Assembly (NCBI RefSeq): GCF_000455285.1
Contig: NZ_HG005289.1
Location: forward strand, 67,765 to 131,764
Origin: Candidatus Stoquefichus massiliensis AP9
Lineage (GTDB): Bacteria; Bacillota_I; Bacilli_A; Erysipelotrichales; Coprobacillaceae
Direction of reading: 5' to 3'
DNA: 64,000 nt
The notes under the pieces were generated by a model, which ran no database searches, was not told where the DNA came from, and saw only the letters and a program-made list of their open reading frames with translations. The number at the start of each line of letters is the position of its first letter. Position 1 is the stretch's first letter. Shown here piece by piece: positions 1-64,000 of the stretch. Position numbers and translations under genes: made by a program.

Positions 1-2041
1 ATCCTGTATCAAAATCACTGCCATCAAAATAATCATATTTCCCTTTTTCTTTAGCAAGAGCACACGATGCTTCTAATGCATAATAATTGATTTTCTCATA
101 GAGTTGGTCAACAAACTCTAAATGTTCATGACTTTCAAAAGTCATGCCTAATTTCACTAACATATGATGATAGCCACTTGTTCCAAGTCCTACTGGACGA
201 TATTTTTGATTTGTTATTTTTGCATAAGGTACAGGATAATAATTTAAATCAATCACATTATCTAATGCTCTCATGACAACATGTATAATATGCTGTAACT
301 CTTTATCATTTGTCACATCAATATGTCCTAGTGTTAAAGAGGCTAAATTACAAACCACAAAATCTCCTGGTTTGGTTTTTTCAACAACAATTGTTTCTCC
401 ATTGATTTGTACTTCTTCATGTGGCAAGATTTCCATAACACTCATATTTTGAGCAATTTCACTACAAAGATTGCTACAATAAATCATTCCTTGATGAGCA
501 TTAGGATTCATACGATTCACATGATCACGATTAAAAGCAAATGGTGTCCCAGTTTCTACGAGAGATTTAATAATCAATCTAATGATATCCTTAACTGACA
601 TCACACGTTTAGAAATGCGTTTATCATCTACGCATTCATAATATTTTCTTTCCCATTCTTCACCATATGTATCTTCAAGATAGTATCCCTTCACTTCATA
701 AATTTCATGGGGACACATCATATACCATGATGCATCTAAATCGCATTTTGCCAATTTCCAAAATAAATCTGGATAACAGACAGCAGGGAAAATATCATGA
801 GCCTTCATACGATCATCACCATTATTTGTACGAATCTGTAAAAATTCTGGTAAATCACGATGCCAAGCATCTAAATAAACGGCTGCTGCTCCTTGACGCA
901 CACCTAATTGATCAACTGCAGTTGCTGTATCATTGACTAATTTTAACCAACGAATCACACCTCCAGCAGCCCCTTTAAACCCTCTAATACTGCTTCCATT
1001 GGCGCGAACTTTTCCAAAATAAAGTCCCATTCCACCACCATGCTTAGAAACCTTTGCAAAATTATCCAAACTCTTATAAATACCCGCTAATGAATCATCA
1101 ACAGTATCAATAAAACATGAACTCATCTGATGAAATGGTTTTCTAGCATTTGACATTGTGGGCGTCGCCATTGTGACTTTCAATGTACTTAAAATATCAT
1201 AAATTTCTTTTGCCCATTTGACTTTCTCTTTTTCCTTCATCGCCAAATGCATAGCTATTCCCATAAACATTTCTTGTGGTTTTTCTAAGATATCTCTATT
1301 TCTATCTTGAATCAAATAACGCTTCATAATTAATTCTAAACCACTATATGTAAAAACTTCATTTCTTTCATCTTGCATATAACTTTCTAATTCTTGAATA
1401 TCTTTATGAGAATAATGTTCTAAGATGTAATCACCATAATAATTCTCTTTAGTTAAATAAACCAATTTATCATAAAAAGAATGAATATCCATAGTTTCCA
1501 TCTTTTCATCTATTCTTTGATGAATATCATAAGTTAAGAATCTTGCTGAAATCTTTTCCCATTCAGGAGCATCTTTACTGATCAGTTCTACACTTGCTTT
1601 CATTAACATCTTAAAAGCATCATGCTGATTCATACCTACTTTATAAAATGTTTTTAATTTTATCAATAACAATTGTAGAGAATATTCAGCTTGAGGATAG
1701 TCTTTTTGTATTTTTATGAAAAGAGATTCTATGCTATCATCACTTAACATCTGCATAAGTTCATCAATAACAATTCTTAAATGATGATGCTTTTCACGAT
1801 AAAGAATATAAGCCTTTGCAACTTGTAAATAGCCATGTCGCATTAAGGCCTCTTCTACTTTATCCTGAATATATTCAACACTGGTTTTCTCTTGAATCTG
1901 ATTTTCAACATCATTTAAAATATTTTCTAAATGTTGTTGATTTATTGTTTCGTGTATTCCCTTAAATGCTTTTATAATCGCATTCTTAATTTTATGTCTA
2001 TCATAATCCTGATAAAGACCATTTCTTTTTTGTATTAACAT
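1..2041 (-). CDS. nrdA: Class Ia ribonucleotide reductase, large subunit (partial)
   Basis: Reduces ribonucleoside diphosphates to deoxyribonucleotides with a small radical subunit. About 680 N-terminal residues are present; the C-terminus, with the redox-shuttle cysteines, runs off the left edge. An ATP-cone spans roughly residues 1-90 (MLIQKRNGLYQDYDRHKIKN). The active-site regions are visible as MSSCFIDT (about residue 305) and NLCSEI (about residue 523). The ATG at 2041 is chosen because a GAAGGA site lies about 10 nt upstream; the in-frame GTG three codons earlier sits too close to it. The gene lies 80 nt after the DUF6323/DUF6179 pair in the same direction and may be cotranscribed. No small-subunit gene is in view. 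The family is certain; the Ia subclass is inferred from the sequence style. Confidence 0.93.
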   Translation of the reverse strand, partial: MLIQKRNGLYQDYDRHKIKNAIIKAFKGIHETINQQHLENILNDVENQIQEKTSVEYIQDKVEEALMRHGYLQVAKAYILYREKHHHLRIVIDELMQMLSDDSIESLFIKIQKDYPQAEYSLQLLLIKLKTFYKVGMNQHDAFKMLMKASVELISKDAPEWEKISARFLTYDIHQRIDEKMETMDIHSFYDKLVYLTKENYYGDYILEHYSHKDIQELESYMQDERNEVFTYSGLELIMKRYLIQDRNRDILEKPQEMFMGIAMHLAMKEKEKVKWAKEIYDILSTLKVTMATPTMSNARKPFHQMSSCFIDTVDDSLAGIYKSLDNFAKVSKHGGGMGLYFGKVRANGSSIRGFKGAAGGVIRWLKLVNDTATAVDQLGVRQGAAAVYLDAWHRDLPEFLQIRTNNGDDRMKAHDIFPAVCYPDLFWKLAKCDLDASWYMMCPHEIYEVKGYYLEDTYGEEWERKYYECVDDKRISKRVMSVKDIIRLIIKSLVETGTPFAFNRDHVNRMNPNAHQGMIYCSNLCSEIAQNMSVMEILPHEEVQINGETIVVEKTKPGDFVVCNLASLTLGHIDVTNDKELQHIIHVVMRALDNVIDLNYYPVPYAKITNQKYRPVGLGTSGYHHMLVKLGMTFESHEHLEFVDQLYEKINYYALEASCALAKEKGKYDYFDGSDFDTG

Positions 2042-2121
2042 TTCATCCACATCCTTCAATGCATTCTAACATATCTTAAAAAGAGTCTTCCACTCATATG
2101 CTTGAAATAAACACAGATATC

Positions 2122-3039
2122 TTAAAATGCACAAGCAACTGCTTTTTTTAGAGTATGAAATTGGTTATGTTGTTGTAAATAAGAAACCAGATCATTTAAT
2201 ATATATGTAAAATAAATCAATATCTCTTGTTGATGATGAGTTTCTAAACTCTTGATCAATATTTGAAGTTGTCTATATAAGACATCATAAAGTTCTTTTG
2301 AAGAATAAGATGATAAAACTTGATAAAGTTGATTGATTTCTTCTTGATTTTGAAATAACAAATCTTGATCAAAACCTATTAAACTTTTCATTAAAAGTTG
2401 GTTCATAAAAAGCAACGAAATATTATCAATTATTCCATCATTATAGAAACAATAGCCCTTTAAGACCTTTTCAATATCACTTTGTTGAAAACAATTTAAG
2501 AAATCATGTTCTATTTCTAAATAATGAACATATTCAATCAATCTTTCTAAACCAACTTGTTTGAAAGGATGACACGTTGGATAATCCAAAGTTAAAACAA
2601 TATCCTGACTACAATAATCAAAGTTATAAACATCAAAGAAAGCCGTTAATCCTTTTGTTATTGTTTCTTGATAAATATCTAAAGATATATTTAATTTATG
2701 ACTTTGTAATTCTTGAACTTGTAAATAGAGATTATGAACCTGTTGTAATAAGTGATAATGACTCTGTTTATAGACCTCAACGATATCCTGAGTCTCAAGC
2801 ATCTCTATCATATCTTTCATATCCATATTTCGCATATAAAAAGATAAAGTATAGAGAATAGAATCCATTAGACTTTGAGCTCTTTCTTTAGATATTGATG
2901 AATCTCCACCTGTATATCTTCTCATCTTTTCCATGAAAACTTCTATCATGCCTTGAGTCATTTTATCTTTGAGTTCAATTGGTAGAAACTCTGAATCTAA
3001 CAATTCTTCAAATGAAATGATTTTCTTAGATATCTCCAT
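2122..3039 (-). CDS. DUF6179-type protein of unknown function
   Basis: A 305-residue soluble, mostly helical protein with no signal peptide or membrane segment and no catalytic motif I can recognise. It is rich in Leu, Gln and aromatic residues and looks like a helical-repeat or scaffold protein. I associate it with the uncharacterised DUF6179 family of Firmicutes, which commonly neighbours DUF6323, as here. The start overlaps the end of the DUF6323 gene by 14 nt, so the two are translationally coupled. nrdA follows 80 nt downstream. Function is unknown; the family name is from memory and should be confirmed by a Pfam search. Confidence 0.7.
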   Translation of the reverse strand: MEISKKIISFEELLDSEFLPIELKDKMTQGMIEVFMEKMRRYTGGDSSISKERAQSLMDSILYTLSFYMRNMDMKDMIEMLETQDIVEVYKQSHYHLLQQVHNLYLQVQELQSHKLNISLDIYQETITKGLTAFFDVYNFDYCSQDIVLTLDYPTCHPFKQVGLERLIEYVHYLEIEHDFLNCFQQSDIEKVLKGYCFYNDGIIDNISLLFMNQLLMKSLIGFDQDLLFQNQEEINQLYQVLSSYSSKELYDVLYRQLQILIKSLETHHQQEILIYFTYILNDLVSYLQQHNQFHTLKKAVACAF

Positions 3040-3487
3040 ATGCTAACCCCTCATAAATATCATTTCTACTATTTAAATCGTCCATTAATGTATCCAACTG
3101 TTCCTCTGATAAATAATATAACGACCCTTGACAACACCCATCAAATGCCAGCTTCATATAATGAATAATCTCTTTATCAGTTAAATAATCTTCAGTTGCA
3201 TCTCGATAATAATAGAAAATTTCTAAAAGTTGATTGATTGTTTCTACATAGTTATATTTATGAATAAATAAACTATCACAAAACTCATTGATGATTTGTT
3301 GTAAGATTGTTGAATGAAATTCTACCCTCCCAACATCTTGTAAAACTTTATGTTGCATTTCTAATAAACCTTCAACATCTTGTGGTGTGAGAGTCAATCC
3401 ATACTGTATCGACAGCTCATTACACTTCATAATCTGATTGATTTCTTCCTCTTTTTTAACAACTTGTAACTGCATAATTTTATCCAT
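3026..3487 (-). CDS. DUF6323-type protein of unknown function
   Basis: A 153-residue soluble helical protein (MDKIMQLQVVKKEEEINQIM at the N-terminus). The reading frame opens further upstream, but the ATG at 3487 has a strong GGGAGG ribosome site 7-8 nt away, while the upstream extension is low-complexity AT-rich sequence. It is first in a coupled pair with the DUF6179 gene, whose start lies inside its 3' end. Upstream, TTGTCA-N17-TATTAA or TATAAT near 3500-3540 could supply a promoter. No function is known to me; obligate pairing suggests a two-component complex. Confidence 0.7.
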   Translation of the reverse strand: MDKIMQLQVVKKEEEINQIMKCNELSIQYGLTLTPQDVEGLLEMQHKVLQDVGRVEFHSTILQQIINEFCDSLFIHKYNYVETINQLLEIFYYYRDATEDYLTDKEIIHYMKLAFDGCCQGSLYYLSEEQLDTLMDDLNSRNDIYEGLAYGDI

Positions 3488-3652
3488 ATATTTTCCTCCC
3501 TTATACTTAATACACCTATTATATGAAAATGACAAGACTTGAAAAAACAGCCATTTTGTGGTATGATAAAGGTACAAATGAAGACAAATATATAAAATAT
3601 ATTCAAGCAACACTTAAATAAAGAGTTGTTTTTTTATTTTCATCATTCAACA

Positions 3653-3680
3653 GAAAAAGGGATAGTTTCATTCTATCCCA
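3653..3680 (-). terminator. Rho-independent terminator of the surface-protein gene
   Basis: On the minus strand a perfect 7-bp stem (GGGATAG/CTATCCC) with a 7-nt loop is followed by TTTTTC. It sits just after the stop codon of the 1167-aa surface protein and upstream of the DUF6323 promoter region, so it separates the two transcripts. Confidence 0.8.
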
Positions 3681-3687
3681 AAATAGA

Positions 3688-6600
3688 TCAATTATATTTT
3701 TTGTGTTTGAATATCATACACATAATTAACAATGAAGATATTGCTAACATAAGAATAAGATAATTTATAGATGTTGCATCATCTGATATAACTATATCAT
3801 AATTATTTTTTTGATTCATAATATTTTTATCAGCTATGCCATCTCCGTTTGTATCAATATTGTAATCTGCAATGAAGTCACCATTCACATCTATATTTAT
3901 ATCTGGTTTCCCATCGCCATCTATATCAATATTGATGTCTGCTTTACCATCACCATCTACATCTATATTGATATCTGCTTTTCCATCACCATCCACATCT
4001 ATATTAATATCAGATTTGCCATCACCATTTATATCTATATTAATATTTGTGATATTAAACTGTGTTTCTAATGATGATTCATAATTTCCATTTCCTTTAA
4101 TAACAACTGTTGCTACTCCAACATTCACATTATTCTTATATTCTACAGTATAATCGACACCTTCTATAAGAAGTTTATCACCATCTTTTACAACTATAGG
4201 TGGCTTGATTTCACTTCCTGTATATGGATGATTTGGTATTTTTTCTACTGTTAATTTCTCATCATTATTATTTAATTTTTTTGGTAATATAGATGCTTCA
4301 TCTTTCACATCTATATATGATGTTTTCTCACCATTTGGTTGTTCAAAATAATATTTCTTTGCAAGTTCTTCACTTAATAATATCTTTGCTTGAGCATCAA
4401 CATATTTACCGACATCTTTTTTTGGAAAAGTAGCAATAATTTCAATATTATTTATAAAATCTTGGAGATCTTCTTTTGCTATTCCTAAAAGTTTCAGAGT
4501 TTGATAATCTATTGATGCACTACGATTTCCATCATAATATTTATCCAATATATCAAGCCACTCACAAGTCAATTTTTTCTTTCCTGCATGCACTGTAATA
4601 TTTTGTGTTGCATCATTATATGCTCCATTTCCTGGTCTTGTCACAGTGATGACTGCTTCTCCTGGCCCTACAATATGGACATTTCCATCTTTATCTACTC
4701 TTAAAACATCTTCATTTGATGAACTGTAGATTGGTTTATTATCTGTATCTCCACCCTCAAGTTTGAGATGAAAGTCATCTCCATAAATCTTATCTAATAT
4801 ATCCCCAGGTGCTACAACTCTATTTTCTGACATATCAGTTACCTTAATTGGTGTTCCACCTTTATTTATATCCCCTTGATTGACGGGTGTCACTTGAATC
4901 TTTTCTGAATCTACCTTGCTTTCCTTATAGTTTGTTCCTCCTAAATATTCTACAGTGATAACCTGTTCTCCATTCTTACTATATTTCCCTCCATCATCTG
5001 TTGGTGTCCATTTCATAATTGCCATGCTTTGTTCAAACCCAGCCCCATTAGAATTTGGGGCTTTGACTAATTCTACTGGATCTCCATATTTCTCACCATT
5101 GATATAAAATTGTACTTTTCCAGTTGGTGCCTTACATGTTAAAGCTTCCTTGTTATTGGGAGAAACATAGGCAGTCAATTCTATTTCTTGATCTGCAGCA
5201 ATTTCATTCTTACTTCTCTTCACCTCTGTATTAATGATACTATCTGCTTTCACAATTTCAGCGTATTTGTAATAAGCACGATGGCCCCAAAAACTATCTT
5301 TAAAACCTATAGAATTTGCATATTCTGTTGAAGTGATAATAAGTTGATATTTCCCTACATTGGCATTTGTACCTGATATAATTTCCTCTGAGCCAGACGG
5401 TTCAAGTGTCTCACTGTCTAACAATTGTGATTGAATAGACATTTTACTGATATCTGTTAACTGTCCATTTGTTGGTATAGGAACATTTATACCTCCAGCA
5501 ATGGCGGAATTTAAGAAATTGTGTTGTTGCTGGGCAGTAAAACTTAATCCATCATATCTCTTATAAAGACGATCAGATTCATTAATAATTGAATTATCTA
5601 CAGAAAATGTCACATATTGCTTTAAGATAGAATCTTGCTTAGCATCAGTAACAAAGAATGAATCCATTGGAATTTCCTTACCATCACTACCTTTAATTCC
5701 TAAATCCACACGTACTTCTGTTGCTGATCCACTTTCAGGAAGCCAAAAATATAGTCCACCTTTTTCATCTGTGTATGATGGCATTCCATAATTTGTTTCT
5801 ACACCATTGATAGACATTTTCATACTGTCTACAAGAGTATCAGGAAGATTGTAACCTTTCAAATCAATTTTAGTCATAAAAACCTTAGTTGTCATTTCCA
5901 AATTACCCCAAGCATAAGTATCACCATTATTTTTACCTTGAAATTTACCTGGGCCAGAGAGACGGATTGAACCACCAGTAACAATAACATCACCTCCCAA
6001 TCCACCAATATCATAAAAACCTGATTTGGAAACTGGTAATAATGTTCCTCCAGTGATTTTGATTGTCTTTCCTATATTCGTACTTTGACATCCTTGTCCA
6101 AAAGCATTACTATGTGTGAATCCTTCTGCTCTTAGATATCCTCCATTTATATTCATGTCCCCTGCAATTGTTGACTTTGGGGTTTTACATAATATAGCAT
6201 CTGTCAAAGTATATGTCACTGATTTATTTGACATACCACCACAATATGTACATCCTCCACCAAATCCAGCACCATGGAATGATCCATAAGCTTCTATATT
6301 TCCACCATTAACAGTTGTTATTGTTCCACCACCAGCATGTCCCCCACCTATTCCAGCACCAGCTCCATAAGTCTGGTCATTAGGTCCATATGCTCGAGCT
6401 ATAATCTGTCCACCATTAAATGTCATATTTCCGCTATTTTCAATTGCTGCTCCACCAATTGCAGATGCACGATAACCACCATTAACTATAAGCTGACCCG
6501 GATTTGAACTATCTAGTATTGTTAAACGATCACCTTTTTGTACTTTGGTACCATCCATTAAGGTTACATCTCTTGAAACCCTCCCTTGTTCTGGAGCAAC

Positions 6601-7191
6601 AAAATTTCCATTAATATCTACATTTCTACGTTCATCATCTATAGTTAGAGACGATCCTTCTCCACATCGCAATCCTGGCAAATGAGCAGTTGCATTTGTT
6701 GTTGCCTGTAACGAATTATGGCTTCCATCAGCCAATGTCAGATGTAAAGATGTTGGATTTCCTATATTGGTTGGAATATTTACTGGAAGACTACCATTAA
6801 TATTAACATTATTAAATGTCAAGTCTGCATGATTGCCTGGTTCAATATATATTCCCGATGTTGTTGTTTGAGATGTTGATAGAGTTAATGGAGTGGATGT
6901 CTTAATTATTAATGCTTTCACAACAAGATTTTTGATACCACCACTTTTAGGAATATCCTTATCAGTAACTGCACTTTCATTAATACCATATCCTTGTATA
7001 TAATATGTGACATCTCCATATTCATAATCAATACCATAGGTACCACCAGTCACAATAAAATCACCTATATTATTCTGATTGGCAGCTTTAATACCATACT
7101 TCGTTACGTATGTAATAGAAATTGCAACAACGACAAATATAATAAATGATAATTTTTTATAGTGCTGTAATAAGTTATACTTCAATCTCAT
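3688..7191 (-). CDS. Large repeat-bearing cell-surface protein with Ig-like domains
   Basis: An 1167-residue exported protein, probably an adhesin or surface sensor. An N-terminal signal or anchor segment covers about residues 13-33. Residues about 60-420 are Gly-rich with recurring GG-x-I and GAGIGGG patterns, resembling the beta-helix-like carbohydrate-binding region of Firmicutes surface proteins. Ig-like (Big_2/Big_3/MBG) modules follow; one near the C-terminus has the typical YTGSEIKPPIVVKDG start. Six acidic 12-residue repeats come next, then a hydrophobic segment of about 20 residues and the tail KHKKYN. The tail has the shape of a sortase signal but no LPxTG motif. The ATG has no clear ribosome site; a 9-codon ORF (7209..7238) with a good AAAGGA site lies just upstream, so coupling is possible. 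Ligand unknown. Confidence 0.82.
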   Translation of the reverse strand: MRLKYNLLQHYKKLSFIIFVVVAISITYVTKYGIKAANQNNIGDFIVTGGTYGIDYEYGDVTYYIQGYGINESAVTDKDIPKSGGIKNLVVKALIIKTSTPLTLSTSQTTTSGIYIEPGNHADLTFNNVNINGSLPVNIPTNIGNPTSLHLTLADGSHNSLQATTNATAHLPGLRCGEGSSLTIDDERRNVDINGNFVAPEQGRVSRDVTLMDGTKVQKGDRLTILDSSNPGQLIVNGGYRASAIGGAAIENSGNMTFNGGQIIARAYGPNDQTYGAGAGIGGGHAGGGTITTVNGGNIEAYGSFHGAGFGGGCTYCGGMSNKSVTYTLTDAILCKTPKSTIAGDMNINGGYLRAEGFTHSNAFGQGCQSTNIGKTIKITGGTLLPVSKSGFYDIGGLGGDVIVTGGSIRLSGPGKFQGKNNGDTYAWGNLEMTTKVFMTKIDLKGYNLPDTLVDSMKMSINGVETNYGMPSYTDEKGGLYFWLPESGSATEVRVDLGIKGSDGKEIPMDSFFVTDAKQDSILKQYVTFSVDNSIINESDRLYKRYDGLSFTAQQQHNFLNSAIAGGINVPIPTNGQLTDISKMSIQSQLLDSETLEPSGSEEIISGTNANVGKYQLIITSTEYANSIGFKDSFWGHRAYYKYAEIVKADSIINTEVKRSKNEIAADQEIELTAYVSPNNKEALTCKAPTGKVQFYINGEKYGDPVELVKAPNSNGAGFEQSMAIMKWTPTDDGGKYSKNGEQVITVEYLGGTNYKESKVDSEKIQVTPVNQGDINKGGTPIKVTDMSENRVVAPGDILDKIYGDDFHLKLEGGDTDNKPIYSSSNEDVLRVDKDGNVHIVGPGEAVITVTRPGNGAYNDATQNITVHAGKKKLTCEWLDILDKYYDGNRSASIDYQTLKLLGIAKEDLQDFINNIEIIATFPKKDVGKYVDAQAKILLSEELAKKYYFEQPNGEKTSYIDVKDEASILPKKLNNNDEKLTVEKIPNHPYTGSEIKPPIVVKDGDKLLIEGVDYTVEYKNNVNVGVATVVIKGNGNYESSLETQFNITNINIDINGDGKSDINIDVDGDGKADINIDVDGDGKADINIDIDGDGKPDINIDVNGDFIADYNIDTNGDGIADKNIMNQKNNYDIVISDDATSINYLILMLAISSLLIMCMIFKHKKYN
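3829..4044 (-). repeat. Six in-frame 36-nt repeats encoding acidic DxDGDGKxD units
   Basis: A 36-nt period repeated six times inside the surface-protein gene. It encodes variants of INIDVDGDGKAD, in which the spaced Asp/Asn residues resemble EF-hand or thrombospondin type-3 calcium-binding loops. The two central units are identical in protein and nearly so in DNA, while the outer units have diverged. Calcium binding is inferred from the residue pattern. The repeat may rigidify the stalk between the Ig-like modules and the C-terminal anchor. Confidence 0.88.
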
Positions 7192-7270
7192 GATTCATTA
7201 ACTGTATGTTACTTACTTTTAGCAGATATAAGTTTCATACTTTTCCTTTCACTAATATATTTATAAATCT

Positions 7271-7444
7271 TTATAAAATAAATATTGGTCCATCTCTACT
7301 TTTATAAATACTAAAATCTATAAAAGCAAAGTCTTTGATATGATAATCAAAGAATGTTTTTGTCGTTTTAAAAAAAATTGCAATGAATACATTCCAAACG
7401 AAACATAGAAATTGTTTCACCTTTTTAAAATACTTATTAATCAT
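7271..7444 (-). CDS. Small basic hydrophobic protein, 57 aa, unknown
   Basis: A 57-codon frame (MINKYFKKVKQFLCFVWNVF at the start) with an excellent AAGGAG site 6 nt before its ATG. The first 10 residues are Lys-rich, followed by a hydrophobic and aromatic stretch, so it could be a small membrane peptide. It lies in the leader region of the large surface-protein gene, after a terminator hairpin and 80 nt before that gene's start. It has no homolog I recognise. The ribosome site supports translation; a regulatory or leader-peptide role is inference. Confidence 0.5.
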   Translation of the reverse strand: MINKYFKKVKQFLCFVWNVFIAIFFKTTKTFFDYHIKDFAFIDFSIYKSRDGPIFIL

Positions 7445-7479
7445 ATCATTCTCCTTTCCTCGTACTTCAAAGTAGACAA

Positions 7480-7507
7480 AAAAAGAGCAGAGAATTATCT
7501 TCTCTGC
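7480..7507 (-). terminator. Terminator hairpin in the leader of the surface-protein unit
   Basis: A perfect 8-bp stem (GCAGAGAA/TTCTCTGC) with a 5-nt loop, followed on the minus strand by TCTTTTTTTG. It lies 36 nt before the 57-codon ORF and downstream of a candidate promoter near 7606, so it may attenuate the surface-protein transcript instead of ending the 7688..8122 gene. GTAGAC at about 7573 could pair with GTCTAC just after the T-run and compete with the terminator. Confidence 0.75.
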
Positions 7508-7605
7508 CTTATGGTTTTAACAAATTCTATTTGATTTATTTATGATTTTAGCATATATAAATAGTCTTTTAAAGTCTACTATTACGAACTTTTATTAACG
7601 CTTTC

Positions 7606-7634
7606 ATTATAACATAGTTTTAGAATTATTTGTA
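7606..7634 (-). promoter_or_regulatory. Candidate promoter for the surface-protein unit
   Basis: A perfect TATAAT at 7606-7611 on the minus strand, with a weak TACAAA 17 nt upstream. Its transcript would start about 100 nt before the terminator hairpin and read into the 57-codon ORF and surface-protein gene. The weak -35 limits confidence. Confidence 0.35.
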
Positions 7635-7687
7635 TTATTTTGGAAAAAATTGATTCTAACACATCTTTTTTATTAATACAATTTATA

Positions 7688-8122
7688 TTATTTAAGTGGA
7701 ATACAGAATTCACACAAATGATTCTTGATTTTGTTCATAGCATAGCGTTCAAGAATTGGTTTCTTTTCATCAATTGATAGATTTTCTGCCAGCTTTGGAA
7801 TTTGAATCCAAAAATCCTGGACACCTTGAGCAGTATGAGGTACTTCAAATATTGCATATTTTCCATCATCAATTAATCGACTTGGCAAAATATCATTTTC
7901 AGTTTCATCAACAATAAGACCTACATCATATCGCAACTGATCAGCAGGAACAATTTGAGGATTATCTAATGCAATCCCTAAAATAACTGATTGATCATTT
8001 AATAAATGATTATCTTTTAGAAACTGTTTAAAAGTCTCCATTAACTCTTTATTTTTGAGTCCATATTCACCAACATGACGCATATAAATCATAGTCACAT
8101 TCTTAAATTCTTCAATTTTCAT
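7688..8122 (-). CDS. GyrI-like small-molecule-binding protein
   Basis: A 144-residue single-domain protein of the GyrI-like/AraC effector-binding (SbmC, SHS2) superfamily. N-terminal MKIEEFKNVTMIYMRHVGEY matches the family's first strand with its conserved arginine and following glycine, and LPSRLIDDGKYAIFEVP matches the region where these domains place 'G-x-Y-A-x-F'. Stand-alone members bind amphipathic or cationic small molecules; here the ligand is unknown. It is divergent from the epimerase gene and has its own ribosome site (GGAG, 8 nt from ATG). Confidence 0.82.
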   Translation of the reverse strand: MKIEEFKNVTMIYMRHVGEYGLKNKELMETFKQFLKDNHLLNDQSVILGIALDNPQIVPADQLRYDVGLIVDETENDILPSRLIDDGKYAIFEVPHTAQGVQDFWIQIPKLAENLSIDEKKPILERYAMNKIKNHLCEFCIPLK

Positions 8123-8310
8123 AATCTTATTCTCCTATTCTTCATAGTTGATGTCGACTTCAACATAATCATCGTAAATCCTATTCAAATGATTTTCAAG
8201 AAAATTTTTAAAAAATATTGATATATATACCATATACATTGAATTGATTGCTTATAAATGATTATCCAATTATAATATATATATCTTATGAAAATCTAAG
8301 GAGAATAATT

Positions 8311-9192
8311 ATGAATGTATTGGTTTTTGGAGGTACACGTTATTTTGGTGTTCATTTAGTCAACAAATTAATTAAGAAAGGATATCATATCACAATTGCT
8401 ACAAGAGGAATGACACCTGACTCTTTTGGAACAAGTGTAGAAAGAATACATGTAGATCGTTATGATACCAATCAATTAAAAGATATATTTAAGGATAAAG
8501 AATTTGATATTGTTTATGATAATCTAGCGTACTCATCTCAGGATATTGAAACTCTTTTCAATTCTTTACATTGTCATCGTTATATCCTAACATCATCAAA
8601 TGCGGTTTATCCTTTTCAATTAAATACAAAGGAAGATGATTTCATAGCAGCTCATCATGTTTTAAAAATGGGTGTAAGGAGTTCATTTTCTTATGATGAA
8701 GGGAAACGTCAGGCTGAAAGTGCTATCGTCCAGTTACATCCACAACAGAAAACAACAAGAGTTCGTTTTCCAGTTGTATTAGGAAGAGATGACTATACAA
8801 AACGTTTGTATTTTTATGTTGAACATATTTTCAAAGGTGTTCCTATGTATATAGATGAATTCACAACATCATTCAATTTCATATCCTCGCATGATGCTGG
8901 TGCTTTTTTGGCTTATTTAAGTGATAAAGATATATTTGAAGCCATAAATGCATGTAGCCCACAGTCCATAACATTACAAGAAATTTTCGATTATATTGAA
9001 GACCATACTGGTAAAAAAGCTATAATAACATCTGATGGAGATAAGGCACCATTTAATGATATACAGTCACATAGTTTAAATGTAAAAAAAGCTCAAGATA
9101 CCGGTTTTCATTTCACTCCATTATCTGATTGGTTATTCCCGCTTATTGACTTTTATATTTGCCAGATATCAAAAGATGAACATAATATTTAA
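8311..9192 (+). CDS. NAD-dependent epimerase/dehydratase-family protein
   Basis: A 293-residue extended SDR-type protein with an N-terminal Rossmann motif (MNVLVFGGTRYFG), a strand and turn with TRG for cofactor ribose binding, and a YDEGKRQAE segment matching the catalytic Tyr-x3-Lys of the family (here Tyr followed by DEGK). The true start is the ATG at 8311 with AAGGAG 7 nt upstream; an upstream in-frame extension has no ribosome site. It stands alone between two minus-strand units. Similar proteins act on nucleotide sugars or as mRNA-binding homologues; the substrate cannot be assigned. Confidence 0.82.
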   Translation: MNVLVFGGTRYFGVHLVNKLIKKGYHITIATRGMTPDSFGTSVERIHVDRYDTNQLKDIFKDKEFDIVYDNLAYSSQDIETLFNSLHCHRYILTSSNAVYPFQLNTKEDDFIAAHHVLKMGVRSSFSYDEGKRQAESAIVQLHPQQKTTRVRFPVVLGRDDYTKRLYFYVEHIFKGVPMYIDEFTTSFNFISSHDAGAFLAYLSDKDIFEAINACSPQSITLQEIFDYIEDHTGKKAIITSDGDKAPFNDIQSHSLNVKKAQDTGFHFTPLSDWLFPLIDFYICQISKDEHNI

Positions 9193-9282
9193 AAGTATTT
9201 TTACAATGACTATCCAACATAGCTCTATATGAGGAATGGACAAAAACTCATTTCTGTTCCTTACTATAAAGCTTTTTTTATG

Positions 9283-9313
9283 AAAAAGGCATAAGTTAAA
9301 TGAACTTATACCT
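9283..9313 (-). terminator. Terminator of the molybdenum-hydroxylase operon
   Basis: On the minus strand an ATAAGTT/AACTTAT stem, extended by AGG/CCT across one mismatch, with a 5-nt loop, runs into TTTTTC. The stop codon of the MocA-like gene lies inside the stem, so this ends the long operon. Confidence 0.8.
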
Positions 9314-9905
9314 CATTATTTTTGATATCCTGAAGATAATCATAATCATAAAGTTCTCTTTTCTCTATAACAGGAACTTTTAGACATACACTTGAATATT
9401 TATCAATAATCTTTCTTCCGCCCTCATCACCTGTTAAATTCATCAATTCATTATAAAGTTGACAATGAAACATAGTTGGATTACCAACTTGCTGTTGATA
9501 TTTAACAGTTCCTAATAAAGCATGATTATTGATTATAAGATTAACCATAGCTTTAATAGTTGATGATTGAATATAAGGCTGATCAGCAACCAAAAATAAG
9601 AAATAACAATCTTTATCATGATTATATTTTTGAATTCCAGCTTGAATGGAATATGATAAACCCAAATGACTTTTTTCACTCTTTATTGAATACAAACGAG
9701 GACATGATAATTCTTTGATATACTCAATAATTTCATCATATTGAGTCACAACATCTAAAGTATAATTGTCATTTTTTTCTAAGAGTTCTCGTAATTGTTT
9801 CAACCCATATTGATATAATGGTAAACCATGAAATGAATAAAGTAATTTATTAGAACCAAAGCGACGGCTATTACCCGCCGCTAAATAAATCATATGAATT
9901 TTCAT
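9306..9905 (-). CDS. mocA: Molybdenum cofactor cytidylyltransferase (MocA-like)
   Basis: A 199-residue nucleotidyltransferase with the N-terminal signature LAAGNSRRFGSNKLL (Leu-Ala-Ala-Gly-x-Ser-x-Arg-x-Gly-x2-Lys) of the MobA/MocA fold. MocA attaches CMP to molybdopterin to make the cytosine-dinucleotide cofactor used by bacterial molybdenum hydroxylases. It is the last gene of the operon and overlaps the XdhA stop by 4 nt, which ties it to maturation of that enzyme. MobA (guanylyl) is the alternative, but the context of an XDH family enzyme favours cytidylyl transfer. Confidence 0.85.
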   Translation of the reverse strand: MKIHMIYLAAGNSRRFGSNKLLYSFHGLPLYQYGLKQLRELLEKNDNYTLDVVTQYDEIIEYIKELSCPRLYSIKSEKSHLGLSYSIQAGIQKYNHDKDCYFLFLVADQPYIQSSTIKAMVNLIINNHALLGTVKYQQQVGNPTMFHCQLYNELMNLTGDEGGRKIIDKYSSVCLKVPVIEKRELYDYDYLQDIKNNEV

Positions 9906-12199
9906 AACTCTTCTGGTAAACTCATTAAGATTTTTTCAGGAGTCATTGGTAAATCTCTTTGCCATACCCCTGTCGCATTATAAATCGCATGAGCAATGGC
10001 AGGAGATGGTGTATTAATAACAATTTCACCAATTGACTTTGCACCAAAAGGTCCAGTCTCTTCATAACTGCTTTCAAAATCCACACGTAATTTTCCCATA
10101 TCTAAACGAGATGGAATCTTATATTGCATGAATGAATTTTCAGCAATTGCTCCTTTATCACTATATTGAACATTTTCATAAAGAGCCATACCTATCCCTT
10201 GAACAATTCCCCCTTCTGTTTGAACACGTGCAAGATTGGTATTAATGACTGTCCCACAGTCAACGACTGCAACATAATCTAAGATTTCAACTTGTCCTGT
10301 TTCTTTATCTAATTCAATTTCAACCATTCCTACCATAAATGGTGGTGGAGAAACTGGTGATGAATGGGAAACTGTAACTTGTGTAGATATATTGTTTCCA
10401 CACATTGATTTTGTTGCAATATCACTTAAAGATACAGATTTTTGACCAACTAATGTTTCAATACCTTGCCCCGTAAACTCAACCTCAGATTTTACACAAT
10501 CCAACATCTGAGCACCTATCTCACATAAATGATCTTTTAATTCTAGACAAGCTTTTTCAACAGCTTTTCCAGTGACATATGTTGTACTTGAAGCATAAGA
10601 ACCTGAGTCATATGGTGAAGCATCAGAATCTGCCCCAAAGACAATCACATTATCAACATCACACTCTAAACATTCAGCAGCCATTTGAGCAAGAATTGTA
10701 TCACAACCGGTTCCCATATCTGCTGCCCCAATTGTTAATGCATAAAAACCATCATCATTTAATTTAATCGTTGCTGAACCAACATCAACACCAGAAATTC
10801 CTGAACCCTGCATAGCCATGGCAACACCACCACTACGGATCTTCCCATCTGGCATTATTCTTGGTTTTGATTTATTTTCCCAATCAAATAATTCTTCAGC
10901 ACGTTCCATGCAGCGATTCAAAGCACAACTCTTAGCCACTTCATGATAATAAGCAGACATTTCCTGTCCTTCTTTCACCATATTGGTTTTACGAATAGCA
11001 ACTGCATCTATTCCTAGACGAGAGGCTAGTTCATTAACGGCAGATTCGACTGCAAAGATGCCTTGAGTTGCACCATAACCACGATAAGCTCCAGCTGCCT
11101 GACAATTGGTATAAACAACATCATAGGCAAAACGGAAAGCTTCTAAATGATGATTATATAATGGAATCGATTTATGTCCTGATAATCCAACTGTTGTTGG
11201 ACCATGTTCACCAAAAGCACCTGTATTTGATAATGTATACACATCAATAGCACGAATGGTTCCATCCTTCATAGCACCAATACGTACTGTCACTTCCATC
11301 TCATGGCGAGGTGAGGCAGCAATTTGAGTTTCTGTACGTGAGTATATCATCTTTGATGGTTTCTTTGTCATCCAAGTCACAAAGGCTGGATAAACTTCAG
11401 CAACCACTGTTTGTTTTGCTCCAAACCCGCCACCAATTCTTGGCTTTTCAACATGAATTTGAGATTTAGGAATATCTAACGCATGAGCTAAAATACGGCG
11501 GACATGGAAAATAATCTGAGTTGAACTCACAACATGTAATCGACCAAAAGGATCAATTTCACAATATGTTCTAAAAGTTTCCATCATGGCCTGTTGATTC
11601 GCACGAGTATGATAGGTTCTTTCAATCACTTCATCACATGATGAAAAAACATTTTCCAAATTACCTTCTATTGTTTCATCACAAGCACAAAGATTTCTCT
11701 GATTATCTGCACCTACAGGACATAAAGCTTTCCAATTGTCCTCTGGATGAACCAAAATATCATTGTCTTTAGCTACGTGCATATCTAAAACAGGTTCTAA
11801 TACCTGATATTTCACCTGAATAAGTTTCATAGCCTGATCAATTGCTTTTTCATTTGTTCCTGCAATAATTGCAACAGCATCACCCACAAAGCGAACTCTT
11901 TGATCTAATATCAAACGATCATAGGGACTAGGCTCAGGATAAGTTTGACCAGCCATAGTAAATCTTTTCTGTGGAACATCTTTATATGTATAAATGACTT
12001 CAATCCCATCTACTTTTTTTGCATTTTCAGTATTAATATTCTCAATTAAAGCATGCGCATGAGGAGAACGTAAAACTTTTACCAATAAGCAATCTATTGG
12101 TGTGATGTCATCTACATAGGCAGGTTTACCTAACAATAAATTCATAGCATCTTTTTTACGAACAGGCTTGTTCACCTGCTGGAAAGTTTTTTTCATCAT
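9902..12199 (-). CDS. xdhA: Xanthine dehydrogenase-family molybdenum-binding subunit
   Basis: A 765-residue molybdopterin-binding subunit of the xanthine oxidase family, which hydroxylates purines or related heterocycles. Motifs in order: an N-terminal 'a/b hammerhead' domain (about 20-130), GGGFGAKQ around residue 265, GAYRGYGATQ around residue 375, and TGPFGAKSIGE near residue 715, which carries the catalytic glutamate. It overlaps the iron-sulfur subunit gene by 4 nt and MocA by 4 nt. Xanthine as the substrate is likely given the NCS2 permease upstream, but hypoxanthine or nicotinate-type substrates cannot be excluded from sequence alone. Confidence 0.93.
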   Translation of the reverse strand: MMKKTFQQVNKPVRKKDAMNLLLGKPAYVDDITPIDCLLVKVLRSPHAHALIENINTENAKKVDGIEVIYTYKDVPQKRFTMAGQTYPEPSPYDRLILDQRVRFVGDAVAIIAGTNEKAIDQAMKLIQVKYQVLEPVLDMHVAKDNDILVHPEDNWKALCPVGADNQRNLCACDETIEGNLENVFSSCDEVIERTYHTRANQQAMMETFRTYCEIDPFGRLHVVSSTQIIFHVRRILAHALDIPKSQIHVEKPRIGGGFGAKQTVVAEVYPAFVTWMTKKPSKMIYSRTETQIAASPRHEMEVTVRIGAMKDGTIRAIDVYTLSNTGAFGEHGPTTVGLSGHKSIPLYNHHLEAFRFAYDVVYTNCQAAGAYRGYGATQGIFAVESAVNELASRLGIDAVAIRKTNMVKEGQEMSAYYHEVAKSCALNRCMERAEELFDWENKSKPRIMPDGKIRSGGVAMAMQGSGISGVDVGSATIKLNDDGFYALTIGAADMGTGCDTILAQMAAECLECDVDNVIVFGADSDASPYDSGSYASSTTYVTGKAVEKACLELKDHLCEIGAQMLDCVKSEVEFTGQGIETLVGQKSVSLSDIATKSMCGNNISTQVTVSHSSPVSPPPFMVGMVEIELDKETGQVEILDYVAVVDCGTVINTNLARVQTEGGIVQGIGMALYENVQYSDKGAIAENSFMQYKIPSRLDMGKLRVDFESSYEETGPFGAKSIGEIVINTPSPAIAHAIYNATGVWQRDLPMTPEKILMSLPEEL

Positions 12200-12666
12200 G
12201 AATTCTCCTTTCCTTGTTCAAGATAAGCGATATATGCTTTCATACCTCGCAATTGTCCCTCATATCCTGAACAACGACATAAGTTTCCTGCTAAATAATC
12301 AAGAATTTCTTCATCACTAGGATGAGCATTTTCTTTTAATAAAGCGATCGCATTCATCATCATACCTGGGTTACAAAATCCACACTGCTCAGCTCCCTGA
12401 TCAGCTATAAATTCAGCCAAGCCCTGTGCTTCCTTTTGTAATCCTTCCAATGTAACAATACAGTGACCATTCATTCTGGCAGCCAATACACTACATGAAA
12501 GAATCGGTTTTTCATCAGCCAAGACAGTACATAAACCACAGTTACTTGTATCACATCCACGTTTGACACTAAAACACCCCTGAGAGCGTAAAAAATCAAT
12601 CAATAACATATCTGGTTCAATAAGTGCTTCAATATCTTTTCCGTTTAAATTTATTTTAACGTTCAT
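12196..12666 (-). CDS. xdhC: Xanthine dehydrogenase-family [2Fe-2S] subunit
   Basis: A 156-residue small subunit with two [2Fe-2S] clusters. The plant-ferredoxin-type cluster motif is GCDTSNCGLCTV plus a downstream cysteine (LSCSVLA); the helical second domain has CGFCNPGM and GNLCRCSGY. It passes electrons from the molybdenum site to the FAD subunit. It overlaps both neighbours by 4 nt (ATGA-type), as is usual for this enzyme family. All eight cluster cysteines are present, so the subunit looks functional. Confidence 0.95.
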   Translation of the reverse strand: MNVKINLNGKDIEALIEPDMLLIDFLRSQGCFSVKRGCDTSNCGLCTVLADEKPILSCSVLAARMNGHCIVTLEGLQKEAQGLAEFIADQGAEQCGFCNPGMMMNAIALLKENAHPSDEEILDYLAGNLCRCSGYEGQLRGMKAYIAYLEQGKENS

Positions 12667-13460
12667 GATTTTTTCTCCTCTCTCAATTGTTGAAATGCAC
12701 GCCTAATTAAAACCTTACTGATACGACGACGATAATCTGCACTTCCTCTTAAATTTGAACCAAATACTGCTTTTTGAGCTATGTCATTAGCCAATGCTTC
12801 GATACTTTCATCACTTAAAGATGAATCTAAAAGATGATTTTCATCTTTAAAAGTTACAGCCTTTAAAGGACGAGCACCAATTGTACATGTATAATCAGAA
12901 TTAATCTGACTCACTGCACATGTTAAAACAGGAAAATCTGTTTTGGTATTGCGTTGTGACATGTAAACAACATGAAGAGGTGATTTTTTAATAATAATTC
13001 TCACTAAAACATCTGGAGTTGGACGCATATTGGCAAATTCCTGAATAGGAATAATCCCACCATGATAAAGTTCTACATAAGCATCTAATGCCATAAACAT
13101 TGTTAAGACATCAGAAAAACCATAACGACCAAATAAACTTCCTCCAACAGTTGCAAGATTTCTAAACTGAACACCAACAATATGACGAACACTTTCTTTC
13201 ATGGCACCATATGTATAATCATTAAGTAAATGATCTTGTTCAAGTTGACGCAATGTGACCATTGCTCCAACATGAATTTCATTTTCTTTCTCTACAATAG
13301 TGTCCAATCCCAAATCACAAAGATCAATAGCTGTTTCAACACTACGATTTTGCATCTTTAACCAAAGCATACCACCAATAATAATATTTTTTCGATCTTG
13401 ACAAAGTTCATAGGCTTCTTCAAGACTTTGAACTTTAACATAATTTTTGATATCAAGCAA
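12663..13460 (-). CDS. xdhB: Xanthine dehydrogenase-family FAD-binding subunit
   Basis: A 265-residue FAD-binding subunit of the PCMH/CO-dehydrogenase-flavoprotein family. The FAD loops are visible as IIGGMLWLKM near residue 28 and ATVGGSLFGR near residue 105. A short C-terminal domain follows (about 170-265). Some medium-subunit proteins carry extra [4Fe-4S] insertions; none is seen here. It is first of the three enzyme genes and lies about 87 nt after the zinc-ribbon gene, with a GGAGG-like site before its start. Confidence 0.92.
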   Translation of the reverse strand: MLDIKNYVKVQSLEEAYELCQDRKNIIIGGMLWLKMQNRSVETAIDLCDLGLDTIVEKENEIHVGAMVTLRQLEQDHLLNDYTYGAMKESVRHIVGVQFRNLATVGGSLFGRYGFSDVLTMFMALDAYVELYHGGIIPIQEFANMRPTPDVLVRIIIKKSPLHVVYMSQRNTKTDFPVLTCAVSQINSDYTCTIGARPLKAVTFKDENHLLDSSLSDESIEALANDIAQKAVFGSNLRGSADYRRRISKVLIRRAFQQLREEKKS

Positions 13461-13547
13461 GACAATCCCTCCTTTTCTATTTTATAAATCAATGATTTAT
13501 ATCATGATTCAAGATGTAAAATGACGAAAATCCATTTCTATTTAAAA

Positions 13548-14231
13548 TCATCTCATAACAAATGCATAAGAGGATTTTCTATCTAATAATTGTTCTCCAT
13601 AAGAAGTTCTTTTATAAACTTTACCATCTTTGCATTCATATGAAATTTTATGAACTCTTTTTTCTGAATAACCATAAGGAATCCAGTTCCATTTAATAAT
13701 TTGTGCTTTTTGAATTATCAATTCATGTTCATTATTTACAATTCCCTCAGGTTCAAAAATGATGAGATGTTCTCCCTCTCTAAATAGAATTTCTAGCAGA
13801 TGATCATGAAATGAACAGTCTATAACTCCATGAAAATTATCACCAGGTCTACCAAATGGCTCCCCATAAAAACTTAAGAACCCACCGTTACTTTTCAATT
13901 CAAACAAATCATCTTCTTGTTCTCGATATTTTGGATTTAACATTTTTCTTATGATTTGAGTTGCTTCCTCCAAAGCATTTAAATAGGTCTTTTTTAACAA
14001 TATTTGTTTCCCATTGATATCAAGTCTATATTGGTTTTTATCATTCACTACGACGTCCCCTATCTTTTCACATCCAAGTAAAATAGAACAAGGTGTAACA
14101 GGCCCATACCCATATTCACATTCTAAATATATTTTTCTCTTACATTGAGGACAAAATACGATAAAATTGGCTTCTGATTGATATGTCGATATTTCATTAC
14201 AATACTGACATTCTATTGTTTTCATGTTCAT
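13548..14231 (-). CDS. Zinc-ribbon protein of unknown function in the XDH operon
   Basis: A 227-residue soluble protein. The N-terminus carries a rubredoxin-like zinc ribbon: CQYC near residue 8 and CPQC near residue 32. The rest is mixed alpha/beta without a motif I recognise (a region around GFLSFYGEPFGRPGDNFHGV is distinctive). The start lies 1 nt after the permease stop, so it is transcribed and probably translated with the purine permease. Position inside the molybdenum-hydroxylase operon suggests a link to that enzyme or its regulation, but no function can be assigned. Confidence 0.7.
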   Translation of the reverse strand: MNMKTIECQYCNEISTYQSEANFIVFCPQCKRKIYLECEYGYGPVTPCSILLGCEKIGDVVVNDKNQYRLDINGKQILLKKTYLNALEEATQIIRKMLNPKYREQEDDLFELKSNGGFLSFYGEPFGRPGDNFHGVIDCSFHDHLLEILFREGEHLIIFEPEGIVNNEHELIIQKAQIIKWNWIPYGYSEKRVHKISYECKDGKVYKRTSYGEQLLDRKSSYAFVMR

Positions 14232-14232
14232 T

Positions 14233-15642
14233 TTATATTTTATTAACGTCTTTATCTTTTGGTAAACAAATATTTAAAAGAATTGCAACCAATGCTGCTG
14301 GAACGATTCCAGACCCACCAAAGATCATTTGAACAGCTTGTGGTAACCCAGCTAAAACAGCACTATTTGCTCCTAATCCATAACCTAATCCTAAAGCAAC
14401 AGAGACAATTGTCATATTGCGTGCATCTAATGGTTCCTTAGTAATTAATTGAATACCACTCATCACAATTGATGAGAACATAATCACTGCTGCACCACCA
14501 AGTACACTTTGAGGCATAATTGAAATCAAAGCAGCTAATTTAGGGAATAGTCCACATAAAATCAAGAAAATAGCCCCACATGCTAAGGCAAAGCGATTGA
14601 CAATCTTAGTCATTGTTACCAGACCAACATTTTGACTAAATGAAGTATTTGGTAATACACCAAAGACTGCTGCAAGTGAAGAACCAATTCCATCACAAAT
14701 GACACCACCAGATAACTCTTGATCAGTCGCTTCACGGCCCATACCACCTTCAATAACTCCTGAGATATCGCCAACTGTTTCAACAGCTGTCACAATAAAC
14801 ATAATTAAAACGGGTAAAATCGCACGTAAATCAAACACAGGAGTCACTGGCATTAATTCCGGAATTGCAAACCATTTGGCTTGTGCCACAGCATCCCAGT
14901 TAATAACCCATGATTTTGTAAATTCAACACCTTCAGCAGTGACACCAGTCGTTGATAAAAACATCGCCATCACACTACAAATGATATAACCACAAATAAT
15001 CCCTATCAAAATGCAAGATGAACTCATCATTCCTTTTGTTGCATGTTTTAAAACTAAAATAATCACTAATACAGCTAATGCTACACATAAATTTTCTAAA
15101 GAACCATAATCCTTTGCTGTACTTCCACCACCAAAAGAACCAACACCAACACTAATCAATGAAAGTCCAATTGATAAAACAACTGTTCCTGTAACAACAG
15201 CAGGAAAGAAACGGCGTAATGGTTTTAATAAAAAACCCAACACTCCCTCAAATAATCCACCAATTAAAGAAGCTCCCATAATGGCAGCATATCCTAAGAT
15301 ACCGCCACCCATCACTTTTGCAACACTTTGAAAAACACCAATAAATCCAGAACTTGTTCCCATAATAATAGGGACTTTTCCACCCATTGGTCCAATTGCA
15401 AACAACTGAATCAGAGTCACAACACCAGCAATTAACATCGCATTTTGCAACAATGAAACTTGAATAGCCGCAAATTGTTCTGCATCACTCATGGCAGCAC
15501 AAGCACTTGTTATAATTAAAATCGGTGTTAAATTTCCAACAAACATAGCCAAAACATGTTGTAATCCTAATGGTATTGCCTGTTTTAAAGGAATCTTTCC
15601 TTCAAAATCATAAGGCGATGTATATTCTTCATTTTTATTCAT
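14233..15642 (-). CDS. NCS2 (NAT) family xanthine/uric acid permease
   Basis: A 469-residue integral membrane nucleobase:cation symporter with about 14 hydrophobic segments. It has the family's GLQHVLAMFVGN motif near residue 26 and the NAT signature QNVGLVTMTK near residue 315; the Lys at the end of the latter is typical of xanthine or urate transporters, while uracil carriers differ there. The gene lies between the ABC importer and the xanthine dehydrogenase genes in one operon, so it probably brings in the enzyme's purine substrate. The specific purine is inferred from context. Confidence 0.88.
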   Translation of the reverse strand: MNKNEEYTSPYDFEGKIPLKQAIPLGLQHVLAMFVGNLTPILIITSACAAMSDAEQFAAIQVSLLQNAMLIAGVVTLIQLFAIGPMGGKVPIIMGTSSGFIGVFQSVAKVMGGGILGYAAIMGASLIGGLFEGVLGFLLKPLRRFFPAVVTGTVVLSIGLSLISVGVGSFGGGSTAKDYGSLENLCVALAVLVIILVLKHATKGMMSSSCILIGIICGYIICSVMAMFLSTTGVTAEGVEFTKSWVINWDAVAQAKWFAIPELMPVTPVFDLRAILPVLIMFIVTAVETVGDISGVIEGGMGREATDQELSGGVICDGIGSSLAAVFGVLPNTSFSQNVGLVTMTKIVNRFALACGAIFLILCGLFPKLAALISIMPQSVLGGAAVIMFSSIVMSGIQLITKEPLDARNMTIVSVALGLGYGLGANSAVLAGLPQAVQMIFGGSGIVPAALVAILLNICLPKDKDVNKI

Positions 15643-15658
15643 ATATATGTATCCTTTC

Positions 15659-16432
15659 TTATTTCGTTAAACAATAATATTGATTTGTCTCTATATCCTT
15701 TTTTACAATCAGATGTGGATAAAGAGATTGCATTTTTAATGTGATTTCATCACATGTTTCCTTTTGTGGTTGAATTTCATTAATGATTCTCCCTTGTTCC
15801 ATTAATAAAATGCGATCACAATACATGAAGGCAACAACTGGATCATGTAAAACAATTAATCCAGTTTTTTGATGATGCTTAATCATTTCTTGAATCCATT
15901 GAAAAATCATATGGCGATTATCAAAATCCAAAGCACTATCAGGTTCATCCAAAAGCAATACAGGTGTATTTTGCATTGTAAGGCGAGCTAGCTGAACCAA
16001 TTGCTTTTGACCTTCACTCAATTTTGTATACTCATGATGCAAGAGATGCTGAATATGAAATGCATTAGCAATTTCATATACTTTTTCCTGATGACTATGG
16101 TAACTCCATAAAGACGAATAAACATATGACCCAAATTCAATCATATCAGCAGCGTCAATTCCTTCCATGATATCAAAACGTTGTGTCAGCATAGATAAAT
16201 ACTGTGCGCGTGTTTTGGTATTCATAGCAAAATAATCTTTCTCATAAACATAAACTTGTCCTTCACATTTTGGAAAACCACCCATAATTCCTTTTAATAA
16301 TGTAGATTTCCCACACCCATTACGTCCTAGTAAACCAACAACTTCACTCTGATATAAAGATAATGACACATCATCAACAACAATACGTTCATAACATATA
16401 GACATATTTTTTACTTCTAATATAGGTTTCAT
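15659..16432 (-). CDS. FecE-type ABC importer ATPase
   Basis: A 257-residue ATPase of the FecCDE/BtuD/MolC class. Walker A is GRNGCGKS near residue 37, the signature LSEGQKQL near residue 135, Walker B LLLDEPDSALD near residue 156, and a switch histidine follows in VLHDP. The start is taken at 16432: its ATG overlaps the permease stop (ATGA) and has a GGGG site upstream, whereas the longer frame would begin inside the permease without one. It powers the importer encoded just upstream. Substrate is discussed under the binding protein. Confidence 0.9.
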   Translation of the reverse strand: MKPILEVKNMSICYERIVVDDVSLSLYQSEVVGLLGRNGCGKSTLLKGIMGGFPKCEGQVYVYEKDYFAMNTKTRAQYLSMLTQRFDIMEGIDAADMIEFGSYVYSSLWSYHSHQEKVYEIANAFHIQHLLHHEYTKLSEGQKQLVQLARLTMQNTPVLLLDEPDSALDFDNRHMIFQWIQEMIKHHQKTGLIVLHDPVVAFMYCDRILLMEQGRIINEIQPQKETCDEITLKMQSLYPHLIVKKDIETNQYYCLTK

Positions 16433-17424
16433 TGAATACGTCCCCTTTGCTTCATCATCCAAAATATAAAAACAGGTGTTGAAAAGAAAATTGTTAAGAT
16501 ACTTAAAGGTAACTCTGCCCCTGGAATGAGGGAACGGGCGAGCATATCACCTACTAAAATAATCAAACTTCCTATACAGCCACTTATCAAAAGAAAAGAA
16601 CCAGTACGTTTTTTCAAAATCAAATAAGCAATATGAGGTGCAATTAATCCAACAAAAGAGATTACACCTGTCATTGCAACAATCGTGGCAACCATCCATG
16701 TTGTTAAAAGTAAAACAGCTATTCGAAAAGTTTGAGCATTTAAACCTAAATATCTAGCATTATCATCACCCAATGACAACATCACAATTTGACGATGACA
16801 CAGAAGCAATAAAACTAGAGGAATCATCATACTAAAAAAAGTAATAAGCATATGATTCAATGTGATAGCTGATAAACTACCCATTATCCAAAATTCAATG
16901 GCTGCCAATTCACCTAAAGGATCAGATATATATTTAAATATCATAATACTAGCATCTGCTAAAGCAGAAATAATAATACCAGCAAGAATATAAGTTGTTG
17001 CATGCTGACTTCCTGTCATCTTCACTAATAAAATCACAAAAAGCAATGCCAATAGACCCATCACAAAAGAACCAATTATCATTTCAAAAGCACTTCCTGC
17101 ACCTATCACAATCGCTAAAGCAGCCCCTAAACTAGCACCCGATGCTACACCTGTTAAATCTGGGGAAGCTAAAGGATTTGAAAAAATCATTTGATAAACA
17201 GCCCCTGCAACTCCCAAAGCCATACCAGCAAGCAATCCCATTAGTACTCTAGGCATGCGTAATGTATAAAAAACCTGCTGTGCCATCACATCAGTTGATT
17301 GACCACTGATTAACAGCAATATCTCATCTAAAGAAAGATGATAACTGCCAATCAATAACGATCCGCAACAGACAATCAACAGAAAGAGAACGATATAAAT
17401 CCATTTTAAATGTTTCTTTTTCAT
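16429..17424 (-). CDS. FecCD-family ABC importer permease
   Basis: A 331-residue permease with about ten transmembrane segments and the family hallmarks LRMPRVLMGLLAGMALGVAG near residue 55 and GVISFVGLIAPHI near residue 250 (coupling-helix region). FecCD permeases serve siderophores, haem, cobalamin and, in the MolB branch, molybdate or tungstate. The gene starts 2 nt after the binding-protein stop and overlaps the ATPase gene. A homodimer is expected, as only one permease gene is present. Confidence 0.92.
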   Translation of the reverse strand: MKKKHLKWIYIVLFLLIVCCGSLLIGSYHLSLDEILLLISGQSTDVMAQQVFYTLRMPRVLMGLLAGMALGVAGAVYQMIFSNPLASPDLTGVASGASLGAALAIVIGAGSAFEMIIGSFVMGLLALLFVILLVKMTGSQHATTYILAGIIISALADASIMIFKYISDPLGELAAIEFWIMGSLSAITLNHMLITFFSMMIPLVLLLLCHRQIVMLSLGDDNARYLGLNAQTFRIAVLLLTTWMVATIVAMTGVISFVGLIAPHIAYLILKKRTGSFLLISGCIGSLIILVGDMLARSLIPGAELPLSILTIFFSTPVFIFWMMKQRGRIQ

Positions 17425-17426
17425 AT

Positions 17427-18440
17427 TTATTTTGTCATTAAACTCTGATCAATATCAAAACCATAAAAAGTCTGATAAAAATCTTTGACATCCTTTTCAA
17501 ATGTATCAAAAGAATAATTCTCTGGATACAACAAACTATGTAGCCACATTGTTCCTAGGATACCAGATGGAATAGGTGAATCCCATTCTTCAATACCTTG
17601 GGGCATTTGATAAACAGATTGTGTTTGAACAGCTTTTAAAGTTTTTAACTGTGGATCATTGAAAATATCTTGAATGGTATAACTGGCACCTGTTGGGATA
17701 ATAAACATATCTGGATTCATTTTCAAAAGTGTTTCATAAGAAACTTTTGTCCAATAATCTCCCTTTAAATCCTTCGCAACATTCATTCCTCCAGCCATTT
17801 CTATTAAAGTACTTTGATACATCGATGCTGGTGCTGTTTCTAAATAAGATGAATTAGCCCCCATATAAATAGTTTTAAAACTATTGGTTTTCACTTTTGA
17901 CATCTTATCTATTTGTGTTTGATAATATTCACTAAGTTGTTTAGCCTTATCTTCAACACCACATGCCTTTCCTATTAATGACAACATTTCTACTAATTGT
18001 TCATGGGTTTCTGGATTGACAACCAAAACAGGAATACCTAGATCAGTTAAAATTTGTGCTTTTTCTTTTAACTTCAATGGCATCAATACTAAATCAGGCT
18101 TTAATTCAGCAATAGCTTCAATATTTAATTCTTTTAAACTTCCTACCTGCTTTAAATTTAAAAGTTTTTGATTTGCCATTTGGTAAATAGGACGTGATTC
18201 AGCCTTTTTTTCAATACCCACAAGTCTATCACTTATTCCTAAAGATAATGTGGCATATGTTGTAATATAATAGCAACTCACAATCTTTTGAGCAGGTTGT
18301 TTTAAGGTGACTAGCCTTTTTGCCTGATCAGTAAGTTCTATTTGCGTTGATTGTGTTGATGTTTTTGGCGTACATGCTATTAAAGAAAACATCATTGTGA
18401 CAACAACAAATAAACTTAATATTTTTCTCTTATGTCCCAT
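17427..18440 (-). CDS. Periplasmic-binding-type lipoprotein of a FecBCD-class importer
   Basis: A 337-residue substrate-binding lipoprotein. The signal peptide ends at the lipobox LIAC with the lipidated Cys23. The mature part is a two-lobed class III (FepB/BtuF/MolA) binding protein, with the family strand VSYETLLKMNPDMFIIP in the second lobe. It is the first gene of the operon that ends with xanthine dehydrogenase and MocA, so molybdate or tungstate (MolA-like) is the best guess; an iron complex is the alternative. The ATG has an AGGGAG site upstream. The ligand cannot be read from the sequence. Confidence 0.88.
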   Translation of the reverse strand: MGHKRKILSLFVVVTMMFSLIACTPKTSTQSTQIELTDQAKRLVTLKQPAQKIVSCYYITTYATLSLGISDRLVGIEKKAESRPIYQMANQKLLNLKQVGSLKELNIEAIAELKPDLVLMPLKLKEKAQILTDLGIPVLVVNPETHEQLVEMLSLIGKACGVEDKAKQLSEYYQTQIDKMSKVKTNSFKTIYMGANSSYLETAPASMYQSTLIEMAGGMNVAKDLKGDYWTKVSYETLLKMNPDMFIIPTGASYTIQDIFNDPQLKTLKAVQTQSVYQMPQGIEEWDSPIPSGILGTMWLHSLLYPENYSFDTFEKDVKDFYQTFYGFDIDQSLMTK

Positions 18441-18570
18441 TTCTATCTCCCTTCATATGTATATAACTCAGAAATAATTCTATGTTTTACTCACCTTCTC
18501 CACATCAAATAGTGTCGTAGTTGCAGCGAAAAACAATAACAATTATTTCCAATTATGCTTTACAAAAGCG
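18441..18570 (-). promoter_or_regulatory. Possible structured 5' leader of the Mo-hydroxylase operon
   Basis: About 130 nt separate the promoter from the binding-protein start. The leader begins with TTGTCG, which can pair with CGACA about 55 nt later, and contains a small GCTTT/AAAGC hairpin. I compared it by eye with purine, cobalamin and molybdenum-cofactor riboswitch cores and saw none of their conserved sequences. A regulatory RNA is possible but unproven. Confidence 0.3.
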
Positions 18571-18575
18571 ACAAC

Positions 18576-18604
18576 ATTATATCATATTCATCATTTATCT
18601 ACAA
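18576..18604 (-). promoter_or_regulatory. Promoter of the Mo-hydroxylase operon
   Basis: A perfect TATAAT at 18576-18581 (minus strand) with TTGTAG exactly 17 nt upstream at 18599-18604. It is the only good sigma-70-type promoter seen before the binding-protein gene and could drive all nine genes to 9306. Confidence 0.65.
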
Positions 18605-19046
18605 TGCCATTGTTTAAACGTTGAAACATGTTAAAATGGTTCTTTCATATCTGTAATAGGCATACTTGTCAATATAGTAAGATGTCATTTTTCTTGTAAA
18701 TTGCTTAAAATTGATCTTTGATATGAAAATTGAAAACATCTTTTAGACCTTCGATAATGAACAGTGCATTCATTCTTAAGTTTACCTTTCTCATAGGAAC
18801 ATCTCTTTTATTAAAGAGGTTCAAATAACATAATCTATTAATAATGTGGACATTTTTAACTTTGGTACATAAAGTACATTATCATATTTGATTCATGGTT
18901 GATATTTCTATTAACTGTAAATAATTGACTATTTCCCATACCATAATATGATTATTGTGATGAGAAGCATACGACTTCAAAGTTATTAATATAATTATTG
19001 AGGTGATGCTCTTATAGAAAACAAAAAGAAAGAAGGTAGAAAAAAT
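18605..19046. other. Intergenic, with no intact gene
   Basis: No open frame of useful length. On the minus strand around 18700-18800 a short stretch reads MRKVNLRMNA, which loosely recalls the start of an ISNCY-like transposase but is far too short to call. The right half holds the promoter of the decayed GNAT locus. Confidence 0.4.
18925..18952 (+). promoter_or_regulatory. Promoter of the decayed GNAT locus
   Basis: TTGACT at 18925-18930 and TATGAT at 18947-18952 with 16-nt spacing, about 95 nt before the first broken frame. Consistent with a formerly active two-gene unit. Confidence 0.5.
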
Positions 19047-19210
19047 ATGATTTATGCACAACCAAATAATAAACTTTTTATACTTCCTGCTGAAGCAAAA
19101 CTGAAGAAGATGTCTGAAACTTCAGGTACAAAAAAATTTGAAAAGCTATTGAATTAATTACTCTTCAAGAAGAACCAGGAACATATACTTTTCATTTTAT
19201 AAAGAAATAA
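19047..19210 (+). pseudogene. Frameshifted small gene upstream of GNAT pseudogene
   Basis: Begins MIYAQPNNKLFILPAEAKLK and stops after 36 codons, but adding one A in GAAAAGCTATTG restores a frame that reads KAIELITLQEEPGTYTFHF and ends 9 nt before the GNAT start. Total about 54 codons. The length, 164 nt, is one base short of a multiple of three, consistent with a single deletion. Small size and tight spacing suggest the antitoxin-like partner of the next gene. I do not recognise a DNA-binding fold. Confidence 0.6.
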
Positions 19211-19219
19211 GTAGACTAA

Positions 19220-19772
19220 ATGAATATTGAATTATTAGATGACTTAGATTTAAAAATAACACGTTTAACTAAAGAAACAAAAAAATATATAGAAGGTTTT
19301 AATTGTAGCAATTTGAAAATTAATAATTATCTTCAAATGGATGGAATCTGTTGTGAAATCACAACTACCTTTATTATGATAGATGAAATATCTTCTAAAA
19401 CAATTGGTTTCCTTTCTTTATATGCAGATTCAGTACTTGAAGATAGTGAAAATGGATTCATCCAAAATGGTTCAGCAATATGAATTAATATGTTTGCAAT
19501 AGATAATAAATTTCAAAAAGCTAAAAGAATTATAATTAACAAAAAAATAACATATATACATTTCATATTAATTCAATGTATTTCTAAAATAAAAAGTTTA
19601 GTTAAACAATATGTGGGATCTACATACATTGTTTACATTTAACAAAAGAAGGATATCATTTATATCACAAAAAGGAAGTTTTACTAAATTGGATAATGAG
19701 TACTCAGTTATTGAAAGTGCTGTCAATAAAAATTTAATTCCAATGTATAGAAACATTTTTGAAAGTCCTTAA
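19220..19772 (+). pseudogene. Decayed GNAT-fold acetyltransferase, toxin-like
   Basis: Reads FNCSNLKINNYLQMDG near the start and IGFLSLYADSVLE further on, the layout of GNAT-type toxins. Translation ends at an in-frame TGA (19481-19483) after 87 codons. The same frame stays open for another 46 codons, then a shift is needed to read the acetyl-CoA-site region HLTKEGYHLYHK, and another to reach the end ESAVNKNLIPMYRN. At least three lesions are therefore present. With the small broken gene before it, this looks like an inactivated toxin-antitoxin pair. Confidence 0.72.
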
Positions 19773-19808
19773 TTTATTTGTCATTAATATAAATAATAAA
19801 ACAATTTC

Positions 19809-19838
19809 GTAAGCAAATAATAATTTTTATTTGCTTAC
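19809..19838. repeat. Perfect 12-bp inverted repeat
   Basis: Arms GTAAGCAAATAA and TTATTTGCTTAC with a 6-nt loop. No strong T-run follows on either strand, so it is a weak terminator at best. It sits between the GNAT pseudogene and a true terminator and may be a relic of a small mobile repeat. Confidence 0.6.
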
Positions 19839-19931
19839 ATATATAAGACTGACTTAATTAAATATCCAAAAGTCTGTAGAATAATTACGAAGCCTAATAG
19901 ACAGACATGATATTACTATTTTGAAGCAGAT

Positions 19932-19983
19932 AAAGGGTCGTCAAATAATTGGGAGTAATCCCCAATTATTTAATGACCCTTTT
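19932..19983. terminator. Long hairpin terminator after the 268-aa gene
   Basis: Arms of 21 nt starting AAGGGTC, matching at 19 positions, with a GGG/CCC clamp next to the short loop. The right arm runs into TTTT on the plus strand, and the minus-strand reading (out of the 19996..20802 gene) runs into TTTATC. Probably terminates from both sides. Confidence 0.7.
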
Positions 19984-19995
19984 ACGATATAATAT

Positions 19996-20802
19996 TTATA
20001 GATTATTGATATCTTTTTGTAAAGTTTGATCATTAAAAAATATGATTGGACCATGATTTATAATTTGGTCAGCATTAATAAATTGCTGTATATACCTAAA
20101 ATAACCATCTTTACCAAACTCTTTATCCCAAAAAGAAATACTATCAAGAATCCTTGTTAAACAGATCAATACATTTTTGAAAATATATTCATAATTCATG
20201 TCATCATGAATATTGACATAAGGTTTTAATATTTTCTCAATTTCTTGGTTTATAAAAGGATTACAAATCTCTTCTAACCCATCTGCCATATATAATAGAT
20301 CTTCACTTGCATAACCACTATAATCGCTTGTATCATGTGTTTCTAAATCTAAAAGTCGATTTATAACAATATGAATAACTTTTTGAACATCTAAACTAGA
20401 AGTCTGAAATGCTGCATTTAAAACAACAAGATAACTTTCAATAGAAAACAATTCTTTTTCAAAGAGTCTGGTATTTTTCTTTAATGACCCAAAACGTTTT
20501 TGAATTTGACGAATATTTTTCTTTGCTTCTACTGTTGTAAATGAATATTCACCAAAATGGGTATGGATAGGAACTTGATTTAAAAATGATAACCAATCTT
20601 CTTCTTTAAATCCCTCACTATGCTGTGGATTTTGCCTGAGATAAACTTCATAAAAATAAGCCAATGATTCTTTTGAACTTTCTTCACTTAAATCGAGATC
20701 TAATAATTTTTGATAATGTAAGCTTGTTGCTGGAGATAGTTCATTATCCAACTGATTTTCAATAATACGAACAAATGCATCTCTAATAACTCTTCTTGCC
20801 AT
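19996..20802 (-). CDS. Unknown 268-aa partner of the GTPase-ribonuclease fusion
   Basis: A soluble, mostly helical protein (MARRVIRDAFVRIIENQLDN at the start) with no signal, membrane segment or catalytic motif that I recognise. The N-terminal helix resembles a small DNA- or RNA-binding element only vaguely. Its AAGGAG ribosome site is formed by the last codons of the upstream gene and it starts 6 nt after that gene's stop, so the two are cotranslated. The hairpin just downstream ends the unit. It most likely works with the ribosome-targeting fusion protein; the nature of that work is unknown. Confidence 0.72.
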   Translation of the reverse strand: MARRVIRDAFVRIIENQLDNELSPATSLHYQKLLDLDLSEESSKESLAYFYEVYLRQNPQHSEGFKEEDWLSFLNQVPIHTHFGEYSFTTVEAKKNIRQIQKRFGSLKKNTRLFEKELFSIESYLVVLNAAFQTSSLDVQKVIHIVINRLLDLETHDTSDYSGYASEDLLYMADGLEEICNPFINQEIEKILKPYVNIHDDMNYEYIFKNVLICLTRILDSISFWDKEFGKDGYFRYIQQFINADQIINHGPIIFFNDQTLQKDINNL

Positions 20803-20808
20803 AAGCCA

Positions 20809-23373
20809 TTACTCCTTTTCATTCCAATCTTGAATATCCTCTAATAAATAATTGCGACTTTTTTCTTGTTTTCTTTGAAATTCATCAAAACGCTCTTTTC
20901 CTAAAGACTCAACTTCCAACTTTAATTCTCGTGATGATATGCGTTGTGCTCCTCTTCCAATAACAATCGTTTGTTCAAGCGCATCAGAAGTCGCAACAAC
21001 CACGCGATAATCTTGTGCTAAATGATGAGTTACTCTTTCTATATACATATCAGCTGTCTGTGCTTCTTTTGTATAAACAATATAAATATCATGATTTTGT
21101 TGTAATGTTCCCTGATTTTCTTTCACTTTGTAAGCATCGAATACAATAATCATCAGACATTGTCGATAGCCCTGATAGTTACTTAAAATATCAACCAGTT
21201 TATCTCTTGCAGCACCTAAATTCATATTGGCTAATTCTTTAAGTTCAGACCATGAGTGAATGACATTATAGCCATCTACTAGTATGCATTCAGGTTTTAC
21301 CTGTACACGCATTGATTCAGCCAGTGGCTCCTTACAATAATAATCATCTGCTAATCTCCGTTTCACTGGTCCGTATGTATTTTCAAAAATTGCATCTAGT
21401 TCTTTATCAGATGATTGATAAGATGTGCTTCGCTGTGGTGATGGCTGGTTCTTCTTTTCAGGTGTCCAGCCACTATGAACATGCATATAATCTCGTACTT
21501 CTTGCCAATTCACATAAAATCCAGCTCCATGAGCACAGAAAATAGAACCTGTAGGATGATGGATATCTGCTTCACTATCATAATTAAATTGAAGAATCAC
21601 TTCTTCTTGATTATGACATGGCTGATATCCACTTAAAGCGCATATCAATCGTCCTTTTCCTTTTGTGTAAGAAATCACTTCTTGCTGATAATCTTGCAAG
21701 CACGACACTGGTGCCTGTCCCTCAATAATAACAGTATCTTCAATGACATCAGGGATTTGAAAAGTTCCATGTTTTTCTTCAAGATCATAGAGAGCTCTAC
21801 TTAAACAATCACTAGGTATTTCTAAATAAAATTGATAATAAGGTTCAAGAATAATGGATTCTGCCATTTTCAAACCTTGTCGAACAGCTCGATAAGTTGC
21901 CTCTCTAAAATCTCCACCTTCACTATGTTTTTGATGGGCTTTGCCTATCAATAATGTTATTTTCATATCTGTAATAGGTGCTCCTATTAAAACACCACTA
22001 TGTTCTTTTTCTTGTAAATGAGATAAAATTAATCTTTGGAAAGAACGACTCAAGATATCTTCTGAACATTCTGTAGCAAATTGCAACCCACTCCCTACTT
22101 CTAATGGTTCCAGTAATAAATGAACTTCTGCATAATGGCGTAATGGTTCAAAATGTCCAACACCTTCTACAGTATTCAGAATTGTTTCTTTATATAAAAT
22201 CTGTCCTTGATCAAAATCTACATTGACATGAAATCTTTCCTGAATCATATTTTTAAGAATTTCTATTTGGATTTCTCCCATCAACTGTACTCTTATTTCA
22301 TCTGACTGAGAATGATAAGTGACATGTAACGATGGATCTTCATCTGACAATAATTGTAAGTTCTTTAACATCTGATGTTGATCACAATTGGCTGGTAAAA
22401 CAATACGATAGTTCATATACGATGAAAGAACAGGCTGATGAGACGTTGATTCAAAACCTAAACCAGTACCTGGCTGTATGTTTTTCAGTCCTTTCAAAGC
22501 AACAATATCACCAGCATATGCTTCATTAATCATTTCATATTTTTGACCAGTATATCTTCTGACTTGATCAATTTTTTCATCATCACTTAGTTTACTCTTA
22601 GCCAGTAGTTTTCCACCAGTTATCTTGATATGCGTAAGTCTAACATTTTCTTCATATGTCACTTTATAAACAATTGCTCCAAAATCATGAGAGTATTTCT
22701 TTTCATTTGTATAGAGCAACAGGGCATCCATAAATTCTTCTACCCCATTGAGTTTTAAAGCTGAACCAAAAAATAGAGGGAAGACTTGTCTTGTTTCTAT
22801 CATATTTTTTATATTTTGAATTGATATTGTTTGTGTTGTGAGATATTCATCTAACATGTTTTCATCAATTAATGCTATATTTTCATAAAACTCATCATTT
22901 TGCTGGGTAAAATCAAGACAATGATTATCCAATTGCTGTTGTACATTTAAGATAAGTTCTGACTTTGAATATGAAGTCATATCCATTTTATTCATAAAGA
23001 TAAATGTAGGAACTTGATAATGTTCAAGCAATCGCCAGATTGTTTCAGTGTGGGGCTGAACGCCATCTAACCCATTAATAACAAGTATTGCATAATCCAA
23101 AATTTGTAATGTTCTTTCCATTTCCGCTGAGAAATCAGCGTGACCAGGTGTATCAATGAGTGTGATTTGAACATCTTTCCAATCAAAAATAGCTTGTTTA
23201 GAAAAAATAGTAATTCCTCTATCACGTTCTTGGTGATTATAATCTAAAAATGCATTCTGATGATCAACTCTTCCTAGTTTACGAATACTCCCAGATAAAT
23301 AGAGCAAACTTTCTGATAAAGTTGTTTTTCCAGCATCAACATGTGCCAAAATTCCAATGACTATCTTCTTCAT
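20809..23373 (-). CDS. Tet(M)-like ribosomal GTPase fused to Rae1/YacP NYN ribonuclease
   Basis: An 854-residue fusion. Residues 1 to about 640 follow EF-G-like ribosomal protection proteins: G1 AHVDAGKT (10-17), G2 RDRGIT (50-55), G3 DTPGH (74-78) and G4 MNKMD (near 130), then EF-G domains II-V. Typical Tet(M) ends near 640. A linker is followed from about residue 695 by a NYN/PIN-like domain like YacP: VDGYNVIHSW, then VFDAYK, TADMYIE and TSDALEQ carry its acidic residues. B. subtilis Rae1 (YacP) cuts mRNA in the ribosomal A site, so the fusion plausibly binds the A site and cleaves mRNA. The ATG at 23373 is used because GGGGGA lies 4 nt upstream. Tetracycline resistance is not demonstrated. 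Confidence 0.85.
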   Translation of the reverse strand: MKKIVIGILAHVDAGKTTLSESLLYLSGSIRKLGRVDHQNAFLDYNHQERDRGITIFSKQAIFDWKDVQITLIDTPGHADFSAEMERTLQILDYAILVINGLDGVQPHTETIWRLLEHYQVPTFIFMNKMDMTSYSKSELILNVQQQLDNHCLDFTQQNDEFYENIALIDENMLDEYLTTQTISIQNIKNMIETRQVFPLFFGSALKLNGVEEFMDALLLYTNEKKYSHDFGAIVYKVTYEENVRLTHIKITGGKLLAKSKLSDDEKIDQVRRYTGQKYEMINEAYAGDIVALKGLKNIQPGTGLGFESTSHQPVLSSYMNYRIVLPANCDQHQMLKNLQLLSDEDPSLHVTYHSQSDEIRVQLMGEIQIEILKNMIQERFHVNVDFDQGQILYKETILNTVEGVGHFEPLRHYAEVHLLLEPLEVGSGLQFATECSEDILSRSFQRLILSHLQEKEHSGVLIGAPITDMKITLLIGKAHQKHSEGGDFREATYRAVRQGLKMAESIILEPYYQFYLEIPSDCLSRALYDLEEKHGTFQIPDVIEDTVIIEGQAPVSCLQDYQQEVISYTKGKGRLICALSGYQPCHNQEEVILQFNYDSEADIHHPTGSIFCAHGAGFYVNWQEVRDYMHVHSGWTPEKKNQPSPQRSTSYQSSDKELDAIFENTYGPVKRRLADDYYCKEPLAESMRVQVKPECILVDGYNVIHSWSELKELANMNLGAARDKLVDILSNYQGYRQCLMIIVFDAYKVKENQGTLQQNHDIYIVYTKEAQTADMYIERVTHHLAQDYRVVVATSDALEQTIVIGRGAQRISSRELKLEVESLGKERFDEFQRKQEKSRNYLLEDIQDWNEKE

Positions 23374-23431
23374 ACAATCCCCCATATTCTACTTTTATTT
23401 TACCACGTCTCCATAAAGAGAACAATGGATA

Positions 23432-24793
23432 TCATTTTTGAATATTCATTGTCTGCATTTGCATTTGTAATTTTAATTCTTTACGTTTATAAAACCACCC
23501 ACCAATAAAAACAATATCAGCAAATATCCAAGCTAATGGATTAGCTATACAAATAGCATTAAATCCAAGTGTTCCAACAAAACAAAATGCCACAATACAA
23601 CGTGCAATCATTTCTGCAACCCCACCAAACATTGCTAAAAAACTATAACCCAAACCTTGTAATAAATTACGTAATATAAACAAAATACTCAATATATAAT
23701 AGCAAATAGAATTGGCAATTAAATACTGCTTTATCTCACCAATAATCACTATCTCACGTGCATCAATGAACAATAAGGATAAATAATCTGATGTCAAATA
23801 GACAAAAACAAAAGCCATCACACAATAAATAGCACCAATGAGATAACTCACTTTCACACCCTTGAAAATACGCTCAATCTGATTTGCACCAAGATTTTGT
23901 CCACCATATGTCGCCATTGTTAATCCTAAAGTTTCTAATGGCTGTGTTAACATAATAGATATCTTCATAGCCGCAGTTACAGCTGCCACAACATCTGATC
24001 CCAGTGTATTCACTGCTGATTGAATCACAACACTTCCAACCGCCGTAATGGAAAACTGCAATGCCATAGGTAGTCCCATCTGCAATAATTTTACACATAA
24101 ATGTTTTTGAAATGTCCTCTCATCATGTTCAAATGTTAAGATATCTGTTTTTTTCTTCATATACACATAACATGATATTCCTGATATAAATTGAGCAATG
24201 ACTGTTGCATAAGCAGCACCAGGTGCTCCCATTTTGAATTGAGTAATAAAGATGAGATCTAATATGATATTAATAACTGATGATAAAATTAAGAAATACA
24301 ATGGCGTTTTAGAATCACCAATAGCACGTAATATACTTGATAACATATTATAAATCATTGTCGCAAACAAACCAATAAAAATAACAACAATATATCCATA
24401 AGCCTGATCATAAATATCAGCTGGTGTTTGCATCCAAGTTAAAATAGTTGGCAATGTGAATACCATCACTATTGTCATAACAACTGTTATCACTGCACAT
24501 AAATAAAAAGAATTTACAATATATTCTTTCATTTGTTTTATTTTCTTACCACCAAAACTTTGAGCAATAGGAATTCCAAATCCACTACATATTCCTATTC
24601 CAAAACCAATAATCATAAAATTCAATGAGCCTGTTGATCCTACAGCTGCTAAAGCAGCTTTGCCAACATATTTTCCAACAATAATACTATCAACCATATT
24701 ATAAAACTGTTGAAATATATTCCCAATAACTAAAGGAATTCCAAAAGCTAAAATCAATTTCCATGGACTTCCTGATGTCATATCTTTTTTCAT
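23432..24793 (-). CDS. MATE-family efflux transporter
   Basis: A 453-residue membrane protein with about 12 transmembrane segments in two related halves. The opening SPWKLILAFGIPLVIGNIFQ and the following QFYNMVDSIIVGKYVG are characteristic of MATE proteins of the NorM/DinF class in Firmicutes. These exchange Na+ or H+ for cationic drugs or metabolites. It stands alone, downstream of a short intergenic region, with GGGGAA before its ATG. The substrate cannot be predicted; the length is normal and no defect is seen. Confidence 0.9.
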   Translation of the reverse strand: MKKDMTSGSPWKLILAFGIPLVIGNIFQQFYNMVDSIIVGKYVGKAALAAVGSTGSLNFMIIGFGIGICSGFGIPIAQSFGGKKIKQMKEYIVNSFYLCAVITVVMTIVMVFTLPTILTWMQTPADIYDQAYGYIVVIFIGLFATMIYNMLSSILRAIGDSKTPLYFLILSSVINIILDLIFITQFKMGAPGAAYATVIAQFISGISCYVYMKKKTDILTFEHDERTFQKHLCVKLLQMGLPMALQFSITAVGSVVIQSAVNTLGSDVVAAVTAAMKISIMLTQPLETLGLTMATYGGQNLGANQIERIFKGVKVSYLIGAIYCVMAFVFVYLTSDYLSLLFIDAREIVIIGEIKQYLIANSICYYILSILFILRNLLQGLGYSFLAMFGGVAEMIARCIVAFCFVGTLGFNAICIANPLAWIFADIVFIGGWFYKRKELKLQMQMQTMNIQK

Positions 24794-25037
24794 AACATAA
24801 TTCCCCTTCCCATGTTTTTTTATTATACAGATTATAAATCTATTTACAATATTTCATATTGAATTTCAATTTATGAAAAATATATTTATTTAAATTTGCC
24901 ATATAAATTCTTATAATAAATTTTAATATATCATTTCCGATTTCATTGGTACATTTTATCATAAAAACACACAATTCTACGTCTGATTGGTACACATTAT
25001 TCCAAAGAAATGATATATTTGAAGTGAGGTAGGAGAT

Positions 25038-25166
25038 ATGTTTGGTGTCACTTATAAATCTGTATCAAAATGGGAATGTGGAATCTGTTTACCTGACGCT
25101 TCTTTGTTTGTACCTTTGTGTGATATTTTGGATATTCAACTGCAGGAATTATTTGATGAATCATAG
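25038..25166 (+). pseudogene. Fragment of an XRE-family helix-turn-helix regulator
   Basis: The 42 codons read MFGVTYKSVSKWECG and then PDASLFVPLCDILDI, matching the recognition helix and second half of an HTH_3 domain (usually 'LGVSxxxVSKWExG'). A few further codons in frame upstream (EVGD) extend the match before a stop, but the first helices are gone, as is everything after the domain. It is a remnant, probably of a larger regulator. Confidence 0.7.
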
Positions 25167-25288
25167 TCTATCACATGATCTTGGAAATATTATTTAGAAC
25201 AATGGTATATAAGTAAGAATAGATGGAAGTCAGGTTGGATTATTAAAAATGTACACTATATAAAAAACAATGGTGTAAAGAAATAAAA

Positions 25289-25815
25289 ATGGAATCTATA
25301 ATTAAAGTTGGTCTAGGTGTCATGATTGTTAAAAATCGTCGCATATTATTAGGACATCGTGCAATATATGGTCAGGATACAGGTGGGATTTTTGAATCTA
25401 GTATTTGGTGTTTACCTGGAGGTAAGCAGGAAGCAAAACAATTTTTGATTGTGCAAAAAGAGAAGTCAAAGAAGAAACAAATCTTGACATTAATCATATG
25501 GAAGTCTTTGGTACTATTGATGACATTCAACCTCATAAACATTTTGTAACAATATGGATAGTAACAGATCAATATGAGGGAGAACTTAAAATCATGGAAC
25601 CAGAAAAACAAGATGAATGGAAATGGTTTGATTTAGATCATTTACCAGATCAGATCTATTCACCATCTCAAAAATTTATCAATTCATATTTGAAAAAACG
25701 AACTGACTCACAGTTCGTTTTAACGTATTACAACAACAAATGCCATTCCATCTTCACATTTTTCAGCATAAATTGCTCCATCCATTTTTTGCATCAGTTC
25801 ACGACAAATATATAA
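25289..25815 (+). pseudogene. Frameshifted Nudix hydrolase
   Basis: The first frame begins MESIIKVGLGVMIVKNRRIL and reaches WCLPGGKQEAKQ at the start of the Nudix box. A one-base shift near 25440 then restores CAKREVKEETNLDI, the rest of the box (REVxEE), followed by a complete-looking C-terminal half (VFGTIDDIQPHKHFVTIWIV). The break falls inside the catalytic box, so neither frame gives an active enzyme. The 3' end runs into the terminator of the opposing kinase gene. A sequencing error is possible but other genes nearby are intact. Confidence 0.78.
25690..25721 (-). terminator. Terminator of the 25.7-30.9 kb ABC/two-component operon
   Basis: An 11-bp perfect stem (AAAACGAACTG/CAGTTCGTTTT) with a 5-nt loop, followed by TTTTTTC on the minus strand. 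The kinase stop codon overlaps the stem. Confidence 0.88.
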
Positions 25816-26991
25816 TCCTAATCCACTGCCTTTTTGTCCATGGCTATTGCTTCCTCTAAAGAAACTATCAAACAAATGATTAAATTCAGTATCAGAAACA
25901 GTTGTACCAGTATTAAAAATACGAATGAGCTGACAATAATCTTCTTCAAAGAAAGATATCTCAATTTGTCTCCCATCCCCATATTTAAAAGCATTTTCAA
26001 ATAAGTTTTCAAAGACTTCCTGACAACGCTCTTTATCACCATTTACTATTTTATTATCATAAGGATGAACAATAAGTTCTATATGCCATAATGCACATTG
26101 CTCATCATAAACTGATAATACCTGTTCCATTAAATCTTGAAGATAAAAATCTTCGTTCTTTACCTGAATATTGAGAATATCTTCACGAGATGATTTAATA
26201 ATTTCTTCAACATAGTTTTCTATTTCTGAGGCTTTTTCACCAATCTGATGAATAGCTTGTATTTGTGTTTGTTTATCTGTGTAAATATTTTCTTCTAGAG
26301 CTTTACTGTATAACTTTATAAGATTTAATGGTGTTTTCATATCATGTGATAAAGACAATAGCATTTCTTTTTTCTCTTTTAACAATTCTAATTGCCTTTT
26401 TTGAGAAATGTCTAGACTATCTTTTAACTGTCCAATTCCCCACATAAACTGCCCAAAGTATTTACTTTTTTCTTCTTTAACTTCACCCTTAAAATGACCT
26501 TTTGCTAGTTGTAATGGTATATGACTTAAACGTTGAAATGGCTGTATTAATTTTTTTCTCATATCAAAAAGGACAATAAGAATAAGTATTTCTAAAATCA
26601 ATAAACTTCCTTCTAAAATCCAAAAAACGTAATGAGTATTTAATTGTGGTAACTGATATATAAATTTAATATATCCCTGTAATTCTTGTTCATGATAAAA
26701 AGGAATAATTTGTATTTGTTTTTGATAGTTTTCATCAAAAAAATTCTTGACTGAAGATGGATCATCAGTCTGTACATGTAAATAATCTATATCTAAAATG
26801 TACTCAAAATCATCTTTTTTGAATTGTTCAATGTCTTCAATCGTTTTCATTTGATTAAGAATACGATGACTCTCAACACGATATCCATAATTTCTCTGTT
26901 CTTCCATACTTAAAATGGCATACCCAGAAAAAAATCCAATAACAAGATAAACAAAAATAGAAAAAACAATAATATAATTATATCTCTTCAT
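25720..26991 (-). CDS. Membrane sensor histidine kinase
   Basis: A 423-residue two-transmembrane kinase: TM1 about residues 5-26, an extracytoplasmic sensor of about 120 residues, TM2 about 150-172, a short HAMP-like linker, the H-box LSLSHDMKTPLN with the phosphoacceptor His, and the ATPase domain ending in GSGLGLYICRELM. It phosphorylates the regulator encoded just upstream. The start at 26991 overlaps the regulator's end by 14 nt; a longer frame lacks a ribosome site. Together with the FtsX transporter it probably senses a cell-envelope or peptide stress. Confidence 0.9.
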   Translation of the reverse strand: MKRYNYIIVFSIFVYLVIGFFSGYAILSMEEQRNYGYRVESHRILNQMKTIEDIEQFKKDDFEYILDIDYLHVQTDDPSSVKNFFDENYQKQIQIIPFYHEQELQGYIKFIYQLPQLNTHYVFWILEGSLLILEILILIVLFDMRKKLIQPFQRLSHIPLQLAKGHFKGEVKEEKSKYFGQFMWGIGQLKDSLDISQKRQLELLKEKKEMLLSLSHDMKTPLNLIKLYSKALEENIYTDKQTQIQAIHQIGEKASEIENYVEEIIKSSREDILNIQVKNEDFYLQDLMEQVLSVYDEQCALWHIELIVHPYDNKIVNGDKERCQEVFENLFENAFKYGDGRQIEISFFEEDYCQLIRIFNTGTTVSDTEFNHLFDSFFRGSNSHGQKGSGLGLYICRELMQKMDGAIYAEKCEDGMAFVVVIR

Positions 26992-27652
26992 AACGATAAC
27001 CAACTCCCCATACAGTTTGAATACGTTGAGGATGTCTAGAATCTTCTTCAATATGAGTTCGTAGCATCTTCACATGGACTGTTAAAGTTTGGTTTTCACT
27101 CATACTTTCCATTCCCCATATCTCATTAAATAAGTAATCCTTATGTAATGTTTTGCCAGGATTTTGTACAAAAATCAACAGAAGTTCATATTCTTTAACA
27201 CTTAAGTTGAGGATTTCATCTTTTAAATAAACTTGTCTTGCATCTGTATTCATTTTAATATCTCCAGATATAAGTATACGCTTTTGTGTTTTCTGTGTAC
27301 GAGTTAAGATGGCACGCACTTTCGCACAAAGAATATCAGGATCAACTGGCTTTTCAAGATAATCATCAGCCCCTAATTCAAAACCCATCAACTGATCTGA
27401 TTTTGTTGATCTGGCACTCATCATAATAATCGGTATATGATGATGAGTACGAATTGTTTGACAAAATGCAAAACCATCCATTCCAGGCAACATGATATCT
27501 AAAAGGATAACTTGTGCTTGATGATTTTCAAACCAATCTAAAGCATCTTCACTTGTTAAAGCGTGATAGCAGGAAAAACCTTCCTTTTTCAGAAAGGTTT
27601 GAATCAATTGTGCAAGTTCTTGATTATCTTCAACCAATAAGATATCTGTCAT
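26978..27652 (-). CDS. OmpR-family response regulator
   Basis: A 224-residue regulator with a receiver domain (acidic pocket VEDN, phosphoacceptor Asp in VILLDIMLPGMDGF, Lys in YLEKPVD) and an OmpR-type winged helix (SVKEYELLLIF then LTVHVKMLRTHI). The ATG at 27652 has GGGGTGG 5 nt upstream and follows directly on the ATPase gene. It is expected to bind the TTTAAG direct repeats before the operon's first gene, giving autoregulation. Confidence 0.92.
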   Translation of the reverse strand: MTDILLVEDNQELAQLIQTFLKKEGFSCYHALTSEDALDWFENHQAQVILLDIMLPGMDGFAFCQTIRTHHHIPIIMMSARSTKSDQLMGFELGADDYLEKPVDPDILCAKVRAILTRTQKTQKRILISGDIKMNTDARQVYLKDEILNLSVKEYELLLIFVQNPGKTLHKDYLFNEIWGMESMSENQTLTVHVKMLRTHIEEDSRHPQRIQTVWGVGYRYEEI

Positions 27653-27654
27653 AT

Positions 27655-28422
27655 TTACCACCCCAATTTAATTAACCAGTCATTTAATTGTCTTTCTCTC
27701 AATCTCATATCATCTGTTAACTGACATTTTCCTAATGTCATCTCATCACGAATATTCCCATCTTCAATATACAGAACACGTTCACATTTACTTGCTACAC
27801 GCATATCATGTGTTACTAGCATAATGCTTGTTCCCTCAGCATTAATACGTGTTAATTCTTCCATGACTTCAATAGAATTTTGTTTATTTAAAGCACCTGT
27901 GGGTTCATCAGCAAAGATAATCTTAGGCTGATTAATCAAGCTTCTACAAATACAGGCACGTTGTAATTGACCGCCAGATACTTCTGTAACACCATTATCA
28001 GAAACATCATTAATACCTAATTTTTGCATTAATACTTTTGCACGTTCCTGAATATCTTTACGTTTACATTTATTATTAGCCTGATATGCTGGTAAGATAA
28101 TATTATCATAGATTGATAAATTTTTCAGCATATACATCTGCTGAAAAACAAATCCCATCTCTTGTAATCGTAAATCACTCATTTCATTAGGTTTTAACTC
28201 TGTTAACTCTTTGCCAAAGAAATTCACTTTGCCTGCAGTTGCATCATCCATTCCACTAACAGTATATAATAAAGTTGTTTTTCCAGACCCTGATGGTCCC
28301 ATAATAGCAACCATTTCTCCTGCTTTTATTTCTAAATCCACATTTCTTAAAACATTGTTTTGACGCTTATTCACAATATATGTTTTACATAAATTTGATA
28401 CTCTTAAACTGTCCATATTCAT
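27655..28422 (-). CDS. ABC transporter ATPase (MacB/LolD type)
   Basis: A 255-residue ATPase with Walker A GPSGSGKT near residue 38, Q-loop FVFQQMYML, signature VSGGQLQRACICRS and Walker B IIFADEPTGALN, the standard set of the MacB/BceA subfamily. It pairs with the FtsX-type permease encoded 7 nt upstream. These complexes move or detect peptides and lipids by mechanotransmission instead of classical transport. Confidence 0.92.
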   Translation of the reverse strand: MNMDSLRVSNLCKTYIVNKRQNNVLRNVDLEIKAGEMVAIMGPSGSGKTTLLYTVSGMDDATAGKVNFFGKELTELKPNEMSDLRLQEMGFVFQQMYMLKNLSIYDNIILPAYQANNKCKRKDIQERAKVLMQKLGINDVSDNGVTEVSGGQLQRACICRSLINQPKIIFADEPTGALNKQNSIEVMEELTRINAEGTSIMLVTHDMRVASKCERVLYIEDGNIRDEMTLGKCQLTDDMRLRERQLNDWLIKLGW

Positions 28423-28429
28423 TGATCTC

Positions 28430-30805
28430 CTATTCTAAATTATTCATTTCACGAATATTAATATTTTTTGCACTACGTGTTGCTATAGCAGTTGCAACGA
28501 TAATTCCAATCAGCAAGATACCTGGATAAATCAGATAGGCTTGCAATGGATCTACCTGAATTGTTAATTCAGCCCCCATAATTGCAAATATTGGCCGTAG
28601 CATGAAATGATTTGTCAATAATGATAATGGTATCGAAATCATCATAGAAACAATGACAACCAAACTCATTCGCATGATCTGCCAATGACGTATGCTGACT
28701 TGCTTGAAACCAATACTTTTCATCATTGCTATTTCACCTTTTTCTCGCGTAATAAATAATTTTTCCATCAATAATGTAATCAGCATAATCACAGCACATA
28801 ACATTACTGTCATTGGTATAAGCAACGATGATAAAATTTCCTGAATACCACCTACATTTTGATCCACCAGTTCTTGAGCCGTTTTCCATTCATATTCCGG
28901 AAAGAGATTTTGCATTATTTTTGCAACTTCCTGTTGTGATTTATCAGTATCTAAATCAACCATAATAGCCCAATAATCAAATAAAATTTCCTGACTACAG
29001 TCAATCTGAGGATTTAAACGAGCACTTTGTCCAATTTGCATATAATCAGTATAAGTCCCAGTAATCATCATCTTTTTCTTTTGTCCGCTCAGATTTAAAA
29101 TAACTTGCTCTCCAATCACCCAATCATTGGCTTTCATGATATCTTTTGAAAAAGCTATTTCATTTTCTAACAATGGTGCATCACCTTCATCGTATTCTAG
29201 ATAGGAATCTGATGGACCTAAGATTTGCAAACTCATAATAGTGTTTTTCTGATTGGTATCTTCATGATTATAACTGAGAAAATAAATAGGTAGAACTGTC
29301 ATCTTGGCTGAGTAACCTTTTTCATTCATTTCTTTCTGTAAATATTCAACGCCATTCATTAATTCCTTCGTATGATGATAAGTTCCGTTCTTTCCTTCTA
29401 TCTTACGTACATAAACAGAACTCTCAGGATTTAATGCAAATTTTTTACTCATTTCAGGGCTGTTCATTGTATGAATTGTATTGAGTGGAATTGTCATTAA
29501 AATAAAACTAATACAAAAAGTCACCATCAAAACGATATAACGAGATATATGTGTCATAATATCATTCAATCCCAAATAAAATGGAACAGAAAGATGTTGA
29601 CTACGCGATAAACGAATACCGCTATTTTTAGAATATCTCTCACCTGTATATCCACCATGTATGGCTGTAATAGCGGACACCTTATTCAGTTTTCTTGTAC
29701 AGAAATAACAGAATATTAAAACCAAAACAATAATAATGAATGCACATACTATATTTAATAAAACATTTAATTGATGATTGTTCATAATCATATTTTGACT
29801 GACACCATCAATCATCATTTGACTAATAGGGATACTCATTAATGCCCCTAGTGTTGCTCCAACAATAACAATCGCTAAATACTTAATAAGATAGAGTCTT
29901 TTAATCGCAAAATCTCTTAATCCAATAGCTTTTAATATACCTATTTCCTGATATTGTTCTTCTAATGAAAAAACCAATGTAAATCGTAAAACAAGCAATG
30001 CAATCAATATCAAACAGACTCCAATTAAAATCAATAAACCAGCAATGATCATATCAAAAGAATAAATTAACTGATATGTATCCAATGTGACTGTATTCAT
30101 AACACCTTCGAATCCTTGATTATTAAAATCCTGCAAAAAGTGCTGATTAGATGTAGATATATAATACACACCTAATTGTTGAGCGTTTTTCTGATATTCC
30201 AGAAAGTTCTTATGACTCATCATAAATCGAGTCATCCCTACCATTTCATTTCCATAAGCAGCATCTTTTACTGCTGTTTTAATAGTCAATGTTTTTTTAA
30301 CACCACCATTTTGAATTGTCAGTTTGTCTCCCACATTTAATTGAGCATTTTTCATCATAGAAACAGAAAGAGCAATTTCTTCGTCATTAAGCGTTAATTC
30401 ATTTCCATCAGTATCAAACACTTTACAATAATTTGCATCCATTGTTGAAAGATACATACCTGTACTTTCTTGTTCAAGTTTTTTCTCTTCATTATTCTGA
30501 TGAACGATTACTGATTGATCAGAAATTTCAATTAAATGATCATAATCATAATCTTCAATAATCCCCTTTTCCTTTTGTTTATCCAAATAAAACTGAATTT
30601 TATCATTATCTTTATCAGAATTCATAATCATACTGATTTCTGGAACATTTGCAAAATCCATATAATAATCTATTGCCGAGAAGACAACAGAAATATTATT
30701 GATACTGCTTGCCAGAAAGACTGTTGAAAGTGTTATAAATAAGAATAATATAATATTTACGCCTTTACGTTTCACCATATCCCTTTTTAATATTTGCCAA
30801 AACAT
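28430..30805 (-). CDS. FtsX-type ABC transporter permease
   Basis: A 791-residue permease with two FtsX domains: TM1 near residue 20, a large extracellular region of about 200 residues, three TMs around 250-370, a second TM near 430, a further extracellular region, and three final TMs from about 665. It resembles the YtrF/LolE-like permeases next to two-component systems more than ten-TM BceB. First gene of the operon, with AGGAGG before its ATG. Function in envelope or peptide stress is inferred from the neighbours. Confidence 0.88.
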   Translation of the reverse strand: MFWQILKRDMVKRKGVNIILFLFITLSTVFLASSINNISVVFSAIDYYMDFANVPEISMIMNSDKDNDKIQFYLDKQKEKGIIEDYDYDHLIEISDQSVIVHQNNEEKKLEQESTGMYLSTMDANYCKVFDTDGNELTLNDEEIALSVSMMKNAQLNVGDKLTIQNGGVKKTLTIKTAVKDAAYGNEMVGMTRFMMSHKNFLEYQKNAQQLGVYYISTSNQHFLQDFNNQGFEGVMNTVTLDTYQLIYSFDMIIAGLLILIGVCLILIALLVLRFTLVFSLEEQYQEIGILKAIGLRDFAIKRLYLIKYLAIVIVGATLGALMSIPISQMMIDGVSQNMIMNNHQLNVLLNIVCAFIIIVLVLIFCYFCTRKLNKVSAITAIHGGYTGERYSKNSGIRLSRSQHLSVPFYLGLNDIMTHISRYIVLMVTFCISFILMTIPLNTIHTMNSPEMSKKFALNPESSVYVRKIEGKNGTYHHTKELMNGVEYLQKEMNEKGYSAKMTVLPIYFLSYNHEDTNQKNTIMSLQILGPSDSYLEYDEGDAPLLENEIAFSKDIMKANDWVIGEQVILNLSGQKKKMMITGTYTDYMQIGQSARLNPQIDCSQEILFDYWAIMVDLDTDKSQQEVAKIMQNLFPEYEWKTAQELVDQNVGGIQEILSSLLIPMTVMLCAVIMLITLLMEKLFITREKGEIAMMKSIGFKQVSIRHWQIMRMSLVVIVSMMISIPLSLLTNHFMLRPIFAIMGAELTIQVDPLQAYLIYPGILLIGIIVATAIATRSAKNINIREMNNLE

Positions 30806-30831
30806 CTTGATTCCTCCTATCTTACAATGTC

Positions 30832-30865
30832 ATTATAAAGAATCAATTCTTAAAAAATCCTTAAA
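30832..30865 (-). promoter_or_regulatory. Promoter and TTTAAG direct repeats of the ABC/TCS operon
   Basis: TATAAT at 30832-30837 (minus strand) lies 31 nt before the permease start. Two copies of TTTAAG separated by 5 nt (30849-30865) flank the -35 position, where the match to TTGACA is poor. This layout is that of an OmpR-family activator site such as that of CiaR. The cognate regulator is probably the one in this operon. Confidence 0.6.
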
Positions 30866-30986
30866 TATAAAATCTTTTTCAAAAAGTTTATCTTTTATCT
30901 ATTATAACTGTCATCAATAAAATAAAAAAAGATATTAATAACTTTATATATTAAAAATGTTCTTTATAAATGATGATATCAGTTAA

Positions 30987-31571
30987 TTGAGAATCATTTC
31001 TCTAAGATTTTCTTTAAGATGGTTGCCCTCGATGTCGATTCATTTATCCCTTTTCTTTCTCAGTTCTATTCTTATACTGATAGACATAGTACCAATATAT
31101 ATGATTGATACAAAAAACGATTTTGATTATCAGCCTAATTTAGAATGTATTGCGTTTTCGTCCTTACCTCTTACGTCATTATAGTAAAGATGCAGAAGAT
31201 TTAAAACTGTTTGAAACTTTTCCTGGCAAACTTTCAGGTGGATGTGTCAAACCAGAGAGAATCACTGAATTTTTAAAAGTCTAGATCATCAAGTAGAATA
31301 TATTGTCAATGGAACAATTGATGGTCTAAAATTTGAAATTTCTAATGGTGCTTCTGTCATTGTTTTTATTCGTGTTGAAGAATCTTATGAAAGTCCTCAT
31401 AACACACATTATGTGTCTATCGTAGGTTACGATGAAGATTATTTCTATTTTGCTGAAAGTTTAGATTATTTAGCCAATTGTAAAGATCAATCTGATCTCA
31501 TATATAATCGTAAAACAAAAATATCTAAGTTTCAAATATTGATAGTTACTGGGAAAATCAATAAAAAATAA
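30987..31571 (+). pseudogene. Decayed secreted C39-like cysteine peptidase
   Basis: A hydrophobic N-terminus, then KNDFDYQPNLECIAFSS with the nucleophile Cys region, a shift near 31165, YLLRHYSKDAEDLKLFETFP, a second one-base deletion leading to a TAG at 31282-31284, and then an open stretch ending with THYVSIVGYDEDYFYFAE, which holds the catalytic His of papain-like C39 family peptidases. At least two frameshifts inactivate it. It faces away from the neighbouring ABC operon and may once have been an exported protease. Confidence 0.7.
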
Positions 31572-31803
31572 ATGATCTATTTATCATATAGACACAACAT
31601 TAGAATATATTTATGAAAAACTCTATTATAACAAAGTATATTAAAGATTTTACTAAGCATTCTCTATCAGAAAAGCAGTCAATCATTGACTAACTGCTTA
31701 TAGGATGGACTATTCAATTATAGACAAACTAGTGTTTTCACACTTTTCAAATTTGAAATTTATATTGTTTATAAAAGATAATATTTATTATCATTCGTTT
31801 TTC

Positions 31804-31974
31804 CTAATTCATGTTTTTTATTAATTTCTCTGTAATTGCTTTAAACGCATTTGGATTGATAACCCCTGCATCATAAAATATTTTTGCTATTTCTTTTGAA
31901 GTAGCACTACATTTTCTTAGACAATTAAAGATATGTTTTCTTCTTATGAGTGGAATTGGTGCAAAAAATGACAT
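31804..31974 (-). CDS. Conserved-looking 56-aa protein, unknown
   Basis: A 56-codon frame opening MSFFAPIPLIRRKHIFNCLR with an AAAGGAA site about 10 nt upstream of its ATG. The middle (TSKEIAKIFYDAGVINPNAF) looks like a small amphipathic domain. I recall similar small proteins starting with FFAPIPLIRR in Firmicutes genomes, all without known function. Basic, Cys-containing, no signal peptide. Confidence 0.6.
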   Translation of the reverse strand: MSFFAPIPLIRRKHIFNCLRKCSATSKEIAKIFYDAGVINPNAFKAITEKLIKNMN

Positions 31975-32189
31975 GATAAATCATTCCTTTTCATTAATGA
32001 TGCAAATTTTTACTTATTTTTCTAATAGCATTTCACAAGTTGTAAAATTAATGCCCTACATGTATCCATTATGAGAATTTATACTTATGAGAAGTTAGCC
32101 AATAAATCTCAGTTAAGGAAAGTATAAAATAATTGTTCATTCATTTAGATATAGCCAACAACTACGATAATTTACATATATAAGTCACT

Positions 32190-33410
32190 TCATCTTTTAT
32201 TTACAGCAATATCCATAACTAGATGCAAAAGTACATCTGCCCCTTTTTTAATATCTTCATAATCTGTCCATTCTTCTGGGCAATGTGTTAATCCACCAAC
32301 ACTTGGAACATATAACATATTGGTATCTGTAAACTCTGTCATCATCATTGCGTCATGTCCACTACCATCATTAAGGATCATATAGCTATATCCTAGTTCA
32401 TGACATATTCTCTCCATCTTTTCTACATTTTCTTTATTCATAATACTTGGAGGTGTTGGATTTGGATAATTAATTCTCGCCATTTCTTCTAATTCTATAT
32501 GTAGTCCTGTCTTTTGAATAACGATATTAACCATATCATTGATCTTATTTTTAAAGTCAATTTCTTCGATTATTTCTTTATTTAATGTTCTAATCTCAAC
32601 TTTATATTCTATGCAATTATCATCATCTGTACTCAAGAGAATAATGATTCCTGTTATCTTATCTTCTAAACTTTTTAACATTTCATTAAAAAGTTCATTG
32701 AAATAATCGATGGCCGTTTTTGTATCATTATTCTCCTCTTTAAATAAACAAAGCTTATATCTACCAATCCCTGGTACAAACCCTACTAATCCTATGTCTT
32801 TATTTTCATTTTCTAAAATAGGTCCTTGTTCTACATGAACTTCAATAAAATTCTTAATAGAACCGGGTTTTCTTTTTGCAGATTCTAAATTTGGAACTAA
32901 TCCATATTCTTTCATAGCTTCCAGTTTTGTTTGTCCAAAACGGTTCTTTTTCATTGTTAACTCTTCCATTGTCAATGTTCCTAACATCCCCCTTGAATTT
33001 GTAACTCCTGACCCCTGGCCAAACGTTGCTCCTTCTTCAGCATTCATCAAAATAAGTTCAATGGGATAATCATTGATAAAATGATTTTCTTCTAAAACTC
33101 GCAATACTTCTAAAGCTGCTATACACCCAACAGGTCCATCAAACGCACCACCATTCACTACTGAATCATAATGAGAGCCAATCATCACTACTGGTGCATC
33201 TGTAATTGTCCCTTCTCTGCGACCAAACAAAGTAAAGATTCCATCTTCATAGATTTTAAGATTCAGTTTTTCCATTTCTCTTATTAAATATTCTCTTGCT
33301 TGCTTATCTTCTTTAGAATATGATGAACGTGTGACACCAAATCCTGGTGTTGAAGTATAAGTGGCTAATACTTCTAAATCCTTTTTCATTCTTTCCAAAT
33401 TTGTTTGCAC
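32190..33410 (-). CDS. M20-family Zn-dependent amidase (carbamoylase/allantoate type)
   Basis: A 406-residue metallo-hydrolase of the N-carbamoyl-L-amino-acid hydrolase/allantoate amidohydrolase group. The binuclear zinc motifs are present in order: SHYDSV (His), GGAFDGPVG (Asp), NAEEGATF (Glu), EVHVEQGP (His) and LTHCPEEW (His). GSGHDAM, conserved in the group, is also present. The GTG at 33410 is used because AGGAGG lies 7 nt upstream. It cleaves an amide or carbamoyl bond of a small molecule; allantoate or a carbamoyl amino acid is possible. It is monocistronic. Confidence 0.85.
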   Translation of the reverse strand: MQTNLERMKKDLEVLATYTSTPGFGVTRSSYSKEDKQAREYLIREMEKLNLKIYEDGIFTLFGRREGTITDAPVVMIGSHYDSVVNGGAFDGPVGCIAALEVLRVLEENHFINDYPIELILMNAEEGATFGQGSGVTNSRGMLGTLTMEELTMKKNRFGQTKLEAMKEYGLVPNLESAKRKPGSIKNFIEVHVEQGPILENENKDIGLVGFVPGIGRYKLCLFKEENNDTKTAIDYFNELFNEMLKSLEDKITGIIILLSTDDDNCIEYKVEIRTLNKEIIEEIDFKNKINDMVNIVIQKTGLHIELEEMARINYPNPTPPSIMNKENVEKMERICHELGYSYMILNDGSGHDAMMMTEFTDTNMLYVPSVGGLTHCPEEWTDYEDIKKGADVLLHLVMDIAVNKR

Positions 33411-34245
33411 AATATTTCCTCCTATCAATCTTCATAAATTAATCATATCACAAAATACTAAAAAGAAAACATATATGTAAAGGTCAAAATCAATTTTGTC
33501 CCTAGAAAATACTAAATAAAAAATATAAATAACTATTCCTCTCTTTCTACTTATTTTTATTTTACTCAAATTATGAAACCTAAATAAACAACCAAATATA
33601 AAAAAGGAACACAATGTCTTTTGCGTCCTTGATACTGTGTCTGTTGAACTGTACGAAAGAAATTGTAATAAGCAATTGAGCAGTAAGCATCTATTCAATT
33701 TAAAAAGAATTTCATATCAAATCTTTTATCGATTCTGAGTTTACTTCTCTCTTCTCTATTCACAACTATTTATTAAACACATAATACATCCATTCTTAGT
33801 GATAATACTTTTTGAAGTATATTAAGATTTCTTTGATAGATGAATAGTCTTAATGACTTTCCTTTTATTGATTCTCTTTCAAAAACCATTCAATTCCCAA
33901 ATTTACAACTCATATAGAAAAATCCATAAGGTGGGAAAAAATAGCAATTTCTTATATAATTATTAAAACATATGACTTTACAATTTCAGATACATTTATA
34001 CTCAAACCAATACTCACCAATAGATTTATTTATAAAATGATAAATAAGCCTAGAAATTGTTAATTATCAAAATCGAAGTATTATTTCATTTCTATCAATA
34101 TCGTTTAAGCAAACTTCATCAATTCTTCAATCATACAAAAAACAATCTCATTTTTCTTCAACTACTCCGCCATTATCATAAAATTACCTAATAAAAAATC
34201 TTACACTATTTCTATGGAATAAACACTAGAAACTGAAATGTCTAC
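33411..34245. other. Intergenic region, no supported gene
   Basis: About 830 bp of AT-rich sequence with stops in all frames. An 88-codon minus-strand frame at 33432..33698 has unnatural composition (Cys-, Phe- and Ser-rich) and no ribosome site, so it is not called. Possible short coding relics around 34100 are not recognisable. Confidence 0.5.
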
Positions 34246-34902
34246 TTATAAATGTATCTTATTTTTTATACGCAAACAGGCCTCTGTATGCATAATCCAA
34301 TGTCTTGACAGCGGCATTTGAATAAGTCCACGAATATCTTTATGACACCAATAATCAATCAGCCAGATTGCATTTTCATTGTTATTGACTACATTTAATG
34401 ATTCTACGTATCCTTTTCTTTCTTCTGGTATTTTTCTTTTCAATTCATCATAAGATAACTGTTCAAGCATTTTCTCAGTACTTTTCTGTACTTCAAAAAT
34501 ATATGTATATAATTCTTCCAGATTGAGTTGTTTTGAAAAGTCTACAATTTGCTGTTTAATGAGTTCATTTCCTGTTGTAATGATAGGTGAATTGATACGC
34601 TTTTGATAATTACCTGCAAAAAACACTTGTTCATCTTCATTGATTACTGTATGTACAACTATATCTTCAATGCGAAAAATATGCCAAATAGAATAAGCAA
34701 TTGTCTTACTATGATAACCATCTGTATTTATGAAAGGGGATGAGTTAAAATCTTCTCTGCATAAGTCCTCTTTGAAAGATATTAAGGTTTGCATTAACTG
34801 CCTTCGTAAACTAAGTAAAGTCTCAATACCTATTTTATAAGTATTTTTCTTTTTTATTTGTGCTTGCATTGTTTTATTGAGTTCAGACCATTCCTTATTC
34901 AT
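34246..34902 (-). CDS. DinB-like four-helix-bundle protein
   Basis: A 218-residue helical protein resembling the DinB/YfiT superfamily of putative metal-binding enzymes. Helix-borne histidines sit in SIWHIFRIEDIVVHT (near residue 75) and in the C-terminal RHWIMHTEACLRI; the family usually coordinates a metal with three such histidines. The ATG at 34902 has GAGG 9 nt upstream and the TTG two codons earlier is too close to it. Some DinB-like proteins are bacillithiol or mycothiol transferases. Stand-alone gene; function unassigned. Confidence 0.65.
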   Translation of the reverse strand: MNKEWSELNKTMQAQIKKKNTYKIGIETLLSLRRQLMQTLISFKEDLCREDFNSSPFINTDGYHSKTIAYSIWHIFRIEDIVVHTVINEDEQVFFAGNYQKRINSPIITTGNELIKQQIVDFSKQLNLEELYTYIFEVQKSTEKMLEQLSYDELKRKIPEERKGYVESLNVVNNNENAIWLIDYWCHKDIRGLIQMPLSRHWIMHTEACLRIKNKIHL

Positions 34903-35103
34903 ATACAATTTCCTCTCAAATTCTCATTTTTAAAACTATCCTTTTTTAACCAATCAAACAATTCATTCGTAATTATTCTCGATACCCTTTGATGCAAAGA
35001 GAAAAGATACTTTTCTTCTGCACCACAAAGTGGCATATTTCGTTCTTTTATTATGAAATTATTGAATCGATTTCAATAATGAATATTATCTACTGAAATT
35101 TGA

Positions 35104-35793
35104 TTAACCTATTTTCTTTTTTTCTATTTTATCCCATTCCCTGTTTTCACACCAGTAGACCATATTATCTGTAACATCAAACACCATTGATACAACTGTA
35201 GGACATATTGTTTGTGCTGTTTGCTTTAAAATTTCAAAACAATCAGCAACATCAAAATTATCATTTTTATTTTCAAGCATTTCTATAGCTGTATTATATC
35301 TATCCCAACCCATCCAAGGATGCGTCTCACTATGATTCTTAAATGGAGAGAAATTCGTTAAAACTGAATAATGGGGCTTTGGTAAATATTGTATCCCTTG
35401 ACCTGGAATAATCTGTAAAACATTTCCATGACAATCTGATAACTGTGCTTGAAAAGTGACATTCGGAACACTAAAAACAGGTTCACACTCAACAATTTCT
35501 TTAATTTCATCTAACGTTTTTTTACCAAGAAGTAGATCAATATCTAGCATAATAATATTTTGGCATTCTGCATTGATAGGATTACTTCGTTCATCAAATG
35601 GCCAACATGTTGGCATAGCTACGAAATCCCCTCTCGCATTTGCCCCAAATAGTGGCAACCAACCCTCTGTTTTATCTTTGATTGCAATGAAAACTTTGTC
35701 ATTTTCAGCCACAACTTTATATTCCATATCCAAAATATCAAGATTCCAACCTATAATCGTTTTATTTCCATTTGAAACTATACTTGTACACAT
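35104..35793 (-). CDS. Short Ntn-hydrolase of the linear amide C-N hydrolase family
   Basis: A 229-residue protein beginning MCTSIVSNG: removal of Met exposes Cys2, the N-terminal nucleophile of bile salt hydrolase/penicillin V acylase relatives. GWNLDILD gives the conserved N-x-D turn, but the Arg that precedes it in bile salt hydrolases is a Trp. Family members are usually about 320 residues, so this is a short version. The AGGAGA site fixes the start. An acyl-amide hydrolase is likely; bile-salt activity is not supported. Confidence 0.72.
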   Translation of the reverse strand: MCTSIVSNGNKTIIGWNLDILDMEYKVVAENDKVFIAIKDKTEGWLPLFGANARGDFVAMPTCWPFDERSNPINAECQNIIMLDIDLLLGKKTLDEIKEIVECEPVFSVPNVTFQAQLSDCHGNVLQIIPGQGIQYLPKPHYSVLTNFSPFKNHSETHPWMGWDRYNTAIEMLENKNDNFDVADCFEILKQTAQTICPTVVSMVFDVTDNMVYWCENREWDKIEKKKIG

Positions 35794-36001
35794 ATTTTGT
35801 TCTCCTATTATTCTTATAAATCTTTCTACTATTATAACAAATACATTGTATCATGCTATATTTATATTTCAATATTTATCATATTCACTTCTGGATTATA
35901 AAAATAGAGATTTCATAATCTATTTAATATCAATAGAAAAAGAAATCCCTTTTACATAATCAATTTACATAGAGAAAGAATCTAAAACTTTCTTACTCCT
36001 T

Positions 36002-36580
36002 TTAAAAATTACCATTACGAATATCTTCTAATGTTTTCATTTCTAATGAAATCTCTTTAAAATAACGCATACCACCTTTTCCAATAGGCGACTGTGCTTC
36101 AAATCCAACTTTAATCGTTGAACTCATTGGCAAATAAGTCAATCTTGACATAAAATAATGCTTTCCATCAATTGAGTAGTGAATTGCAAAAATGTTTTCT
36201 TTTCTTGCTAACTGCAAGCACACTTCATTTCCCTCAATATTTATATTATTAGCATCATCTGATTTTTGATTTGTCATGACACTAACAATAGAATGTGTAT
36301 CAAAATCAGAATATTCAAAACATGCCTTCGCCCACAGTTTCTCATTCTCCAATGCCATTAAAACACAGGCATCATATGTTGATAGAAAATCATGACTCAC
36401 CTTTGCACGTAATACAAAATCACCTGTCACTTCCTGATAAAGGAAAGGTGCATTCGTATGAACTTGATCACTTACAGGATCAACAAAGTAATCTGTTTTT
36501 TCAGGTGCATAAATTTGAATACCATCTTCTATTTCTTCATATTGACTTTCAGATAACCACTTGAAATCTTGATAATTCAT
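36002..36580 (-). CDS. DUF1349 concanavalin-like domain protein
   Basis: A 192-residue protein of the DUF1349/YesU-like jelly-roll family (KTDYFVDPVSDQ, GDFVLRAKVSHDF and FLSTYDACVLMALE are typical). Cytoplasmic, no signal. It overlaps the acetyltransferase gene by 4 nt (ATGA) and is the last of a five-gene ROK-headed unit. Family members bind carbohydrates or are of unknown role; here a part in sugar metabolism is inferred from context. Confidence 0.8.
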   Translation of the reverse strand: MNYQDFKWLSESQYEEIEDGIQIYAPEKTDYFVDPVSDQVHTNAPFLYQEVTGDFVLRAKVSHDFLSTYDACVLMALENEKLWAKACFEYSDFDTHSIVSVMTNQKSDDANNINIEGNEVCLQLARKENIFAIHYSIDGKHYFMSRLTYLPMSSTIKVGFEAQSPIGKGGMRYFKEISLEMKTLEDIRNGNF

Positions 36581-37170
36581 TTTCTGTCCTCTCTTTCATT
36601 TGCTCTCACAACCTGACAAGGCTGTCCATAAGCAATACTATCTGAGGGAATATCATGTGTGACTATACTTCCTGCACCAATCACAACATTGTCTCCAATT
36701 GTTACACCAGGCAGGATAATACTTCCTCCTCCTATCCAAACATGATCACCAATAATCACTGGAGCTGTTTGGGTTTTACAAAACGCAAATCCATCTGTAT
36801 TTTCACCAAATCGATCTAGATAATGAGTTGGATGATAAGCCGTATAAATCTGAACATGAGGAGCAATCAAAGCATGATTTCCAATGATAATTTTATTATC
36901 ATCTAAAAAAGTACAATTCATATTGACTTCACAGTGATCTCCAAAATAGATATTACAACCATAGTCAACATGAAATGGTGCCGTTATCCAAAGCTGTTCA
37001 CCCATTCCACCTAGTAACTGTTTCAGTATTTTTCTTTTCTGAATATCATCTGCCGAATCTGCTACATTATAATCTCTTGCTAAATCTTTTGCCTGATGCC
37101 AGAGTTCAAGTAACTCAGGATCACCACAATCATATAATTCACCCGCTAACATTTTCTCCTTTTCAGTCAT
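36577..37170 (-). CDS. Sugar O-acetyltransferase (maltose/galactoside type)
   Basis: A 197-residue left-handed beta-helix enzyme. An N-terminal Mac domain (MTEKEKMLAGELYDCGDPEL) is followed by hexapeptide repeats, the catalytic region AYHPTH (His) and GSIILPGVTIGDNVVIGAGS. Acetyl-CoA is the donor and a sugar hydroxyl the acceptor. The ATG at 37170 has AAGGAG 9 nt upstream; a longer frame begins inside the preceding gene. It acts in a gene unit with two HAD phosphatases. Confidence 0.92.
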   Translation of the reverse strand: MTEKEKMLAGELYDCGDPELLELWHQAKDLARDYNVADSADDIQKRKILKQLLGGMGEQLWITAPFHVDYGCNIYFGDHCEVNMNCTFLDDNKIIIGNHALIAPHVQIYTAYHPTHYLDRFGENTDGFAFCKTQTAPVIIGDHVWIGGGSIILPGVTIGDNVVIGAGSIVTHDIPSDSIAYGQPCQVVRANEREDRK

Positions 37171-37183
37171 TTTCGTTTTCTCC

Positions 37184-37984
37184 TTAAATATATTTGAGCA
37201 AATAATCTGCAACACCATCTTCTTGATGACTCAATGTGATATCATCTGCAACCGATTTTGTTAGATCACTTGCATTTGCCATCGCAACACCAATTCCAGC
37301 ATTTTTAATCATATCAGCATCATTATCTGCATCACCAAATGCTAACATGTTTTCAAGTGTCAAATGATGCCATTCACAAATTTGATTTAAACCAAAACTT
37401 TTAGATAATTGCGGATGCATATATTCATATTCAATTTTTCCAGCTTGTAAGGATTTTAACTGGGGATCATGGAAGAGATCACCATGAAATACAACTTTTT
37501 TCATATCCATTGGATCAGTGATAACAATCAGCTTACTTTGCTGACTGTTATATATCTTATTAAAATCAACAACCTGATAAGGAATCTGATCACTTAGAGC
37601 CAATCTTTTTGCTAATGCATCATCATACATAACTGCTAAAGAATCATCAAGATAAACCCCAAAATTTACTGGAAAGCCCTCAAAATGCTGAACAACTTTT
37701 TTAATCAAATGACCATCTATTAAATAATGATGTTCCTCTTTCTGTAAGACATAATCCTTAATATGTCCTCCATTTAATGCCACAACCATATCAACCACAC
37801 CACTCACTTCAAATTGTGTCATTAACTTTTCTACTGAACACATAGGTCTACCTGTTGCTAAGCCAAATAAATATCCTTTTTCTTTGATTCTTCTCATTGT
37901 TTGAATTGTTTTTATTGTGAGTCTTTCATTTTCATCCAACAGAGTACCATCCAAATCACACATAATGATTTTTATATCTTTCAT
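37184..37984 (-). CDS. Cof-type HAD-IIB phosphatase
   Basis: A 266-residue HAD phosphatase with motif I MCDLDGTLLDEN, a C2B cap, and C-terminal GDADNDADMIKNAG (motif IV). Cof-type enzymes dephosphorylate sugar phosphates or flavin nucleotides. It starts on the stop codon of the preceding HAD gene (TAATG), so they are cotranslated. The substrate cannot be told. Confidence 0.9.
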   Translation of the reverse strand: MKDIKIIMCDLDGTLLDENERLTIKTIQTMRRIKEKGYLFGLATGRPMCSVEKLMTQFEVSGVVDMVVALNGGHIKDYVLQKEEHHYLIDGHLIKKVVQHFEGFPVNFGVYLDDSLAVMYDDALAKRLALSDQIPYQVVDFNKIYNSQQSKLIVITDPMDMKKVVFHGDLFHDPQLKSLQAGKIEYEYMHPQLSKSFGLNQICEWHHLTLENMLAFGDADNDADMIKNAGIGVAMANASDLTKSVADDITLSHQEDGVADYLLKYI

Positions 37985-38616
37985 TATATTTCTTTCAATA
38001 GTTTTAATAAGTCTATTGGCTTATCAAATACATAATCAGGATGATCAATTCCCTCACTCGATACACTTCCCCATGTTGCATATCCAAAATCCATATGTGC
38101 ATTGAGTGAAGCTTTATAATCAGATAGTGCATCACCAATATAGATGGCTTCTTCTGGTTTGATACCTAATCTTTTCACACATTCTAATAATGGTTCTGGA
38201 TCAGGTTTATGTTTCTTCGTATCATCAGCTAAAATGGCTGTTTTCATATAACGATCTAATCCTTTATCTACAAAATCAATTTGATATTGTTTCGTCGTTT
38301 TTGCTGAGACAACGGCTTGAATAATTTGTCCATCAAATGCATCAAAAACATCTTGAAAACCATCATAAAGTATTGCTCCTTCTTCATATTCATTAACATA
38401 TTGAACCCATCTAGCATATGTCTTTTCTTTATCCTGTACCTGTAATTCTTCCATGACTTTCATACCTGGATATGGTGCAAACTTTAAAACTTGTTCAAAA
38501 GTCCAATCATCTCCTGTTTCTTCTTTAATGATTTTCATTAAAGGATACATATTCATATTTAATGTATTTAAAACTGTACCATCAATATCATAAATAATTG
38601 CTTTATATTTTTTCAT
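37984..38616 (-). CDS. HAD-IA phosphatase, phosphoglycolate-phosphatase-like
   Basis: A 210-residue HAD hydrolase of subfamily IA: IYDIDGTVLNTL (nucleophile Asp), VSAKTTK (motif II), KHKPDPEPLLEC (Lys) and YIGDALSDYKA (metal Asp). Resembles phosphoglycolate phosphatase and beta-phosphoglucomutase relatives. It overlaps the ROK gene by 14 nt and has an AGGAGA site inside it. Likely clears a sugar phosphate in the same pathway as its neighbours. Confidence 0.9.
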   Translation of the reverse strand: MKKYKAIIYDIDGTVLNTLNMNMYPLMKIIKEETGDDWTFEQVLKFAPYPGMKVMEELQVQDKEKTYARWVQYVNEYEEGAILYDGFQDVFDAFDGQIIQAVVSAKTTKQYQIDFVDKGLDRYMKTAILADDTKKHKPDPEPLLECVKRLGIKPEEAIYIGDALSDYKASLNAHMDFGYATWGSVSSEGIDHPDYVFDKPIDLLKLLKEI

Positions 38617-39595
38617 AACTTTCTCCTATTCTTCTTTTTAATAAATTCATAATACCTAAATAACTTAAACCATCAAATAAAATTTTAATAGGTTCTTTTC
38701 TACATTCTATTTGATAATTTTGATAAACAATACTGTATAAGGATTGTGTAAGATAGTCAATATCTATGTTATAGGGTAAATCACATGAAATAAGTATTTT
38801 TCGAGGATCTAATGAAGTACAAATAATGGCTAATATAAATATCATCAATTGATAAAATCGCTCTTGTGTATAACATATACGAATAGCTTGATTCAACGTC
38901 ATATTTTCAAATGGAATTAATCCTAATTCTCCAATAATACCTTTTGTTCCTTGTAATAGTTCACCCTTTCTCATTGTTGAAGATGCCATTCCAAGATGAT
39001 TGATATATATAAATACAAAATTCTTCAATTCTTCATTTTCTTTGTAAATTCCCTGCTGCATGACTTTCACATCATTTTCAACATAAATAGGTATATTTAT
39101 TTGTTTTTGTATATCTTCAATCCACACATTTACATCATAGCGATTTTCATGGTCAGTATAATAGTATTGTCCACTTACAATTCCTTCTACTGCTATAACA
39201 ATACACTGCAGTGAATACCTTGTTATTAATGAAAGAAATTGCGTTATCATCTCTTGATCATTTACATATTGAATCTGTCCTTCATCAAGCATTTCATATA
39301 GTTGAATCACCCGATACTCTAGATATCCCTTATGTACATAACAACAAAATACAGTAAAGGATTGTGCAATTAATGAAAAACGAATGGGACATCTGCCACC
39401 TGTTGATTTTTCAACACCAATACTTCCAACAATTCTATCCTGTTCAAACTTTCTTAATAGATTCCTGACACTTGATTGTGATAAATGTGTATCCTCTACC
39501 AATTCAAACATTGTTGCATTTTGTTTATTATATAAACTATGCAATAATAGGAAACTATTATTTTCTTTTAATAATTTATGAACATACACTCCCAT
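38603..39595 (-). CDS. ROK-family transcriptional regulator
   Basis: A 330-residue protein with an N-terminal winged helix (LVEDTHLSQSSVRNLLRKFE, then GGRCPIRFSL) and a ROK domain (IAVEGIVSG, ENDVKVM, GIIGELGLIP). The usual C-x-C-G-x2-G-C-x-E zinc motif of ROK kinases is absent, so it is probably a regulator, not a kinase. It heads a five-gene minus-strand unit of two HAD phosphatases, an acetyltransferase and a DUF1349 protein. The ATG at 39595 has AAGGAG upstream. Effector unknown. Confidence 0.85.
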   Translation of the reverse strand: MGVYVHKLLKENNSFLLLHSLYNKQNATMFELVEDTHLSQSSVRNLLRKFEQDRIVGSIGVEKSTGGRCPIRFSLIAQSFTVFCCYVHKGYLEYRVIQLYEMLDEGQIQYVNDQEMITQFLSLITRYSLQCIVIAVEGIVSGQYYYTDHENRYDVNVWIEDIQKQINIPIYVENDVKVMQQGIYKENEELKNFVFIYINHLGMASSTMRKGELLQGTKGIIGELGLIPFENMTLNQAIRICYTQERFYQLMIFILAIICTSLDPRKILISCDLPYNIDIDYLTQSLYSIVYQNYQIECRKEPIKILFDGLSYLGIMNLLKRRIGESYEKI

Positions 39596-39664
39596 AGCAT
39601 CACTCCTTACTTTTATTATAATGTAACAAAAGTAAATAAACAAGATATTTTAACAAACGCAGCA

Positions 39665-39694
39665 AGAAAAAAGACATGAACGCATTCATGTCTA
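39665..39694 (-). terminator. Terminator of the second ROK/HAD unit
   Basis: A 9-bp stem (AGACATGAA/TTCATGTCT) with a 4-nt loop followed by TTTTTTC on the minus strand, 5 nt after the HAD gene stop. Confidence 0.88.
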
Positions 39695-39698
39695 TCAC

Positions 39699-40511
39699 TT
39701 ATTTAAACATCTTTTCTTTATGAATCAGCCAATCAATAACCTCTAAAACACCACCATCATTATTTGATGAAATTGTATAACGAGAAATATCTTTGACAGA
39801 TTTTTTCGCATTTGCCATCGCAAAACTAAATGTTGCATGTTCTAGCATTTCTATATCATTACCACTATCTCCAAAAGCCATCACGTCTTCACCAGCAATA
39901 TTCCATCTCTCCATCAAAAGCTGAATGCCATGAGCTTTATTAATACCTGGAATAATCAAGTCAATGCCAAAATGACCACAATCAACAGGTGTCATAATAT
40001 GTCCAACTTTTTCTTTGAGATCATTTAAAATATATTCAAAATTATCTTCCTGACAACTCAAAAATATTTTAAAAATAGAATCATCTAAATTCTCAAAATG
40101 AGCAACTCTTTGCATTCTTGGATAATAGAAAAGAAGACGATCAAAATAATCATTATCAACATTTTCATTAATATATGCACTCTTTTTTCCACATACAATC
40201 TTATTGATTTCAGGATATTGCTCAATGGCTTCTAGAACCTGCTCTAATTCTCCATCCTTTAATTGGGCTACAAATACATCTTTATCCTGATCTACAATGT
40301 ACCCACCATTTTCTGCAATAAAAGTTATTTCTTTTTGAATCTCTGGAAAAAAAGACCGTAACTGATAATATTGGTTCCCACTTGCCACAACAAAATGAAT
40401 ATCATTGTCTTTCATATATTCATATTGTCTCATAAATTTTTCTTTATCATACTGATTATCACTTGTCAAAAAAGTGCCATCCATATCTACTGCTATTACT
40501 TTTACACTCAT
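39699..40511 (-). CDS. Cof-type HAD-IIB phosphatase
   Basis: A 270-residue HAD phosphatase: VDMDGTFLTSDN (nucleophile and acid Asp), a C2B cap, GINKAHGIQLLM and GDSGNDIEMLEHA (motif IV). It begins 3 nt after the stop of the ROK gene and shares its transcript; the terminator follows at once. A second ROK/HAD pair like the larger unit to its left, probably for another sugar phosphate. The substrate is unknown. Confidence 0.9.
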   Translation of the reverse strand: MSVKVIAVDMDGTFLTSDNQYDKEKFMRQYEYMKDNDIHFVVASGNQYYQLRSFFPEIQKEITFIAENGGYIVDQDKDVFVAQLKDGELEQVLEAIEQYPEINKIVCGKKSAYINENVDNDYFDRLLFYYPRMQRVAHFENLDDSIFKIFLSCQEDNFEYILNDLKEKVGHIMTPVDCGHFGIDLIIPGINKAHGIQLLMERWNIAGEDVMAFGDSGNDIEMLEHATFSFAMANAKKSVKDISRYTISSNNDGGVLEVIDWLIHKEKMFK

Positions 40512-40514
40512 AAA

Positions 40515-41498
40515 TTATTCTCCTATTCCTTTATATCTTGAATTTTCTATACAAAGACATGCTAAACCATCAAATATATTTTTTTCCATACTTTCTATAA
40601 ATTGAAATTGCGGTAAGTGTTGATGAGGTAGATTGACTTCAATCATATGTATGAACTCTGCATCATTTATACATGGTGCATGAAGAATAATCAAGGATGG
40701 ATTCACAATAGCAATAATGCTTGTGACTTGTTTAACAAGTAATGATAATGGATTATTCTTTAAAGTTTCTTCTTGTTCAATAAGTGTCCCATTTGGTAAA
40801 TAACCAAGTTCCCCAGCAAAATGCGTTGCACCATATAAAATAGCATGATTAATATATAATCCACATCCACTATGATGATGATCTGGCTGATAAACAAAAG
40901 CAACTGAAGAACTTTTGATTTCATGCGTATGAATATATCCTAGCATAGCTGTATTGACATCATTCTCAATCGCAACCTGAATATCACATTTTGATTCAAT
41001 ATATTCTTTTAAATCAATATTTTCCAAACTATCAATATCACATTTTTCAATTTTCCCATTATTCACAATCGCAGGTATAGAAAGACTGATATGTTCAAGA
41101 AAATGATCATCTTTTAACTTTTGAATAATGTGAATAAGTTTTTCTTTTGATAATTGCTTATAACAATACTGTACATTTTTAATTATTCGAAAATCCAAAT
41201 CAATAACTCTACACATAACATGAATGATATGTTTTTCAACATGTAAATCAATCAATCCAAAAAACATATATGCTCCACAGATTTTATATCGTTTTGCTTT
41301 TCTGCCACCTGTTGATTCACAATCTTCTACCTGTTCAATATAGTGGTTATCTAAGAGTTCTTTTAAAATATTTGTGATTGTGGCATGAGAAAGTTTTGTT
41401 GAATCAGCAATATCATTTTTCGTTGCATACTTATACTTAATAAAATAATCTTTCACTTTTTGTATACTTATATACTTTAATCCTTTTGACTTATACAT
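40515..41498 (-). CDS. ROK-family transcriptional regulator
   Basis: A 327-residue ROK repressor-like protein: winged helix IADSTKLSHATITNILKELL with TGGRKAKRYKI, then a ROK domain with VAIENDVNTAMLGY and GELGYLPNG. The zinc cysteine motif of ROK kinases is missing. The start is the ATG at 41498 with AAAGGTGAG upstream; two codons earlier a GTG also opens the frame. It is paired only with the HAD gene downstream. Likely senses a sugar or sugar phosphate. Confidence 0.85.
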   Translation of the reverse strand: MYKSKGLKYISIQKVKDYFIKYKYATKNDIADSTKLSHATITNILKELLDNHYIEQVEDCESTGGRKAKRYKICGAYMFFGLIDLHVEKHIIHVMCRVIDLDFRIIKNVQYCYKQLSKEKLIHIIQKLKDDHFLEHISLSIPAIVNNGKIEKCDIDSLENIDLKEYIESKCDIQVAIENDVNTAMLGYIHTHEIKSSSVAFVYQPDHHHSGCGLYINHAILYGATHFAGELGYLPNGTLIEQEETLKNNPLSLLVKQVTSIIAIVNPSLIILHAPCINDAEFIHMIEVNLPHQHLPQFQFIESMEKNIFDGLACLCIENSRYKGIGE

Positions 41499-41615
41499 AC
41501 ACACTCACCTTTCATCAACTCTTGACGTATGTTATATATATAGTATACATTGTTTAAAAAAGATTACAAACATTATTTCATAAATTGAAAATTATTTTCT
41601 TCTACTATAATAAAT

Positions 41616-42746
41616 TTATTCTTTCTTTTTAGAAAAATAGACAGTCTTAATTTGTCCGTATATAAATTTTAAGAAATCAAAAAATATTTTACTTTCTTCA
41701 AAATTCATAGTACTGAGTTCTTTAATACCTTGAAATGCCTGTTTAAAAGTGATTTCATTAAAATCAGTAATAAGATTTATTTTCATATTATCTAATATTG
41801 TAAAAATTAATGAAATAAAATCCTTCTTTTCCTGATCCGTTCGTGACAATAAAACGTCATGAATATATTTAATATGGTGCTGAGTTTCTTCGTCAAAACA
41901 AAGAGCATAATCAAAATGACTTTGACTGATTTTCCAATAAAAAGCATCATGTTGCTGGAGACCATTACCATAAGCATTTAAGATAATATGTTTTTCTTTA
42001 TGAGTCATAATTCTTCCAATTAAGGAAGATGTAGGAACATAATTGTGAATGCATTTAATAATAGATTGATACTCATGTTCTTGATAAAACGTTTCCTGAA
42101 ATCCAGGGCCATCAAAGCTATAAATATGATTAATATATTCTTTCATCTCATCACAACAAATAGCTGCATACATAGCAAGATTTCCACCCTTTGAATGACA
42201 TCCTAAATAGAGAGATTTGTTTGTTTTTCCATATTGAATACCTAATAATTTTTTGGGGATAACAAGATCTTGATAAGTTTCCTTTAAATACTGTAAAGCA
42301 AGTTTCTGTGATGGAATTGTATCTAACATCATTTGGAAATCCTCTTTCCATCCAAGTAAAGTACAATCTGTACCACGATAAGATATATATAATGCTTGAA
42401 AAGGAAGAAGAATTGTTATGGCAGCAAATTGTATATCATTCTCCTGATCACAAATCGAAATATATCTTTGCAGTTGTACATCCTGATATCGTTTTGCATC
42501 TATTAACAAAGGAATCATATCAGCAATCATTGGTGCATAAGCATATGTTTGGACCATATCTTCATGGCTGTCTTTTTGACAAAGTGTTTGACAGGCATAT
42601 TGCAAAGAAACGGCTATATCCAAAACGATTCCATCCCATTCTACATATCCTAAAAGCGCACAGATTAAGGCATCAACTTCATTCCATTGTCTTTCTTCAA
42701 AAGAAAGATCTCCACGCCATTTTAAATATTGTAATATATTTTCCAT
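41616..42746 (-). CDS. Mbeg1-like (DUF2974) putative lipase
   Basis: A 376-residue protein of the Mbeg1-like/DUF2974 family, alpha/beta hydrolases related to class 3 lipases. The opening MENILQYLKWRGDLSF is typical. The nucleophile elbow GCHSKGGNLAMYA holds the catalytic Ser, ALYISYRGTD forms the oxyanion region and SFDGPGF follows. No signal peptide. It is divergent from the two-component operon on its right, and may be a membrane-lipid or stress-related hydrolase. Substrate unknown. Confidence 0.85.
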   Translation of the reverse strand: MENILQYLKWRGDLSFEERQWNEVDALICALLGYVEWDGIVLDIAVSLQYACQTLCQKDSHEDMVQTYAYAPMIADMIPLLIDAKRYQDVQLQRYISICDQENDIQFAAITILLPFQALYISYRGTDCTLLGWKEDFQMMLDTIPSQKLALQYLKETYQDLVIPKKLLGIQYGKTNKSLYLGCHSKGGNLAMYAAICCDEMKEYINHIYSFDGPGFQETFYQEHEYQSIIKCIHNYVPTSSLIGRIMTHKEKHIILNAYGNGLQQHDAFYWKISQSHFDYALCFDEETQHHIKYIHDVLLSRTDQEKKDFISLIFTILDNMKINLITDFNEITFKQAFQGIKELSTMNFEESKIFFDFLKFIYGQIKTVYFSKKKE

Positions 42747-42816
42747 AAGATCACATCCATTTCTTATCTTTATTATAACCTACTTATTATGATAAATAAA
42801 AGAATACCGTCCTATA

Positions 42817-42830
42817 TTACAGTTTTGTAA
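42817..42830 (+). promoter_or_regulatory. BceR-like box TTACA-N4-TGTAA before the regulator gene
   Basis: A perfect inverted repeat with GTTT between the arms, 67 nt before the response-regulator start. It matches the TNACA-N4-TGTAA layout reported for BceR-type regulators. A related repeat precedes the transporter genes of the same module. Confidence 0.6.
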
Positions 42831-42896
42831 TGTTCATTGATTTTCTTTTCATCAATTATAAATATCTATATAATGAAAGAAGAGGTGATTATAAAT

Positions 42897-43577
42897 ATGG
42901 ACAAAAAAATGACAATTATGATTATAGAAGATGATGAAACTCTTGCATATGAACTGAGAGATTATTTAATGAAATGGGATTATCATTGCATAACAACAAG
43001 ACATTTTGAAAACATTCTCCATGAATATCTTAACTTTCGTCCTCATCTTATTCTTATGGACATTAATCTCCCTTATTATGATGGATTTTACTGGTGCCAT
43101 CAAATTCGAGAAATATCTGAAGTTCCTATCATCTATATCAGTAGTCGTAACGATGATAAAGATAAAATTATGGCAATGGCACAAGGCGGAGATGATTATA
43201 TTGAAAAACCATTTCATTTAGAATTATTTAAAGCTAAGATTGATGCTATATTAAGAAGAACTTATCAGTATCAAATGAAAGAACGTATTCTCGTTACTGA
43301 TACAATTATTTATGATATAACACATCAATCTTTATACATGCAAGATCGTGAAATTGAACTAACAAAATCTGAAAAAAGAATTATGAATACACTTATCAAT
43401 GCCAAAGGTAAAATTGTGACAAGAGAAGAACTTATGATGGAATTATGGAGTACTGATGAATTTATATCAGATGGAACATTAAACACAGTTATGAGTCGAC
43501 TTCGTCATAAATTAAAACAGCAATGCAAATATGATATGATTCTGACCAAGAAAGGAATGGGATATTACATTGCATAA
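42897..43577 (+). CDS. BceR-type response regulator
   Basis: A 226-residue OmpR-family regulator: receiver with IIEDDETL, phosphoacceptor Asp in LILMDINLPYYDGF, IYISSR and EKPF; winged helix with LTKSEKRIMNTL and LNTVMSRLRHKL. The ATG at 42897 is used because GAGGTGA lies 9 nt upstream. It overlaps the kinase gene and resembles BceR of bacitracin-type modules. Confidence 0.92.
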   Translation: MDKKMTIMIIEDDETLAYELRDYLMKWDYHCITTRHFENILHEYLNFRPHLILMDINLPYYDGFYWCHQIREISEVPIIYISSRNDDKDKIMAMAQGGDDYIEKPFHLELFKAKIDAILRRTYQYQMKERILVTDTIIYDITHQSLYMQDREIELTKSEKRIMNTLINAKGKIVTREELMMELWSTDEFISDGTLNTVMSRLRHKLKQQCKYDMILTKKGMGYYIA

Positions 43578-44559
43578 ATATATAAAAACACATATCTGCA
43601 CATATATTCCTTTTATACTTGTCTGTATTCTTTTTAATCTCTATTTTATCTATCTTGTTCCTCAGCGTAACCTTTTTTATATCTTATATGTTGATTTTCT
43701 AATTACCCTATGCATTCTTTTCTTTTTTATATTTGACTTTATTAAATTTATCAAAAACGAAAAACATATCCAGAATATGTTAAAACATGATCATATCATT
43801 TATCATGAAATTGAGTATATAAATCATAAAGATATTTTAGAACATGACATAAAAATCGTGCAACAACAATACAATGAACAATTCAAAATTAATTGTGATT
43901 TACAAGATTATATAGCCAAATGGTGCCATGAAATTAAACTCCCCCTTTCGGCACTTTTGTTAATGAATGAAAAAATTGAAAATCAAGAACTACGCATGTC
44001 TACAAAGGATCAATTAGAAAAAATTCGTCAGCAATTAAATGCAGCGTTAATTGGTTGTAAAGTTCAAAGCCGCCTTTATGATTTACAAATGAAAGAAGTC
44101 AATCTCAACGAATGTATCACAACATCCATCAAAAATAATCAGTATTTTTTAATCCAAAAACATTTTGAAATCAATATTGATCCTTGTCAAGAAACAATTT
44201 ATTCAGATAAAGAATGGCTTGTTTATGTTTTAGATCAAATCATTGTTAATGCTATTAAATATTGTCAAAAAAAGCCAAAACTCCAAATCACATTCAAAAA
44301 GGAACAACAAGAGCGAAAACTCATTATTAAAGATAATGGAATAGGAATTTTAGAAAGTGATATACGAAATATATTTGAAAGAGGTTTTACTGGAAGAAAT
44401 CGACATAATGGACAATATAAATCAACAGGAATGGGACTTTATTTTGTTGATAAAATTTTAAAAAAACTTGGACATGATATTGATGTTGAAAGTGAGTATG
44501 GAAAGTACACAAAATTTATCATTACATTTCAAGATAATCGAGACTATTTTCAGCGTTAA
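43570..44559 (+). CDS. BceS-type intramembrane-sensing histidine kinase
   Basis: A 329-residue kinase with two closely spaced transmembrane segments (about 8-30 and 36-56) and almost no extracellular loop, as in BceS, which senses through its partner transporter. The H-box is KWCHEIKLPLSALLL; DNGIGI and GMGLYFVDKIL form the ATP site. It begins at TTG, overlapping the regulator's stop by 8 nt; no ATG is near. It works with the ABC transporter encoded after it. Confidence 0.9.
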   Translation: MHKYIKTHICTYIPFILVCILFNLYFIYLVPQRNLFYILYVDFLITLCILFFFIFDFIKFIKNEKHIQNMLKHDHIIYHEIEYINHKDILEHDIKIVQQQYNEQFKINCDLQDYIAKWCHEIKLPLSALLLMNEKIENQELRMSTKDQLEKIRQQLNAALIGCKVQSRLYDLQMKEVNLNECITTSIKNNQYFLIQKHFEINIDPCQETIYSDKEWLVYVLDQIIVNAIKYCQKKPKLQITFKKEQQERKLIIKDNGIGILESDIRNIFERGFTGRNRHNGQYKSTGMGLYFVDKILKKLGHDIDVESEYGKYTKFIITFQDNRDYFQR

Positions 44560-44560
44560 T

Positions 44561-44608
44561 CTTACAAATTATGTAAGATTGACACTCCTTTTGTAATAGG
44601 AATGTAAG
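44561..44608 (+). promoter_or_regulatory. BceR-like operator and promoter of the bceAB-type genes
   Basis: Inverted repeat CTTACA-N5-TGTAAG (44561-44577) just after the kinase stop, followed by TTGACA at 44579-44584 and TGTAAG at 44603-44608 with 18-nt spacing. The operator touches the -35. Spacing between arms is 5 nt here, compared with 4 nt before the regulator gene. Confidence 0.6.
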
Positions 44609-44657
44609 GATTTTATTATTCAACTGGTTTATCATAAGATTGTCAGGAGGTATTTAA

Positions 44658-45419
44658 ATGAATAACAAAAAAGTATTAGAAATTAAAAATTTAACAAAAG
44701 ATTATGGAAACAAAGGATTTCAAGCAAGAGTTTTAAAAGGGATTGATCTGACAATCTATGAAAATGATTTCATTGCGATTATGGGACCAAGTGGTTCTGG
44801 GAAAACAACGTTATTGAATATTTTATCTACTATTGATAAACCAACCCAAGGAACAATTACATTAGATGGTCAAGATATCACAACAATCACAAACAAAGAA
44901 TTATCAAAGATAAGAAGAGATAAAATTGGTTTTATTTTTCAAGATTATAATTTATTAGATACAATGACACTACAAGATAACATTGCTTTACCTTTATCAT
45001 TAAACGGTGTTGATTCCTCAATTTGTATACAAAAAAGTTTAGAGTTAGCAACAATGTTTGGATTAAAGGAACACCTAAAAAAGTATCCTCATCAGCTCTC
45101 AGGTGGACAAAAACAAAGAGGTGCTACTTGTCGTGCCTTAATTACGGAACCCAAAATTATCTTTGCTGATGAACCAACTGGAGCATTGGATTCAAAATCA
45201 AGTCGCGATTTATTAGAGTGTCTAAAAAATGTGAATGAAGGTAATCAGGCAACAATATTAATGGTCACGCATGATGCCTTGAGTGCTTCTTATGCCAAAG
45301 ATGTTTATATTTTATGCGATGGATCTATTCAATGTAAATTAAGTCGTGGACATGATCGTAAAGAATTTTATGATCGCATTATAGAAACACAGGCATCTAT
45401 AGGAAGTGATTTTTCATGA
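44658..45419 (+). CDS. BceA-type ABC transporter ATPase
   Basis: A 253-residue ATPase: Walker A GPSGSGKT near residue 42, Q-loop FIFQDYNLL, signature LSGGQKQRGATCRA and Walker B IIFADEPTGALDS. GGAGG precedes the ATG and the stop overlaps the permease start (ATGA). It drives the BceB-type permease in resistance to and sensing of cell-wall-targeting peptides. Confidence 0.94.
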   Translation: MNNKKVLEIKNLTKDYGNKGFQARVLKGIDLTIYENDFIAIMGPSGSGKTTLLNILSTIDKPTQGTITLDGQDITTITNKELSKIRRDKIGFIFQDYNLLDTMTLQDNIALPLSLNGVDSSICIQKSLELATMFGLKEHLKKYPHQLSGGQKQRGATCRALITEPKIIFADEPTGALDSKSSRDLLECLKNVNEGNQATILMVTHDALSASYAKDVYILCDGSIQCKLSRGHDRKEFYDRIIETQASIGSDFS

Positions 45420-47308
45420 GTATGTTAAAATTGGCTTTTCAAAATTTTCAAAGAAGTTTTAAAAATTATATATCTTTAGTTATTTCTCTCGCTTTTACAA
45501 TTTTAATTTTCTTTAATTTTCAAAATCTAATTGATTCACATATTTTTGATTCTTTAGGTGAGGCTGTTTTTAGAAATGTAGAAATCATTATTCAAATTAT
45601 TACTATTGTTTTGATATGTTTTATGCTTTTCTTTATTTGGTATGCGACAAATGTCTTTTTATCTAAACGTAAGAAAGATATTGGTATTTATATCTTTATG
45701 GGTTTAACCAATCAAAAGATTGGTCAATTGTATATGATTGAAACAACTTTTATTGGTCTGATGGCTTTATTGTTTGGTATTGTGTCAGGAATCATAACTG
45801 CTCAATTATTTCAAATGATTCTTTTTAAACTTTCAGATATTTCAATTGATTTACAGATTGGTTTTTCCCTCAAATCTGTACTTATTGTATCAGCGATTTA
45901 TTTTCTTATTTATTTGATTTTTGTATGTAAAGGATATATCAATATTGTCAGAAGTAGTGTTTTAGAAATGGTCTCTGCTTCAAGACAAAATGAATATGTT
46001 AGACAAAATCATTTCATATTAATAATGAAAACGATTGTGGGCATGGGATTCCTTTGTACTGGTTATTATTTTGCGATTAAAAAGGGTGGTATGGACACAA
46101 TCAATAATGCCATGCTTGCTGTGGTACTTGTGATTGTAGGTGTTTATCTTCTCTTTGGAGGAATGATTCCCCTGCTCTTTCAAACACTTGCGAAAAGAAA
46201 AACTTTCCTATATAAGAAAGAACGTAATCTTTGGGTGAACAATATCATATTTAGAATAAAAAAGAATTATCGCACATATGCTATGGTAAGTGTTTTGATG
46301 TTATGTTCAGTAACTGCCCTAGCAACTGGTTTTGCAATGAAAGAACGTCATGATGGAATCGTCCATTTTAGAAATACGTATACTTTTCAGGTTATGAGTC
46401 CAAAAAAGGACTTATATAAAGATTTTTCTGAACTTATAGATAAAAATAATGATATAGAGTATAGTGGAGAAGTTTCTTTTTTACAAGTAGACTCTTCTTA
46501 TATTGATGAACGATTCAAAAATGCAAGTTATGGTTTTTTATCTTATTCCCAAGTTAAACAACTTGCCAAAGATACACATTTCACTTTTGATTTTACTATT
46601 CCAAAAGACAATGAATATATTCGTGTTGATAGAAAAACATTAATGACTATTATAACTGATAATACTCATGAAACAATCAAAATTAATCATCAGGAATATC
46701 AAATAGCAGATTATACTACAACTCCCTATTTAGGATATATGCAAGAAAAGACAGCATTTTATATGGTCAATGATACAGTTTATCAGCAATTAAAATCAAT
46801 AGGAGAAGAGTTTTATTTATACAATTATAAAATTACTAATCCTTATCATTTTGCAGCATCTATTCAAGATATTCAAGGGCATTCTGATTGTATGGGGCTT
46901 ATCAAAATGGATCCTCAAGATGATGAATTACAATGGGTAAGAATTCTTTATTCATTATGTATCTTTATGTTTATGGTCTTTGTCTTTGCAAGTGGAAGTA
47001 TTATTTTTATGAAACTTTATAATGATGCTTTTGAAGAGAAAGAAAGATACCAAGTATTACAAAAAATTGGTATTAGCAAGAAAACTCTAAAACATTCTAT
47101 AACTAATGAACTTCGTTTTGCTTATGCTGCTCCACTTCTAGTTATGACAATATCTTCCTATTTCTCAATTCGTGCTTTAGCCAATATGGTTCAAACTGAT
47201 TTATTGATGATTAATATCATCAGTGTCATAGCAATTATTATCTTCTTTACCATCTGTTATTTCTTATCAACTTCTATTTATCAAAAAAATGCAGGTATCA
47301 AATCATAA
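45416..47308 (+). CDS. BceB-type ABC transporter permease
   Basis: A 630-residue permease with about ten transmembrane segments and a large extracellular domain (about 320-500) between segments 7 and 8, the BceB layout. The Y-A-T-N-V-F-L-S-K-R-K-K motif after TM2 is typical. It senses and detoxifies lipid-II-binding peptides such as bacitracin or lantibiotics; the particular peptide cannot be predicted. The bidirectional hairpin at its end closes the module. Confidence 0.92.
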   Translation: MSMLKLAFQNFQRSFKNYISLVISLAFTILIFFNFQNLIDSHIFDSLGEAVFRNVEIIIQIITIVLICFMLFFIWYATNVFLSKRKKDIGIYIFMGLTNQKIGQLYMIETTFIGLMALLFGIVSGIITAQLFQMILFKLSDISIDLQIGFSLKSVLIVSAIYFLIYLIFVCKGYINIVRSSVLEMVSASRQNEYVRQNHFILIMKTIVGMGFLCTGYYFAIKKGGMDTINNAMLAVVLVIVGVYLLFGGMIPLLFQTLAKRKTFLYKKERNLWVNNIIFRIKKNYRTYAMVSVLMLCSVTALATGFAMKERHDGIVHFRNTYTFQVMSPKKDLYKDFSELIDKNNDIEYSGEVSFLQVDSSYIDERFKNASYGFLSYSQVKQLAKDTHFTFDFTIPKDNEYIRVDRKTLMTIITDNTHETIKINHQEYQIADYTTTPYLGYMQEKTAFYMVNDTVYQQLKSIGEEFYLYNYKITNPYHFAASIQDIQGHSDCMGLIKMDPQDDELQWVRILYSLCIFMFMVFVFASGSIIFMKLYNDAFEEKERYQVLQKIGISKKTLKHSITNELRFAYAAPLLVMTISSYFSIRALANMVQTDLLMINIISVIAIIIFFTICYFLSTSIYQKNAGIKS

Positions 47309-47313
47309 GCAAC

Positions 47314-47352
47314 AAAAGAGTACTTAAGACAACAATCAAAGTACTCTTTTTT
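47314..47352. terminator. Bidirectional terminator between permease and UvrA-like genes
   Basis: A 12-bp stem (AAAAGAGTACTT/AAGTACTCTTTT) with a 13-nt loop, a T-run on the plus strand and A-run that gives TTTTG on the minus strand. It separates two convergent genes. Confidence 0.85.
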
Positions 47353-47353
47353 C

Positions 47354-49612
47354 CTATTCAATAGTTAATGACTTTCTAAGATATTGTGCTGTAATTGTAT
47401 TAGCATTTTTAATCATTTCTTGAGGTGTACCTGTAAAAACAATTTCACCACCAGCTGTTCCTCCATCCGGTCCAACATCAATGATATAATCTGCGAGTTT
47501 CATCACATCAATATTATGTTCTATCACAATAACAGTATTCCCTTGAGCAACAAACTGATCTAAGAGTTTCATTATATTTTTGATATCTGAGGCATGTAGC
47601 CCAGTTGTTGGTTCATCTAATAAATAGATATTTCCTTTTTGTTTTAAATGCTTAGCCAATTTTATTCTTTGCAGTTCTCCTCCTGAAAGGGTTGATAGTG
47701 GTTGTCCTAATGAAAGATAAGAAAGACCTACCTCAATCATTGCCTGTAACTTTCTAGAAATCTTATGATGGTGTTTAAAGAATTCAGACGCTTCTTCAAC
47801 TGTCATCTTTAATATATCAATGATATTTTTTCCATGATAACGATAAGACAAAACCTCTTGATTATAACGTTCACCATGACATGACTCACATGTTGTGATC
47901 ACAGGATCCATAAAGACAAGTTCTATTGTAATTTTTCCTTTGCCTTTACATTCAGGACATGCTCCTTTACTATTAAATGAAAACAGTGAAGCAGACACTT
48001 GATTCTCTTGCGCCATGAGTTTTCTGATATCATCAAAGAATCCTAAGAAGGTCACTGGCATAGAACGATTGGTTGCAGTGATTGATGACTGATCAACAAT
48101 AATGACACGCTCTTCATATTCTCTAGCAAACACATCTCTAAAGAGACTAGATTTTCCAGAACCAGCAACACCTGTCACAACACATAAAACATTTTCTGGC
48201 ACATCTACAGAGACATCTTTTAAATTATGGAGATTGGCATGGCGAATACGGAGAAATTGAGTAGCTTTGCGAGGCTGAGACTTTAAGGGTAAGGCTTCAC
48301 TCATTGATTTTCCTGTGAGTGTATCAGAAACCAATAAATCTTGATAACTTCCTTGATACAATATTTCTCCTCCATATCTTCCAGCACGTGGTCCCACATC
48401 AATAATTTCATCTGCAATCGATATCACATCTTTATCATGTTCAACAACCAAAACAGTATTTCCTTTATCACGTAAATTCTGTAGTAATTTTGTCATACGA
48501 TAAACATCTCTTGGATGCATTCCAGTGCTTGGTTCATCAAAAATATAAATTAAGCCAGTTAATGAACTTCCCATATATCTGACTAATTTTAAACGCTGTG
48601 CCTCCCCACCAGATAAAGTTGTCGTCTCTCTATTCATACTTAAATAAGGTAACCCAATATCAATCATTCTCGTGAGAGATGCAATTAAAGTATTGATAAT
48701 CGTTTTTGCTCGTGAATCATTGATGTGTTTTAAGACTTCACGAAGTTGTGTAAATTCCATATCGCACATATCCATAATGTTATAGCCATTGATATAACAA
48801 TTTAAGGAATTTGGATTTAAACGTTTCCCATGACAATCAGGACATTCATACTCTTTGACAATTCTCTTTAACTTCATTAATGTTGTATCACTAGATTGTG
48901 ATAAATCTCTTTTGATTAATAGACGATTAAAATGATGATAAATACCTTCAACCTTCTTATGAACACGTTCACCGTCTTTTTCATAAGCACCATATAACAT
49001 GAGATTCTTTTCTTGTGGTGTATAATCTTTCCACTTTTTATCCAAATCAAATAAACCACTTTCAGCATATTGTTTCCAATACCAGTTTCCAACATGATAG
49101 GCTGGTAAATCTAACATATCTTCATTTAAACTTCTCTCTGAATGAATGACTTCATCAATATCAATGTCTAAAACTTTACCAATTCCCGAGCAGGTTGGAC
49201 ACATCCCATTCGGATTATTAAATGAAAAATGTGACGCACTTCCTGCATAAGGTGTTCCAATACGTGAAAATAACAAGCGTAAGGCTGCATACATATCACT
49301 AATTGTGCCTACTGTTGAACGTGCATTGCCACCTAATTGTGCCTGATCAATAATGACTGATGGTGATAAATGATCAATCAAATCGACTTTTGGTTTTCTA
49401 TACTTAGGTAATCTTCCACGTATAAACGCTGTATATGTTTCATTCATCTGACGCTGGCTTTCTGCTGCAATAGTATCAAAGACAATACTTGATTTTCCTG
49501 AACCAGAAACTCCAGTAAAGACTACTATTTTCTCTTTAGGAATGTTTAAAGAAATATTTTTAAGATTGTTTTGCGTTAAACCTTTGATTGTTATAAAATC
49601 CTGATGTGACAT
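47354..49612 (-). CDS. UvrA-like ABC ATPase (short UvrA paralog)
   Basis: A 752-residue protein with two ABC cassettes of UvrA type: Walker A GVSGSGKSS near residue 38 and GVAGSGKSS near residue 480, LSGGEAQRLKLVR and LSGGELQRIKLAK signatures, and zinc-finger pairs CPTC, CPDCHGKRLN, CPECKGKG and CESCHGERYN. True UvrA is about 940 residues with a UvrB-binding domain; this shorter class (UvrA2/DrrC-like) lacks it and is tied to DNA-damaging or drug stress. The ATG at 49612 has AAGGAGG upstream. Divergent from a LysR gene. Confidence 0.9.
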   Translation of the reverse strand: MSHQDFITIKGLTQNNLKNISLNIPKEKIVVFTGVSGSGKSSIVFDTIAAESQRQMNETYTAFIRGRLPKYRKPKVDLIDHLSPSVIIDQAQLGGNARSTVGTISDMYAALRLLFSRIGTPYAGSASHFSFNNPNGMCPTCSGIGKVLDIDIDEVIHSERSLNEDMLDLPAYHVGNWYWKQYAESGLFDLDKKWKDYTPQEKNLMLYGAYEKDGERVHKKVEGIYHHFNRLLIKRDLSQSSDTTLMKLKRIVKEYECPDCHGKRLNPNSLNCYINGYNIMDMCDMEFTQLREVLKHINDSRAKTIINTLIASLTRMIDIGLPYLSMNRETTTLSGGEAQRLKLVRYMGSSLTGLIYIFDEPSTGMHPRDVYRMTKLLQNLRDKGNTVLVVEHDKDVISIADEIIDVGPRAGRYGGEILYQGSYQDLLVSDTLTGKSMSEALPLKSQPRKATQFLRIRHANLHNLKDVSVDVPENVLCVVTGVAGSGKSSLFRDVFAREYEERVIIVDQSSITATNRSMPVTFLGFFDDIRKLMAQENQVSASLFSFNSKGACPECKGKGKITIELVFMDPVITTCESCHGERYNQEVLSYRYHGKNIIDILKMTVEEASEFFKHHHKISRKLQAMIEVGLSYLSLGQPLSTLSGGELQRIKLAKHLKQKGNIYLLDEPTTGLHASDIKNIMKLLDQFVAQGNTVIVIEHNIDVMKLADYIIDVGPDGGTAGGEIVFTGTPQEMIKNANTITAQYLRKSLTIE

Positions 49613-49746
49613 TTTCAATTCCTCCTTGTTTATCATATCTATAGCATAAACCTTCACATTAGGGGAGAGTCAAGAAGAAAATAAAAAATAATTTTCTATT
49701 TGAAAGCTGATTTGAGGATGTTTATAATAAAGATGAGGTGACTGAC

Positions 49747-50625
49747 ATGGAAATAAGAACACTCCAATATTTTTTAACAATTGCTAGAGAAAAAAATATT
49801 TCTAAAGCAGCTGAGCATTTACATATAACACAACCCACCCTTTCAAGACAAATGAAGGAGTTGGAAGAAACACTTGGTAAACAGCTTTTTACAAGAGGAA
49901 ATCGGCAAATCTCATTAACTGATGAAGGTATGATTCTCAAAAAACGTGCCGAAGAAATTATCAGTATTGTTGAAAGAACTGAAGCAGAAGTGAGAGCAAA
50001 TGAAGAATTACTGACAGGAGATATTCATGTTGGATGTACTGAAAAAATAGGTTTAAACCATATTGCTCAATCACTTGCCCTCATGCAAGAGAAACATCCC
50101 TTTGTCAGAGTCCATATTAAATATGGAAGCACTGAAGACATCTCATCTCAGATAGAAAAGTCTGAACTTGATTTTGGGATTGTGATTGAACCAGTTGATT
50201 TTATGAAATATGATTATTTGAAAATACCACATTCTCATACTTGGGGTGTTTTAATGTCTCAAAAGAGTCCACTTTCTCAACTTGAATACATCACTGCTGA
50301 TGATCTACGTCAAATACCATTGTTATGTCCTTCACAGGAACTGGTTAAAAATGAAATTGCTGGATGGGTTGGTGGTAATCAAAGGAAATTAAATATTGTT
50401 GGAACTTATAATTTTCCTTTTGCTTTATCTTCGCTTGTGAAAGAAAGTCATCTTTATGCTTTATGTTTTGAACAGAGTTTTGATGATGCAATGGATAATG
50501 TCTGTTTTCGACCACTTACACCAGCAATAGAAGAAAACATGGTATTTATTTGGCGTAAATATCAGGTGTTTTCTAAACCTATTGAAATCTTTATGAATAT
50601 GCTGAAAGAAAAAGTACAGAAATGA
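49747..50625 (+). CDS. LysR-family transcriptional regulator
   Basis: A 292-residue LysR regulator: winged helix MEIRTLQYFLTIAREKNISK with AAEHLHITQPTLSRQMKELE and an effector domain beginning near residue 90. The ATG at 49747 follows GAGGTG by 6 nt; the upstream in-frame GTG is too close. It is divergent from the UvrA-like gene, which is a candidate target, and convergent with the glucosidase. Confidence 0.92.
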   Translation: MEIRTLQYFLTIAREKNISKAAEHLHITQPTLSRQMKELEETLGKQLFTRGNRQISLTDEGMILKKRAEEIISIVERTEAEVRANEELLTGDIHVGCTEKIGLNHIAQSLALMQEKHPFVRVHIKYGSTEDISSQIEKSELDFGIVIEPVDFMKYDYLKIPHSHTWGVLMSQKSPLSQLEYITADDLRQIPLLCPSQELVKNEIAGWVGGNQRKLNIVGTYNFPFALSSLVKESHLYALCFEQSFDDAMDNVCFRPLTPAIEENMVFIWRKYQVFSKPIEIFMNMLKEKVQK

Positions 50626-50647
50626 GTTGGACTCTTCTGTACTTTTT
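50609..50647. terminator. Bidirectional terminator between LysR and glucosidase genes
   Basis: A perfect 13-bp stem (AAAAAGTACAGAA/TTCTGTACTTTTT) with a 13-nt loop. The LysR stop codon lies in the loop. Confidence 0.88.
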
Positions 50648-50653
50648 ATGTCT

Positions 50654-52183
<1,530 letters not shown>

Positions 52184-52190
52184 TTATGAT

Positions 52191-53126
52191 TTATACAATA
52201 AAAATAACGATAACAGTATAGACAATCAATGTCACAACCATGTTTAATGAAATCAGTGCAGCTGTATAACTGTTATCTTCTTCACTTTTAAACAGTGGTG
52301 ATATTTGCATTGGTAAAGCAAATCCAGTTGGACACATAAAATAGATGAGCACTGCCAACATATAAATCTTATCAGCCATTAAATGTGGGAAGAATACAAA
52401 GAACCCTACAATGACAAAGGCAAATAGAACAATTCTCACAATTAATAATTTCAATAGCGAACCTAGTGTGTCCATATTGATTTTTAAGTTATAGCCAATA
52501 ATGAATAAGATCATACCAATAATTGGACCTGTAATCATATTGATTGTATTTGTATAAACATCAATAAATGGTGTTTGTGCTAACATATTGTAAACACCTA
52601 ATAAATTCAATCCTAAACCTAAGATAACTGCAATCACAAATGAATTCGTAAAAATTGTTTTGGCCAATTCTTTTGGACTTGTTTGTCCTGCACTCAGTTT
52701 AGCGACCATGATTGGGATAAGCACAAAGGCAATTAAAGTTCCTGCTAAGTCAAAGATAACTGTATTGCTGGCATATGCAACACCAACAATAGAAGTATAA
52801 AGTGGTAATGCAACATTTCCACCTTCACATGTTGTTAACATGAAATAAGAAATGTGAGAAAATCTTTCACCTGTGAACTTTGTGAAAAGTTTTCCAATGA
52901 ACATTGTCAAAACAAATGCGATAAAAACATAAACAACAATCAAAATTGCTGATGATTCTATTTTTGAAGTTAATAAAATATTAAAGATTAAGATTGGAAA
53001 CAAAACATTAAAGACAATATTGTTGGCTCCTTCTTTTTGTTCTGGTGTAACAAATCCCTTAATTCTTGATATAATCCCTAAAAGTACCATAAAGAATACG
53101 GGAAATAAAGTTGATAATGCTGCCAT
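52191..53126 (-). CDS. AEC-family membrane transporter
   Basis: A 311-residue protein with about ten transmembrane segments of the auxin efflux carrier (AEC) family, with GANNIVFNVLFPILIFNILL and CPTGFALPMQISPLF near the ends as family signatures. AEC proteins in Firmicutes move organic acids such as malate or lactate. AGGAGG precedes the ATG. It is upstream of the glucosidase, but a 9-bp AAATT inverted repeat (52150-52190) in the gap may partly separate the two. Confidence 0.88.
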   Translation of the reverse strand: MAALSTLFPVFFMVLLGIISRIKGFVTPEQKEGANNIVFNVLFPILIFNILLTSKIESSAILIVVYVFIAFVLTMFIGKLFTKFTGERFSHISYFMLTTCEGGNVALPLYTSIVGVAYASNTVIFDLAGTLIAFVLIPIMVAKLSAGQTSPKELAKTIFTNSFVIAVILGLGLNLLGVYNMLAQTPFIDVYTNTINMITGPIIGMILFIIGYNLKINMDTLGSLLKLLIVRIVLFAFVIVGFFVFFPHLMADKIYMLAVLIYFMCPTGFALPMQISPLFKSEEDNSYTAALISLNMVVTLIVYTVIVIFIV

Positions 53127-53280
53127 AAATTCCTCCTATTAATTTGTATATTTATATTTTCAATTGTTTTCAAAAAATGAATAATAAATTATTTCATCTT
53201 TTGATGTTTTTATTCTAATATATAAATAAAAAGAATACAAACACTTATAATTTATAGATTCCTATACCTAAAAGGCATAT

Positions 53281-53312
53281 AAAAAAACTTATACCAGTTA
53301 AATGATATAAGT
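53281..53312 (-). terminator. Terminator of the NagA - C45 - AraC operon
   Basis: A 7-bp stem (ACTTATA/TATAAGT) followed by TTTTTT on the minus strand; the AraC stop codon touches it. Confidence 0.78.
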
Positions 53313-54187
53313 TATCGTAAAGGAATATATAAATCCAACTCAGAATCAGGATGATCATAGCCTAAAAATCTTTCATCTAAAACTTCAAATGTTTCTCGTG
53401 AATCTATTTCTTCTTTGGTAGAAAGAAGCCATGTTCCCCAAATATAATTTATTGTTTGTGGTAATGTCTTAAAACAACCATGATGTGTAAAAACAGCATA
53501 ACGGCCTCCTGGTATGACTTTCTTGATAAAATATGATGCCATATTTTCAAAAGAATCAACCTCTATACCAACCACTTCATTAAATATCGTCTCTTCTCCA
53601 ACAATAAAATGAACATCACTTAAAGATGATTCATAAATACCAAATTTACGATGCTCTTGATAAGAATAAGGAGCCTTTTCTTCAAGACTATAAAACTCTT
53701 CCCAAAGTTTTTTAATCTCCTTGGTTCTTAATTGAGTCTGTCTTCTGATTCCAACAACCTTAATTTCAGGCAATATGACAATTTGAGGATGAACAGTAAC
53801 ATGATGAACTAAGTGTTCTAACAAATCAGAATTTAAATTTCCTTTATTAGAAGTTAATGTTTGTATTCGATTCTCTCGATATTTTTGTGGACTCACTTTA
53901 TAAATCAATTTAAAAGCACGACTAAAAGACTCAGCTGATTCAAAATTATTTTTTATAGCAATATCAATAATTTTATGATGCGTATATAAAAGTTGGTGAG
54001 CAGCATTGGCAAGTCGTCGTTTTTTTATATAATTACCAACACTCTCTCCAATCAATGCTTGAAATTGTCTATTAAAATGAAAGTATGAATAACCAACAAA
54101 ATGAGCAACTTCTTCAACTCTGATATCTTCTTCTAAATGATTTTCAATGTAGATAATAGCATCTTCTAAAGCCTTTTGATAGTTCAT
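53312..54187 (-). CDS. AraC-family regulator with GyrI-like effector domain
   Basis: A 291-residue regulator: two N-terminal AraC-type HTH motifs (VEEVAHFVGYSYFHFNRQFQ and AIKNNFESAESFSRAFKLIY) and a C-terminal GyrI-like effector-binding domain from about residue 135 (VVGIRRQTQ, GGRYAVFTHHG). The layout is that of Rob/BltR-like activators of multidrug or nutrient genes. It is the last gene of a three-gene operon with a peptidase-family C45 enzyme and NagA, so it may report their substrate. Confidence 0.9.
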   Translation of the reverse strand: MNYQKALEDAIIYIENHLEEDIRVEEVAHFVGYSYFHFNRQFQALIGESVGNYIKKRRLANAAHQLLYTHHKIIDIAIKNNFESAESFSRAFKLIYKVSPQKYRENRIQTLTSNKGNLNSDLLEHLVHHVTVHPQIVILPEIKVVGIRRQTQLRTKEIKKLWEEFYSLEEKAPYSYQEHRKFGIYESSLSDVHFIVGEETIFNEVVGIEVDSFENMASYFIKKVIPGGRYAVFTHHGCFKTLPQTINYIWGTWLLSTKEEIDSRETFEVLDERFLGYDHPDSELDLYIPLR

Positions 54188-54202
54188 GTTTTTATATCCT
54201 TT

Positions 54203-55315
54203 CTATAATGATTGCCAATCAAACAATCCTTTTTGAACATCATCAATATGAATTTCAATTTCTGATGTTTGATTATCAAATGGTTGAGATAAATGATACA
54301 GATTCCAGCCATTCTCATGTCTCCCACCCCAGCATAACTCGATTGTCCCATCAATCGGTGAAATAATCATACTTTTGGTTGTACCAAAACTTTCTTTATA
54401 ATTATGAAAACAAAGTCCATCAGGATATTTATCTAATAACATTTCTTTGAGTTTTTCTCTTGTGATTGCTTTTTGATATTGTAATTCTTTTTCTATATAT
54501 TGATATCGACCAACGCTATGTGTAAAGGCGTGTTTTTCTAAATGCATCAATTCTGGTAATACAGAATGATTTGTGGCATGAAGCATTTGTTGAGAACTAT
54601 GCATATCAATTTCTCGAAATGCTTTTTGACCATCCATCGTTTGGACAAGTGCCCCATGACCTGTCTTATCTAATAAAATAATATTCATATTAAAAACAAT
54701 TGGCATATCTTTTAAATAAGCTAATGCCTCTTTTGTATTTTTACAGTTGTCAAGCAGTGCTCTCACAACAACCCAATATTGTAAACCTTGAAATTGTGGT
54801 TTTTTCATATGAGGTAAGTTAGCAACAGGAAGACCACATGAACTGATTGTGACAGCTAAACCCTGATCATTGAAACCATCATCCCGTCCAAATTGTAACA
54901 TAGATGTTCCAATATGTGTATAATTGCCTTTTGCCACTGTTCTCATCAGACAAAAATCTTCAAGTTCACAAGAAAATTCATAATTTCTTGCAAGTAATGG
55001 CTTCTTTTCAGCCGTCATACTTGGAAGCAATGCAATATGACTACAGCGAGGAATATAACAAGTCATATTATAGAAGAATAATGATTCTAATGATACATTC
55101 AAAGCATCAGCAAAGCCATTGATTTCATCAGTTAATCCTGGACACCATTTATCAAGTAATTGATTGGTTTCTTGAATCTGATAAAGAGTCATTTCTGGTT
55201 TTACAATATATTTTGATTTTAATAATAAATTTGTCTCAATCATCTTTCCTAATTGATAACCAATTTCATAATGGGTTCCACCGACCTCAATAGTACGTGT
55301 CTGTATAGTTAACAT
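54203..55315 (-). CDS. C45-family Ntn-hydrolase (acyl-CoA:6-APA acyltransferase-like)
   Basis: A 370-residue protein of peptidase family C45. The probable autocatalytic cleavage site and nucleophile are Arg90-Cys91 in YIPRCSHIALLPS; LLARNYEFS supplies a family motif, and CPGLTDEINGFADAL precedes it. The family acts on N-acyl bonds of penicillins, peptides or unknown small molecules. It starts 1 nt after the NagA stop and is 15 nt before the AraC gene. Its natural substrate may be an N-acyl amino acid or sugar. Confidence 0.82.
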   Translation of the reverse strand: MLTIQTRTIEVGGTHYEIGYQLGKMIETNLLLKSKYIVKPEMTLYQIQETNQLLDKWCPGLTDEINGFADALNVSLESLFFYNMTCYIPRCSHIALLPSMTAEKKPLLARNYEFSCELEDFCLMRTVAKGNYTHIGTSMLQFGRDDGFNDQGLAVTISSCGLPVANLPHMKKPQFQGLQYWVVVRALLDNCKNTKEALAYLKDMPIVFNMNIILLDKTGHGALVQTMDGQKAFREIDMHSSQQMLHATNHSVLPELMHLEKHAFTHSVGRYQYIEKELQYQKAITREKLKEMLLDKYPDGLCFHNYKESFGTTKSMIISPIDGTIELCWGGRHENGWNLYHLSQPFDNQTSEIEIHIDDVQKGLFDWQSL

Positions 55316-55316
55316 A

Positions 55317-56447
55317 TTATAACACCTTTCCTTTCACTATTGTTTGTTTAATCTGGAAATTATCATCAAAGAAAATAATATCTGCAAAATTCCCTACTTT
55401 TATTTCTCCCATTTTATCAATACCTAAACTTTTCGCTGGATTATAACTTGCTAAAGAAACAGCTTCATTCAAAGTTAATCCTAAATGCTGATATACATTT
55501 TTGACGCATTGATTCATATCAGCCTGACTCCCTGCTAAAGTTTCATTTAATAATCTGACTTGATGATTGTTGATACGAACTGTTCCCATTGATGACTCAT
55601 AAATACCATCTGGTAATCCTGCGGTTTCTACAGAATCAGTTATCAAAACCACCTTGTCTTTTCCTTTCGTTTTTAAGAGGATTTTAGCAGCTGGATAAGA
55701 AACATGTATTCCATCTAATACCAATTCAGCATATACATTTTGATTTATCATCACAGTTCCTGTAACACCCACTTCCCTATGGGTTAGAGGTGTCATTGCA
55801 TTATAAGTGTGGGTTGCTGATGTAGCACCTAAGTCAATTGCTCTTTGCGCTTCTTGATAGGTCGCATTGGTATGACCCAATGAGACAATAATACCTTTCT
55901 CACATAAATAGGGTATCAATTCAGTAGCCCCTTCTAATTCTGGAGCAAGTGATACTTTTTTGACGATATCTTCATTATTATTAACAATAGAAACAAAGTT
56001 TTGAATAGTAGGATGAATCATATATTCTTCCGGTTGTGCTCCTTTGTAAACTTTACTGAAAAATGGTCCTTCCATATGAACGCCTAAAATTTGTGCTCCT
56101 TCAACTTTTTCTTTATTTTTGACAACATTTTCAATCGCATGTGAAATAGATTCAATAGGCATTGTGACTGTGCTTACAAGAAAAGAAGTCACACCTGTTT
56201 GTAAAGATGCTTTTGAAATGGCATTGAGACTTTCGAAAGTTGAATCCATCACTTGATATCCACCTCTACCATGAGTATGAATATCAATAAACCCTGGACT
56301 CACATATAACCCTTTGGCATCTATGATGTCTTCTTTTTCTGGTTTCCTCTCACTAATTTCTACAACCTTATCTCCCTCTATAAAAACATTTTTAGTAACA
56401 ATTTCATCATGTAGAATAACTTTTCCATTGATTATGCACTTTTTCAT
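55317..56447 (-). CDS. nagA: N-acetylglucosamine-6-phosphate deacetylase
   Basis: A 376-residue amidohydrolase that turns GlcNAc-6-P into GlcN-6-P. Metal and catalytic motifs: PGFIDIHTHGRGG, VHMEGPFF (Glu), SLGHTNATY (His), THTYNAMTPL (His) and VLITDSVE (Asp). Full length. No nagB or nagE is nearby. First gene of an operon with a C45 enzyme and an AraC regulator, an uncommon company for NagA. Confidence 0.94.
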   Translation of the reverse strand: MKKCIINGKVILHDEIVTKNVFIEGDKVVEISERKPEKEDIIDAKGLYVSPGFIDIHTHGRGGYQVMDSTFESLNAISKASLQTGVTSFLVSTVTMPIESISHAIENVVKNKEKVEGAQILGVHMEGPFFSKVYKGAQPEEYMIHPTIQNFVSIVNNNEDIVKKVSLAPELEGATELIPYLCEKGIIVSLGHTNATYQEAQRAIDLGATSATHTYNAMTPLTHREVGVTGTVMINQNVYAELVLDGIHVSYPAAKILLKTKGKDKVVLITDSVETAGLPDGIYESSMGTVRINNHQVRLLNETLAGSQADMNQCVKNVYQHLGLTLNEAVSLASYNPAKSLGIDKMGEIKVGNFADIIFFDDNFQIKQTIVKGKVL

Positions 56448-56607
56448 AATATTTCGTATACTTCCTTTCTTTCATTTCCTTCATTTTATCAAAGTTTGTT
56501 ATTGTCTTCATGATATTTTCTGCTATAAACATCTAAAAAAGACATCATGTGATGCCTTCATCTATTAAAAGAATTTCTTTCCATTTAAAATATTAATATG
56601 ATATTCT

Positions 56608-56864
56608 TTAGTTACAGTTATTATCTGTTTTTTCAACAGTATTTTGTCTATAATGTTTGGCATGTGGGCTCATAATAATAACAGTTGGCACATCCTTCAC
56701 TGATAGAATAACAGCCATGCAAGGTGCTTCATCAGCATTTACTGCAAATGATGTATAAAGTCCATTTCTATCTCCCCAAATAGACACCAATCCTAACTAT
56801 TCTGTATAAAAATCGTTACATGCTTCATAGTCTTTACTAACCAATATGTGAATGGTTATTTCAT
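56608..56864 (-). pseudogene. Decayed VOC/glyoxalase-family protein
   Basis: The start ATG (56862-56864) runs into TAA after two codons because an A seems missing. The correct frame reads ITIHILVSKDYEACNDFY, hits an in-frame TAG at 56797-56799, and continues LGLVSIWGDRNGLYTS with VNADEAPCMAVI, matching a VOC-family domain. Two lesions, so it is inactive. Confidence 0.68.
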
Positions 56865-57086
56865 TTTTCTATTACCACTCTTTCTATGTACTATTATAAG
56901 ATGAGCTGTTTCATGGATTATTGTAAGACATAGACACAGAAAAATTGATCACTTCACTCTTTTATAAACTTTCATAAGAAAATTTTAATGCTATTTTATG
57001 ATTATATACACTTTAAGAATGATATTGATTTTTTCTCTTGTATACTTTTTAATAAGTCATTTTATTTTTTGACTTCGCTTTTTAAC

Positions 57087-57530
57087 CTAATATAATAAAT
57101 AAACGCTCCTATAAAATAAGGAATATTCATCTCCATTAAAAACACCTTCATCCCCACTTCGAAATTCACCAGCTTCTACTTCTAAAAACTTTTCCATAAC
57201 GCCATGAACTCTTTTCAAATCTTTTAAACTGAATGGATCTATCTCTTGTATCATGTCATAGGCTTCATATGCATTTTTCACTTTTTGAATTTCTCGCTCT
57301 AACCCAAGAACAACCCTACCATCAATAACATCTTTTACTTCTCCTAATGATAAAGAATTTGCTTCAATCTTTAAAGATGAATGAATTGATTTAATTCGGT
57401 TATTTCTCCTTAGATGTGGCTTTGCATCTAGATTGTGATATACATTAATTTTACCCATTTTTTCAGATATAGAAGAAACTAAATTTAACATATCTTCTGT
57501 TATTGAATAAGGTGGTTTATAATCCTTCAT
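57087..57530 (-). pseudogene. Truncated Fic-family protein
   Basis: A 147-codon frame with the N-terminal half of a Fic protein: MKDYKPPYSITEDMLNLVSS, the inhibitory helix SLKIEANSLSL and EFRSGDEGVFNGDE. The catalytic HPFxxGNGR loop should come about 60 residues later but the frame ends in unrelated sequence (YRSVYLLY), and no such motif occurs downstream. It is a relic or a Fic domain-less inhibitor-like fragment. Confidence 0.75.
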
Positions 57531-57893
57531 TTTATCACCTCATCTTGCTTATTATCTTACTTACTATGTTACCATATTTATAAAAAAATACACATTATTT
57601 TATATAACTTTCATTTATAATATTTCTACTTATTGTCATAATCTCTATTTTCATAGTTCATTTTATAACTAAATTCAATTACATAAAATTTTAATGAAAC
57701 TAATTATATTAGCATATTTGATATTATATAGAAAAAATGAGTGAGCACTTTCAAATGATTGAATTATTCTTGTTATTAAAATTTAATGGTCACTTTCATA
57801 AAAAACAAATTTAATCAATCAACTCTAAGACATTTTGATGTTTAGCAAACAACTAATTATATTCCATACTATTTACTTTTAAAGCTTTATCAA
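57531..57893. other. Intergenic, nothing recognised
   Basis: AT-rich sequence with a short plus-strand frame (about 25 codons at 57737) lacking a ribosome site. No hairpin or promoter stands out. Confidence 0.45.
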
Positions 57894-58385
57894 TTATGAA
57901 TCTAATAAATCATTCAAACTCATTAGCTTACAGCCTTTACTCTCATAATAATGAAGCATTTCATCAATCTTCTTTTTATCATAACTTGTAATACAATCAG
58001 ATAAGACATTAACTTGATAATCTGCCTTGCGTAAATTATAAGTCGTTGATTTCACACAAGCAACAGCATCTGCTCCAGTAATATAAAACTCACCTATTTG
58101 ATTTTCAGTTATAAAGTTTGCAAATTCCTCACTTGTTAATGCATTTCCTTTAGATTTTATAAAAATATGATCTGATACTATTTTTAAATCAGAAACTAAT
58201 TCAGATCCAGGTGTATTAGGTTTAAATGTTCTTGTTCCTGCTGATAAATTATAATGCCTTATATAAACAACATGAATATCATTTTTAACTGCCCAATCTA
58301 TTGAACTATTTATATTATCAATAATTTCCTTATAATTCTTTGTAATATCGTTTTGAATATCTATAACTACTAAAGCTTTTTCCAT
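57894..58385 (-). CDS. Isochorismatase-family cysteine hydrolase
   Basis: A 163-residue cysteine hydrolase. The catalytic Asp is in ALVVIDIQND, a Lys in SKGNALTSEEF or FIKSK, and the nucleophile Cys in GADAVACVKSTTYNL. Members include nicotinamidases and other amidases. The fold and triad are clear; the substrate is not. Monocistronic, with a GGAGA-type site before its ATG. Confidence 0.9.
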   Translation of the reverse strand: MEKALVVIDIQNDITKNYKEIIDNINSSIDWAVKNDIHVVYIRHYNLSAGTRTFKPNTPGSELVSDLKIVSDHIFIKSKGNALTSEEFANFITENQIGEFYITGADAVACVKSTTYNLRKADYQVNVLSDCITSYDKKKIDEMLHYYESKGCKLMSLNDLLDS

Positions 58386-58650
58386 TGTACACTCTCTCCT
58401 TCTTATAAATAGATACTATCATCACATCATTATTAATGTGTTGAGTTCTTTAATCATTAACATATTGAATTATATAATGCTTATTCAATTTTAGATTCTA
58501 TTATTGCAAAACAATGGAAAATTAATTGAGCCTTCATTCCCCTACTTTCTTCCTATACTTTGTTCTGACTGAAATAGCCAATTTATCTATAAAGCATTTT
58601 ACATTGAATATGTTAAAACTATCATATCATTTATAACTTGCAACAGCGTG

Positions 58651-59553
58651 TCATGTTCTATATTTTTCTTGGATTTTTTTAACTCTTTCAAATATGATAT
58701 TACGAATACTTTGAGGAGCAATCACTTCTACTTTATCCCCACAAGATAATATATAACTAAAGAGAAGTTCATTATTTGGCATGAATGTTTCTACCAATAA
58801 ACTTCCATCTTTATTTTTAGTGACTTCATCATCAAATTTCTCATAAACTTGAACTGACATACTTTTATCAAACAAAAGTGTGACTTGAATCATTTCCATT
58901 TCAAATTTTTCTGCTCTTGTAAAAATTTCATTTGGTATATTACGGGTATACCCATCATCTGTCATCTCTAAATTTCGAATGCGTGTGAATTTAAAAAAAC
59001 GGTAATCATTTCGTATGCAACAATATCCATATAGATACCAATCATAAGACTTGAAAACCAGTTTAAGTGGTTCAACAATACGCTGAATGCATTCACCTTT
59101 ACCATTATAGTAATGAAACATAACTTTCTTATTCTTAAAAATTGCACTTTGTAATAAATGAAAAACTTCTTTCCTTGCACCACTTTTTGTCCAACTTGAA
59201 AAATCAAATTCAAACCAATCTGTGTTTTGTTTTTGAAACACACTACTCAGTTTTGATAAAAGAGCACTTGTATCCCCTTCTTCTATGATTCTAATCCCTT
59301 GTAAAGCCATTAATATTTGTTTCTGTTCTTCTTCACTCAGAAGAGATTTATTAAGTACAAAATTCTCTTGAATAAAGATACCTCCACCTTTACCCTGTGT
59401 AGCATATACAGGTATTCCTGCTAAACTCAATATGTCAATATCCCTATAAATAGTTCTTACTGAAACCTCAAAATGTTCAGCTAATTCTGGTGCAGTCATA
59501 TGCCCTTTTTGCAGCAAAAGATACACCATTTGAAAATATCTATTGTCTTTCAT
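58651..59553 (-). CDS. YafY-like HTH/WYL-domain regulator
   Basis: A 300-residue regulator: N-terminal HTH_11 (HMTAPELAEHFEVSVRTIYR, then DIDILSLAGIPVY) and a WYL domain (YDWYLYGYCCIRND) with a C-terminal extension (WCX). WYL domains sense ligands or nucleic acid. The ATG at 59553 is chosen because GAGGTGGG precedes it; the upstream frame lacks a site. Target genes unknown. Confidence 0.9.
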   Translation of the reverse strand: MKDNRYFQMVYLLLQKGHMTAPELAEHFEVSVRTIYRDIDILSLAGIPVYATQGKGGGIFIQENFVLNKSLLSEEEQKQILMALQGIRIIEEGDTSALLSKLSSVFQKQNTDWFEFDFSSWTKSGARKEVFHLLQSAIFKNKKVMFHYYNGKGECIQRIVEPLKLVFKSYDWYLYGYCCIRNDYRFFKFTRIRNLEMTDDGYTRNIPNEIFTRAEKFEMEMIQVTLLFDKSMSVQVYEKFDDEVTKNKDGSLLVETFMPNNELLFSYILSCGDKVEVIAPQSIRNIIFERVKKIQEKYRT

Positions 59554-59730
59554 AATATCCCACCTCTTGCTCATTATATTAAACATGACATCGATAATCT
59601 TGTTTTCATTGTGTTTTCATAAGATTTAAAAAACCCAAATATATTTTAATAACTTTTTTAATCAAAACAGAACTTAAATCATTTATTACTTCCCACTTAT
59701 TTAACTCTTTTTGATAAAAAAACTCAGTCA

Positions 59731-60603
59731 TTAACCACATTGTAGAATCAGCCATATTCTATCAAAATTTTTATTTTTTAAATCCTGTTTTCGTATCCAA
59801 AAATAAATGTGACCACAATCACCAAACATATACTCCATATCTTCTGTTTCAATCGTTCCCATTTGAAATAAAAGTATCCAATCTTTACTATTGATTTTAA
59901 CTTGTTCTAATATATCATCTGGAATAACAGCAAAATCTTCTGGAGATCCTAACCTATATCCTCTAGTTACTATCTCACATTCTTCTTCCATAGATGATTG
60001 AATTGTATCAGAATAACCAAGAAGTTTTGTCACTTCCCCATATTCATCACATGGATATCCATATTCAATGCGGCATTCATCATAATCTTCCCATTCTATT
60101 TCCATATCTGTAATTTCAGCAGATAAATCACCATATTCAGGAAAACTGATATGACTTTCAAAAGTTATGGCTAATTCTGGCATAATTGCCTCTTCATCCA
60201 TATCCTTAGGAATATTCATAGGAATTAGATGATCTTTTGTGGGAAAATAGTATACCTTGGCTGATCCGTTATCTTTAGGATCAAATCCCCATGGCATACT
60301 TATTTGCTCATAAAAGAAACTTAATATGCCAGTCTTGGGTAATAAATTTTCAGTATCATCATTTTTTACATCTTCAAGATTAATTTGAGCCATAAATGAT
60401 AAAGGTCGTTCCTTTGTCTTACCATCAAATGATTCACCTAAAAATCTAGGCCATACAAAATCATTGGGAACTGCTGGTCTACCTCCAATTTTGCTACTGC
60501 AAGCAGTAAGTATTTCATCTGCCTTTTTATATGATATCCGTATTTCATTTCTTGCTAACGCTGTTAATATCACTTTTAACTTATCTTTATTATATCCGCT
60601 CAT
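59731..60603 (-). CDS. DUF1963 (YwqG-like) protein
   Basis: A 290-residue protein of the YwqG/DUF1963 family: CSSKIGGRPAVPNDFVWP near residue 30, PLSFMAQINLEDV, GILSFFYE and, near the end, FGDCGHIYFWIR are its usual marks. These proteins are cytoplasmic and often next to toxin or phage-type immunity genes; none is evident here. Function unknown. Confidence 0.85.
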   Translation of the reverse strand: MSGYNKDKLKVILTALARNEIRISYKKADEILTACSSKIGGRPAVPNDFVWPRFLGESFDGKTKERPLSFMAQINLEDVKNDDTENLLPKTGILSFFYEQISMPWGFDPKDNGSAKVYYFPTKDHLIPMNIPKDMDEEAIMPELAITFESHISFPEYGDLSAEITDMEIEWEDYDECRIEYGYPCDEYGEVTKLLGYSDTIQSSMEEECEIVTRGYRLGSPEDFAVIPDDILEQVKINSKDWILLFQMGTIETEDMEYMFGDCGHIYFWIRKQDLKNKNFDRIWLILQCG

Positions 60604-60830
60604 ATCGTTACTCTACATATCTTTCATCATAACTAAGATTTATCTATTGCTTTTTTATTTTATATTTAATTTACCATATCTAAATTGAAATATCTTGTTC
60701 AAAATTTTATATTTTTATCTTCTCTAATCAATAATTTTTTATCTCTATAAATCAATTAATAATATCTAAAAATTCACTTTAAATTTTATTAACTGGAACT
60801 TCTTATCTCTTTTTACAACTTCAATATTCT

Positions 60831-62387
60831 TTATTCCTTATTTTTTAATACCTCATTATTCCAAACTAATTTGAATAACTTTGCAAATAACTCATTGCGT
60901 TTTTCTATTTCTTTTTTTCCAAATTTTTGATAAGGCTCAAAGGGGAGTTTATTCTCTTTTATAAACTTAATAAACTGTGGATTATTTTGATAAGCCTGTG
61001 TACCAAGAGATTCAGAATATATGTTTCCTTCATTAGAGCAATATTTATTTAGCTTATATTCATATTTAGCATCATTCAAACTAGCATTTATACTTTTATG
61101 TAATAAAAGTAATGCACCAAGGCTATTTCTCCAACGTCTAAAATCTTCATGATCTAAATATTCATCAGTAAACCACTCAAAATGATCACAAATAATGTGT
61201 TCAACTTCAAATGGATTTTTTACTTTTACAGTTTTTACATAATTACAATAGTTTGAAGCAACACCAGTATTTTCCTCAATGTAGCCAGTTATACGTGCCA
61301 ACATATGTTTGATATATTTTTTAGTAAACCCATTTAATCTAAAATCTTGTAAAACTTTATCACTGTCAAAATCAAGGCTATTATATATAAATAACAATTT
61401 ATCCTTTAACTCATTTACATTCAAATTTCTAATTTCTTTCGTTACATTAAAGATATAATTTTTAATTGTACTATATTCAATTTTACTATAATTTGTAACT
61501 CTTGAAACAATATATAAATCGATAAATCTTGCAACAATATTCATTTTTTTAATGATTATATCCCAACTATCTTCAAAACAAATCGTCGATAAAATCAACT
61601 GAGGTTGAAAAGTGAAATTGAGCTGAGCATTATAATACACATATTTTGTTTCCTTTGAAAACTTACTTTCTGCTTCCCTAATTTTCATATATATATCTGC
61701 ATATTTAGCAAACTTTCTAATGAACTGTTCAAAATCATATGATGTTTCAAGGTTTAATTTTTTACTTTCATCTCTAACCCATTTATGAAATGGCCCTCCA
61801 ATGATATCAAAATCTAATTTTACTGCTCCTGCTTTGTTTTCTCTAATAGTTATGGCATATTGTGCTCTTAACCAAGCCTTAATAAATATTTCATCACGCA
61901 TAATAGGATCTAGCCCACTTGTTGCCTCATCCAATATAAGTAATTTAGGTTGATGAGATAAAGCAATTGATATTGCTAACTTCATTTTCATTCCTCTACT
62001 GAAATCTTTTACTAACTTATTTTTTGGTAAATCAAACTTTTCCATATAGTTATAAAATGTTTTTTTATCCCATTTCTTGTAAATATCCTTAAGAATATTT
62101 TCTGTTTGCAGAATATTATAATTATCATAAAACTCGCTTACATCAAACACAACTCCAATATCTTCCTTTAACCTCAAATTATTTTTTTCATTTGTTTGTC
62201 CCAATATTGAAATAGTTCCAGAATCTTTCTCTATTGTATCCAAAATACAATTTATAATCGTTGATTTACCTGCACCGTTTTCACCGATTAAACCCATTAT
62301 ATTTCCACAAGGCAAAATAAATGATATATTCTCTAGATGAAAATCTCCATAATTTTTTGTAATATTTTTTATTTCTAATGCATTCAT
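60831..62387 (-). CDS. Chimera: truncated ABC ATPase fused to GmrSD-like nuclease half
   Basis: A 518-residue in-frame fusion. Residues 1 to about 167 are a YtrB-like ABC ATPase with Walker A GENGAGKS (35-42), signature FSRGMKMKL (129-137) and Walker B LLILDEATSGLD (149-160); it stops before the H-loop. From about 168, FIKAWLRAQYAITIRENKAG begins the C-terminal part of a DUF262/DUF1524 (GmrSD-type) protein, including the HNH-like VEHIICDHF (396 onward) and NSLGALLLL (421-429). The DUF262 N-terminal ParB-like motif is absent. The usual permease gene after the ATPase is also gone. The junction, near 61885-61895, suggests a deletion joining two genes. Confidence 0.75.
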   Translation of the reverse strand: MNALEIKNITKNYGDFHLENISFILPCGNIMGLIGENGAGKSTIINCILDTIEKDSGTISILGQTNEKNNLRLKEDIGVVFDVSEFYDNYNILQTENILKDIYKKWDKKTFYNYMEKFDLPKNKLVKDFSRGMKMKLAISIALSHQPKLLILDEATSGLDPIMRDEIFIKAWLRAQYAITIRENKAGAVKLDFDIIGGPFHKWVRDESKKLNLETSYDFEQFIRKFAKYADIYMKIREAESKFSKETKYVYYNAQLNFTFQPQLILSTICFEDSWDIIIKKMNIVARFIDLYIVSRVTNYSKIEYSTIKNYIFNVTKEIRNLNVNELKDKLLFIYNSLDFDSDKVLQDFRLNGFTKKYIKHMLARITGYIEENTGVASNYCNYVKTVKVKNPFEVEHIICDHFEWFTDEYLDHEDFRRWRNSLGALLLLHKSINASLNDAKYEYKLNKYCSNEGNIYSESLGTQAYQNNPQFIKFIKENKLPFEPYQKFGKKEIEKRNELFAKLFKLVWNNEVLKNKE

Positions 62388-62408
62388 AACAACACACCTT
62401 TCTTTTTA

Positions 62409-62783
62409 TTATTCACCTTCATAAAACATCGTTAATATCTCACATAACTTGTCTAGTTGAATCCCATTCGTTCGCCCAATGTCAGCCACTTCCTGTAATT
62501 TTTCTTCAGCTAATCGCATTTGTTCTTCCAGTATAAATTCTTTATTTGGTGAAGAGACAAACGTTCCCTTTCCAGCAGCACTCTCAATAAAGCCTGCTCT
62601 TTGTAATTCTTCATAAGCCTTTTGCGTTGTTATCACACTAATATGCAAATCCTTTGCTAACATTCTCATTGACGGCAATGAATCTCCACACTTGAGTTCC
62701 CCACTCATGATAGCATTTTTTATTTGAGTGATAATCTGCTCATATATTGGTTTTGTAGTATTATTACTGATCAGTATTTGCAC
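62409..62783 (-). CDS. GntR-family (YtrA-type) repressor
   Basis: A 124-residue regulator: winged helix ILISNNTTKPIYEQIITQIK with DSLPSMRMLAKDLHISVITT and a short helical C-terminus, the YtrA layout. GGAGG lies 7 nt before the GTG at 62783, so this start is preferred over the ATG two codons earlier, which is too close. It is followed by the ABC ATPase chimera, as ytrA is by ytrB. It probably binds the palindrome in front of it. Confidence 0.88.
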   Translation of the reverse strand: MQILISNNTTKPIYEQIITQIKNAIMSGELKCGDSLPSMRMLAKDLHISVITTQKAYEELQRAGFIESAAGKGTFVSSPNKEFILEEQMRLAEEKLQEVADIGRTNGIQLDKLCEILTMFYEGE

Positions 62784-62807
62784 AACCATTCCTCCAATGT
62801 ATATAAA

Positions 62808-62855
62808 TGTATATATCGTACATGTACAATATATACATTTATAATTTTTTGTCAA
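62808..62855 (-). promoter_or_regulatory. Near-perfect 30-bp palindrome over the gntR promoter
   Basis: Palindrome 62808-62837, half-sites TGTATATAT and ATATATACA with one mismatched pair overall. It covers the -10 (TATATT, 62828-62833), which lies 16 nt after a perfect TTGACA (62850-62855). This is an operator placed to block the promoter, so the GntR gene is probably autorepressed. Confidence 0.72.
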
Positions 62856-62944
62856 GAGTTAAAAAATGATTGTATTTAATTTTATATAATTTTATATGCC
62901 TAAAGATTTATTACTGCTAACTTATTTTGTACTCAAACAAAATG

Positions 62945-62998
62945 AAAAAGTCCGTAAAACCTTATAGAATAAGGCTCTATGGACTTTATTTTTTTATT
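62945..62998. terminator. Bidirectional terminator between GntR and the right-end gene
   Basis: Outer stem AAAGTCC/GGACTTT with an inner CTTAT/ATAAG stem, T-run TTTTTTT on the plus strand and TTTTTC on the minus. It ends the right-end minus-strand gene or a vanished plus-strand one. Confidence 0.75.
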
Positions 62999-63218
62999 CC
63001 CACTCGGATAGCGATTTTTAAAATTAAACATATTTGTTCACGTATCGTATGCTATTTTGCTATTTTTAACATGTTTTATATCAATTATATTGACTATACG
63101 AGCTAATGGTATCAAAACGGTAGCAGAAACAATATTATTTTAAGCGATTGCGCTTGGATTATTGTTAAGATGATAACTAGCTATTCAAATGAGAAATATT
63201 CACACACTTTATAATTCA
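62999..63218 (-). other. Intergenic, possible relic of an integral gene
   Basis: On the minus strand a broken frame (about 33 codons near 63060-63150, including IPLARIVNIIDIKHVKN) is interrupted by TGA and continues NMFNFKNRYPSGNKKI. I cannot name it. Otherwise nothing is recognised. Confidence 0.3.
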
Positions 63219-64000
63219 TTAACTATCTATTTCGTCCTTACTTATTGTTTCAAAGAACTTTATTGCTTGATTTAGCATTGTAATAAAAGAACCATCACAA
63301 TCCATACTCGAATATCGTTCTATAATTTCTTTTACAATTTCTTTTGTTAATACATAACGTTCATTAACTTGAAGAATTTGTTGCATATTTTTATAGAAAT
63401 CTTCTGACGGTAAGTATTCATCCCTATGTGTATATATTTGTTCAAGAATATATACAGGTATTATTCTATCCTCATGTTCAAAGTCAAGCAAATCGGCAAT
63501 AGAAATCTTATGCTCCTCATAAGTAGGTAACTCTTTTGATATCTTTGCTATACAATTTTGCAGATACTCTTTAGATAAATCACGCTCACCTAGTTTAGAC
63601 AATCTAAACTTAATTTCAGAATATAGTTCAGAAATTCCTACATTCGGTGAAGTTGCATTAACATGAAAATTCCCATAAACACTGAACATTACACCATTTT
63701 GAGAACCATCGGGATGATAAAAATATGCTATAGGACAATGAACCATACTAAGCTTTTCGTTGTGTACACCTATCTTGACTTTATATGCTATAACATTCCA
63801 TAAACAGAAAATAACATAGATATTTCCATTAGGATCATTATACTCAAAAAGCATATTACTACCTGTGCGTGAAAAACGATCTGCCACCACTTTCACATGG
63901 GAATCATTTACTATATTGACTAATGTATTTTCTTGCTCAGGATTTAAAATGTAAGATGTAATCATTCCATATGTATCTTCTTGAAATTCTTCTATATCGT
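63219..64000 (-). CDS. Unknown protein, 5' end beyond the window
   Basis: An open frame of 260 codons running to the right edge. An ATG at 63965 exists but has no ribosome site and the frame stays open upstream (IEEFQEDTYG), so the gene probably starts outside. The visible part is soluble alpha/beta, with FCLWNVIAYKVKIGV and a helical C-terminus. I do not recognise it. It ends 220 nt before a terminator hairpin. Confidence 0.6.
   Translation of the reverse strand, partial: DIEEFQEDTYGMITSYILNPEQENTLVNIVNDSHVKVVADRFSRTGSNMLFEYNDPNGNIYVIFCLWNVIAYKVKIGVHNEKLSMVHCPIAYFYHPDGSQNGVMFSVYGNFHVNATSPNVGISELYSEIKFRLSKLGERDLSKEYLQNCIAKISKELPTYEEHKISIADLLDFEHEDRIIPVYILEQIYTHRDEYLPSEDFYKNMQQILQVNERYVLTKEIVKEIIERYSSMDCDGSFITMLNQAIKFFETISKDEIDS

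Follow-up and report, generated by a model that had tools for sequence, protein, structure and literature searches.

The 64,000-nucleotide stretch of DNA analysed here (the window), from Candidatus Stoquefichus massiliensis AP9, carries a gene in which an EF-G/Tet-like GTPase is fused to a C-terminal NYN_YacP domain, and this fusion replaces the stand-alone Rae1: it is the sole YacP copy in its genome, the yacP slot is vacated, and the fused and stand-alone forms are almost mutually exclusive. The encoded protein is probably the organism's Rae1, an A-site mRNA endoribonuclease carried on an EF-G/Tet-like GTPase; its nuclease and GTPase activities, ribosome binding, cutting in the A site and the coupling of both activities are what we infer. 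The combination of a GTPase with a NYN domain is already known, since the fusion architecture was published in 2015 (PMC4342817), and what is new here is that the fusion replaces Rae1 and stands apart from the Tet proteins.

Gene and domain structure

The features of the gene and its surroundings are given in Table 1. The strand opposite the fusion ORF contains stops throughout. A GGGGG ribosome-binding site precedes the ATG at 23373 and is overlapped by the upstream ATG at 23385, so that translation probably starts at 23373 and yields a product of 854 aa, MKKIVIGILAHVDAGKTT; the right-hand end given in an earlier note on this DNA is this same ATG. More than 100 independent fused ORFs exist, which rules out a sequencing artefact as the source of the fusion.

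Table 1. Features of the fusion gene and its downstream neighbourhood (positions in the window)
Feature	Residues	Positions	Strand	Basis or remark
Whole fusion ORF	858 aa	20809..23385	minus	probable true start ATG at 23373, giving 854 aa
G domain (GTP_EFTU)	8-226	22708..23364	minus	Pfam, 1.5e-52
P-loop AHVDAGKTT		23320-23346	minus
RGITI		23206-23220	minus
DTPGH		23140-23154	minus
NKMD		22981-22992	minus
GSALK		22753-22767	minus
EF-G domain IV (EFG_IV)	394-508	21862..22206	minus	Pfam
Clade-specific domain-IV tip KHSEGGDFR		21904-21930	minus	replaces Tet(M) loop SPVSTPADFR
EF-G domain V (EFG_C)	512-593	21607..21852	minus	Pfam
Clade-specific C-terminal extension, motif SIFCAHGAGFYVNW	580-640	21466..21648	minus	also in unfused relatives
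Linker	~55 residues	21304..21465	minus	low predicted confidence
NYN_YacP ribonuclease domain	701-853	20827..21285	minus	Pfam, PDB alignment, model
Putative metal-binding acid D704	704	21274-21276	minus
Putative metal-binding acid D750	750	21136-21138	minus
Putative metal-binding acid D779	779	21049-21051	minus
Putative metal-binding acid D801	801	20983-20985	minus
Protein of unknown family	268 aa	19996..20802	minus	6 bases downstream of fusion
Terminator-like hairpin after 268-aa gene		19808..19839	minus	consensus scan only

The earlier note had read the protein as carrying all G motifs of a Tet(M)/EF-G-like factor followed, after about residue 695, by a NYN domain, and had suggested a scan for the EF-G domains and NYN_YacP; Pfam recovers both. 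The P-loop, RGITI, DTPGH, NKMD and SAL motifs are intact, and EFG_III is detected along with GTP_EFTU, EFG_IV and EFG_C, domain II being weak (24.4 bits vs 27). With motifs G1-G5 and domains II-V the N-terminal part belongs among the EF2-type translational GTPases, and the best fold matches of the whole-protein model are EF-G and TetM. The NYN_YacP match (E = 9.4e-48, 162.8 bits vs a curated cut-off of 24.6) contains the VDGYN, VFDAY, TAD and TSD motifs where they had been claimed. Among PDB matches of the NYN part at E up to 1 we find only 5MQ8 and 5MQ9, both B. subtilis Rae1/YacP (3e-25), and D704, D750, D779 and D801 all align to the four acids of Rae1 in these structures. An AlphaFold2 model of the NYN part by itself (pLDDT 88.5) has Rae1 5MQ9 as its top PDB structural match (TM 0.71, rmsd 1.7 A); the predicted NYN fold and the metal-binding acids on which the earlier reading depended are both present. 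Domain score, acids and fold all place the domain with Rae1, and the agreement far exceeds what chance would give; it departs from Rae1 in its location in a fusion and not between rlmB and sigH, a position that is typical of Rae1/YacP as a stand-alone protein and not strictly defining.

To assess conservation we used 106 fused homologues selected by D704 and the P-loop, whose invariance in this set is not evidence because they served as selectors. The acids of VFD, TAD and TSD, which were not used for selection, are also invariant, and for this reason we reject a dead nuclease.

Between the two parts lie a C-terminal extension, with the motif FCxHGAGFxVxW across the clade, and a linker; the spacing from this motif to DGYN ranges from 65 to 121 residues across homologues. 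In the whole-protein model of the 854-aa form, pLDDT is <50 over most of residues 640-690, and pTM is 0.51, so the placement of the NYN domain relative to the GTPase is not readable from the model, which is unusable for docking.

The gene for the 268-aa protein is the probable operon partner of the fusion, and the hairpin that follows it suggests a two-gene unit. The 268-aa protein has no match in Pfam, NCBIfam or PADLOC, and its gene is kept in place in only 2 of the 20 relatives' loci examined (L054, 68%; L050, 51%). A second EF-G-like factor, in a 691-aa frame, is found at G000:C1:211309 (L070, L078), in addition to the EF-G that lies close to rpoB on contig C4.

Replacement of the stand-alone Rae1

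The window's genome has a single YacP domain, the one inside the fusion, and no second, stand-alone Rae1, and we therefore reject the retention of such a copy elsewhere in the genome. In B. subtilis, yacO (rlmB) and rae1 are adjacent and co-transcribed (PMC6613710). The window's genome keeps the order cysS-mrnC-rlmB-sigH-like-rpmG-secE-nusG-rplK with yacP missing between rlmB and the sigma factor gene, and the gap between rlmB (L076, 10120-10851) and the latter is 12 bp. All 13 stand-alone NYN genes whose surroundings were read, clostridial and desulfitobacterial, lie in the rlmB/sigH-like slot.

The same pattern extends to other genomes. YacP is present in 44 of 60 relatives, and 41 of these 44 have it in frames longer than 800 aa; a phylum sample has 37 of 39 over-cut-off matches in frames of at least 823 aa, the other two being a 615-aa frame and a split gene. 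Each of 30 fused genomes sampled from a separate named collection has exactly one over-cut-off YacP domain. The Desulfitobacteriia sample contains 30 genomes with the fused form, 9 with the stand-alone form and none with both. Among 391 Clostridia genomes, about 132 carry the fusion, and only one of them (G938) also has a stand-alone gene, which we estimate to be present in about 116 of the other 259, among the matches listed. A Fisher test of the exclusion in Clostridia gives P ~1e-24, which is not a true probability because the genomes are related, and the Clostridia and Desulfitobacteriia samples together give one exception in about 160 genomes. What looked like another YacP copy in each of G744, G809 and G850 was discarded as a match below the cut-off. 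That the fusion has taken the place of Rae1 implies that the function of Rae1 is kept.

Three genomes depart from the usual arrangement. G938 (L171, L172), the only sampled genome with fused and stand-alone Rae1, offers a natural redundancy test. G741 (L173, L174) has two different fused genes and may be a contaminated assembly. In G058 the GTPase and NYN parts are two overlapping ORFs (L065, 6027-8081 and 8078-8518), which reflects either a genuine split of the gene, with the two parts translationally coupled, or a frameshift error close to A-runs.

Origin of the fusion

The fused NYN domains are monophyletic with respect to the stand-alone ones (support 99/95; recovered in 98% of bootstraps). 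In a tree of 53 GTPases, built by a quick method and containing long branches, the fused and unfused members of the clade group together (99), every clostridial unfused protein falls outside the fused group, and an unfused protein of Ligilactobacillus salivarius is placed weakly beside it (82), possibly reflecting a loss of the NYN domain. The unfused members end after the C-terminal extension, at ~640-724 aa. These trees fit a single fusion event followed by spread.

Some Clostridia carry an unfused GTPase alongside a stand-alone Rae1, and unfused GTPases also occur in genomes that carry no NYN at all (G637, G642, G670, G686, G791, G815 and G942), which indicates that the GTPase does a job of its own and that Rae1 was joined to it; an obligate coupling between GTPase and Rae1 finds no support. 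In two genomes (L188, L189) an unfused clade GTPase lies directly downstream of a ligA-like (DNA ligase) gene. The presence of unfused GTPases with and without Rae1, together with the low-confidence linker of variable length, would also suit two halves that are tethered yet independent, the GTPase performing a separate translocation-like or drug-independent ribosome-clearing job and Rae1 being attached for localisation or dosage only. We regard this as rather unlikely, for a fusion of one origin has been kept in Erysipelotrichia-like, Clostridia and Desulfitobacteriia genomes while the stand-alone Rae1 was lost, which suggests that the link is selected.

Function of the fusion protein

Rae1 of B. 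subtilis is described in PMC6613710 and PMC8266666 as a ribosome-dependent A-site mRNA endonuclease. For the fusion, read as the organism's Rae1, we tentatively propose a GTP-gated ribosome rescue factor in which domain IV would test the decoding site and the GTP cycle would license cleavage of the A-site codon by the tethered Rae1. The GTP-bound EF-G-like part, as the ribosome-binding and perhaps timing module, would dock at the factor site of ribosomes that have paused or stalled, and domain IV with its HxKHTEGGDFR tip would probe the decoding site; GTP hydrolysis would release the EF-G-like part, and the NYN domain, held nearby on the flexible linker, could then cut the A-site mRNA, which would start decay of the message and release the ribosome to trans-translation or a pathway like it. 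Domain IV and Rae1 would compete for the A site, and this competition, which the earlier note did not raise, should be counted as a difficulty for the proposed mechanism: the protein would have to probe, hydrolyse GTP and withdraw before it cuts, unless the nuclease reached the mRNA elsewhere. A linker of 65-121 residues, from motif to DGYN, would allow sequential action. Rae1 in its stand-alone form acts on ribosomes with no GTPase attached, and the fusion therefore need not add regulation.

Alternatively, the GTPase might bring to the ribosome an RNase that matures rRNA or tRNA or serves ribosome quality control, a role once proposed for the YacP domain, as quoted in PMC4342817. The ancestral yacP locus does lie beside mrnC (23S maturation) and rlmB, but the mRNA-directed activity for which B. 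subtilis Rae1 is described makes this improbable.

Separation from the Tet resistance proteins

Atkinson (2015) described Tet-NYN fusions and speculated that they confer resistance through an RNase-based mechanism (PMC4342817), and the window protein, with its Tet-like trGTPase and C-terminal YacP NYN domain, is a member of that family. In the open-licence literature we found no functional study of, or experiment on, any fused member. The suggestion that the protein is a Tet ribosomal protection protein with an additional RNase-based mechanism, which some database labels echo, draws on the overall homology, as seen in the match to Tet(O) (E = 5e-84, ~31% identity). The family score, the tree and domain-IV loop III nevertheless lead us to reject a tetracycline-resistance identity, and we hold this reading to be very improbable. 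For the NCBIfam family tet_protect, with a cut-off of 775 bits, the window protein scores 431, other clade members 374-397 and two fused homologues 389-397, as against 876 for the Tet(M) control. In the long-branched 53-GTPase tree Tet(M/O/S/36), OtrA and a plasmid relative stand apart from the fusion clade (99). The fusion is usually present in one copy per genome and is not mobile-element-like.

Pro-509 of Tet(M), the tetracycline-displacing proline, lies at the tetracycline site and makes contact with C1054 (PMC8161019), and we confirmed that this residue lies within the loop SPVSTPADFR. The loop is present in 6 of 6 Tet references and in none of the 106 fused proteins or the unfused members tested, whereas the HxKHTEGGDFR tip occurs in 103 of the 106 fused proteins and in clostridial unfused proteins. 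Loop I differs as well (GHFEPLRHYAEV in the clade vs EVPPNPFWAS in Tet). The lack of the Tet loop and the conservation of its counterpart indicate, from sequence, that the domain-IV tip of the clade is strongly constrained for a purpose other than that of Tet. Tetracycline resistance by the fusion is not supported by the sequence, as the earlier note had stated, and its expectation of a resistance label elsewhere is borne out by an Agathobacter fused homologue annotated 'TetM/TetW/TetO/TetS family'.

An anti-phage device cutting mRNA on ribosomes during infection, although A-site mRNA cleavage would fit it, is so improbable that we reject it, given that for most of the family the fusion is the only Rae1 present, that it has no match in PADLOC or in viral contigs, and that no defence genes were seen beside it. 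Of the rescue or defence device previously proposed, the rescue half agrees with A-site mRNA cutting of the Rae1 type; the defence half finds no support, the gene being usually single-copy across a family.

Implications

If perhaps a third or more of Clostridia have Rae1 tethered to a GTPase, the fusion would represent a widespread, unstudied way of coupling mRNA decay to the ribosome, in organisms about whose collision and rescue pathways little is known. Were the GTP-gated mechanism true, the fusion would be the main no-go-decay-like nuclease for much of the gut Clostridia. The analysis also corrects one class of 'tetracycline resistance' label, which would make resistome counts from gut genomes too high.

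Comparison with known systems

B. subtilis Rae1/YacP (5MQ8, 5MQ9) resembles the C-terminal part in its NYN fold, its four acids and, in the fold comparison, 36-39% identity over the domain; unlike the fusion, it is a stand-alone protein of ~170 aa, encoded in the mrnC-rlmB-sigH locus and without a GTPase. Tet(M) and Tet(O) share EF-G domains I-V, the G motifs and ~31% identity with the fusion, but they differ in domain-IV loops I and III and in the C-terminal extension and form a separate clade, the fusion falling below their family cut-off. The unfused relatives (L179-L190; Ligilactobacillus salivarius pMP118) have the same C-terminal extension and differ in their shorter length and the lack of NYN; the clostridial ones share the HxKHTxGGDFR tip, and L. 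salivarius has xVHTVGGDFR. The Tet-NYN fusions of PMC4342817 share the architecture, a Tet-subfamily EF-G-like GTPase with a C-terminal YacP NYN. That study listed them for ten species of Clostridiales and put forward a resistance role, whereas we find the fusion in hundreds of genomes, also outside Clostridia, and it replaces the stand-alone Rae1 and is without the drug-displacing loop of Tet.
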